Below the pieces are notes generated by a model. That model made no database searches, was not told where the DNA came from, and saw only the letters and a list, made by a program, of their open reading frames with translations. The position numbers were made by a program, and so were the translations under genes. Source: an uncultured Roseburia sp. (lineage in GTDB: Bacteria; Bacillota; Clostridia; Lachnospirales; Lachnospiraceae). Taken from it: DNA of 35,188 nucleotides. Positions 1 to 35,188 of the stretch are shown one piece after another (positions within the stretch are counted from its first letter, which is position 1; each line of letters starts with the position of its first letter). The stretch spans positions 1 to 35,188 of the forward strand of contig CANONN010000038.1 of assembly GCA_947567625.1 (NCBI GenBank), given 5' to 3'.

Positions 1-1
1 G

Positions 2-1069
2 AACTTTTATATCAATCGGTTTGGGCGAAAGCTCTACAATATGTTTTTTGAGCATTATACGGAAAATCTCTGGGGCAGGCATCCGCGCGAGATCGATGCG
101 TCCTGGGGAGCGCAGCGCGTCAAGGGGCTTTCCATCACGGCAGTCTTAAAGGACGTGTGCGGCAGAATGTTCAAAAAGAAAAACCGCAGGGTGGAGACCT
201 CGCTGATCGAAGAGTTCAAGTATCCCAAACTTGGCCCGGGGCAGCTGTGGGAAGTGACAGCGGCGGAGGTTGAAAAGCTTGGAGGTAAGATCTTAAAAAA
301 TGCGAGAGTGACCGGATTTCACAAAAACGAGGACAACCTCGTGACTTCCCTGCGGTATGAACACGATGGGAAAGAATATACCCTGGAGGGGGATTATTTT
401 ATTTCCTCCATGCCGCTCAAAGACCTGGTGGCCGGGATGAATGATGTGCCAAAGGACGCGGCAAGGATTGCGGCCGGTCTGCCTTACCGGGATTATATGA
501 CGCTCGGCGTTTTGCTCTCAAAGATCAATATCAGGAATAAGACGGCGATAAAGACCGTGGGAAATATTGTGCCCGACTGCTGGGTCTATGTGCAGGATCG
601 TTCGGTCAGGATGGGACGGTTTCAGATTTATAATAACTGGTCGCCCTATATGGTAAACGATTTGGAACATACGGTGTGGATGGGATTGGAGTACTTTGTC
701 AATGAGGGGGACAGCCTCTGGCAGATGACGAAAGAGCAGTTTTCCGCCTTTGCCGTGGACGAGATGGTAAAGCTCGGCTTGATCGACAGTCCGGGCGCAG
801 TGCTTGATACCCATATGGAGCGCGTGAAGAAAGCCTACCCCGCCTACTTTGACACATATCAGGAGATCGGGACGCTCACCGGTTATTTAAAGACCATAGA
901 AAACCTCTACTGTGTCGGGCGCAACGGGCAGCACCGCTACAATAATATTGACCACTCGATGATGACTTCCTTTGAAGCGGTCAAAAATATTTTGTCCGGG
1001 AACAAGGATGCGTCCAATATCTGGAATGTAAATACGGAACAGGAATACCACGAAACCAAGGAGGCGTGA
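2..1069 (+). CDS. FAD/NAD(P)-binding oxidoreductase of the amine oxidase / UDP-galactopyranose mutase-like type (5' end cut by window)
   Basis: The reading frame is already open at base 2, ahead of the first ATG at 41, so the N-terminal Rossmann FAD-binding part lies outside the window and about 355 residues are visible. The visible part has the substrate/cap region and, near the C-terminus, the stretch 'LYCVGRNGQHRYNNIDHSM', which looks like the second FAD-contacting segment of protoporphyrinogen oxidase-like and UDP-galactopyranose mutase-like flavoproteins. Known: such proteins oxidise or isomerise sugars, amines or polyenes using FAD. Inferred: the next gene encodes a GT-C membrane glycosyltransferase only 12 bases downstream, so a role in making a surface glycan or its lipid carrier is plausible. 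The substrate cannot be told from sequence. The family call is fairly secure and the role is not. Confidence 0.75.
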   Translation, partial: NFYINRFGRKLYNMFFEHYTENLWGRHPREIDASWGAQRVKGLSITAVLKDVCGRMFKKKNRRVETSLIEEFKYPKLGPGQLWEVTAAEVEKLGGKILKNARVTGFHKNEDNLVTSLRYEHDGKEYTLEGDYFISSMPLKDLVAGMNDVPKDAARIAAGLPYRDYMTLGVLLSKINIRNKTAIKTVGNIVPDCWVYVQDRSVRMGRFQIYNNWSPYMVNDLEHTVWMGLEYFVNEGDSLWQMTKEQFSAFAVDEMVKLGLIDSPGAVLDTHMERVKKAYPAYFDTYQEIGTLTGYLKTIENLYCVGRNGQHRYNNIDHSMMTSFEAVKNILSGNKDASNIWNVNTEQEYHETKEA

Positions 1070-1081
1070 GAGCATAGCATT

Positions 1082-2662
1082 ATGAAGAAAACGGAAACAT
1101 TGTTACACAAAATGAAGACAGTTTCATTCGATCTCTCCTCATGGTATACGGTTTTGATCGGTACGATAGTGGTGTGGATTCTGAGCAGTATTCAGCCGCT
1201 CTATGATATCATTGCGCAACACAAAAATACGTTTGCGGTATTGCTCACCTTGATCTATCTGATGGTTGCCGGTTATCTTGTTTTCGTGAAAGGGAAAAAG
1301 GATACCGGGACGATACTGGGCCTGATTCTTCTGGCAGGGCTTTTGCTGCGGTCCTATTATGTGCTGGCGGCCCCCTACAATATTACGATTCACGATGTCG
1401 GAAGATTTTTGGGGTTTGACACGGACGAGACGGCGGGCGGCCATTTCGGATACATGGATTACCTGTTTAAAAATCATGCCCTGCCTGATTTTGACCCAAG
1501 AGAACGCTGGAGCTTTTATAATCCGCCCGGGTTTTACATTTTGGGGGCGTTAGTGATGTCAATTTCGCATTTCTTCCATGTGCCCGAGGCGATGTGTTAC
1601 GAGACGATACAGGTCATTACGCTATGCTTTTCCAATCTGACGGTCTGGACCGGTTACCGCATTTTAAAAGAGTTTTCTGTGAAAGGGAAATGGCTGCTGC
1701 TGTTTACGGCGCTGTTGTCGTTTCACCCGTTTTTTGCCGTGATGGCGGTGACTTTGACCAATGACTGTATGGCCATGTATTGTATGATTCTCGCCGTCTG
1801 GTATACGATGCGCTGGCAGAATGAACCTAAATTAAAAAATATAATCGTGATTGCATTTGCAGTCGGATGCGGTATGATGGCGAAGTTAAACGCCGGGCTG
1901 CTGGCGTTTGCGATCGGGACGGTATTTTTGATGGTATTTATCAAAAATTGGCGGGAATGGAAAAAATATATCATCCAATTTGCCTTGTTTTTAGCAGTAT
2001 GTGCACCGCTTGGCCTGTTTAGTCCGGTGCGCAATCTAATTCATTATGATATGCCGCTCACCTATGTCCAGCAGGTTGCTGTGACCGACTGGAAATATAT
2101 GGCGGACGCAACGTTTGGGTCTATGTTTGGCCTGCCGCCGCTTAGCCAGATGGCGTCTGGCTTTATCACGTTTGACCCCGCGCTTGATGAGAATGCCTGG
2201 ATACAGGTTTTAAAGACGGCGCTTTTTGATGAGATGATACCGGAATTGGGGAACAGCCTGTTTGGCGCATGTGCGCTGTTATTGTTATGGGCCAGTATCC
2301 TGCTTGCCGTTTTCATGAACGCTGCGCTTGTCTGGAGCATCTGCAAAAAGAAGACGATGAAAACAGAGAATAAATTGCTGTGCGCAATCGCTTATCTTAC
2401 GCTGCTTGTCAGCTTTATGAGTTTTTGTATGAAAGAGCCGTTTACATTTACGATGGAATACCGCTATATTTCGATTGCGCTGTTCTTCCCGGTGATTGGC
2501 GCGGCCTTATGGGTACAGTACGGCAGTGAGAGCGGTCTGTTTGAAAAAAACAAATATCTGCGGCTGCTTAAAAATATCCTGGTTTGCGGGATGTTGTGCT
2601 TTATCGTGCTGTCGGTGGTGATTCATCTGGATTTGATTGCCTGGTCGCACACATATTTATAA
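1082..2662 (+). CDS. Polytopic membrane glycosyltransferase, GT-C / ArnT-PMT-like
   Basis: The 526-residue protein has roughly ten to twelve hydrophobic segments spread along its length. After the second or third segment there is a long loop with acidic residues, 'HDVGRFLGFDTDETAGGH', followed by 'WSFYNPPGFYILGALVM'. This acidic first loop followed by a YNPPG-like motif is typical of GT-C enzymes that use polyprenyl-phosphate sugars (the PMT/ArnT group). Such enzymes transfer a sugar from a lipid carrier on the outer face of the cytoplasmic membrane. It follows the flavoprotein gene by 12 bases, which suggests one transcript. The ATG at 1082 has only a weak upstream purine stretch. The specific sugar and acceptor are unknown. 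Confidence 0.72.
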   Translation: MKKTETLLHKMKTVSFDLSSWYTVLIGTIVVWILSSIQPLYDIIAQHKNTFAVLLTLIYLMVAGYLVFVKGKKDTGTILGLILLAGLLLRSYYVLAAPYNITIHDVGRFLGFDTDETAGGHFGYMDYLFKNHALPDFDPRERWSFYNPPGFYILGALVMSISHFFHVPEAMCYETIQVITLCFSNLTVWTGYRILKEFSVKGKWLLLFTALLSFHPFFAVMAVTLTNDCMAMYCMILAVWYTMRWQNEPKLKNIIVIAFAVGCGMMAKLNAGLLAFAIGTVFLMVFIKNWREWKKYIIQFALFLAVCAPLGLFSPVRNLIHYDMPLTYVQQVAVTDWKYMADATFGSMFGLPPLSQMASGFITFDPALDENAWIQVLKTALFDEMIPELGNSLFGACALLLLWASILLAVFMNAALVWSICKKKTMKTENKLLCAIAYLTLLVSFMSFCMKEPFTFTMEYRYISIALFFPVIGAALWVQYGSESGLFEKNKYLRLLKNILVCGMLCFIVLSVVIHLDLIAWSHTYL

Positions 2663-2680
2663 AAAGTTTTAAGGAAAAGC

Positions 2681-2709
2681 TTGCGTTATAGAGGGCTTTT
2701 GTGTACAAT
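2681..2709 (+). promoter_or_regulatory. Sigma-A-type promoter for yajC
   Basis: TTGCGT at 2681-2686 and TACAAT at 2704-2709 are separated by 17 bases. This gives yajC its own start about 50 bases ahead of its ATG, apart from the glycosyltransferase gene upstream. Confidence 0.6.
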
Positions 2710-2763
2710 ATCTATTAGTTTTCTGAAAAAGGAAAAGAGTTTAATAAGTAGGAGGGCAACTTA

Positions 2764-3081
2764 ATGTTATCTATTTTAGCATCGGCCGGTACGTCAGTAG
2801 CAGGATATGGCGGTATGATTTTATGGCTGGTCATTATCTTCGCGTTTATGTATTTTTTCATGGTTCGTCCACAGAAAAAAGAACAGCAGAAGAAAAATGC
2901 CATGTTAAATGATTTGGCGGTTGGGGATACCGTGCTGACGACCAGCGGTTTTTACGGAACGGTTATTGATATCTCGGACGACACTGTTATTGTAGAGTTC
3001 GGGAGTAATAAAAACTGCCGGATACCAATGCAGAAGCAGGCGATTTCAGCTGTAGAAAAGCCAGAAGAGGCAGCAGAATAG
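2764..3081 (+). CDS. yajC: Preprotein translocase subunit YajC
   Basis: A 105-residue protein with one N-terminal membrane helix (about residues 15-35) ending in 'FMYFFMVRPQKKEQ', the hallmark of YajC. A small cytoplasmic domain follows with 'GDTVLTTSGFYGTVIDI', also typical. Known: YajC associates with SecDF-YidC and assists protein export. The start is clear: AGGAGGG lies at 2750-2756, seven bases before the ATG. The gene has its own promoter and a strong terminator, so it is probably monocistronic. In many Firmicutes yajC neighbours tgt/queA or secDF, whereas here it sits between two membrane-protein genes of apparently unrelated function. Length and motifs match the family. Confidence 0.95.
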   Translation: MLSILASAGTSVAGYGGMILWLVIIFAFMYFFMVRPQKKEQQKKNAMLNDLAVGDTVLTTSGFYGTVIDISDDTVIVEFGSNKNCRIPMQKQAISAVEKPEEAAE

Positions 3082-3120
3082 AATGAGGGAAGGTTGCGGG
3101 TTATGCGATTGTCTGCAAGC

Positions 3121-3158
3121 AAAAAGACTATGAAACGTACTGGCTCATAGTCTTTTTT
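3121..3158 (+). terminator. Rho-independent terminator after yajC
   Basis: An 11-bp perfect stem (3123-3133 pairing with 3145-3155) with an 11-base loop is followed by a run of T to 3158. It separates yajC from the following membrane-protein gene. The A-run on its left flank would let it act weakly on the other strand too. Confidence 0.9.
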
Positions 3159-3209
3159 CCTTATAAAATATTGTGTCTGAATCAGTACCGTGTGGTAATG
3201 GGGGATAAG

Positions 3210-5468
3210 ATGAATCATACAAAAAAGAAAAACATTACATATTGTGTGTTGGCGGCAGAGCTGATCGTGCTGCTTATCGCCATAATTGCGGGAGTGACAA
3301 AGGAGAAGACGGTCTATCGCTTCGGCGGCGATACAGGGGAAGCGGTTCCCTGCGAGGGAAACGAGATAGAACTGCCCAGAGGCTCGTATGAGATTGTTTT
3401 TACATATGACGCCCAGGGAGAAGACACTACCATAGAAGCGTATGCGGACACCTCGTATGGCCGTGTCTATGGTGATACGATTCCGCTGAAATATGAACAG
3501 AATGAGAAAACGTTTGAGCATTATCAGTATGAAACTACGGATTGTTTCGGTTTTGTTTTGGGTCAGTCGCAGGATGTGGAAACGCAGATTGGCAGTATGA
3601 CCATATCGCGCAACGGTAAGATGGACCGCGCTTTTTGCGCGATGCTTATATTTATCTTTCTCACCGCGGATATCTTACTGTATCTGGTGCAGAAGAAAAA
3701 GATCTGGGAGAATTTCTCACAGGAACAAAAGAATGTCTGCATCGGCCTGCTGTTCCTATTTGTTTTTTCACTGGTGCCGCTGTTTACCAATTATATTACG
3801 ATCGGACATGATACCAGGCCGCACGTCATAAGAATCGAAGGTATTGCGGAGGCGCTTCGCATGGGGCAGTTTCCGGTGCGCATGCAGCCGGGCTGGGTCA
3901 ATGACTATGGTTACCCGATTTCCGTGATGTATGGAGATCTGTTATTATATATTCCGGCTGTGTTGCGATTGATTGGCTTTAGCCTGATGAACAGCTATAA
4001 AATTTATATCGGCCTGATTTCGTTTGGTACGGTGCTGGTATCGTATCATTGCTTTAAAAATATCGCCGGCAACCGTTCGATGGGATTGTTAGGCAGCTTT
4101 TTGTATACGTTGTCGTTTTACCGTATTTTGAATGTCTATGCCAGGTCCGCGGCCGGAGAGTACACGGCGATGATGTTTCTGCCCTTGATATTTTTGGGGA
4201 TTTACCGTATTTTGCACACGGAGGGAAAAGAGAAAAACCGCTATGCGCTGCTGTTAGTGATTTCCTACACGGCCATTTTGCAGAGCCACACCCTAAGCTT
4301 TGAGATGGCGATCTTGTTTTCCGTATTATACTGTCTGTGTTTTGGGAAACGATTCTGGAAAAATATCCTGTATTTTGTCAAGGCAGCGGCAGTGACCATC
4401 GTGTTGAATTTATCGTTCCTTGTGCCGTTTGTGGATTACATGACGAGCCACGCGATGAGCTGGAGCGAGACGGAGGTTCCCAAAATACAGGAGTATGGGG
4501 TATTTGTGGCGCAGCTGTTTCAGACCTTTTTCTTTGGCGGATTTTTGTCGCAGAGCCTGACGGACGGGACGAACAATGAGATGCCGTTGTCGGTTGGCTT
4601 AGCGCTGATGGGCGTGCTAATCCTGTTTGCCTGGCAGTACCTTGCCTATCGCAAGCAATTAAGCGGGCAGAAGGAGGAGTGGAACGGGCAATGCCGCATG
4701 GCGGTCCTGATGCTGCTTAGTATCCTGATGGCATGTTGGTTTTTCCCCTGGAAATGGCTGGCCAATATCCCGGCAATTGGAAAATATCTTGTGCCATACC
4801 AGTATCCGTGGCGGTTTTTCACCTATGCGACGGTGTTCGGTGTTTTTCTCGCGCTCTATATGCTGCGCAATATGGAAATCTTAAACCAGCATGTACTAAG
4901 GAAGGTTACAATCGGAGCGCTCTGTGTGGTCACGGTGGTACATGCGCTGGTGCTTTATGACCGCATGTTGGCATTGTACAGCGCGGAGTCGATCAGCAGC
5001 GGAGCCTATTATGATTCTGTTCTGGCGACAGCCGGCGGAGAGTTTTTGCTGGAGGACGCCAACCGCTATGATACTTATGATAAAGGGCTTAGGGCAGAGG
5101 AGGGAATATCCATTGTAGACAGTGAGAGGAATCATTACCGGATATCGGTAGAGCTGGAAAATACTGCGGGAGACGATCGGCTTCTTGTGCTGCCGCTGTA
5201 TGCCTACAAGGGGTTTGTCGTCAAAGATACGCAGACGGGAAAGCGGATGGAGACCGAAGCGGAGGAGGAGACGCAAAAGCTTACGGTGACGATACCGGCA
5301 GGATATTCCGGGACAGTCAAGGCTGATTTTAAGGAACCATGGTATTGGAGAGTGTCGGAGCTGGTATCACTTGCCATGGCGGTGCTCATTGTTTTGTGGT
5401 ATGATAAAACGTATCGCAGAGAGGGACGGCAGATTGTGCCAAAGCAAGTGAAAAAGGCAAAAAAGTAA
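3210..5468 (+). CDS. Large polytopic membrane protein with PTPS-related / YfhO-like domain
   Basis: About 752 residues. There is one N-terminal membrane helix and an external domain of roughly 110 residues. A second helix and a core of about ten hydrophobic segments follow, then a C-terminal external domain of about 150 residues, a last helix and a lysine-rich tail. The segment 'YITIGHDTRPHVIRIEGIAE', followed by 'GWVNDYGYPISVMYGDLL', resembles the membrane-protein family called '6-pyruvoyl-tetrahydropterin synthase-related', whose members look like GT-C glycosyltransferases and YfhO. The frame is open from a TTG at 3171, with ATGs at 3198 and 3210. I prefer 3210 because GGGG sits about 6 bases ahead and the hydrophobic helix then follows a short lysine-rich N-terminus. 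Function is unknown; a role in surface polymer synthesis is inferred. Confidence 0.7.
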   Translation: MNHTKKKNITYCVLAAELIVLLIAIIAGVTKEKTVYRFGGDTGEAVPCEGNEIELPRGSYEIVFTYDAQGEDTTIEAYADTSYGRVYGDTIPLKYEQNEKTFEHYQYETTDCFGFVLGQSQDVETQIGSMTISRNGKMDRAFCAMLIFIFLTADILLYLVQKKKIWENFSQEQKNVCIGLLFLFVFSLVPLFTNYITIGHDTRPHVIRIEGIAEALRMGQFPVRMQPGWVNDYGYPISVMYGDLLLYIPAVLRLIGFSLMNSYKIYIGLISFGTVLVSYHCFKNIAGNRSMGLLGSFLYTLSFYRILNVYARSAAGEYTAMMFLPLIFLGIYRILHTEGKEKNRYALLLVISYTAILQSHTLSFEMAILFSVLYCLCFGKRFWKNILYFVKAAAVTIVLNLSFLVPFVDYMTSHAMSWSETEVPKIQEYGVFVAQLFQTFFFGGFLSQSLTDGTNNEMPLSVGLALMGVLILFAWQYLAYRKQLSGQKEEWNGQCRMAVLMLLSILMACWFFPWKWLANIPAIGKYLVPYQYPWRFFTYATVFGVFLALYMLRNMEILNQHVLRKVTIGALCVVTVVHALVLYDRMLALYSAESISSGAYYDSVLATAGGEFLLEDANRYDTYDKGLRAEEGISIVDSERNHYRISVELENTAGDDRLLVLPLYAYKGFVVKDTQTGKRMETEAEEETQKLTVTIPAGYSGTVKADFKEPWYWRVSELVSLAMAVLIVLWYDKTYRREGRQIVPKQVKKAKK

Positions 5469-5475
5469 TGGTATA

Positions 5476-5510
5476 ATAGTTTTGCTATAACATTTTGTTA
5501 TGAAAACTAT
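5476..5510 (+). repeat. AT-rich inverted repeat between membrane-protein gene and leuB
   Basis: An 8-bp stem (5476-5483 with 5503-5510) and an inner 5-bp stem are separated by a small internal loop. No T-run follows on either strand, so it is not a canonical terminator. It could end the upstream transcript weakly or bind a protein. Confidence 0.4.
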
Positions 5511-5542
5511 AAAAAATAAGAAATGCAAAATAAAATTAAACG

Positions 5543-5571
5543 TTGAAATGTGATAACAGATACATTATTAT
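5543..5571 (+). promoter_or_regulatory. Sigma-A-type promoter for the leuB-ilvD-ilvB operon
   Basis: TTGAAA at 5543-5548 and TATTAT at 5566-5571 have a 17-base spacer in an AT-rich stretch. The leader to the leuB ATG would be only about 30 bases, too short for a T-box or a leader peptide attenuator. Confidence 0.55.
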
Positions 5572-5607
5572 AAAATTTATACATTGCCTGGATGGGAGGA
5601 AAAAAGA

Positions 5608-6708
5608 ATGGAGTGTCATGTAGGCGTGATCGCGGGTGACGGTATCGGCCCCGAGATCGTGGCGGAAGCCAGGAAAGTATTGAATAAAATCGGCGAGAAA
5701 TACGGACATACGTTTCGGTATGAGGATATCCTGATGGGGGGCTGTTCGATCGACGCGACGGGAGTGCCGCTCACCGACGAGGCAATTGCCGCGGCGAAGG
5801 CGGCGGATGCGGTGTTGATGGGTTCGATCGGCGGCAACACCACGACTTCCCCCTGGTACAAGCTCGCGCCGGAGCTTCGGCCGGAGGCGGGGCTTTTAAA
5901 ATTGCGCAAGTCCTTAAACCTATTTGCCAATTTAAGACCGGCATACTTATATGAAGAGTTAAAAGAAGCATGTCCGCTCCGCGGGGATATCATTGGAGAC
6001 GGCTTCGACATGATGATTATGCGTGAGCTTACCGGCGGGCTTTACTTTGGCGCGCGTGAGACGAAGGAAGTGGACGGCGTTTTGACGGCGGTTGACACCT
6101 TAACGTATAATGAGAAAGAGATACGGCGCATTGCAAAGCGCGGTTTTGATATCGCGATGAAGCGTAAGAAGAAGGTGACGAGCGTGGACAAGGCCAATGT
6201 CCTGGATTCGTCGCGTCTGTGGCGCAAGATTGTGGAGGAAGTGGCGAAAGATTATCCGCAGGTTGTCCTAGAGCATATGCTCGTCGACAATTGCGCGATG
6301 CAGCTGGTGAAAGATCCGGGGCAGTTTGACGTGATCTTGACCGAAAATATGTTTGGCGATATTTTATCCGACGAGGCGAGTATGGTGACCGGTTCCATCG
6401 GTATGCTCTCGTCCGCCAGTTTAAATGATACGAAGTTCGGCCTCTATGAGCCGAGCGGCGGTTCCGCCCCGGATATCGCAGGCAAGGGTATCGCCAATCC
6501 GATTGCGACGATCTTGAGTGCGGCGATGATGCTGCGCTATACCTTTGACTTGGACAAAGAAGCGGACGCGGTCGAGCAGGCGGTCAGGCAGGTGTTAAGA
6601 GGCGGTTACCGCACGATTGACATTATGCCGCAGGAGGAAGAAAAGAGACTTACGGTAAAACAGGTTGGCACAAGGGAGATGGGAGATCTGATCTGCGCCA
6701 ATATATAG
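5608..6708 (+). CDS. leuB: 3-isopropylmalate dehydrogenase
   Basis: Catalyses NAD-dependent oxidation and decarboxylation of 3-isopropylmalate in leucine synthesis. The 366 residues match the family's usual length. Visible motifs are the N-terminal '[12 protein letters not shown]', the arginines of '[16 protein letters not shown]' that bind substrate, the catalytic lysine region '[15 protein letters not shown]', the metal-binding aspartates of '[13 protein letters not shown]', and the NAD-adenine loop '[19 protein letters not shown]'. The frame is open from a TTG at 5584, but the ATG at 5608 has GGAGG at 5595-5599 and gives the standard N-terminus. It begins an operon with ilvD 13 bases later. 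LeuA, LeuC and LeuD are not in the window, so leucine synthesis must be completed from another locus. Confidence 0.96.
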
Positions 6709-6710
6709 AT

Positions 6711-6715
6711 GGAGG
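6711..6715 (+). promoter_or_regulatory. Ribosome binding site that decides the ilvD start
   Basis: GGAGG at 6711-6715 directly touches an ATG at 6716 but lies 6 bases ahead of the ATG at 6722. Normal spacing therefore points to 6722 as the true start. Confidence 0.75.
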
Positions 6716-6721
6716 ATGAAT

Positions 6722-8389
6722 ATGAAGAGCGATAATGTAAAAAAGGGGATGCAGCAGGCGCCTCACCGAAGCCTTTTTAACGCGCTGGGCTTCACAGAGG
6801 AGGAGATGGACAAGCCGATGGTCGGTATTGTCAGCTCTTACAACGAGATTGTACCGGGCCATATGAACCTCGATAAGATTGTAGAAGCCGTCAAGCTTGG
6901 CGTTGCGGAGGCGGGCGGCGTGCCGGTGGTATTTCCCGCGATCGCCGTCTGCGACGGTATCGCGATGGGCCATATCGGCATGAAGTATTCTCTGGTTACG
7001 CGCGATCTGATCGCGGATTCCACCGAGTGTATGGCGCTTGCCCACCAGTTTGACGCGCTGGTGATGGTGCCAAACTGTGATAAGAACGTGCCGGGACTTT
7101 TGATGGCGGCGGCGCGCATCAATGTGCCCACCGTGTTTGTCTCCGGCGGTCCGATGCTGGCGGGCCGCGTCAAGGGGCAGAAGAGAAGTCTCTCCTCCAT
7201 GTTTGAGGCGGTCGGCTCTTACGAGGCCGGTTCCATGACGGAGGAGGACGTAAGGGAGTACGAAGAAAAGGTGTGCCCGACCTGCGGCTCCTGCTCCGGT
7301 ATGTACACCGCCAATTCCATGAACTGCCTCACCGAGGCGCTTGGCATGGGACTTCGCGGCAACGGCACGATTCCTGCCGTGTACTCGGAGCGCATCAAGC
7401 TCGCAAAACATGCGGGTATGGCGGTGATGGAGATGTACCGCAAGAATATCCGCCCAAGGGATATCATGACAAAGGAAGCGGTTTTAAACGCCCTGACGGT
7501 GGATATGGCGCTGGGATGTTCGACCAACAGTATGCTCCATCTGCCGGCGATCGCGCATGAGATCGGTTTTGATTTCGATATCGCCTTTGCCAACCCGATC
7601 AGTGAAAAGACGCCGAATCTGTGTCATCTGGCGCCGGCCGGCCCGACTTACATGGAGGACTTAAACGAGGCGGGCGGCGTGTATGCCGTGATGAAAGAAC
7701 TTGCGGATATCGGTCTGTTGCATACCGAATGTATGACGGTTACCGGTCAGACGATCGGAGAAAATATAAAAGATGCAGTCAACAAAAATCCCGAGGTTAT
7801 CCGTCCTGTGGACAATCCGTACAGCAAGACGGGCGGGCTTGCCGTGTTAAAAGGCAATCTGGCGCCGGACGGAAGCGTTGTCAAGCGCTCCGCCGTCGTG
7901 GAGGAGATGATGGTGCACGAAGGGCCGGCGAGAGTGTTCGACTGTGAGGAGGATGCGATTGCGGCGATCAAGGGCGGTAAAATCGTCGCGGGCGATGTGG
8001 TTGTCATTCGCTATGAGGGGCCCAAGGGCGGTCCCGGCATGCGCGAGATGCTAAACCCGACGTCGGCGATCGCCGGCATGGGCCTGGGTGCTTCGGTGGC
8101 ATTGATTACCGACGGGCGCTTTTCGGGCGCCAGCCGCGGGGCTTCCATCGGCCATGTCTCACCGGAGGCGGCCGTCGGCGGGCCGATCGCGCTTGTGGAG
8201 GAGGGAGACCTTATCAAGATCAACATCCCGGCGCTCTCTCTGGAGCTTTCCGTATCCGATGAGGAGCTTGCGGCGCGCAGGGCCAAATGGCAGCCCAGGG
8301 AGCCGAAGGTGACGGAAGGCTATTTAAAGAGATATACGTCTCTTGTGACATCCGGCAACCGCGGGGCAATTTTACAGCTGCCAGAGTAA
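6722..8389 (+). CDS. ilvD: Dihydroxy-acid dehydratase
   Basis: Dehydrates 2,3-dihydroxy-isovalerate and 2,3-dihydroxy-3-methylvalerate to the 2-oxo acids that precede valine, leucine and isoleucine. The 555 residues fit the IlvD/Edd family. Iron-sulfur ligand candidates are C119 in 'NCDKNVPG' and C185/C188/C191 in '[10 protein letters not shown]'. The position that carries an extra cysteine in [2Fe-2S] members reads '[13 protein letters not shown]' with no Cys, so an oxygen-sensitive [4Fe-4S] type is inferred, as suits an anaerobe. C-terminal motifs '[20 protein letters not shown]' and '[11 protein letters not shown]' are intact. It lies 13 bases behind leuB and 36 bases ahead of ilvB, evidently on the same transcript. 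Confidence 0.97.
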
Positions 8390-8425
8390 CTGAATTACAT
8401 TATAAATTAGAAAAGAGGAATTACG

Positions 8426-10105
8426 ATGCAGTTATCAGGTGCGCAGATCGTCATCGAATGCTTAAAAGAGCAGGGGGTCGATACCGTGTTTGGGTATCCG
8501 GGCGGCGCCATCTTAAATGTATACGATGAATTATATCTACACCAGAGTGAAATCAAACATGTGCTGACGTCCCATGAGCAGGGAGCCGCACACGCGGCGG
8601 ACGGCTATGCGAGGAGCACCGGGAAAGTCGGCGTGTGCTTTGCCACCAGCGGACCAGGGGCGACCAATCTGGTGACCGGTATCGCCACCGCCTATATGGA
8701 CTCTGTCCCGCTCGTGGCGCTTACCTGCAATGTCACGGTGCCGCTGCTTGGAAAGGACAGTTTTCAGGAGATTGATATTGCCGGCATCACGATGCCGATC
8801 ACAAAACACAATTTTATCGTAAAAGACGTGGCCAAGCTGGCCGATACTATAAGACGGGCTTTTCGGATTGCCCAGACCGGCAGGCCGGGGCCGGTGCTTG
8901 TCGATATCCCAAAAGATGTCACCGCGCAAAAAACGGAGTACGAAACCGTTCGGCCGCAGCCGGTGGCGCGCGTGAAAGATACCATCCGCGAGGAGGACAT
9001 CGCGCAAGCGGCTGCCATGATCGACGAGGCGAAAAAGCCCTATATCTTTGTGGGCGGCGGCGCCGTGATCTCCGGGGCCAGCGAGGAGCTTAAGGAGTTT
9101 GTGGAGATCGTCGATGCCCCCGTCTGTGATACGCTGATGGGTAAGGGCGCCTACGACGGCACCGGGGAGCGCTACACGGGTATGCTCGGCATGCACGGCA
9201 CCAAATCCTCCAATCTCGGCGTCAGCAGCTGCGACCTGTTGATCGCTGTGGGTGTGCGCTTTTCGGACCGCGTGCTCGGAAACGCACAAAAGTTTGCGAG
9301 ACAGGCGAAGATTTTACAGATTGACGTCGACCCGGCGGAGATCAATAAAAATATCCGTGTCGACGCCAGCGTGATCGGCGATATCCGTGAAGTGCTGCGC
9401 TGTCTCAACCAGAGATTAAAGAGGCAGGACCACGGCCCATGGATGGAACATATGATGGAGCTGAAAGACAGATACCCGCTGCATTATCCCGACGCCGGCT
9501 TGTCAGGGCCGTTTGTCGTTGAGGAGATCTATCGCGCGACCGGGGGAGACGCCATTGTGGTGACGGAGGTCGGACAGCATCAGATGTGGGCTGCGCAGTA
9601 TTATAAGTATTCTAAGCCGCGCACGCTGCTGACTTCCGGCGGGCTTGGCACGATGGGCTATGGGCTCGGGGCCGCCATCGGCGCCCAGTGTGCGAACCCC
9701 GATAAGCAGGTTGTCAATATTGCGGGGGACGGCTGTTTTCGCATGAATATGAACGAGATCGCCACTGCGGTGCGGCAGAAGCTGCCGCTGATACAGGTGA
9801 TCATCAATAATCATGTGCTCGGCATGGTGCGCCAGTGGCAGGATTTATTCTACGAGAAACGCTATTCCGCCACCGTGCTCGACGACGGCGTGGATTTTGT
9901 CAGGCTGGCCGAGGCCATGGGGGCCAAGGCATACCGCGCAGGCACCAGAGACGAGTTTTGTGAGGCATTTGCTAAGGCCTTGGAGGAAAAAATACCGGTG
10001 GTGATCGACTGTATCATTAATTGTGATGATAAAGTCTGGCCGATGGTTGCGCCCGGCGCCGATATCAGCACAGCCTTTACGGATGAAGATCTCGTAGAGC
10101 AGTGA
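8426..10105 (+). CDS. ilvB: Acetolactate synthase, catalytic (large) subunit
   Basis: A ThDP-dependent enzyme that condenses two pyruvates, or pyruvate with 2-oxobutanoate, as the first common step of branched-chain amino acid synthesis. At 559 residues it has the usual three domains: an N-terminal PYR domain with the ThDP-activating E51 in 'SHEQGAAHAADGYAR', a central FAD-binding-like domain, and a C-terminal PP domain with 'GDG' at 434-436 followed by 'VIINNHVLGMVRQWQ'. The residues around 'GKDSFQEIDIAGIT' are typical of the anabolic, FAD-containing type rather than catabolic AlsS. No ilvN regulatory subunit follows, so it must be encoded elsewhere or be dispensable. The ATG at 8426 has an AGAGGAA site 7-8 bases ahead. 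Confidence 0.95.
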   Translation: MQLSGAQIVIECLKEQGVDTVFGYPGGAILNVYDELYLHQSEIKHVLTSHEQGAAHAADGYARSTGKVGVCFATSGPGATNLVTGIATAYMDSVPLVALTCNVTVPLLGKDSFQEIDIAGITMPITKHNFIVKDVAKLADTIRRAFRIAQTGRPGPVLVDIPKDVTAQKTEYETVRPQPVARVKDTIREEDIAQAAAMIDEAKKPYIFVGGGAVISGASEELKEFVEIVDAPVCDTLMGKGAYDGTGERYTGMLGMHGTKSSNLGVSSCDLLIAVGVRFSDRVLGNAQKFARQAKILQIDVDPAEINKNIRVDASVIGDIREVLRCLNQRLKRQDHGPWMEHMMELKDRYPLHYPDAGLSGPFVVEEIYRATGGDAIVVTEVGQHQMWAAQYYKYSKPRTLLTSGGLGTMGYGLGAAIGAQCANPDKQVVNIAGDGCFRMNMNEIATAVRQKLPLIQVIINNHVLGMVRQWQDLFYEKRYSATVLDDGVDFVRLAEAMGAKAYRAGTRDEFCEAFAKALEEKIPVVIDCIINCDDKVWPMVAPGADISTAFTDEDLVEQ

Positions 10106-10218
10106 GGGAAGAGCAGTAAAATCTCGTTTACGGGCTTTTGCTCATTGCCAATGGGGATAAAGATAGGGCATATTATTTTGCATAGAACATGCCACACGAG
10201 TAATAAGATAGTGAAAAT

Positions 10219-10234
10219 GGCGCCTTTTTGCGCC
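10219..10234 (+). repeat. Short GC-rich hairpin in the serC leader
   Basis: GGCGC (10219-10223) pairs with GCGCC (10230-10234) around a 6-base loop, 18 bases ahead of the serC ribosome binding site. No T-run follows. The rest of the 164-base gap after ilvB has another loose pairing (GAGCA/TGCTC near 10110-10143) but no terminator I would defend, so read-through from ilvB into serC is possible. Confidence 0.4.
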
Positions 10235-10269
10235 GCCACCATAAAGCAAATAGGAGGAGAAGATACATT

Positions 10270-11352
10270 ATGAGCAGAGTATACAATTTTTCGGCAGGAC
10301 CGGCGGTATTGCCGGAAGAGGTATTAAAAGAAGCGGCAGATGAGATGTTGGATTATCAGGGGAGCGGTATGTCCGTGATGGAGATGAGCCACCGTTCCAA
10401 AGTATATGATAAGATCATCAAAGACGCGGAGCAGGATTTGCGGGAATTGATGAATATTCCCGACAACTACAAGGTATTGTTTTTGCAGGGCGGGGCTTCC
10501 CAGCAGTTCGCCATGATACCGATGAATCTGATGAAGAACAAAAAGGCCGGCCATATTGTGACCGGACAGTGGGCAAAAAAAGCGTTCCAGGAGGCAAAGA
10601 TTTACGGTGAGGCGGTAAAGCTCGCTTCTTCGGAAGATCAGACCTTTTCCTATATCCCGGACTGTTCCGATCTGGATATCCCGGAGGATTTGGATTACGT
10701 TTATATCTGCGAGAATAATACGATCTACGGCACCAAATACAAAGAGCTGCCGAACACGAAAGGGCATGTGCTCGTTGCCGATGTATCCTCCTGCTTTCTG
10801 TCAGAGCCGATCGATGTGAGCAAATACGGCATTGTCTATGGTGGCGTACAGAAAAATGTGGGCCCGGCCGGCGTCGTGATCGTGATTATCCGTGAAGATT
10901 TAATTACGGAGGATACGCTTCCCGGCACGCCGACGATGTTAAAATATAAGACGCACGCGGACAATGATTCCCTCTACAATACACCGCCGTGCTACGGCAT
11001 TTATATCTGCGGCAAAGTATTCAAATGGCTCAAAAAGATGGGCGGTCTCGCCGTGATGAAAGAGCGTAACGAGGAGAAAGCAAAGATTCTTTATGATTTC
11101 TTAGACCAGAGCAAGATGTTTAAAGGAACCGTAGTGGCCAAAGACCGTTCTCTCATGAATGTGCCGTTTGTAACCGGCGATGAAGAGCTGGATGCGAAGT
11201 TTGTAAAAGAGGCGACAGCCGCAGGATTTGTAAACTTAAAGGGCCACCGCACGGTCGGTGGTATGCGCGCATCGATCTACAATGCCATGCCAAAAGAGGG
11301 CGTTGTGAAACTGGTAGAATTTATGAAGAAATTTGAGGAGGAAAACGCATAA
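10270..11352 (+). CDS. serC: Phosphoserine aminotransferase
   Basis: PLP enzyme that converts 3-phosphohydroxypyruvate plus glutamate to O-phosphoserine, the second step of serine synthesis. The 360 residues match the SerC family. It begins with 'MSRVYNFSAGPAVLPEEVL', the family's signature N-terminus. 'FLQGGASQQFAMIPMNL' supplies the phosphate/PLP-binding region, and K195 in 'YGGVQKNVGPAGV' is the Schiff-base lysine. The ATG at 10270 is preceded by AGGAGGAG near 10252-10258. The frame extends upstream, but those codons lack a ribosome binding site and do not resemble the family. Its stop overlaps the serA start (TAATG), implying coupled translation. Confidence 0.97.
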   Translation: MSRVYNFSAGPAVLPEEVLKEAADEMLDYQGSGMSVMEMSHRSKVYDKIIKDAEQDLRELMNIPDNYKVLFLQGGASQQFAMIPMNLMKNKKAGHIVTGQWAKKAFQEAKIYGEAVKLASSEDQTFSYIPDCSDLDIPEDLDYVYICENNTIYGTKYKELPNTKGHVLVADVSSCFLSEPIDVSKYGIVYGGVQKNVGPAGVVIVIIREDLITEDTLPGTPTMLKYKTHADNDSLYNTPPCYGIYICGKVFKWLKKMGGLAVMKERNEEKAKILYDFLDQSKMFKGTVVAKDRSLMNVPFVTGDEELDAKFVKEATAAGFVNLKGHRTVGGMRASIYNAMPKEGVVKLVEFMKKFEEENA

Positions 11353-12515
11353 TGTATCGTTATCATTGTTTAAACCCGATTGCTTCCGTGGGACTGGAGC
11401 TGTTTTCGGAGGAATATCAAAAGGTGGAGGAGTTAAAGGATGCCGATGCCGCCCTGGTGAGAAGCGCCGCCATGCACGATCTGGAGCTGCCGGAGAGCCT
11501 TTTGGCTGTCGCAAGGGCAGGAGCGGGCGTCAACAATATTCCGCTGGATAAATGTGCGGAGAAAGGCATTGTCGTGTTCAACACGCCGGGCGCCAATGCC
11601 AACGGCGTAAAGGAGCTGGTGTTTGCCGGGATGCTCTACGCCTCCCGCGATCTGGTCGGCGGTATCGAGTGGTGTCTCGAGAATCAAAATGACGACAATA
11701 TCGCCAAGACGGCGGAAAAGCAGAAGAAAAATTTTGCGGGAACCGAGATTTCCGGCAAGAAGATCGGCGTGATCGGCCTGGGCGCTATCGGCGTTTTGGT
11801 TGCGAACGCGGCTACGCATATGGGAATGGAGGTTTACGGCTATGACCCGTATATTTCCGTCAATGCGGCGTGGAATCTCTCGCGCAGCGTCAAGCATGTG
11901 ACGAACGTGGAGGATATCTATCGCGAATGTGATTTTATCACCGTCCATGTGCCGCTTTTGGATTCGACCAGAAAGATGATTAACGCGGAGGCGATCGCGA
12001 TGATGAAGCCGACAGCGGTCGTGCTCAATTTTGCCAGAGACCTGCTGGTGGACGAGGAAGCCATGGTAGACGCGCTGGCGAAAGACAAGATCAAAAAATA
12101 TGTGTCCGATTTCCCGAACACGACGACAGTCGGCGCCAAGGGCTGTATTGTGACCCCGCATCTCGGCGCGTCCACGGCGGAGTCGGAGGACAATTGTGCG
12201 ATTATGGCCGTGCGCGAAATCCGCGATTTCCTGGAGAACGGCAATATTGTCCACTCGGTCAATTTCCCGGACTGCAATATGGGCGCATGTACGACCGCGG
12301 GCAGAGTCGGTATTCTGCACAAGAATGAGAGCAATATCTTAAGCGGCTTTACCGCGATTTTCGGCGAGGCGGGGATTAACATCGACGGCATGGCTAATAA
12401 GTCGAAAGGCGATTATGCCTATGCGCTGTTTGATATTGACGCGTCGGTCGGCGATGAGGTGTTAAAGAAGCTGGAGGCATGCAATGGCGTACTACGCGTG
12501 CGCAAGGTGAAATAG
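11352..12515 (+). CDS. serA: D-3-phosphoglycerate dehydrogenase with C-terminal ACT domain
   Basis: Oxidises 3-phosphoglycerate with NAD, the first step of serine synthesis. At 387 residues it has split substrate-binding segments, a central Rossmann domain with 'GKKIGVIGLGAIGVLVAN', and an ACT domain from about residue 318 ('LSGFTAIFGEAGINIDG'), which in this family often mediates serine feedback. R229 in 'NFARDLLVDEEA' and H270 in 'VTPHLGASTAESED' are two of the three catalytic residues. The glutamate expected between them (as in 'DVFxxEP') is not at the usual place: the segment reads 'YVSDFPNTTTVG' and is shorter. A GAGGAGG site inside the end of serC precedes the ATG. The start overlaps the serC stop by one base. 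Confidence 0.93.
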   Translation: MYRYHCLNPIASVGLELFSEEYQKVEELKDADAALVRSAAMHDLELPESLLAVARAGAGVNNIPLDKCAEKGIVVFNTPGANANGVKELVFAGMLYASRDLVGGIEWCLENQNDDNIAKTAEKQKKNFAGTEISGKKIGVIGLGAIGVLVANAATHMGMEVYGYDPYISVNAAWNLSRSVKHVTNVEDIYRECDFITVHVPLLDSTRKMINAEAIAMMKPTAVVLNFARDLLVDEEAMVDALAKDKIKKYVSDFPNTTTVGAKGCIVTPHLGASTAESEDNCAIMAVREIRDFLENGNIVHSVNFPDCNMGACTTAGRVGILHKNESNILSGFTAIFGEAGINIDGMANKSKGDYAYALFDIDASVGDEVLKKLEACNGVLRVRKVK

Positions 12516-12519
12516 TTCT

Positions 12520-12551
12520 GATTCACGGCTGATTTCACAAGACTGTGAATC
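12520..12551 (+). repeat. Competing hairpins between serA and the DUF1015 gene
   Basis: GATTCAC at 12520-12526 is a perfect inverted match to GTGAATC at 12545-12551. A second candidate arm at 12531-12538 (GATTTCAC) can pair with the same right arm with one bulged T and a 6-base loop. The two folds exclude each other. No T-run follows. This may be a processing or regulatory element in the 75-base gap. Confidence 0.4.
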
Positions 12552-12560
12552 GTAATACAA

Positions 12561-12573
12561 AATGATAATCATT
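12561..12573 (+). promoter_or_regulatory. Near-palindrome resembling the core of a Fur box
   Basis: The 13-mer AATGATAATCATT at 12561-12573 is a dyad around one central base and matches the middle of the classical Fur consensus, but the outer bases do not follow it. It lies just ahead of the DUF1015 ribosome binding site. Metal-responsive regulation would be speculative. Confidence 0.25.
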
Positions 12574-12590
12574 TAACGGAGGTGTATGAA

Positions 12591-13838
12591 ATGGCAACAG
12601 TAAAACCATTTATAGCCATCCGTCCATGTCAGGGGAAGGCGGCAGAGATTGCTGCCCTCCCTTATGATGTTTATAACAGGGAGGAAGCGACAAGAGCGGT
12701 GGAGCATGCGCCGCTGTCCTTTCTGCGCATCGACAGGGCGGAGACGCAGTTTTCAAGTTCCGTCGATACCTATGCGGACCAGGTGTATCAGAAAGCCCAT
12801 GATTTGCTCTGGGGCATGGTGGAAGATGGCTCCTTTATAAGAGAACACAAGCGCTGCTATTATGTCTACGAGCTTACCATGGACGGAAGGACACAGACCG
12901 GCATCGCGGCCTGTGCGTCGATCGACGATTACCAGAACAACGTCATCAAAAAACATGAAAATACCCGCGCGGAGAAAGAAAAGGACCGCATCCGCCATGT
13001 GGATGTGTGCAGTGCGCAGACGGGGCCTATTTTCCTCGCATACCGCTCGAACGATACCATCAATCAGATTGTCGAGCGCGCAAAAGCCGGGGAGGCGGAA
13101 TACGATTTCACCGCGGAGGACGGAATCAGGCACCGCGTGTTTGTGATCGCGGAGGATGCGGATATTGCGGCGATCGAGCAGGCGTTTGCGGGGATTGGAG
13201 AGATCTATATCGCAGACGGCCATCACCGCGCGGCGTCCGCGGTCAAGGTGGGACTTGGGCGGCGTGCGTCGCATCCCGGATATGACGGCACGGAGGAGTT
13301 TAATTATTTTCTCTCGGTGCTCTTTCCCGACGACCAGTTAATGATTATGGATTATAACCGTGTGGTAAAAGACTTAAACGGATATTCATTTCACGATTTC
13401 GTAATGGAAGTGCAGAAGCGTTTTGATGTGACCGAAATTACCGGGCGAAAGGATGTGCGGCCAGATGAGCGCGGCAGCTTTACCATGTATGTGGAGGGAC
13501 ATTGGCTGCTGTGTCGGATTCGCAAACAGGACAGAAAGCCGCAGGATCCGGTGGCAGATCTGGACGTTTCGCTCTTGCAGGACATGCTCTTAGAACCAGT
13601 GCTCGGCATCAAGGACCCCAAAACGGATGATCGAATCGACTTTGTCGGCGGTATCCGCGGCATGGAGGAGCTGGTGCGCCGCTGCCAGTCGGACTGCGCC
13701 GTGGCCTTTGCCATGTACCCGACGTCGATCGGGGAGCTGTTTGCCGTGGCCGACGCAGGGCTCCTGATGCCGCCGAAGTCTACCTGGTTTGAGCCGAAGC
13801 TTCGCAGCGGCTTGTTTATTCACGAAATAGAACGATAA
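12591..13838 (+). CDS. DUF1015 family protein linked to serine biosynthesis
   Basis: A soluble 415-residue protein without signal peptide or membrane segments. Conserved DUF1015 features are the N-terminal 'IRPCQGKAAEIAALPYDVYN', the central 'KKHENTRAEKEKDRIRH' and D209-R213 'YIADGHHRAASA'. A DG(x)HR motif is also the signature of ParB/sulfiredoxin-fold proteins, which include the free serine kinases SerK and SbnI. I infer a phosphate- or nucleotide-handling role, but no activity can be assigned from sequence. The gene lies 75 bases behind serA and 17 bases ahead of the mscS-family gene. SerC and SerA are present but no SerB-type phosphatase is, so this protein is a candidate for the phosphoserine step. 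The ATG at 12591 has GGAGGTG at 12579-12584; the GTG at 12582 lies within that site. Confidence 0.88.
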   Translation: MATVKPFIAIRPCQGKAAEIAALPYDVYNREEATRAVEHAPLSFLRIDRAETQFSSSVDTYADQVYQKAHDLLWGMVEDGSFIREHKRCYYVYELTMDGRTQTGIAACASIDDYQNNVIKKHENTRAEKEKDRIRHVDVCSAQTGPIFLAYRSNDTINQIVERAKAGEAEYDFTAEDGIRHRVFVIAEDADIAAIEQAFAGIGEIYIADGHHRAASAVKVGLGRRASHPGYDGTEEFNYFLSVLFPDDQLMIMDYNRVVKDLNGYSFHDFVMEVQKRFDVTEITGRKDVRPDERGSFTMYVEGHWLLCRIRKQDRKPQDPVADLDVSLLQDMLLEPVLGIKDPKTDDRIDFVGGIRGMEELVRRCQSDCAVAFAMYPTSIGELFAVADAGLLMPPKSTWFEPKLRSGLFIHEIER

Positions 13839-13855
13839 AGGAACGGAGGTTAATT

Positions 13856-14770
13856 ATGTATCTAGCAGTGGAACCGATTCCCACCAGCGCGACGGAGACG
13901 ATCGAAATTTTAAACAGTGCACAGCAGGGACTTCAGGAAGTGACGAAAAATCCGGGCATCATCCGCGCATGGCTCGAAGGCTTGCTGCCGGATGTGCTGG
14001 GATTTGCGATACAGCTTGTGGTGGCGGTTGTCGTGTATCTGATTGCCAGCCGGCTGATACACCTCGTGTTAAAGATTGTGCGGCGTTCCATGGAAAGAGC
14101 CAACACCGACGAGGGTGTCAAGCAGTTTGTGCTGCCGTTAATCAAATATACCTTATATCTGATTTTAATTTTTATCATCATGGGGCTTTTTGGCATTGCC
14201 ACGACGTCCGCGGTGGCGGTGTTAGGTTCTGCCGGCGTCGCAGTCGGCCTCGCCCTCCAGGGCAGCCTTTCCAATTTTGCCGGCGGCGTGCTGATTCTGA
14301 TTCTAAAGCCGTTTAAGGTCGGCGACTACATTGTGGAGCACGGGCATGGCAATGAGGGCACGGTTGCCGAGATTTCTATTTTTTACACAACGCTGACGAC
14401 GCCGGACAACCGGGTGATCGTGATTCCGAACGGCAATCTCTCCAACAGCAGCCTGACGAATGTCTCGCGTCTCGACAAACGCAGGGTCGATCTCGTGGTG
14501 GGAATCGGCTATGAGGCGGATATCAGGAAAGCGAAGGAAGTGTTCTATCATGTGGCCGAGCAGGAGAGCACAAGGCTTCCGGAGGAGGAGATCACGGTGT
14601 TTGTGGACAATCTGGGCGTTTCCTCCGTCGACCTTGGGCTTCGCATCTGGGTCAATGCCGCCGATTACTGGGCGGCAAAATGGCGGCTGACAGAAAATAT
14701 CAAGGCCGCGCTGGACGAGCATCAGATTTCGATTCCCTATCAGCAGATTGATGTGCAGATCAAGCAATAA
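13856..14770 (+). CDS. Small-conductance mechanosensitive channel, MscS family
   Basis: A 304-residue membrane protein with three N-terminal helices (about residues 40-65, 80-125 and the pore helix about 120-150). The pore-lining helix shows the Gly/Ala pattern 'GSAGVAVGLALQGSLSNFA', and the beta domain that follows has 'LKPFKVGDYIVEHG' and 'VIVIPNGNLSNSSLTNVSR', both hallmarks of MscS. Such channels open on membrane tension to release solutes after osmotic downshock. The start is supported by GGAGG about 7 bases ahead. It is only 17 bases behind the DUF1015 gene, so it seems to be the last gene of the serine operon, for no obvious functional reason. Length matches the short MscS class. Confidence 0.95.
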   Translation: MYLAVEPIPTSATETIEILNSAQQGLQEVTKNPGIIRAWLEGLLPDVLGFAIQLVVAVVVYLIASRLIHLVLKIVRRSMERANTDEGVKQFVLPLIKYTLYLILIFIIMGLFGIATTSAVAVLGSAGVAVGLALQGSLSNFAGGVLILILKPFKVGDYIVEHGHGNEGTVAEISIFYTTLTTPDNRVIVIPNGNLSNSSLTNVSRLDKRRVDLVVGIGYEADIRKAKEVFYHVAEQESTRLPEEEITVFVDNLGVSSVDLGLRIWVNAADYWAAKWRLTENIKAALDEHQISIPYQQIDVQIKQ

Positions 14771-14829
14771 TATAGTGAATGTATGGATTATGAAGCAATG
14801 AATAGAAATTGGCAAAGAAAGTAAAGCGC

Positions 14830-14870
14830 AAAAATAGCCGTCCCCTCTCAAAGGTTACGGCTATTTTTTT
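14830..14870. terminator. Bidirectional terminator between convergent mscS and ABC importer genes
   Basis: A 12-bp perfect stem (14830-14841 with 14857-14868) carries A5 on its left and T7 on its right. It can therefore stop both the plus-strand serC-to-mscS transcript and the minus-strand importer transcript, whose last codon is at 14872. Confidence 0.93.
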
Positions 14871-14871
14871 A

Positions 14872-15696
14872 CTACAGAACTTTCGAGAGAAAATCACGAA
14901 GTCTTGGATTTTTGGGATTGCCAAAGAATTCCTCCGGCGTCCCGCTCTCTAAGATCTGGCCCTCGTCGATAAAAAGGACCTTGTTGGCGACTTCCCTGGC
15001 GAACCCCATCTCGTGTGTGACGATCACCATCGTCATGCCCTCCGCGGCGAGCGCTTTCATCAGGTCTAAGACCTCGCCGACCATCTCCGGGTCGAGTGCG
15101 CTGGTGGGCTCGTCGAAGAGAATGACATCGGGATTCATGGCCAGAGAGCGCACGATGGCGATGCGCTGCTTTTGTCCGCCGGAGAGCGTCGAGGGGTAGA
15201 CGTTGGCCTTGTCCTCCATGCCGATGCGGCGCAAAAGAGAGAGCGCATTTTCGCGCGCCTGGGCCGTAATCTTTGCCGCGGTAGTCGCGATGGCGGCCTT
15301 CTCCCGTTTCTCTTTGCGAAACAGGTTTGTAAACGGCAGAAAAAAGTTTTGCCGCTTTGCTCTGCGCAAGTCCTGGCATTGGACATACACGGGCGCCAGC
15401 ATAATATTCTGCAATACGGTCTTGTTGTTGAACAGATTAAAATGCTGGAAGACCATGCCCATATGCCGGCGGTGTATATTGATATCTACTTTGGGGTCGG
15501 CGATATCCACGCCGTTAAAGATAATCTGACCGCCGGTGGGGTCTTCCATGCAGTTTAGGCAGCGCAAAAATGTACTTTTGCCGGAGCCGGAGGGTCCGAT
15601 GACAACCATGATATCACCTTTTTCGATGGTGACGTTGATGCCGTTTAAAACTTTGTTTTCTCCAAACTGTTTTTCCAGATTAATGACGTCTATCAC
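14872..15696 (-). CDS. Polar amino acid ABC importer, ATP-binding protein (GlnQ-type) with an insertion
   Basis: ATPase of a HisP/GlnQ-type importer. Walker A 'GPSGSGKST' lies at 34-42, the Q-loop in '[10 protein letters not shown]', the signature 'LSGGQKQR' from 171, Walker B 'VILFDEP' at 191-197 and the H-loop in 'VTHEMGF'. Family members are about 240-250 residues, whereas this one has about 274 because of roughly 32 extra, basic, helix-prone residues between 'NIMLAPV' and '[11 protein letters not shown]', in the helical subdomain that meets the permease. The frame is open from a TTG at 15732. I place the start at the GTG at 15696, where the protein aligns with GlnQ ('[12 protein letters not shown]') and an AAGGAG site lies 11 bases ahead. 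It overlaps the permease gene by 17 bases. Confidence 0.93.
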
Positions 15697-16390
15697 TTTT
15701 CCCAAGGCTCCTTTCCATAAGTTTGATTCCAAGGCTAATGATTAATACGAGGGCGATATAAATCATGGCCATCACCAGATAGGGAACCATAAATTCATAG
15801 CTGCTGCTGCCTATGTAGTTGAACGCCACGTAGAGATCGGCGGCGCCGACAAAGCTGACGACGGAGGTCTCTTTGATCAGGGTGATAAATTCATTGCCCA
15901 TGGTGGGGAGAATATTCTTTACCGCCTGCGGAATGACGATCTTTCGCATGGCTGTGCCAAAGCTAAGGCCGACCGCGCGGCCGCCCTCCATCTGCCCCGG
16001 GTCTACAGAGAGGATGCCGCCCCGCATGATCTCGGAGATATAGGCGCCGCTGTTTAGCCCGAAGACGAGGATAGAAACCTGTAAGCCGGTGAAATGCACA
16101 TCCAGGATCGGAAGCAGGACATAGTAAACGACAAGCAGCTGCACTACCATCGGGGTACCGCGGAACAGCGCAACATAAAAGCTGCAAATGCCGTTTAACA
16201 CTTTTGGAAGTCTTTTATACTTCGGAATGACACGTACCGTCGCGATCAGGGTGCCGATGACGATGCCGATTACAAGACCGAGCACGGCGATCAGCAATGT
16301 GTTTTTCAGTCCCTCCACGACTTTGACATATCCATTATAATCGATAAAGCTTTCAATGAATTTGTCAATTTTCTGACTCAAATTTCCCAT
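15680..16390 (-). CDS. Polar amino acid ABC importer, permease (HisM/GlnP family)
   Basis: A 236-residue inner-membrane permease with about five membrane helices. The N-terminal '[19 protein letters not shown]' is the standard start of the first permease helix, and the EAA loop '[20 protein letters not shown]' contacts the ATPase. Transporters of this type take up glutamine, glutamate, cystine, histidine or related solutes. Only one permease is encoded, so it presumably works as a homodimer. The ATG at 16390 has AAGGAC about 8 bases ahead. It follows the binding-protein gene by 29 bases and overlaps the ATPase gene. Confidence 0.95.
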
Positions 16391-16419
16391 GAAAAAGTCC
16401 TTTCGTGTGAGGCGCCGTT

Positions 16420-17271
16420 TTAACGCATTTTGTTGATGGAGGCTGTGATGCTCGCCGCCGGTGCGGAGTCAATGATGACATAATCAATATTTTTATTGAG
16501 CAGATCCTGAACCGCGAGCGAGCCGTTTTTGTAGCCGACCGTCTCCATGGCAAAGCCGTCAAAGCCGAAGCTCTCGTCGCCCTGGCAGTAGAACTGTCCG
16601 GTAGTGCCGTTTTGCACGCCGACTTTCACCTTGCCGTCTTTGGATTTTAAGATGGTTTCAATCGAGGCAGCGTCGGTACAGCCGTCAAACTCGGCGTCGT
16701 CGGAGAGGACGATCAGACGCTGGGCAGCGTTGTAATAGGGGTCTGTGAATGTCACGTATTCTTCGCGGTCCGGTTTGATGGTTAAGCCGGCCATCGCGAT
16801 ATCGCATTTTTGCTGTCCGACGGAGAGGCATACCGATTCAAAGTCCATGTTCTGAATGACCAGCTCTTTGCCGAGCTTTTCTGCCAGAGCGGCGGCAATC
16901 TCCATATCAATCCCGTAATAGCTGTCGCCCGGTGTGTATTCAAACGGCTCAAAAGCGGCGTTGGTGGCCACGACCAGCTGATCTTTGCTGTCGTCTAACT
17001 CGGCAGATTTTACTGCAACCGGCGTCCCGTCGCCGAAATAGTGGTTACAGATCTCGTCGAATGTGCCGTTTTCCTTGATTTCTTTGATAAAGGCGTTGAC
17101 TTCCGCTAAAAGCTCCGGCTGGGTTTTGTCAATCCCGAATGCATATTCCTCGTCTGTGAGGTCGATTTCAATCACTTTCGCGGTGGTAGATGAGCTGTCG
17201 CCGCAGCCTGCCAGCACCGATACGGCCAGCGTCAGAGAGAGTGCGGCTGTCACTAATTTCTTGATTTTCAT
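16420..17271 (-). CDS. Amino acid ABC importer lipoprotein substrate-binding protein with circularly permuted order
   Basis: A 283-residue lipoprotein: basic N-terminus, hydrophobic helix, and a lipobox ending 'VLAGC' with C23 as the lipidated cysteine. The order of the mature part is unusual. Residues about 33-80 ('LTDEEYAFGIDK', then 'LLAEVNAFIKEIKENGTFDE' and 'HYFG') resemble the last segment of ordinary type II binding proteins. The usual first segment ('VVATNAAFEPFEY', 'YYGIDMEIAAALAEKLG') only starts at about residue 97. The protein stops at 'IDSAPAASITASINKMR', where ordinary members continue into the segment found here at the front. Ligand residues are visible in 'TIKPDREEYVTF' and 'YVIID'. 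The reading frame is uninterrupted. AGGAGG precedes the ATG. Specificity is unknown. Confidence 0.92.
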   Translation of the reverse strand: MKIKKLVTAALSLTLAVSVLAGCGDSSSTTAKVIEIDLTDEEYAFGIDKTQPELLAEVNAFIKEIKENGTFDEICNHYFGDGTPVAVKSAELDDSKDQLVVATNAAFEPFEYTPGDSYYGIDMEIAAALAEKLGKELVIQNMDFESVCLSVGQQKCDIAMAGLTIKPDREEYVTFTDPYYNAAQRLIVLSDDAEFDGCTDAASIETILKSKDGKVKVGVQNGTTGQFYCQGDESFGFDGFAMETVGYKNGSLAVQDLLNKNIDYVIIDSAPAASITASINKMR

Positions 17272-17309
17272 AATAAATCCTCCTAAAAATTAATATATTA
17301 ATAAAATCT

Positions 17310-17338
17310 AATATATCATTTTATGGCGAAAAATGCAA
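17310..17338 (-). promoter_or_regulatory. Sigma-A-type promoter for the amino acid importer operon
   Basis: Read on the minus strand, TTGCAT (17338-17333) and TATATT (17315-17310) are 17 bases apart. The predicted leader to the binding-protein ATG is about 30 bases, too short for a riboswitch. Confidence 0.6.
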
Positions 17339-17391
17339 TGGTAACAGTTCAGCTTAGGACTTTGGCAACGCAAAAACGGGATGGAAATGAG

Positions 17392-17420
17392 TTGACAAAA
17401 TTGATAGAATGTGCTAATTT
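17392..17420 (+). promoter_or_regulatory. Promoter for the cold-shock gene
   Basis: A consensus TTGACA at 17392-17397 is followed after 17 bases by TAATTT at 17415-17420, with TGC directly ahead of the -10 (an extended -10). The leader to the ATG is about 45-50 bases, shorter than the long cspA leaders of enteric bacteria. Confidence 0.5.
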
Positions 17421-17470
17421 TGAGATGCTAATATTACAAGCTATATTTATGCATTAGGAGGATTTTAGTT

Positions 17471-17674
17471 ATGCAGCAGGGTACTGTTAAGTGGTTTAAC
17501 GCAAAAAAAGGTTATGGATTTATTTCAGATGCTGAGGGGAATGACATTTTTGTACATTTTTCCGCTTTGAACATGGATGGATTCAAAGAATTAAAAGACG
17601 GTGAGCAGGTTGAATTTGAAGTTACCGAGGGCGCAAAAGGACCTCAGGCAGCGAATGTCAGCCGCATCGGTTAA
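17471..17674 (+). CDS. Cold-shock domain protein (CspA/CspB family)
   Basis: A 67-residue single-domain OB-fold nucleic acid chaperone. It shows '[15 protein letters not shown]' with the RNP1 motif KGYGFI and 'DIFVHFSAL' with RNP2, and has the standard length. Known: such proteins bind single-stranded RNA and melt secondary structure during cold shock or growth transitions. TAGGAGG lies about 10 bases ahead of the ATG. It is transcribed alone, between its own promoter and a strong terminator. It is acidic overall, like other Firmicute Csps. Confidence 0.97.
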
Positions 17675-17710
17675 TCATAAAAGGAGATCTGTTAATAATA
17701 ACCATAAAAG

Positions 17711-17750
17711 AATGCCGCAAAATCGTCAGACGATGGAGCGGCATTTTTTT
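17711..17750 (+). terminator. Rho-independent terminator after the cold-shock gene
   Basis: AATGCCGC at 17711-17718 pairs with GCGGCATT at 17738-17745, with a second small stem (ATCG/CGAT) inside the loop. A run of T to 17750 follows. Confidence 0.92.
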
Positions 17751-17802
17751 GGGTGCATGTACTTTTATCGAATAAAGTTTTAGAAACTTCCCCAAAAGGA
17801 GC

Positions 17803-17831
17803 TTGATTTTCTCTACTGTCTACGTTAAAAT
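17803..17831 (+). promoter_or_regulatory. Sigma-A-type promoter for the YesL-family gene
   Basis: TTGATT at 17803-17808 and TAAAAT at 17826-17831 are separated by 17 bases. The leader to the ATG at 17869 is about 30 bases. Confidence 0.6.
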
Positions 17832-17868
17832 TACTTTTATGGTATTTTGGTATACAGAAAGGAAGCTT

Positions 17869-18534
17869 ATGAGCGGAGGAATATTTGATTTAGATAACAA
17901 ATTTAACCGGGCGCTGTCTAAGATTGTGGACTGCGTGATCTTGAGCATTTTGTGGATTGTCAGCTCCGTTCCGATACTGACGATCGGCGCGTCGACGACA
18001 GCGCTTTACTATACGGTGCACAAAGTGATCCTGCACAATCGCGGTTATGTGTGGCGCGATTACTGGGCGGCGTTTATCTCGAATTTTAAGAAATCGACCA
18101 TCGCGTGGTGTATCATGCTGGCGGTTGCATTTGTGTTTGCGCTGGATATCAATATCATGCGCCAGTTTTCCGAACTGGGAGAAAAGATCGGCTCGATCTA
18201 TACGGTATTTTATGTTTTTCTCGCCGTGGAGGCGGTGTGGGCCAATTATGTGTTTTCTTATATGGCGCGCTTTGAGGATAAGCTTCGCCGCATTTTCCGC
18301 AATACATTGGTGATTATGTTCGTCAATCTGATCTGGTCGCTGCTCGTGCTCATCATGTTTGCGGTGGCGTGCTATGTGGTATATATCTTTCCGCCTGTGA
18401 TTGTCATCATACCGGCGGCGTATATGGTCTGCCTGGATGATGTGGTCGAGCGGGTCTATGTAAAATACATGACGCCGGAACAGGTGGCCGAGGAAAAAGA
18501 GCGCAATATGGAAAATGCGAAAGATGCCGAGTAA
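17869..18534 (+). CDS. YesL/DUF624-family membrane protein
   Basis: A 221-residue membrane protein with about five helices. The start 'IFDLDNKFNRALSKIVDC' followed by 'ILWIVSSVPILTIGASTTAL' is characteristic of the YesL (DUF624) family. Members often sit next to carbohydrate ABC transporters, but their function is unknown. No sugar genes are near this copy. The open frame extends upstream to 17803 over the promoter, and the ATG at 17869 has AAGGAAG 5 bases ahead and gives the family's usual N-terminus. The C-terminus is a short charged cytoplasmic tail ending in 'KDAE'. Confidence 0.88.
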   Translation: MSGGIFDLDNKFNRALSKIVDCVILSILWIVSSVPILTIGASTTALYYTVHKVILHNRGYVWRDYWAAFISNFKKSTIAWCIMLAVAFVFALDINIMRQFSELGEKIGSIYTVFYVFLAVEAVWANYVFSYMARFEDKLRRIFRNTLVIMFVNLIWSLLVLIMFAVACYVVYIFPPVIVIIPAAYMVCLDDVVERVYVKYMTPEQVAEEKERNMENAKDAE

Positions 18535-18591
18535 AGGGAACCGTTGCAGGCTGAATCGTTACGCGTATGGCCCTGATGTTGCTTTTTATTA

Positions 18592-18620
18592 TTGATTTAT
18601 AGAAAGACTTATAGTATATT
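18592..18620 (+). promoter_or_regulatory. Sigma-A-type promoter for plsX-acpP
   Basis: TTGATT at 18592-18597 and TATATT at 18615-18620 are separated by 17 bases. No FapR-like long inverted operator was recognised in the surrounding 120 bases. Confidence 0.55.
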
Positions 18621-18653
18621 ATGGTTGGCATAGATGCCAAAATGAAAGAAAAT

Positions 18654-18667
18654 GCCGCTTGCGCGGC
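18654..18667 (+). repeat. Small hairpin at the plsX translation start
   Basis: GCCGC (18654-18658) and GCGGC (18663-18667) pair around a 4-base loop, just ahead of the AGAGG ribosome binding site at 18674-18678. It could tune initiation, or be chance. Confidence 0.35.
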
Positions 18668-18682
18668 GGAATGAGAGGAAAT

Positions 18683-19714
18683 ATGCAGAGCGATCTGTCT
18701 GAGATAACAAATATAGCGCTCGATGCCATGGGCGGTGATTATGCGCCGGCAGAACCCGTCAAGGGCGCGGTCGACGCGGTGAACGCCAGAGATGACATCA
18801 AAATATTCCTGTTGGGCCAGGAGGAGGCGGTTGCGCGGGAGCTGGAGAAATATTCCTATCCGAAAGAGCAGATTCAGGTGGTACATGCCCCGGAGGTGAT
18901 CGAGACCGCGGAGCCGCCGGTCAATGCCATTCGCGGGAAAAAGCAGTCTTCCATTGTAATCGGTATGAACATGGTAAAGGAACAGGAGGCCGACGCCTTT
19001 GTGTCGGCGGGCAGTTCCGGCGCCGTTCTGGTCGGCGGACAGGTGATCGTGGGGCGGATTAAAGGAATCGAGCGGCCGCCGCTAGCGCCGTTAATTCCCA
19101 CCGAGAAGGGAGTTTCGCTGTTGATCGACTGCGGCGCCAATGTGGATGCGCGCGCTTCCCATCTGGTACAGTTTGCCAGGATGGGTTCCATCTACATGGA
19201 GAATGTTCTGCATATTCCAAAGCCAAGGGTAGCCATTGTAAATATCGGCGCGGAGGAGGAAAAGGGCAATGCGCTGGTAAAAGAGACGATCCCCCTGCTG
19301 CGGGCCCTGGAAGACATACATTTTGTAGGATGTATCGAGGCGAGGGAAATTCCGCGCGGCGCGGCGGACGTGATCGTTTGCGAGGCTTTTGTCGGCAATG
19401 TGATTTTGAAGCTGTACGAGGGGCTTAGCAGTACGCTAATCGGTGTGGTCAAAAAGGGCATGATGAGTACGTTTAAGAGTAAAATCGGCGCGGCGCTGGC
19501 TCTGCCGGCACTCAAAACAACGATCAAGACTTTTGATGCATCACAGTATGGAGGCGCGCCGCTTTTGGGCCTAAACGGTCTTGTGGTGAAAACGCACGGA
19601 AGCTCTAAGGCGCAGGAGATTACCAATGCGGTGTATCAGTGCGTGACGTTTAAACAACAGGACATCAACGGTAAAATAAGAAAAAATATAATTGGTTCAC
19701 AGGAACGGAAATGA
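18683..19714 (+). CDS. plsX: Phosphate acyltransferase PlsX
   Basis: Converts acyl-ACP and phosphate to acyl-phosphate, feeding PlsY in phosphatidic acid synthesis; it is a peripheral membrane protein. It has 343 residues, near the family norm. The N-terminal '[19 protein letters not shown]' is the PlsX signature, followed by '[15 protein letters not shown]' and '[12 protein letters not shown]'-like sequence ('[19 protein letters not shown]'). The frame is open from a TTG at 18659 with ATGs at 18671 and 18683. The ATG at 18683 has AGAGG four bases ahead and is preferred. Its stop overlaps an ATG at the head of acpP. The plsX-acpP pair is standard, linking phospholipid synthesis to the acyl carrier. 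Confidence 0.96.
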
Positions 19715-19722
19715 GGATGAGC

Positions 19723-19962
19723 ATGGAATTTGAAAAATTAAAAAAAATTATTGCGGAAGTTTTGAACGTCGACATGGAAGAGATTACGATGGAGACCACG
19801 TTTGTGGATGATTTGGGCGCGGATTCCCTCGATATCTTCCAGATCATCATGGGGATTGAAGAGGAATTTGATATTGAGATCACCAACGAGGAGGCGGAGC
19901 GCATTGCCACTGTCGCGGACGCGGTGGAGGAGATCAAAAATGCGTTGAATGTGTCGAAGTGA
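19723..19962 (+). CDS. acpP: Acyl carrier protein
   Basis: A 79-residue acidic carrier protein of fatty acid synthesis. The phosphopantetheine attachment serine lies in '[14 protein letters not shown]', and helices I-IV are intact. In-frame ATGs occur at 19711, 19717 and 19723. The site GAGG at 19713-19716 is 6 bases ahead of 19723, and '[17 protein letters not shown]' is the common ACP N-terminus, so I choose the third. The sequence '[20 protein letters not shown]' departs slightly from the very common 'DSLDTVELVMALEEEF'; this is seen in Clostridia and need not imply a special role. Confidence 0.94.
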
Positions 19963-20049
19963 TCATACGCGCTGTATCGTGGATGTATGTAAGATATACA
20001 GATTGCAGACGGGGCATTTGCAAAGCGAATCACATAGAAAATGATGTCA

Positions 20050-20099
20050 GGGGTTTTTCTTAAATCATACGGGTGTGTGGCGTAAGAAAAGCCCTCTTT
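20050..20099 (+). terminator. Probable terminator between acpP and rnc
   Basis: A 12-bp stem (20051-20062 with 20083-20094, including one G-U pair) encloses a 20-base loop and is followed by the imperfect tract TCTTTG. The weak tail suggests incomplete termination, with a perfect TATAAT -10 for rnc just downstream at 20108-20113. Confidence 0.55.
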
Positions 20100-20107
20100 G
20101 CAGTTTA

Positions 20108-20113
20108 TATAAT
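20108..20113 (+). promoter_or_regulatory. Possible -10 element for rnc
   Basis: A perfect TATAAT, but no acceptable -35 lies 16-18 bases upstream and there is no extended TGn. It is placed right for a short rnc leader and could need an activator, or be fortuitous. Confidence 0.3.
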
Positions 20114-20140
20114 TTGTGATAGGGATGGATTTTGGTTGAC

Positions 20141-20845
20141 ATGGTGAATTTTAGCGAATTAGAAGAAAAAATAGGCTACCGTTTTGTGCAGAAGAACCTG
20201 CTGCGGCAGGCCCTGACCCACAGCTCGTATGCCAATGAAAAACATATGAAGCGTTTTTCCGACAACGAACGCCTGGAGTTTTTGGGCGATGCGGTGCTGG
20301 AGGTGACTTCCAGCGAGTTCTTATATCTCACCTATCCGAAGCTCTCGGAGGGGGACCTGACAAAATTCCGCGCCAGTATTGTCTGCGAGCCGACGCTGGC
20401 GATCTGTGCCAGGGAGCTTGGCCTGGGGAACTATTTGCTGCTCGGCAAGGGAGAACACCAAACCGGCGGCAGAAGCCGGGATTCCATTCTCTCCGACGCC
20501 ATGGAGGCGCTGATTGGCGCGATCTATCTGGACGGCGGTTTTGAGGAGGCGAAACAATATATTTCCAGGTTTATTTTGACGGATGTGGAACACAAGAAGC
20601 TCTTTTATGACAGCAAAACCAGCCTGCAGGAGATTGTGCAGGGGCAGTACCGGGATTCTTTGCAGTATGTACTGTTAAAAGAGGAGGGGCCCGACCATAA
20701 TAAGACATTTCGGGTGGAGGTGCGCATCGGGGCGCATGTGCTTGGCACCGGAAGCGGTCATACCAAGAAAGCCGCCGAGCAGGAGGCGGCATATCAGGCG
20801 CTGCTCTCTCTCGATTGCAGTAAGCCGAATGGAGGGCTAGAGTAA
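20141..20845 (+). CDS. rnc: Ribonuclease III
   Basis: Cleaves double-stranded RNA, including rRNA precursors and structured mRNAs. The 234 residues comprise an N-terminal endonuclease domain with the signature 'NERLEFLGDAVLEV' (about 42-55) and the second catalytic site 'DAMEALIGAIYLDGG', then a C-terminal double-stranded RNA-binding domain from about 158 ('DSKTSLQEIVQG' to 'KKAAEQEAAYQAL'). The start is uncertain: a TTG at 20132 and an ATG at 20141 are in frame, and a loose GGGATGG site at 20122-20128 is close to the first and far from the second. I prefer the ATG. It lies 25 bases ahead of smc, the usual Firmicute order. Confidence 0.95.
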   Translation: MVNFSELEEKIGYRFVQKNLLRQALTHSSYANEKHMKRFSDNERLEFLGDAVLEVTSSEFLYLTYPKLSEGDLTKFRASIVCEPTLAICARELGLGNYLLLGKGEHQTGGRSRDSILSDAMEALIGAIYLDGGFEEAKQYISRFILTDVEHKKLFYDSKTSLQEIVQGQYRDSLQYVLLKEEGPDHNKTFRVEVRIGAHVLGTGSGHTKKAAEQEAAYQALLSLDCSKPNGGLE

Positions 20846-20870
20846 AAATCGGGCAGGAATAGGGGATTGT

Positions 20871-23800
20871 ATGTATTTAAAGAGCATTGAGGTGCAGGGC
20901 TTTAAGTCGTTTGCCAACAAAATATTGTTTGAATTTCACAACGGTATCACAGGAATTGTCGGGCCGAACGGAAGCGGTAAGAGCAATGTAGGAGATGCGG
21001 TGCGCTGGGTGTTAGGAGAGCAGAGCGCCAAGCAATTGCGCGGCGCCAGCATGCAGGATATTATTTTTGCCGGCACGGAGAACCGCAAACCGCTTAGCTA
21101 CGCCTATGTTGCCATCACGATGGACAACTCCGATCATCAGCTGGCCGTCGATTACGAGGAGGTCACGGTGGCCAGGCGCGTGTATCGTTCCGGTGAGAGC
21201 GAGTATTTGCTAAACGGGAGCGCTTGCCGCCTAAAAGACGTGACCGAGCTGTTTTATGATACCGGAATCGGCAAAGAGGGGTATTCCATCATCGGGCAGG
21301 GACAGATCGAGCGCATCCTAAACGGTAAGCCGGAGGAACGCCGGGAACTGTTTGACGAGGCGGCGGGAATTGTCAAATATAAAAAGCGCAAGGCCGCTGC
21401 ACAGAAAAAACTCGAAAATGAGCGGGAAAATCTGGTGCGCGTCAACGATATTCTCGGCGAGCTCGAGCGTCAGGTGGGGCCGTTAGAGCAGCAAGCGCAG
21501 AAAGCCCGCGTTTACCTTCAGAAAAAAGAGCAGTTAAAAACATATGACGTCAATACCTTTCTGCTGGAGATGGAGCGAATCACCAAAGAACAGCAGGAGG
21601 TTGCGGGAAAATACAAAATCGCAGAGGACGAGCTGCGGGAAGCAAACGGCGCGTATGATTCGGTGAAGACGGAATACGGGCGCATGGAGCAGGAAATTGA
21701 GGTCTTAGAGTATACGCTCAATACGTTGCGGGATGAGCTTAATAATGCCACTGTGATCAAGGGCAAACTCGAAGGGCAGATCAATGTACTCAAAGAGCAG
21801 ATACACTCTGCGGAAATGACAGACGAACACTTGCAGGAGCGTCTCGACGCCCTAGACCGGGACCGGGAAGAACGGATTTTGGCCAGGCAGGGTTATGAGA
21901 ACGAGAGAGAAGAGCTGCTGCGGCAGCTTGCGGATGTGGAGGAGACGAAGGCCCAGGTTGCGGGGCGGCTCTCAGAGATACAGGCGGAGATTGCCCGCTG
22001 TAACGCAGGTATGGAGAACGGCCAGTCGGCGGTCATGGAACTGTTGAACCGCAAGGCTTCCATACAGGCGGATATGCAGCATTACAACACGATGCAGGAG
22101 CAGATCAATATCCGCAAAGCGCAGCTGACCAAACGCCTCCTTGATCAAAAAACCCAGGAACTCGATCTGACTGAGGAGCTAAAAACCCAGCAGGAGGAGT
22201 ACGAAGCGGTCAGTGCGGTAATTGACGGGTTAAAGAAAAAGGCGGATGCCTATGAGGAACAAAACAGAGAGTGGAGTCGAAAGCTTTCTGAGACAAACCG
22301 GCAATTGGAGCAGCAGGTCAGTGATTATCACAGAGAACAGTCGAGGCTGGAGTCTCTGAAAAATATCGCCGAGCGCTACGACGGTTACGGCAACAGTATC
22401 CGCCGCGTGATGGAACAGAGATCTGCCAACCCGGGAATCCTTGGCGTGGTCTCCGATCTGATACAGGTGGAAAAGAAATACGAGACTGCGATCGAGACTG
22501 CGTTGGGGGGCAGGATTCAAAATATTGTGACGGCGGATGAACATACGGCCAAAAAGATGATTGCCTATCTGAAACAGAACCGCTATGGCAGGGCGACGTT
22601 TTTGCCTCTGACAAGCGTAAACGGCAGGGATCATTTTAAAAACCCCGAGGTTTTAAAGGAGGAGGGCGTGATCGGCCTCGCCAACACCCTGGTGGTGACC
22701 GATGCCCGCTATGAAGGGATTTTCGCATATCTGCTGGGGCGCGTGGTGGTCGTAAACGATATCGACCGGGCGGTGGCGCTCGCCAAAAAATATCGCTACA
22801 CGCTGTCTATCGTGACGCTGGAGGGAGAGTCGCTAAGCCCCGGAGGCTCCATGACAGGAGGCGCGTTCCGCAACAGCAGTAATCTGTTAGCGCGCAACCG
22901 CGAGATCGAGGAATTGGAGAAAAAGGTTGCCGTGCAGCAAAAAGCGATCAAAGATCTCAAAAGCCGCGTGGAGGAGATTGCGACGGCGCAGAGCATTTTG
23001 GCGGATGATATCGAAGAAAACCGCGCCAGTATGCAGGAGCAGTATATTCTGCAGAACACGGCAAAGCTGAGTGTGGAGCGGGCCAGAAGCCAGAAAGATG
23101 ATTTTGAGAGTGTGACTTCCAACCTGCAGGCGGAGAGTAAGGAGTTAGAGCGGCAGCTTGCCGAAGTGAAGGACCATAAACGGCGCCTGACGGGTGATAT
23201 GGAAGTGGCCGCAGAACGCGAGGAACAGATACAGAGAGAAAACGGCGATTTTCAGAGAATCCTCGACGAGAACGCCGCGAAAGAGGAGGAAGCGGCAGGC
23301 AGGGTTTCCAAGGTGCAGCTTAAGGAGGCAGAGCTTCGCCAGAAGACAGAGTTTTTGGAGGCCAATTTAGAGCGCGTTTTGGGCGAGATCAGGCGGTTTG
23401 AGGAGGAGCGCAGCGGTTTTGTGGAAAATGCGCAGGCGGCGAAAGAGGATGCCCAAAAGAAGCGGCAGGAGATCGAGGAGATTCATAAGACCATTGTGGT
23501 TTCCGACAAAAAATATGCCAATTTAGAGCGCGAACTGCGGGAGAAAACACAGCGCAGGGAGGAGCTTTTGACCAATCAAAAGAGTTTTTTTTCCAGAAGG
23601 GACGAGCTTTCTGCGCACATTGGAGAGTTGGACAAGGTTATTTTCCGCTTAAACAGCCAGAAAGAAAAATTGGAGGAGGCCGGCGAGCATCAGACGAATT
23701 ATATGTGGCAGGAGTATGAACTGACCTTACATGCCGCCGCCAAGATGCGGGATGCGTCCTTCGATAATCTCCCCGAGCTTCGCAAGATGATCGCTTCCCT

Positions 23801-24428
23801 CAAAGACGATATCCGAAAGCTCGGAGATGTCAATGTCAATGCGATCGAGGATTATAAGGAGATATCGGAGCGCTATGAGTTTTTGAAGACGCAGCATGAC
23901 GATCTGATCGAGGCGGAGAAAACGCTGCTCGGCATTATCGAGGAATTGGACGTGGGGATGCGCAAGCAATTTTTAGAAAAGTTTGCGCAGATTCAGGGAG
24001 AGTTTGACAAAGTTTTTAAGGAGCTGTTTGGCGGCGGCAAAGGTACGCTCGAGCTCGTGGAAGAGGAGGACATTCTCGAGTGCGGTATTCGCATTATCGC
24101 GCAGCCGCCGGGGAAAAAATTGCAGAATATGATGCAGATGTCCGGCGGAGAGAAATCCCTGACCGCAATTTCCCTGTTGTTTGCGATACAAAATCTCAAG
24201 CCCTCGCCGTTTTGTCTCTTAGACGAGATCGAGGCGGCATTGGACGATTCCAACGTGACCCGCTTTGCCCGCTATCTACATAAGCTGACAAAAAATACGC
24301 AGTTTATCGTCATTACCCACCGCCGCGGGACCATGGTGGCGGCGGACAGGCTCTACGGCATCACGATGCAGGAAAAGGGAGTGTCGACGCTGGTTTCCGT
24401 CAATCTGATCGAGGATGATCTGGATTAA
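20871..24428 (+). CDS. smc: Chromosome segregation ATPase SMC
   Basis: A 1185-residue SMC ATPase, the usual length. The N-terminal head begins '[15 protein letters not shown]' with Walker A 'GPNGSGKSN' at 31-39. A long coiled coil follows to about 510, then the hinge (about 515-660, including '[14 protein letters not shown]' and the glycine-rich '[17 protein letters not shown]'). The second coiled coil runs to about 1040. The C-terminal head has the signature '[15 protein letters not shown]' (S1091) and Walker B '[11 protein letters not shown]' (D1118). Known: it forms condensin with ScpA/ScpB, which are not in the window, to compact and segregate the chromosome. The ATG at 20871 has AGGAATAGGGG ahead. 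It sits between rnc and ftsY as in most Firmicutes. Confidence 0.98.
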
Positions 24429-24545
24429 GCGTGAATGTATACACAACATAAATTTTAGAAAACATGCTATGCCAGGCATGGAGGTACTTTGTATCATATA
24501 TGCTGCTGTCAATCAATGAGAGGTTTTGACTGGGAGGAAAAGGAT

Positions 24546-25484
24546 ATGGAAGAAGAGAAGAAAAAGAAAAAAGGTTTTTTCAGCCGTCTGGTGGCCGGCC
24601 TCGCCAAGACGAGAGACAATATTGTGTCGGGAATCGACAATATATTTTCCGGGTTTTCCAGTATTGATGATGATTTTTACGAGGAGATCGAGGAGACGCT
24701 GATTATGGGAGATATCGGCGTCAAGGCGACGGAGGAGATTTTGGAGAACCTAAAGGCAAAGGTGAAAGAAAACCATCTCAAGGAGCCCGCCGAGTGCCGG
24801 GAGCTTTTGATCAACAGCATCAAGGAGCAGATGGATGTGGGGGAGACGGCGTATCGCTTTGAGGAAGAAAAATCCGTTGTGCTTGTCATCGGCGTCAACG
24901 GTGTGGGAAAAACAACGACAGTGGGCAAACTGGCCGGCAAGCTGCGGGAGCAGGGAAAACGGGTGGTGATCGCGGCGGCGGATACGTTTCGCGCGGCGGC
25001 GGGAAACCAGCTTCAGGAGTGGGCAAACCGCGCGTCCGTCGATATGATCGGCGGCCAGGAGGGCGCCGACCCGGGGGCCGTCGTCTTCGACGCGGTGGCC
25101 GCGGCGAAAGCCAGAAACGCGGATGTGCTGCTCTGCGATACGGCCGGGCGTCTCCACAACAAGAAAAATCTCATGGCGGAGCTTGGCAAAATCAACCGTA
25201 TTTTGGAAAAGGAGTACCCAACCGCCTTTCGCGAGACACTCGTGGTTTTGGACGCGACGACCGGGCAAAATGCGCTGATGCAGGCGAAGGAGTTTTCCGA
25301 GGTGGCCGATATCACCGGCATTGTGCTCACGAAGATGGACGGCACGGCGAAGGGAGGCATCGCCGTGGCGATACACGCCGAGCTCGGTATCCCGGTCAAA
25401 TATATCGGCGTCGGGGAGACGATCGAAGATCTGCAAAAATTTGACGCCGACGAATTTGTCAACGCACTGTTTCAAGTGCAATAA
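24546..25484 (+). CDS. ftsY: Signal recognition particle receptor FtsY
   Basis: SRP receptor GTPase that docks ribosome-SRP complexes at the membrane. At 312 residues it has a very short charged N-terminus ('MEEEKKKKKGFFSRL', an amphipathic membrane-targeting helix), the N domain, and a G domain with G1 'GVNGVGKTTT' (about 116-125), 'DTFRAAAGNQL', G3 'DTAGRLHNK' and G4 'TKMDGTAKGG'. The glycine-asparagine in 'AAAGNQL', where many FtsY have AA(A/V)EQL, is a small deviation. The frame is open from 24489, but the ATG at 24546 with GGGAGGA ahead gives the standard N-terminus. A 117-base gap without recognised elements separates it from smc. ylxM-ffh, normally next, lies 5.4 kb away. Confidence 0.97.
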   Translation: MEEEKKKKKGFFSRLVAGLAKTRDNIVSGIDNIFSGFSSIDDDFYEEIEETLIMGDIGVKATEEILENLKAKVKENHLKEPAECRELLINSIKEQMDVGETAYRFEEEKSVVLVIGVNGVGKTTTVGKLAGKLREQGKRVVIAAADTFRAAAGNQLQEWANRASVDMIGGQEGADPGAVVFDAVAAAKARNADVLLCDTAGRLHNKKNLMAELGKINRILEKEYPTAFRETLVVLDATTGQNALMQAKEFSEVADITGIVLTKMDGTAKGGIAVAIHAELGIPVKYIGVGETIEDLQKFDADEFVNALFQVQ

Positions 25485-25526
25485 ATAGACGGATTTGGAT
25501 GCGAAACTTTAATTTAGGAGGCAATC

Positions 25527-26738
25527 ATGTTGACATTGGATAAGTTTGAGGAAGCGAGTGAGAAGGTCCGGGAGGTTACGCTGGAGACAAAGCTGGTGTA
25601 CAGCGATTATTTCAGTGCGCAGACCGGCAACAAAGTTTATCTAAAACCGGAAAATATGCAGTTTACCGGGGCATATAAAGTGCGCGGCGCATACTACAAG
25701 ATCAGCACATTGAGTGACGAAGAGCGGGAGAGAGGACTGATTACCGCCTCCGCCGGCAATCACGCGCAGGGTGTCGCCTATGCGGCCAAATGCTACGGCG
25801 CTAAGGCAGTGATCGTGATGCCGACCACCACGCCGTTAATCAAGGTAAACCGCACCAAGAGCTACGGCGCACAAGTCATCCTCTACGGCGACGTGTATGA
25901 CGAAGCCTGCAAGAGGGCATACGAGCTGGCGGAAGAAAAAGGATATACCTTTATCCATCCGTTTGACGATCTGGCCGTGGCCACGGGACAGGGGACGATC
26001 GCCATGGAAATCTTTAAAGAGCTGCCACTCGTTGAGTACATATTGGTTCCGATCGGCGGCGGCGGCCTGGCGACCGGTGTGTCGACATTGGCAAAGCTGC
26101 TCAATCCCAAGATCAAAGTGATCGGTGTGGAGCCTGCCGGGGCAAACTGTATGCAGGCTTCGTTTGCGGCGGGAAAAGTGACGACACTCCAACAGGTCAG
26201 CACGATCGCGGACGGCACAGCCGTCAAGACGCCGGGGAGCAACATCTTTCCCTATATTCAGCAAAATCTGGACGACATCATCACTGTGGAAGACGACGAG
26301 CTGATCGTGGCATTTTTGGATATGGTGGAGAGCCACAAAATGATTGTGGAAAATTCGGGGCTGCTGACGGTGGCGGCGCTCAAACACCTGGACGTGTGCG
26401 ACAAGCGGGTGGTGGCGATCTTAAGCGGCGGAAATATGGATGTGATTACCATGTCCTCCGTTGTGCAGCAGGGGCTTATTTTCCGCGACAGAATCTTTAC
26501 CGTGTCCGTCCTGCTTCCCGATAAGCCGGGAGAGCTGGCGAAAGTATCGGAAACGCTTGCGGCCGAGCAGGGCAATGTCATTAAGCTCGAACACAACCAG
26601 TTCGTCACAACAAACCGCAGCGCCGCCGTGGAACTGCGCATTACGCTGGAGAGTTTTGGAACCGATCACAAAAAGCAAATCATCAAGGCGCTGGAAAAGA
26701 AAGGGTACAAGCCTAAAGTTGTGCGGACCAATCTATAG
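25527..26738 (+). CDS. ilvA: Threonine ammonia-lyase with C-terminal ACT domain
   Basis: PLP enzyme that deaminates threonine to 2-oxobutanoate and ammonia. The 403 residues comprise a catalytic domain with K51 in 'FTGAYKVRGAYYK', the substrate loop 'SAGNHAQGVAYAA', the phosphate-binding tetraglycine-type loop 'IGGGGLATG', and one ACT domain from about 325 ('TVSVLLPDKPGELAKVSE'). This single-ACT, roughly 400-residue form is found in Clostridia and can be biosynthetic (isoleucine) or catabolic. Its product could feed IlvB and IlvD encoded 17 kb upstream. AGGAGG precedes the ATG by 6 bases. The gene interrupts the ftsY-ylxM order. The symbol ilvA is conventional; tdcB would be equally defensible. 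Confidence 0.93.
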   Translation: MLTLDKFEEASEKVREVTLETKLVYSDYFSAQTGNKVYLKPENMQFTGAYKVRGAYYKISTLSDEERERGLITASAGNHAQGVAYAAKCYGAKAVIVMPTTTPLIKVNRTKSYGAQVILYGDVYDEACKRAYELAEEKGYTFIHPFDDLAVATGQGTIAMEIFKELPLVEYILVPIGGGGLATGVSTLAKLLNPKIKVIGVEPAGANCMQASFAAGKVTTLQQVSTIADGTAVKTPGSNIFPYIQQNLDDIITVEDDELIVAFLDMVESHKMIVENSGLLTVAALKHLDVCDKRVVAILSGGNMDVITMSSVVQQGLIFRDRIFTVSVLLPDKPGELAKVSETLAAEQGNVIKLEHNQFVTTNRSAAVELRITLESFGTDHKKQIIKALEKKGYKPKVVRTNL

Positions 26739-26776
26739 AAGGTGTCAGAAAGAGAAGTCTGCTCGGATTTATTGTG

Positions 26777-26807
26777 ATAATCCGGTAGTTATGTGATTAC
26801 CGATTAT
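26777..26807 (+). repeat. Inverted repeat upstream of apt
   Basis: ATAATC+GGTA (with one bulged C) at 26777-26787 pairs with TACC+GATTAT at 26798-26807 around a 10-base loop. TATATT/TATTAT -10-like sequences overlap the right end but lack a good -35. No T-run follows directly. It may be an operator or a weak terminator of the threonine ammonia-lyase transcript. Confidence 0.4.
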
Positions 26808-26846
26808 ATTATGATTTTAAGGAGAAGAAAAAAGGAGGAACCTGCG

Positions 26847-27371
26847 ATGAAGAAACTAGAAGAGTACGTGAGAACCATTCCGGATTTTCCGGAACCCGGC
26901 ATTATGTTTCGGGATGTCACGAGCGTTCTTGCAGATGCCGAAGGATTGAAGCTGGCGATTGATTCCATGATTGGCGAGCTCTCCGGCGTGGAGTTCGACG
27001 TGATAGCGGGAACAGAGTCCAGAGGATTTATCTTTGGCGTGCCGATCGCCTATGCCATGGGAAAATCATTTGTGCCTGTGAGAAAAAAAGGCAAACTGCC
27101 ATGTGAGACGATTTCGGCGGAGTACGACTTAGAGTACGGCACATCGGTGATCGAAATGCACAAAGACGCGATCAAGCCGGGTCAAAAAGTGGTGCTGGTC
27201 GATGATCTGATCGCTACGGGAGGCACGATCGAGGCGAGCGTCAGGCTCGTGGAGCAGTTGGGCGGAGAAGTGGTGAAAATCCTGTTTTTGATGGAGTTAA
27301 AGGGATTGAAAGGAAGAGACAGGCTAAACGGTTACGATGTGGCGTCTATTATTTCATACGACGGAAAATAG
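26847..27371 (+). CDS. apt: Adenine phosphoribosyltransferase
   Basis: Purine salvage enzyme forming AMP from adenine and PRPP. It is 174 residues, the usual length. It starts 'MKKLEEYVRTIPDFPEPGIMF' as in family members. 'AGTESRGFIFGVPIAYAMGK' shapes the base-binding pocket, and the PRPP motif is 'VVLVDDLIATGGT'. The open frame begins at 26793, but the ATG at 26847 has AAGGAGG ahead and the upstream codons are not family-like. In many Firmicutes apt is near relA; here the next gene is a purine permease, which makes functional sense for salvage. Confidence 0.97.
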   Translation: MKKLEEYVRTIPDFPEPGIMFRDVTSVLADAEGLKLAIDSMIGELSGVEFDVIAGTESRGFIFGVPIAYAMGKSFVPVRKKGKLPCETISAEYDLEYGTSVIEMHKDAIKPGQKVVLVDDLIATGGTIEASVRLVEQLGGEVVKILFLMELKGLKGRDRLNGYDVASIISYDGK

Positions 27372-27430
27372 TGTGAAAAATACATCTAAGGCAGCAAAAA
27401 ACACTGCCTAAGAAGTATTAAGTTTCACAC
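27371..27430 (+). repeat. Long interrupted hairpin directly behind apt
   Basis: Three stacked helices: GTGTGAAA (27371-27378) with TTTCACAC (27423-27430), AATAC (27379-27383) with GTATT (27415-27419), and a 9-position helix (27386-27394 with 27404-27412) with a single A-A mismatch. The first arm begins on the last base of the apt stop codon. It lacks a T-tail and is followed by a separate terminator, so it may protect the 3' end of the mRNA or be a mobile repeat remnant. Confidence 0.7.
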
Positions 27431-27432
27431 AA

Positions 27433-27457
27433 GAAAAACGCAAAAGCGGCGTTTTTC
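27433..27457 (+). terminator. Probable terminator of apt
   Basis: GAAAAACGC (27433-27441) and GCGTTTTTC (27449-27457) form a perfect 9-bp stem with a 7-base loop. The T-run is part of the stem, and the mirrored A-run could serve the other strand. Confidence 0.65.
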
Positions 27458-27469
27458 ATACCTATTTGA

Positions 27470-27484
27470 GCCGCCAAAGGCGGC
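27470..27484 (+). repeat. GCCGCC/GGCGGC mini-hairpin
   Basis: A perfect 6-bp GC-only stem with an AAA loop, in the middle of the apt-permease spacer. No T-run. The stretch 27485-27553 after it holds no supported gene; a 25-codon frame there lacks a ribosome binding site. Confidence 0.55.
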
Positions 27485-27561
27485 ATGGAGATTAGTGTGA
27501 AGAGAAGTAAGATTCCGCAAAACCAGAAAAAATGGCAGCATCAGCCCGGAATAGGAGGATA

Positions 27562-27711
27562 GTGTGAAAAATCAGCTTGATAGCTGATTTTATCACACGG
27601 CTATTTGTGCCGAGAACGTCACAAATAAGCCCTGATCCGACAGGAGAAACTGCATTTGCAGATTTCTCCTGCGGTTCCTCGAACGTAAACGTTCTCGGAA
27701 TGGAGATTAAA
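27562..27711 (+). promoter_or_regulatory. Highly structured 5' region of the purine permease gene, possible cis-regulatory RNA
   Basis: Hairpins follow each other without gaps. The first is a stem of about 15 bp at 27562-27598. Next, 27599-27609 pairs with 27620-27631 (one bulge) around a 10-base loop, CCGAGAACGT. A third stem is 27641-27654 with 27657-27671 (one bulge). The last is GAACGT/ACGTTC at 27681-27694. The 10-base loop at 27610-27619 is exactly complementary to 27689-27698, four bases ahead of the GGAG ribosome binding site, so alternative folds compete. It does not match the purine riboswitch core. Half-sites of ACGTTCTC recur three times, so a DNA operator is an alternative reading. 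Together with the elements upstream, this fills the 340-base gap between apt and the permease; no gene was found there. Confidence 0.5.
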
Positions 27712-29070
27712 ATGTTAGAAAAGTTATTTCATATAAAGGAAAATAATACGAGTATCAAGGTGGAGGTGATGGCGGGTATCACCACATTTATGACGATGGC
27801 TTATATATTGGCCGTCAATCCGTCCATGCTTGCAGTGGCAGGCATGGAAAAAGACGCGGTACTGATTGCGACGGCGCTGGCCTCCTTTATCGGTACGCTT
27901 GCGATGGCGCTGTTAGCCAATTATCCGTTTGCGCTCGCGCCGGGCATGGGCTTAAACGCCTATTTTGCCTACTCGGTGTGCCTGGGCATGGGATATAGCT
28001 GGAAGATTGCACTGCTCGCCGTGTTTGCGGAGGGATTGATCTTTATCGTGCTTTCTCTCACCAGAGTGCGGGAAGCCATCTTTAATGCGATACCGATCAA
28101 TCTGAAAAAAGGCGTCAGTGTGGGAATCGGCCTTTTTATCGCATTTATCGGTCTGCAAAACGGCGGCATCGTAGTTTCAAACAGCTCGACGCTGGTGAGC
28201 TATATCGATTTTACCGCTAACTTTCGCACCGCCGGTATCTGCGCGCTGCTGGCCTTAATCGGCTTAATGGTTACGGCGATTCTTTATATTAAGAGAGTGA
28301 AAGGCTCGATTCTTTTTGGTATTCTTATCACATGGGTACTGGGGATGCTTTGCCAGGCAGTCGGGCTGTATGTGCCGGATGCCGATATGGGATTTAAGTC
28401 TCTCTACCCGGAATGGGGGATGCCCAATCTCGTTTCGATCAAAGAGACGTTCGGACAGTGCTTCCACGCCGATTTTTCGACGATTGAGATTTTTGATTTT
28501 ATTGCAATCCTGCTGGCCTTTTTGTTTGTCGATATGTTTGATACACTGGGAACCCTAATCGGCGTGGCGACAAAAGCGGATATGCTTGATAAGAACGGGC
28601 GCCTGCCCCGCATCAAACAGGCGCTGCTTGCGGACGCTGTGGCGACTTCGGCCGGCGCGGTGCTCGGTACATCTACCACGACCACATTTGTAGAGAGCTC
28701 CTCCGGCGTGGCGGAGGGCGCGCGGACAGGGCTTGCTTCCGTGGTGACGGGACTGCTGTTTTTGGTTTCCATTTTCCTGTCGCCGATTTTTTGCTCTATC
28801 CCTAGCTTTGCCACGGCCCCGGCGTTGATTTTTGTCGGGTTTTTGATGATTTCCACCGTGACAAATATTGATTTTAGCGATCTGACGGAGGCGATTCCGG
28901 CATACTTATGCCTGCTGGCAATGCCGCTGATGTACAGCATATCCGAGGGCATCGCCATCGGTGTGATCTCCTATGTGATTATCAATCTTGTCTGCGGAAA
29001 GGCAAAGAAAATTACGCCGCTGATGTATGTGCTGGCAGTATTGTTTATCTGTAAATATATTTTCCTGTAA
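27712..29070 (+). CDS. Guanine/hypoxanthine permease, NCS2 AzgA-like (PbuG family)
   Basis: A 452-residue transporter with about 12-14 membrane helices. It opens 'MLEKLFHIKENNTSIKVEVM', then 'AGITTFMTMAYILAVNP' and 'YPFALAPGMGLNAYFAYSV', all diagnostic of the AzgA-like branch of purine:proton symporters. Later 'FLFVDMFDTLGTLIGVATKA' and 'GTSTTTTFVESSSGVAEGAR' are the conserved substrate-site region. It presumably imports guanine, hypoxanthine or adenine, the last fitting apt upstream. The frame is open from 27577 through the structured leader, but the ATG at 27712 has GGAG 6 bases ahead and gives the family N-terminus. No purine riboswitch of the known class was seen ahead. Confidence 0.94.
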   Translation: MLEKLFHIKENNTSIKVEVMAGITTFMTMAYILAVNPSMLAVAGMEKDAVLIATALASFIGTLAMALLANYPFALAPGMGLNAYFAYSVCLGMGYSWKIALLAVFAEGLIFIVLSLTRVREAIFNAIPINLKKGVSVGIGLFIAFIGLQNGGIVVSNSSTLVSYIDFTANFRTAGICALLALIGLMVTAILYIKRVKGSILFGILITWVLGMLCQAVGLYVPDADMGFKSLYPEWGMPNLVSIKETFGQCFHADFSTIEIFDFIAILLAFLFVDMFDTLGTLIGVATKADMLDKNGRLPRIKQALLADAVATSAGAVLGTSTTTTFVESSSGVAEGARTGLASVVTGLLFLVSIFLSPIFCSIPSFATAPALIFVGFLMISTVTNIDFSDLTEAIPAYLCLLAMPLMYSISEGIAIGVISYVIINLVCGKAKKITPLMYVLAVLFICKYIFL

Positions 29071-29147
29071 GACAGATTGTTTTTTGTGAGGCAACAAGCC
29101 TGTTCGTTTGAGCCGTAAGGCTGCGATGATAGAATAGAAATGATAAG

Positions 29148-29185
29148 AAATGTAGGGTATGGAGGTTGTCATACCCTACATTTTG
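29148..29185 (+). terminator. Rho-independent terminator after the purine permease
   Basis: A perfect 14-bp stem (29148-29161 with 29170-29183) has an 8-base loop and ends in TTTT. A smaller AGCC-gtaa-GGCT hairpin at 29111-29122 precedes it. Confidence 0.82.
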
Positions 29186-29225
29186 TGATAAATGGAAATG
29201 GGCAAATTGGATTTGGAGGAAGAAG

Positions 29226-29756
29226 ATGAATCTTAAGCTTGTGAGATTGACCGGTGAATATAAAGAACAGCTCTTTGAAATGCTGACAGAATGGAAGAAT
29301 GATATTATAATAAATCACACAGATATGTCTCCGTGGAAAATATGGGCAAATGATTTTCACGATTTTGAGCATTACCTAAAAAATCTTGATACAAAGGAAG
29401 AAACGAAAAATGGCTGGGTTCCTGACACAACTTTGTTTTGTCTCGATAAAGATAGAAACATATTTGTAGGGGCTGTTAATATTCGCCATTATATAAATGA
29501 TGCGCTATTAAAAACCGGCGGCCATATAGGCGACGGAATAAGGCCTAGTGAAAGAAGAAAAGGTTATGCGACAGCAATGCTTGCTTTGGCATTAGACGAG
29601 TGTAAAAAACTTGGTATGAACAAAGTCCTGCTCTGCTGTGACAAAACTAACATTGGCTCAGCAAAGGCGATCATGTATAATGGCGGAGTATTGGAAAATG
29701 AAGTAAAAGTGGAAGAGGATGGGCATATTGAGCAACGTTATTGGATTCAATTATAA
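29226..29756 (+). CDS. GNAT family N-acetyltransferase
   Basis: A 176-residue predicted acetyltransferase. The acetyl-CoA pyrophosphate-binding motif A is 'GIRPSERRKGYATAMLALAL', followed by motif B with 'LLCCDKTNIGSAKAIMYNGG', where the N-x-x-S-x-x-x-x-x-N-G pattern is typical. The N-terminus resembles GNATs annotated as acting on small molecules or antibiotics, but the substrate cannot be inferred. The ATG at 29226 has TTGGAGGAAG ahead; the frame extends upstream to 29166 through the terminator, which rules that part out. Codon third positions are mostly A/T, unlike the genes on both sides, which hints at acquisition. No obvious promoter lies between the terminator and this gene. Confidence 0.88.
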   Translation: MNLKLVRLTGEYKEQLFEMLTEWKNDIIINHTDMSPWKIWANDFHDFEHYLKNLDTKEETKNGWVPDTTLFCLDKDRNIFVGAVNIRHYINDALLKTGGHIGDGIRPSERRKGYATAMLALALDECKKLGMNKVLLCCDKTNIGSAKAIMYNGGVLENEVKVEEDGHIEQRYWIQL

Positions 29757-29809
29757 CGTAGAGGTCGTGTGATAAGAAATTATAGGTTATTAGCTGTTAT
29801 AAAAATTTA

Positions 29810-29818
29810 TGGTATAAT
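29810..29818 (+). promoter_or_regulatory. Extended -10 promoter element
   Basis: TGGTATAAT at 29810-29818 is a perfect extended -10, without a recognisable -35. It would start transcripts around 29825, at the edge of the AGGAGA ahead of the short frame at 29833, and run toward the Fic gene. Confidence 0.5.
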
Positions 29819-29832
29819 ACAGGAGACCGGCT

Positions 29833-30039
29833 ATGAAAAGTCAAAAATTCCAGACTGATAAACAGACAGATTTAGTCCGGCAAATGCAAGCAGCTTACCC
29901 GGTGTAGACAGATAAAAGTAGCGGCCATATACTGTTGTTGAGTAGTAAGCTACAGGAGAAAATCAATCATTCTATTCCTTGCATTAGCCAATATGGTTAT
30001 GAATATAGATATGTATTTATCAATAAAATTCAGGTTTGA
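29833..30039 (+). pseudogene. Short frame with one internal stop, possible gene remnant or small peptide
   Basis: ATG at 29833 begins a 24-codon frame (MKSQKFQTDKQTDLVRQMQA...) preceded by AGGAGA. It stops with TAG at 29905-29907, and the same frame then stays open for 43 codons to TGA at 30037-30039. It could be a decayed gene of about 68 residues, a real 24-residue peptide, or chance in AT-rich DNA. I do not recognise the sequence. Apart from the extended -10, nothing else was found in the 310-base gap 29757-30066. Confidence 0.25.
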
Positions 30040-30066
30040 CAGCTTCCGTTAAGAAAGGTGAGCAAT

Positions 30067-30801
30067 ATGAATAAACAAAAAGAGTTTTTAGATTTCCTTC
30101 TGGAAAGATTCAAAATAGAAAGAGAGAAGTTTGATCGATCTGGTGTGTACGCATATACACAGCGTTTACTTGCCTATAACTCAAATAAGATGGAAGGAAG
30201 CACACTTACTGAAGAGCAGACAGCTTCTTTGTTTGATAATGGTACTCTGCCAAAATCGGATGACTATTATAGGGCAAAAGACGTTGAAGAAATGAATGGA
30301 CACTTTCTTATGTTTAATAAGATGCTGGATACATTGGATGAGCCGTTATCACAAGAGTTAATAAAACAATTCCATTATGAATTAAAGTCTGGAGTGTTTG
30401 AGGATCGCGCGAATGGATATGCCATTGGTGATTATAAGCAGCGTCCTAATATGATTGGTATTTATCAGACTGTAAAGCCAGACGATGTTGCACAAGAGAT
30501 GTACTTACTTATGGATTGGTATGGTGCACAGAAAATAAATATTTCTGTATTGGCTGAGTTTCATGCTAGATACGAAAGTATTCATCCTTTTCAAGATGGA
30601 AATGGCAGGACGGGCAGATTGATTCTTTTTAGAGAGAGTTTAAGGAATCGTATTGTCCCTATTGTAATTGAAGATGTGAATAGAAATGATTATCTGGAAG
30701 CCCTGAAAGAATTCAGAGAAGAAAAATCTGTGCGTAAGTTGATAAGTTTGTTTGAAAAAGAGCAACGTTTCTATTTAGAAAAGTGTGAATATTTTATGTA
30801 A
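30067..30801 (+). CDS. Fic family protein, predicted AMP-transferase with N-terminal self-inhibitory motif
   Basis: A 244-residue Fic-domain protein. The active-site motif '[12 protein letters not shown]' (residues 173-184) is complete, with H173 as catalytic base and the phosphate-binding glycines and arginines intact. Near the N-terminus, S39-E43-G44 in '[16 protein letters not shown]' fits the (S/T)xxxE(G/N) inhibitory helix, so this should be a class II Fic that is auto-inhibited and needs no separate antitoxin. The flap region '[15 protein letters not shown]' lies ahead of the active site. Target proteins are unknown. The ATG at 30067 has AGGTG 6 bases ahead; a GTG at 30058 falls inside that site. 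Base composition is AT-rich like the GNAT gene, unlike the core genes around it. Confidence 0.93.
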
Positions 30802-30833
30802 TGTCGGAAAAACTTGCTGTAAAGAAAAAACAC

Positions 30834-30862
30834 TTGACACCACCTTTTTTTTATGCTATCCT
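30834..30862 (+). promoter_or_regulatory. Strong promoter for the ylxM-ffh operon
   Basis: Consensus TTGACA at 30834-30839, a 17-base spacer ending in TGC, and TATCCT at 30857-30862 (extended -10). It begins only 33 bases after the Fic stop codon and frees the SRP/ribosome genes from upstream transcription. Confidence 0.7.
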
Positions 30863-30914
30863 ATCAAAGGTTTTGAGCGAGAAATCAAAAAGAAACAGAA
30901 AGCCGGTGTTTTCT

Positions 30915-31259
30915 ATGGAAGAGAAAGTAGAACAGGCCTATTTGTATGATTTTTACGGTGAGTTGTTAAACGAACACCAGAGAAAAATATACGAAGATTT
31001 TGTTTTTGGCGACCTCTCGCTTGGCGAGATCGCCGATGAAGAGGGAATCAGCCGCCAGGGAGTACATGATATGGTGAAGCGCTGTACGAAAGCTTTAGAG
31101 AGCTACGAAGAAAAGCTTCATCTGGTGAGCCGGTTTTTATCTGTCAGACAAAAGGTCGGGCAGATACAAGACCTTGCGAAAGATTTTCCCAAAACCCGTG
31201 ACGAGACAGTTTTGACAGAGATTGGCGTACTCGCCAATCAGATCTTAGAGGATTTGTAG
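30915..31259 (+). CDS. ylxM: YlxM family SRP-associated HTH protein
   Basis: A 114-residue protein related to sigma factor region 4. '[20 protein letters not shown]' followed by '[20 protein letters not shown]' is the family's helix-turn-helix, and a C-terminal helix follows. Known: YlxM of Streptococcus and relatives binds the SRP and modulates Ffh/FtsY GTPase activity. The frame is open from 30801, but those first 38 codons overlie the promoter, and '[18 protein letters not shown]' from 30915 is the usual N-terminus. The ribosome binding site there is weak (GGTG). Its stop codon touches the ffh ATG, so the two are translationally coupled. Confidence 0.93.
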
Positions 31260-32609
31260 ATGGCATTTGACAGTTTATCCGAAAAACTTCAAAATGTATT
31301 TAAGAACCTGCGCAGCAAGGGACGGCTGACCGAGAATGACGTAAAGGCCGCGTTAAGAGAGGTAAAGATGGCGCTTTTGGAGGCCGACGTCAATTTCAAA
31401 GTGGTAAAGCAGTTTGTCAAGGATGTGCAGGAGCGGGCGATCGGGCAGGACGTCATGAACGGGCTCAATCCCGGCCAGATGGTGATTAAGATCGTAAACG
31501 AAGAGATGATCCGGCTGATGGGAGCCGAGACGACCGAGATCGCCTTAAAGCCGGGCAAGGAACTGACCGTGATTATGATGGTCGGTTTACAGGGAGCCGG
31601 CAAGACGACCACGGCGGCAAAGATCGCCGGCAAGTTTAAAGCCAAAGGCAAAAAAGTATTGCTCGTTGCCTGTGACGTATACCGCCCCGCGGCGATCGAG
31701 CAGCTTCAGATCAACGGGGAAAAGCAGGGGGTTGAGGTATTTTCCATGGGCGATAAGAATAAGCCCCTGCATATCGCCAAAGCCGCGCTCGAACATGCGG
31801 CGAAGAACGACTGCAATATTGTTATCATCGATACGGCCGGACGTCTTCATATTGATGAGGACATGATGGCGGAGCTGACGGAGATCAAGGAAAACATTGC
31901 CGTGAGCCAGACCGTTTTGGTGGTGGATTCCATGACCGGACAGGATGCCGTCAATGTTGCCAGCACATTCGATGAAAAAATCGGCGTCGACGGCGTCGTG
32001 CTCACCAAGTTGGACGGAGACACCCGCGGCGGTGCGGCGCTCTCCATACGGGCGGTGACCGGCAAACCGATTCTCTATGCCGGTATGGGAGAAAAGCTCT
32101 CCGATCTGGAACAGTTTTATCCTGACCGCATGGCTTCGCGTATCCTTGGCATGGGAGACGTCTTAACCCTGATCGAGAAAGCGCAGGAAGAGCTGGATGA
32201 GGAAAAAGCCAAAAAGCTCGAAGAGAAGATGCGCAAAAATGAATTTGACTTTGAGATGTATTTGGAGTCGATGGGCCAGATGAAAAAGATGGGCGGGCTT
32301 TCCAGTATTATGAGCATGATACCGGGGCTCGGCGGGGGCAAGATGCCCGAGATTGACGAGGGCGCGGCGGAGAAAAATATGGCGCGCACCGAGGCGATCA
32401 TATACTCTATGACCCAGGAGGAGAGACAAAATCCGTCCCTGTTAAATCCGAGCAGGAAACGCAGAATCGCGGAGGGCGCCGGCGTGGATATCGCCGAGGT
32501 GAACCGGTTAGTCAAGCAGTTTGAGCAGGCGAGAAAGATGATGAAGCAGATGCCGGGGATGATGAAACAAAAAGGTAGAAGAGGAATGTTTCAAGGACTT
32601 CCTTTTTAA
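31260..32609 (+). CDS. ffh: Signal recognition particle protein Ffh (SRP54)
   Basis: GTPase subunit of SRP that binds signal peptides and 4.5S/6S RNA. The 449 residues comprise the N domain (1-95), a G domain with '[13 protein letters not shown]' (109-121), '[11 protein letters not shown]', '[13 protein letters not shown]' and '[13 protein letters not shown]', and the methionine-rich M domain from about 300. The M domain contains '[20 protein letters not shown]' and the RNA-binding '[13 protein letters not shown]'. It starts directly behind ylxM with AGAGGA ahead. All family motifs are intact. The partner receptor FtsY is encoded 6 kb upstream in this window. Confidence 0.98.
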
Positions 32610-32644
32610 TACAACAAAACAAACGCTTTAAGGAGGTGAAAACA

Positions 32645-32890
32645 ATGGCAGTAAAAATCAGATTGAGAAGAATGGGACAGAAAAAGGCTCCTTTTTATAG
32701 AATCGTAGTAGCAGATTCCCGCTCTCCGAGAGATGGAAGATGTATCGAAGAGATTGGAACCTATGATCCGAATAAAGAGCCGAGTGAGTATCATGTCAAT
32801 GAGGAGTTAGCTAAGAAATGGTTAGCTAACGGTGCTCAGCCAACGGATACCGTTGCGAAAATTTTCAAAAAAGCCGGTATCGAGAAATAG
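32645..32890 (+). CDS. rpsP: 30S ribosomal protein S16
   Basis: An 81-residue S16: '[20 protein letters not shown]' and '[20 protein letters not shown]' are the family signature. It is needed for assembly of the small subunit's 5' domain. The perfect ribosome binding site AAGGAGGTGA lies just ahead of the ATG at 32645, fitting a highly translated gene; the frame's earlier GTG at 32636 lies within that site. It follows ffh by 35 bases and precedes khpA by 19. Confidence 0.98.
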
Positions 32891-32909
32891 GACGAGTGAG
32901 GTGGACCCT

Positions 32910-33140
32910 ATGAAAGAGTTAGTGGAAGTAATTGCCAAATCATTAGTCGATTGCCCAAACGAGGTTGTGGTGACACAGACCGAGAACGATAAGTCCATTG
33001 TACTGGAGCTGCGCGTGGCGCAGTCCGATATGGGCAAGGTGATCGGCAAACAGGGCCGCATTGCTAAGGCAATCCGTTCTGTTGTTAAGGCGGCTGCCTC
33101 TAAGGAAGAAAAGAAAGTTATTGTTGAGATTATGCAGTGA
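32910..33140 (+). CDS. khpA: KH-domain RNA-binding protein KhpA
   Basis: A 76-residue single KH domain protein. The GxxG loop lies in 'MGKVIGKQGRIAKAIRSVV'. Known: KhpA (formerly YlqC) pairs with KhpB/Jag and affects cell elongation and many transcripts. The ATG at 32910 has GAGGTGG about 6 bases ahead; the open frame extends upstream over the end of rpsP and is not coding there. Position between rpsP and rimM is the standard Firmicute order. Confidence 0.95.
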   Translation: MKELVEVIAKSLVDCPNEVVVTQTENDKSIVLELRVAQSDMGKVIGKQGRIAKAIRSVVKAAASKEEKKVIVEIMQ

Positions 33141-33145
33141 CATGT

Positions 33146-33171
33146 GGGCTATCGTTTGGATAGCCCTTTTT
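33146..33171 (+). terminator. Intrinsic terminator inside the operon, between khpA and rimM
   Basis: GGGCTATC (33146-33153) pairs with GATAGCCC (33159-33166) around a 5-base loop and is followed by five T. It would lower expression of rimM-trmD-rnhA relative to rpsP. Confidence 0.82.
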
Positions 33172-33183
33172 ACATTTGTGTAT

Positions 33184-33188
33184 GGAGG
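33184..33188 (+). promoter_or_regulatory. Ribosome binding site that decides the rimM start
   Basis: GGAGG at 33184-33188 lies 5 bases ahead of the GTG at 33194, but overlaps the in-frame ATG at 33182. It therefore favours the GTG as start codon. Confidence 0.7.
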
Positions 33189-33193
33189 AAGCA

Positions 33194-33715
33194 GTGGAAG
33201 ATTTATTGCAGGTAGGCGTGATTACCTCGACGCACGGGATACGCGGGGAGGTAAAAGTATTTCCGACGACAGATGACGCCGGGCGCTTTAAGAAGTTAAA
33301 ACAGGTTATTTTGGATACGGGAAAAGAAAAAATGGACCTTGAGATCGCAGGAGTCAAGTTTTTCAAAAACATGGTGATTCTGAAGTTTCAGGGAATTGAC
33401 GATATCAATGAAGTACAAAAATATTGTAAAATGGGTCTCTTTGTCACAAGGGAAAACGCGGTCAAGCTAAAAAAGGACGAGTATTTCATCGCGGATTTAA
33501 TCGGGCTGTCCGTGATTTCCGATGAGGAGGAGGACCTTGGAATGATAAAGGATGTGCTGCAGACCGGGGCCAACGATGTCTATGTGGTGACGATGCCGGA
33601 CGGAGGAGAGCTGCTGATTCCGGCGATCAGACAGTGTATCAAAGAGGTGGACATTGCGGGCGGCAGAGTCGTCGTGCACTTGCTCGAGGGCCTGCGGGAG
33701 ATCAATCGCAAATAG
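33194..33715 (+). CDS. rimM: 16S rRNA processing / 30S maturation protein RimM
   Basis: Assists maturation of the 30S head near S19. It is 173 residues with the N-terminal RimM domain 'LLQVGVITSTHGIRGEVKVF' and the C-terminal PRC-barrel with 'YFIADLIGLSVISDEEEDLG' and 'VYVVTMPDGGELLIPAI'. The frame could begin at a TTG (33176) or ATG (33182), but the GTG at 33194 has a well spaced GGAGG and gives the usual N-terminus. trmD begins 29 bases after its stop. It lies behind an internal terminator, so its transcription probably depends on read-through. Confidence 0.94.
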   Translation: MEDLLQVGVITSTHGIRGEVKVFPTTDDAGRFKKLKQVILDTGKEKMDLEIAGVKFFKNMVILKFQGIDDINEVQKYCKMGLFVTRENAVKLKKDEYFIADLIGLSVISDEEEDLGMIKDVLQTGANDVYVVTMPDGGELLIPAIRQCIKEVDIAGGRVVVHLLEGLREINRK

Positions 33716-33744
33716 TGCCGGCGGCAGAATGGGTGTGGGAACAT

Positions 33745-34488
33745 ATGAACTTTCATATTTTGACATTATTTCCCGAGATGGTGGCGGAGGGATTGTCCGC
33801 CAGCATTATCGGCAGGGCGGAAAAAAAGGGGCTGTTGACTATCCATACGGTCAATATCAGAGATTTTACGCTCGACAAGCATAAAAAAGTAGACGATTAC
33901 CCCTACGGCGGCGGCGCAGGGATGCTGATGCAGGCGCAGCCGGTATATGACGCCTGGGAATCTCTGACAGAGCGCATAGGGCATAGGCCGCGCACGGTTT
34001 ACCTGACGCCGCAGGGGCGGGTATTCAACCAGGAGATGGCGAAAGAGCTTGCGGCGGAGGAAGACCTGATCTTTCTCTGCGGCCACTATGAGGGGATCGA
34101 CGAGCGTGCCTTAGAGGAGATTGTGACGGACTGCGTCTCGATCGGCGACTATGTGCTGACGGGGGGCGAGCTTCCGGCGATGGTGATGATAGATGCCATA
34201 TCCCGCATGGTGCCCGGCGTATTGAGCAATGAGGAATCCGGCGCGGCGGAGTCTTTTGAAGGATGTCTGCTGGAGTATCCCCAATACAGCAGGCCCGAAG
34301 AGTGGAGAGGGAAACGTGTGCCCGCCGTACTTTTGTCCGGCAACCATCAGAAAGTGGATGAATGGCGCAGACAGCAGGCCATTTTAAGAACGGCAAAGCG
34401 CCGGCCGGACCTTTTGGCGCGGGCAGATCTCGCGGAAAAAGAAATCAAGTGGCTGAGAGAATATCAGAAAGAAAACGGGAAATCATAA
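33745..34488 (+). CDS. trmD: tRNA (guanine-N1)-methyltransferase TrmD
   Basis: Methylates G37 of tRNAs using S-adenosylmethionine, preventing frameshifts. It is 247 residues: 'MNFHILTLFPEMVAEGLSAS' at the start, 'DDYPYGGGAGMLM', and the trefoil-knot SAM-binding segments 'YLTPQGRVFNQ', 'CGHYEGIDER' and 'IGDYVLTGGELPAMVMIDA'. The frame is open from 33634 inside rimM, but the ATG at 33745 is the family start, with GGGAAC ahead. Its stop overlaps the start of rnhA (TAATG). In most Firmicutes rplS follows trmD; here it does not. Confidence 0.98.
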   Translation: MNFHILTLFPEMVAEGLSASIIGRAEKKGLLTIHTVNIRDFTLDKHKKVDDYPYGGGAGMLMQAQPVYDAWESLTERIGHRPRTVYLTPQGRVFNQEMAKELAAEEDLIFLCGHYEGIDERALEEIVTDCVSIGDYVLTGGELPAMVMIDAISRMVPGVLSNEESGAAESFEGCLLEYPQYSRPEEWRGKRVPAVLLSGNHQKVDEWRRQQAILRTAKRRPDLLARADLAEKEIKWLREYQKENGKS

Positions 34489-35117
34489 TGGCAAAAAACA
34501 AGTATTATGCGGTGCGGGTGGGAAAGACGCCGGGCGTCTATCTGACCTGGGAAGAGTGCAGAAGACAGGTGAGCGGGTATCCGGGAGCCGTCTACAAAAG
34601 CTTTCCCACACGGCAGGAGGCGGAAGGCTTTATGACAGGAAACGGTATGGCCAAAGCTTCTGCGGCAGGGAAAAAGCTTACGGGAGAGGAGACAGAAGGG
34701 CTGCCGGAAATCTATGCGTTTGTGGACGGCTCGTACCAGGCACAGACGAAAGTATACGGGTATGGCGGTTTTTTGATGCATCACGGTCAAAAAGAGATTT
34801 TGCAGGGAGCGGGAACCGATGCGGAGATGGCGGCGATGCGCAATGTGGCAGGGGAAGTGCTCGGGAGCATGGCGGCAATCCAAAAGGCAGTGGAGCTTGG
34901 ACTGCCGGAAATCACCATTTTTTATGATTATATGGGAATCCAGATGTGGGCAGAAGGCGGCTGGAAACGCAATAAAGCGGGCACTGCGGCGTACTACGAA
35001 TATGTGCAGTCGGTGCGCGGCAAAATTCGCATCCACTTTGTAAAAGTCAAGGGGCACTCGGGCGTGGAGGGAAACGAGGAGGCCGACCGCCTGGCAAAAG
35101 AAGCGGTAGGCAACTGA
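34488..35117 (+). CDS. rnhA: Ribonuclease HI with N-terminal RNA/DNA-hybrid-binding domain
   Basis: Degrades RNA in RNA-DNA hybrids. The 209 residues begin with the small hybrid-binding domain also found in eukaryotic RNase H1 ('YYAVRVGKTPGVYLTWEECR', about 5-50). A linker leads to the catalytic domain with D80 in 'YAFVDGSYQ', E113 in 'GTDAEMAAMRN', D147 in 'IFYDYMG' and D200 in 'GNEEADRLAKEA', a complete acidic quartet. H190 in 'KGHSGVEG' matches the product-release loop histidine. It begins one base inside the trmD stop, so translation is probably coupled. It occupies the place where rplS is expected. Confidence 0.94.
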   Translation: MAKNKYYAVRVGKTPGVYLTWEECRRQVSGYPGAVYKSFPTRQEAEGFMTGNGMAKASAAGKKLTGEETEGLPEIYAFVDGSYQAQTKVYGYGGFLMHHGQKEILQGAGTDAEMAAMRNVAGEVLGSMAAIQKAVELGLPEITIFYDYMGIQMWAEGGWKRNKAGTAAYYEYVQSVRGKIRIHFVKVKGHSGVEGNEEADRLAKEAVGN

Positions 35118-35122
35118 GCGCA

Positions 35123-35164
35123 GATTCGTAACGATTCCGCCTTCGGCTTCATAGTTACGGAATC
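35123..35164 (+). repeat. Inverted repeat after rnhA, near the window edge
   Basis: GATTCGTAAC (35123-35132) pairs with GTTACGGAATC (35154-35164) with one bulged base, enclosing a GCC-ttc-GGC hairpin. No T-run follows on the plus strand within view. It may be a terminator variant or the edge of a repeat element; the window ends 24 bases later. Confidence 0.5.
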
Positions 35165-35188
35165 CGGCTCATTTAAAGTTTGTCTTCG

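Follow-up and report, generated by a model that had tools for sequence, protein, structure and literature searches.

Does the minus-strand gene at 16420 to 17271 of the window, by which we mean the whole 35,188-nucleotide stretch from an uncultured Roseburia sp., encode a solute-binding protein (SBP) whose parts stand in a rotated order, and if so, does the product still serve an importer? A first-pass annotation made from the sequence had read it as a circularly permuted amino acid binding protein. For the description of order, family 3 SBPs were divided into three segments. N covers the opening half of lobe 1 together with the first hinge strand, L is lobe 2, and T is the closing stretch of lobe 1. 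In ordinary family 3 SBPs these run N-L-T. The gene comprises the following features, named with the evidence that places them.

17279..17284, minus strand: AGGAGG, likely the ribosome-binding site of the SBP gene, 7 bases before the ATG (sequence)
16420..17271, minus strand: permuted family 3 solute-binding lipoprotein, T-N-L, 283 aa (ORF, profiles, phmmer, AlphaFold2)
17203..17271, minus strand: signal peptide and lipobox LAGC, residues 1-23 (sequence)
17026..17184, minus strand: segment T, residues 30-82, corresponding to the closing part of ordinary SBPs (phmmer, segment HMMs, model of T alone)
16984..17025, minus strand: linker bridging the former C and N termini, residues 83-96 (T-N gap in T-N-L ORFs)
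16696..16983, minus strand: segment N, residues 97-192, opening half of lobe 1 plus the first hinge strand (phmmer, HMMs, AlphaFold2)
16423..16695, minus strand: segment L, residues 193-283, lobe 2, closing the protein (AlphaFold2, HMMs, stop position)

The ORF runs intact from its ATG through 283 residues and the LAGC lipobox is complete, both as first described; the lipobox Cys 23 is invariant in 29 of 29 alignment rows. The protein passes the curated cut-off of PF00497 (110.8 bits versus 26.4), type I SBP families are absent from its Pfam matches up to an E value of 1, and none of its 16 NCBIfam matches lies above its cut-off. The ligand-motif residues, which we take to contact the ligand, are invariant in all 53 rows (the window SBP and 52 relatives), and segment N (97-192) would include the first hinge strand.

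A phmmer search against the PDB matched the same chains to the window SBP twice, in swapped order. Residues 11-173 of AncQR align with query residues 98-274 (66.8 bits) and residues 182-233 with query residues 30-81 (20.2 bits), while GlnBP aligns through residues 4-124 with query residues 98-218 and through residues 174-223 with query residues 32-81 (18.2 bits, with an E value of only 0.012 taken alone). Both pieces are thus homologous to one normal protein with their positions exchanged, the pattern of a natural permutant. Segment HMMs were trained on 21 normal-order domains only: 15 ORFs, 3 domains of one tandem protein, and 3 from another subfamily, in which the segment boundaries were set partly by eye. 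These models placed T at residues 32-79 (42.2 bits, E = 2.7e-15 in a one-protein search), N at residues 97-188 (111.2 bits), and L at residues 216-275 (48.1 bits). As a control, none of the 2028 ORFs of the fetched loci had a T match (E < 1e-3) while lacking an N or L match. Across 146 T-N-L ORFs, the T and N matches are separated by 13 to 23 residues and the stop falls 0 to 10 residues after L; its median of 3 residues leaves no room for a second T, so that the protein ends where T would normally attach, as had been claimed. The boundaries proposed at the outset (33-80 for the displaced segment and about 97 for the usual beginning) were right within a few residues. Since its order is T-N-L rather than the N-L-T of PF00497 SBPs, we file the protein as a circularly permuted variant and not as an ordinary member. 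These results confirm circular permutation of the type II, family 3 (PF00497) fold in the window SBP, which is arranged lipobox-T-N-L.

The T-N-L order recurs in all 80 loci kept as the best 80 of 521 relatives in a scan of GTDB r220 contigs, whose titles include Lachnospiraceae, Agathobacter, Acetatifactor, Roseburia, Eubacterium, Coprococcus, Butyrivibrio, Oscillospiraceae, Clostridia, and others. Although the window belongs to a draft genome of 110 contigs, an assembly error or pseudogene is refuted by these independent copies, together with near full-length matches in 9 of 63 genomes of the genus (E ≤ 3.5e-112) and 40 of 397 of the family (E ≤ 5.2e-84). Two more family genomes (G092 and G409) hold a second T-N-L set. 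Wider samples gave matches in 11 of 295 genomes for the order (4 from the window's family), 25 of 245 for the class (3 from that family), and 2 of 249 for the phylum (E ≤ 1e-42, both from that family); all counts from genus to phylum are by alignment span, with part of the rows fetched and read by the segment models, and coverage alone is an unsafe guide to T-N-L order, as G143 spans query residues 3-277 yet is N-L-T.

Given an alignment of the window SBP and 52 relatives, AlphaFold2 returned a single confident monomer model (pLDDT 90.1, pTM 0.76), in which T forms strands at residues 31-34 and 41-48 and helices at residues 52-67 and 70-79. When T was modelled alone, confidence fell (pLDDT 76.9) and no strands formed, and T therefore seems to need the remainder of lobe 1. 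The first-pass annotation had named the finding that would overturn it, residues 33-80 as an extra domain accompanied by a normal C-terminal segment; we looked for this and did not find it. That these residues are an N-terminal addition to a normal or C-terminally shortened SBP could be read from the fold aligners, since Foldseek and VIA-align match mainly residues about 92-283, to the first 170 to 220 residues of GlnBP, ArgBP, and LAO type chains. However, both aligners are sequential, so the placement of T lies outside their reach, and the fit of T to the C-terminal model of normal SBPs, the lack of a second T after L, and the strands that T has in the full model and loses alone make an added domain very improbable. 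Foldseek with T alone returned 12 rows, the first 7 of them SBPs, none significant (E ≥ 1). The predicted structure has the two lobes of the periplasmic-binding-protein fold, with the place of T in it indicated by model confidence and secondary structure only. We found no solved permuted member in 48 distinct PDB sequences (profile A1, E ≤ 1e-15) or among 60 matches listed of 88 (profile A3, E ≤ 1e-15). The exception is the tandem chain 6h30, a solved chain that matches the permuted run across its domain junction.

Genes for the remaining parts of an importer lie immediately downstream.

15680..16390, minus strand: permease, BPD_transp_1 (PF00528), next gene downstream of the SBP (profile match)
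14872..15732, minus strand: ATPase, GlnQ-like ABC protein, start listed as TTG (profile match)
15265..15381, minus strand: ATPase insert between Q-loop and signature, ORF residues about 118-156 (distance comparison)

The in-frame GTG at 15696 behind GGAAAGGAG is a likelier ATPase start than the listed TTG. An adjoining BPD_transp_1 permease and ABC ATPase are what a polar amino acid ABC importer calls for, and binding of a polar amino acid by the window SBP is predicted. Among the best 80 of 521 relatives, permease and ATPase follow downstream on the same strand in 74 loci; they lie on the opposite strand in L140 and L152, L122 and L141 stop at or near the edge of the stored stretch, and both genes are absent from L143 and L150. 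No other SBP ORF is present in 76 of the 80. The first reading's view of a functional rearrangement instead of damage is supported by the confident model and by conservation of the order (80 of 80), the operon (74 of 80), and the motif residues (53 of 53). An orphan receptor or sensor might be suspected from the two loci without permease or ATPase and from L078, in which a 715-aa protein kinase (10-2154, plus strand; incomplete by the models) has a membrane stretch and an outer T-N-L domain, with T and N read by model and L by eye. Against this, besides the 74 operons, three T-N-L proteins (L106, L117, and L121) are fused to a permease, and a role other than transport appears improbable to a high degree. 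We put the probability at about 0.9 that the window SBP is the receptor of a polar-amino-acid ABC importer, a Venus-flytrap SBP that has been circularly permuted.

Searching Rfam with positions 12000-20000 of the window (E ≤ 0.5) gave no match, hence no riboswitch or T-box, and neither was found beside the relatives in 16 of the 80 loci. The sole Rfam find in those 16 was a TwoAYGGAY RNA downstream of the ATPase gene in L096 (6578-6743, plus strand). The ATPase insert of the window lineage (15265-15381, minus strand) is basic. Among ATPases neighbouring N-L-T, L-T-N, and second-set T-N-L SBPs, 60 that were scored have 55 residues from Q-loop to signature and the one beside L002 has 65, while in window-lineage ATPases this distance has a median of 89 and reaches 112 (134 rows); none of the scored ATPases from those three groups carries an insert of the window's size. 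The 55-residue rows of L113, L114, and L146 look like a second transporter nearby. ATPases of L065 to L067 have a Q-loop-to-signature distance of 55 to 61, yet their Walker A-to-Q-loop distance is 117 to 147 instead of 48.

We propose that the window SBP would fold like GlnBP, with a loop some 14 residues long joining the old termini and a chain that opens immediately before the second hinge strand. A polar amino acid would be bound between the lobes, which would then close and deliver it to the permease. From the segment order, lobe 1 would be contiguous in sequence and the lobes would be tied by one crossing chain, not two. T might instead be swapped between two molecules, making a dimer the working unit: it is located at the free, anchored N terminus, and the related ArgBP of T. 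maritima reportedly swaps its C-terminal helix. Yet the monomer, the only form run, was modelled with high confidence, and a T-N gap of 13 to 23 residues can be a plain intramolecular loop, which leaves a swapped dimer improbable.

Permutation in this family is not confined to T-N-L. The segment models recognized 208 SBP ORFs in the fetched loci, comprising 146 T-N-L, 19 L-T-N-permease, 16 L-T-N, 15 N-L-T, 3 T-N-L-permease, and 1 N-L-T x3-permease, with an incomplete reading for 8; models from normal domains only give the same reading for all 184 permuted ORFs. By eye, the incomplete ones include L002 as L-T-N and L097, L146, L113, and L114 as N-L-T. Two pieces in L026 (1186-2751, plus strand) read, by eye, as a single L-T-N-permease frame that an in-frame stop interrupts within N. 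The N-L-T x3-permease in L070 (ORF 671-3589, minus strand) is a 973-aa fusion with three very similar N-L-T domains. An L-T-N model was spanned almost whole (E ≤ 2e-87) in 51 of 250 family genomes, leaving out G257, a tandem that also spans it and so makes coverage alone unsafe; unfetched longer frames could hide further tandems in this count. In a phylum sample, 10 of 199 genomes matched the L-T-N model (E ≤ 1e-40), and 5 of them, all from genomes other than the window's, were read, giving L-T-N for L211 and N-L-T for L215 and L216. L212 (ORF 595-2931, plus strand) encodes a 779-aa L-T-N-L-T-N-permease whose first L was read by eye and whose domain pairing is unreadable from the order. L214 (ORF 703-1524, minus strand) is opened inside lobe 2: its chain begins with the latter half of L, continues through T and N, and finishes with the initial half of L; this fourth rotation has its own lipobox, with permease and ATPase behind. 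No L-T-N relatives were found in viral contigs. A PF00497 search of the window's genome (93% complete) found two importer-linked SBPs, both permuted and in different ways. One is the window's T-N-L; the other, L002, has the order L-T-N, with L assigned by eye and from its similarity to L097, and lies next to a permease and an ATPase of its own. The remaining matches there are a pair of long proteins resembling sensors, one of which has, judged by eye, a GGDEF-type region at its C terminus. All three rotations therefore occur in related Bacillota, along with one protein whose chain opens within lobe 2.

We asked whether these orders share one origin, using a tree of 92 domains rearranged into one order, with no root inferred. 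The order labels need 6 changes on this tree, 3 for L-T-N and 3 for T-N-L. AU tests rejected a single clade of all permuted rows (p = 2e-5) and of all L-T-N rows (p = 7e-11, mainly through L002), but not of all T-N-L rows (p = 0.196). For groups chosen after seeing the tree, the test gave p = 0.0067 for L-T-N without L002 and p = 0.382, not rejected, for the second T-N-L set. On a plain reading, these results suggest that L-T-N arose at least twice and T-N-L separately from those events, with reversal possible on an unrooted tree. The window lineage could instead be a chimera that took its T from a second SBP gene, since its nearest normal rows are distant and differ between segments. In two other permuted lineages the segments keep together: N-L-T row L097 is the nearest normal row to L002 for each of the three segments, and L205, also N-L-T, is among the three nearest of L061 in every segment. 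This kinship fits rotation of one gene for the L002 and L061 lineages; the window lineage may have arisen either way, a chimera being unlikely. Rotation of one gene may have proceeded by tandem duplication followed by loss of the outer parts, a route proposed because relatives include the triple N-L-T fusion of L070 and, in L077, two neighbouring permuted genes. Events of this kind would also have given rise to the L-T-N proteins, more than once according to the tests here.

What a rotation might be good for is suggested by the position of the anchor. From the order, the lipid anchor would hold the SBP at the hinge and not at the start of the first strand of lobe 1; the earlier expectation that the anchor would sit on another face and could change docking would follow from the same segment order. 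In the window SBP, the first strand begins 8 residues past the lipid Cys 23 (sequence and AlphaFold2), and in the second T-N-L set (10 proteins) the core begins 6 to 17 residues past it. The median Cys-to-core distance is 11 in 135 T-N-L ORFs versus 23 in 15 N-L-T ORFs, with 11 further T-N-L ORFs not callable by the pattern and the rows related. Three N-L-T rows lie at 5 to 9, and no difference between L-T-N and N-L-T emerged (p = 0.94). These distances give only a hint of a shorter tether in T-N-L. The gap from the last SBP segment to the permease is 5 to 16 residues in 22 permuted-domain fusions, versus 37 and 29 in L070 and L113, both of the normal-order fusions seen. A short Cys tether and a short fusion gap would hold the hinge side near the membrane; the hinge is not known to lie there in any complex described so far. 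We offer tentatively, as a possibility more doubtful than probable, that type II amino acid SBPs of Clostridia and related Bacillota were rotated repeatedly, with cuts at each of the two hinge crossings and, in one case, within lobe 2, because termini at the hinge are useful: the anchor or a fused permease could then grip the trap at the hinge through a very short tether. If true, this would require a docking geometry unlike that of known importers.

One well-understood fold thus occurs in all three rotations within one family, two of them in the window's genome, and the same trap would be held to the membrane at different points across relatives. The rotations form matched sets for asking whether ligand binding and docking to the permease depend on the two hinge crossings, on where the anchor sits, and on lobe contiguity, and permuted SBPs are ready-made scaffolds for biosensors. 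Since profile searches split these SBPs in two without flagging the order, the class is easily overlooked. By title and start of abstract, the open-licence full-text matches listed report no permuted PF00497 proteins, and term searches of PMC2861598 and PMC2213659 returned nothing on them.

Among known systems, the closest are the GlnBP/HisJ/ArtJ-type SBPs (PF00497, type II, cluster F), which share with the window SBP its sequence and two lobes, the AGLTI..R, GTTG, and D..PA motifs, and an operon with a BPD_transp_1 permease and GlnQ-like ATPase. The window SBP differs from them in being T-N-L, not N-L-T, and would be anchored at the hinge with one crossing chain. In the GlnPQ-type tandem permease (PDB 6h30), which we take to carry two complete normal-order domains, the T-linker-N junction matches the window's permuted run, and by analogy such permeases suggest a route by which rotation can arise. 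The glycine-betaine and molybdate SBPs are presumably type II as well. PMC2395249 groups these (2B4L, 1R9L, and 1SW1 for glycine betaine) in a CPSARST permutation family, likewise a permutation among two-lobed SBPs, with members less than 24% identical and found by structure, whereas here the rotations fall within one family of recognizable sequence and have normal-order kin. As described in PMC4990184, TpMglB-2 (Tp0684), "Type Ic / Cluster Bc," is a lipid-anchored SBP that is permuted in nature and has been assigned to an ABC importer; it has relatives in Gram-positive bacteria, and the authors propose an adaptation to tethering. By the same source it has a type I sugar fold with a different cut point and needs a fourth crossing; the window SBP, which its 110.8-bit match places in PF00497 and outside that class, is type II, from an amino acid family, and one of several rotations. 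Natural permutation of SBPs was therefore already known, but several rotations in one amino acid family with normal-order kin are new as far as the searched open-licence literature, seen in part, goes.
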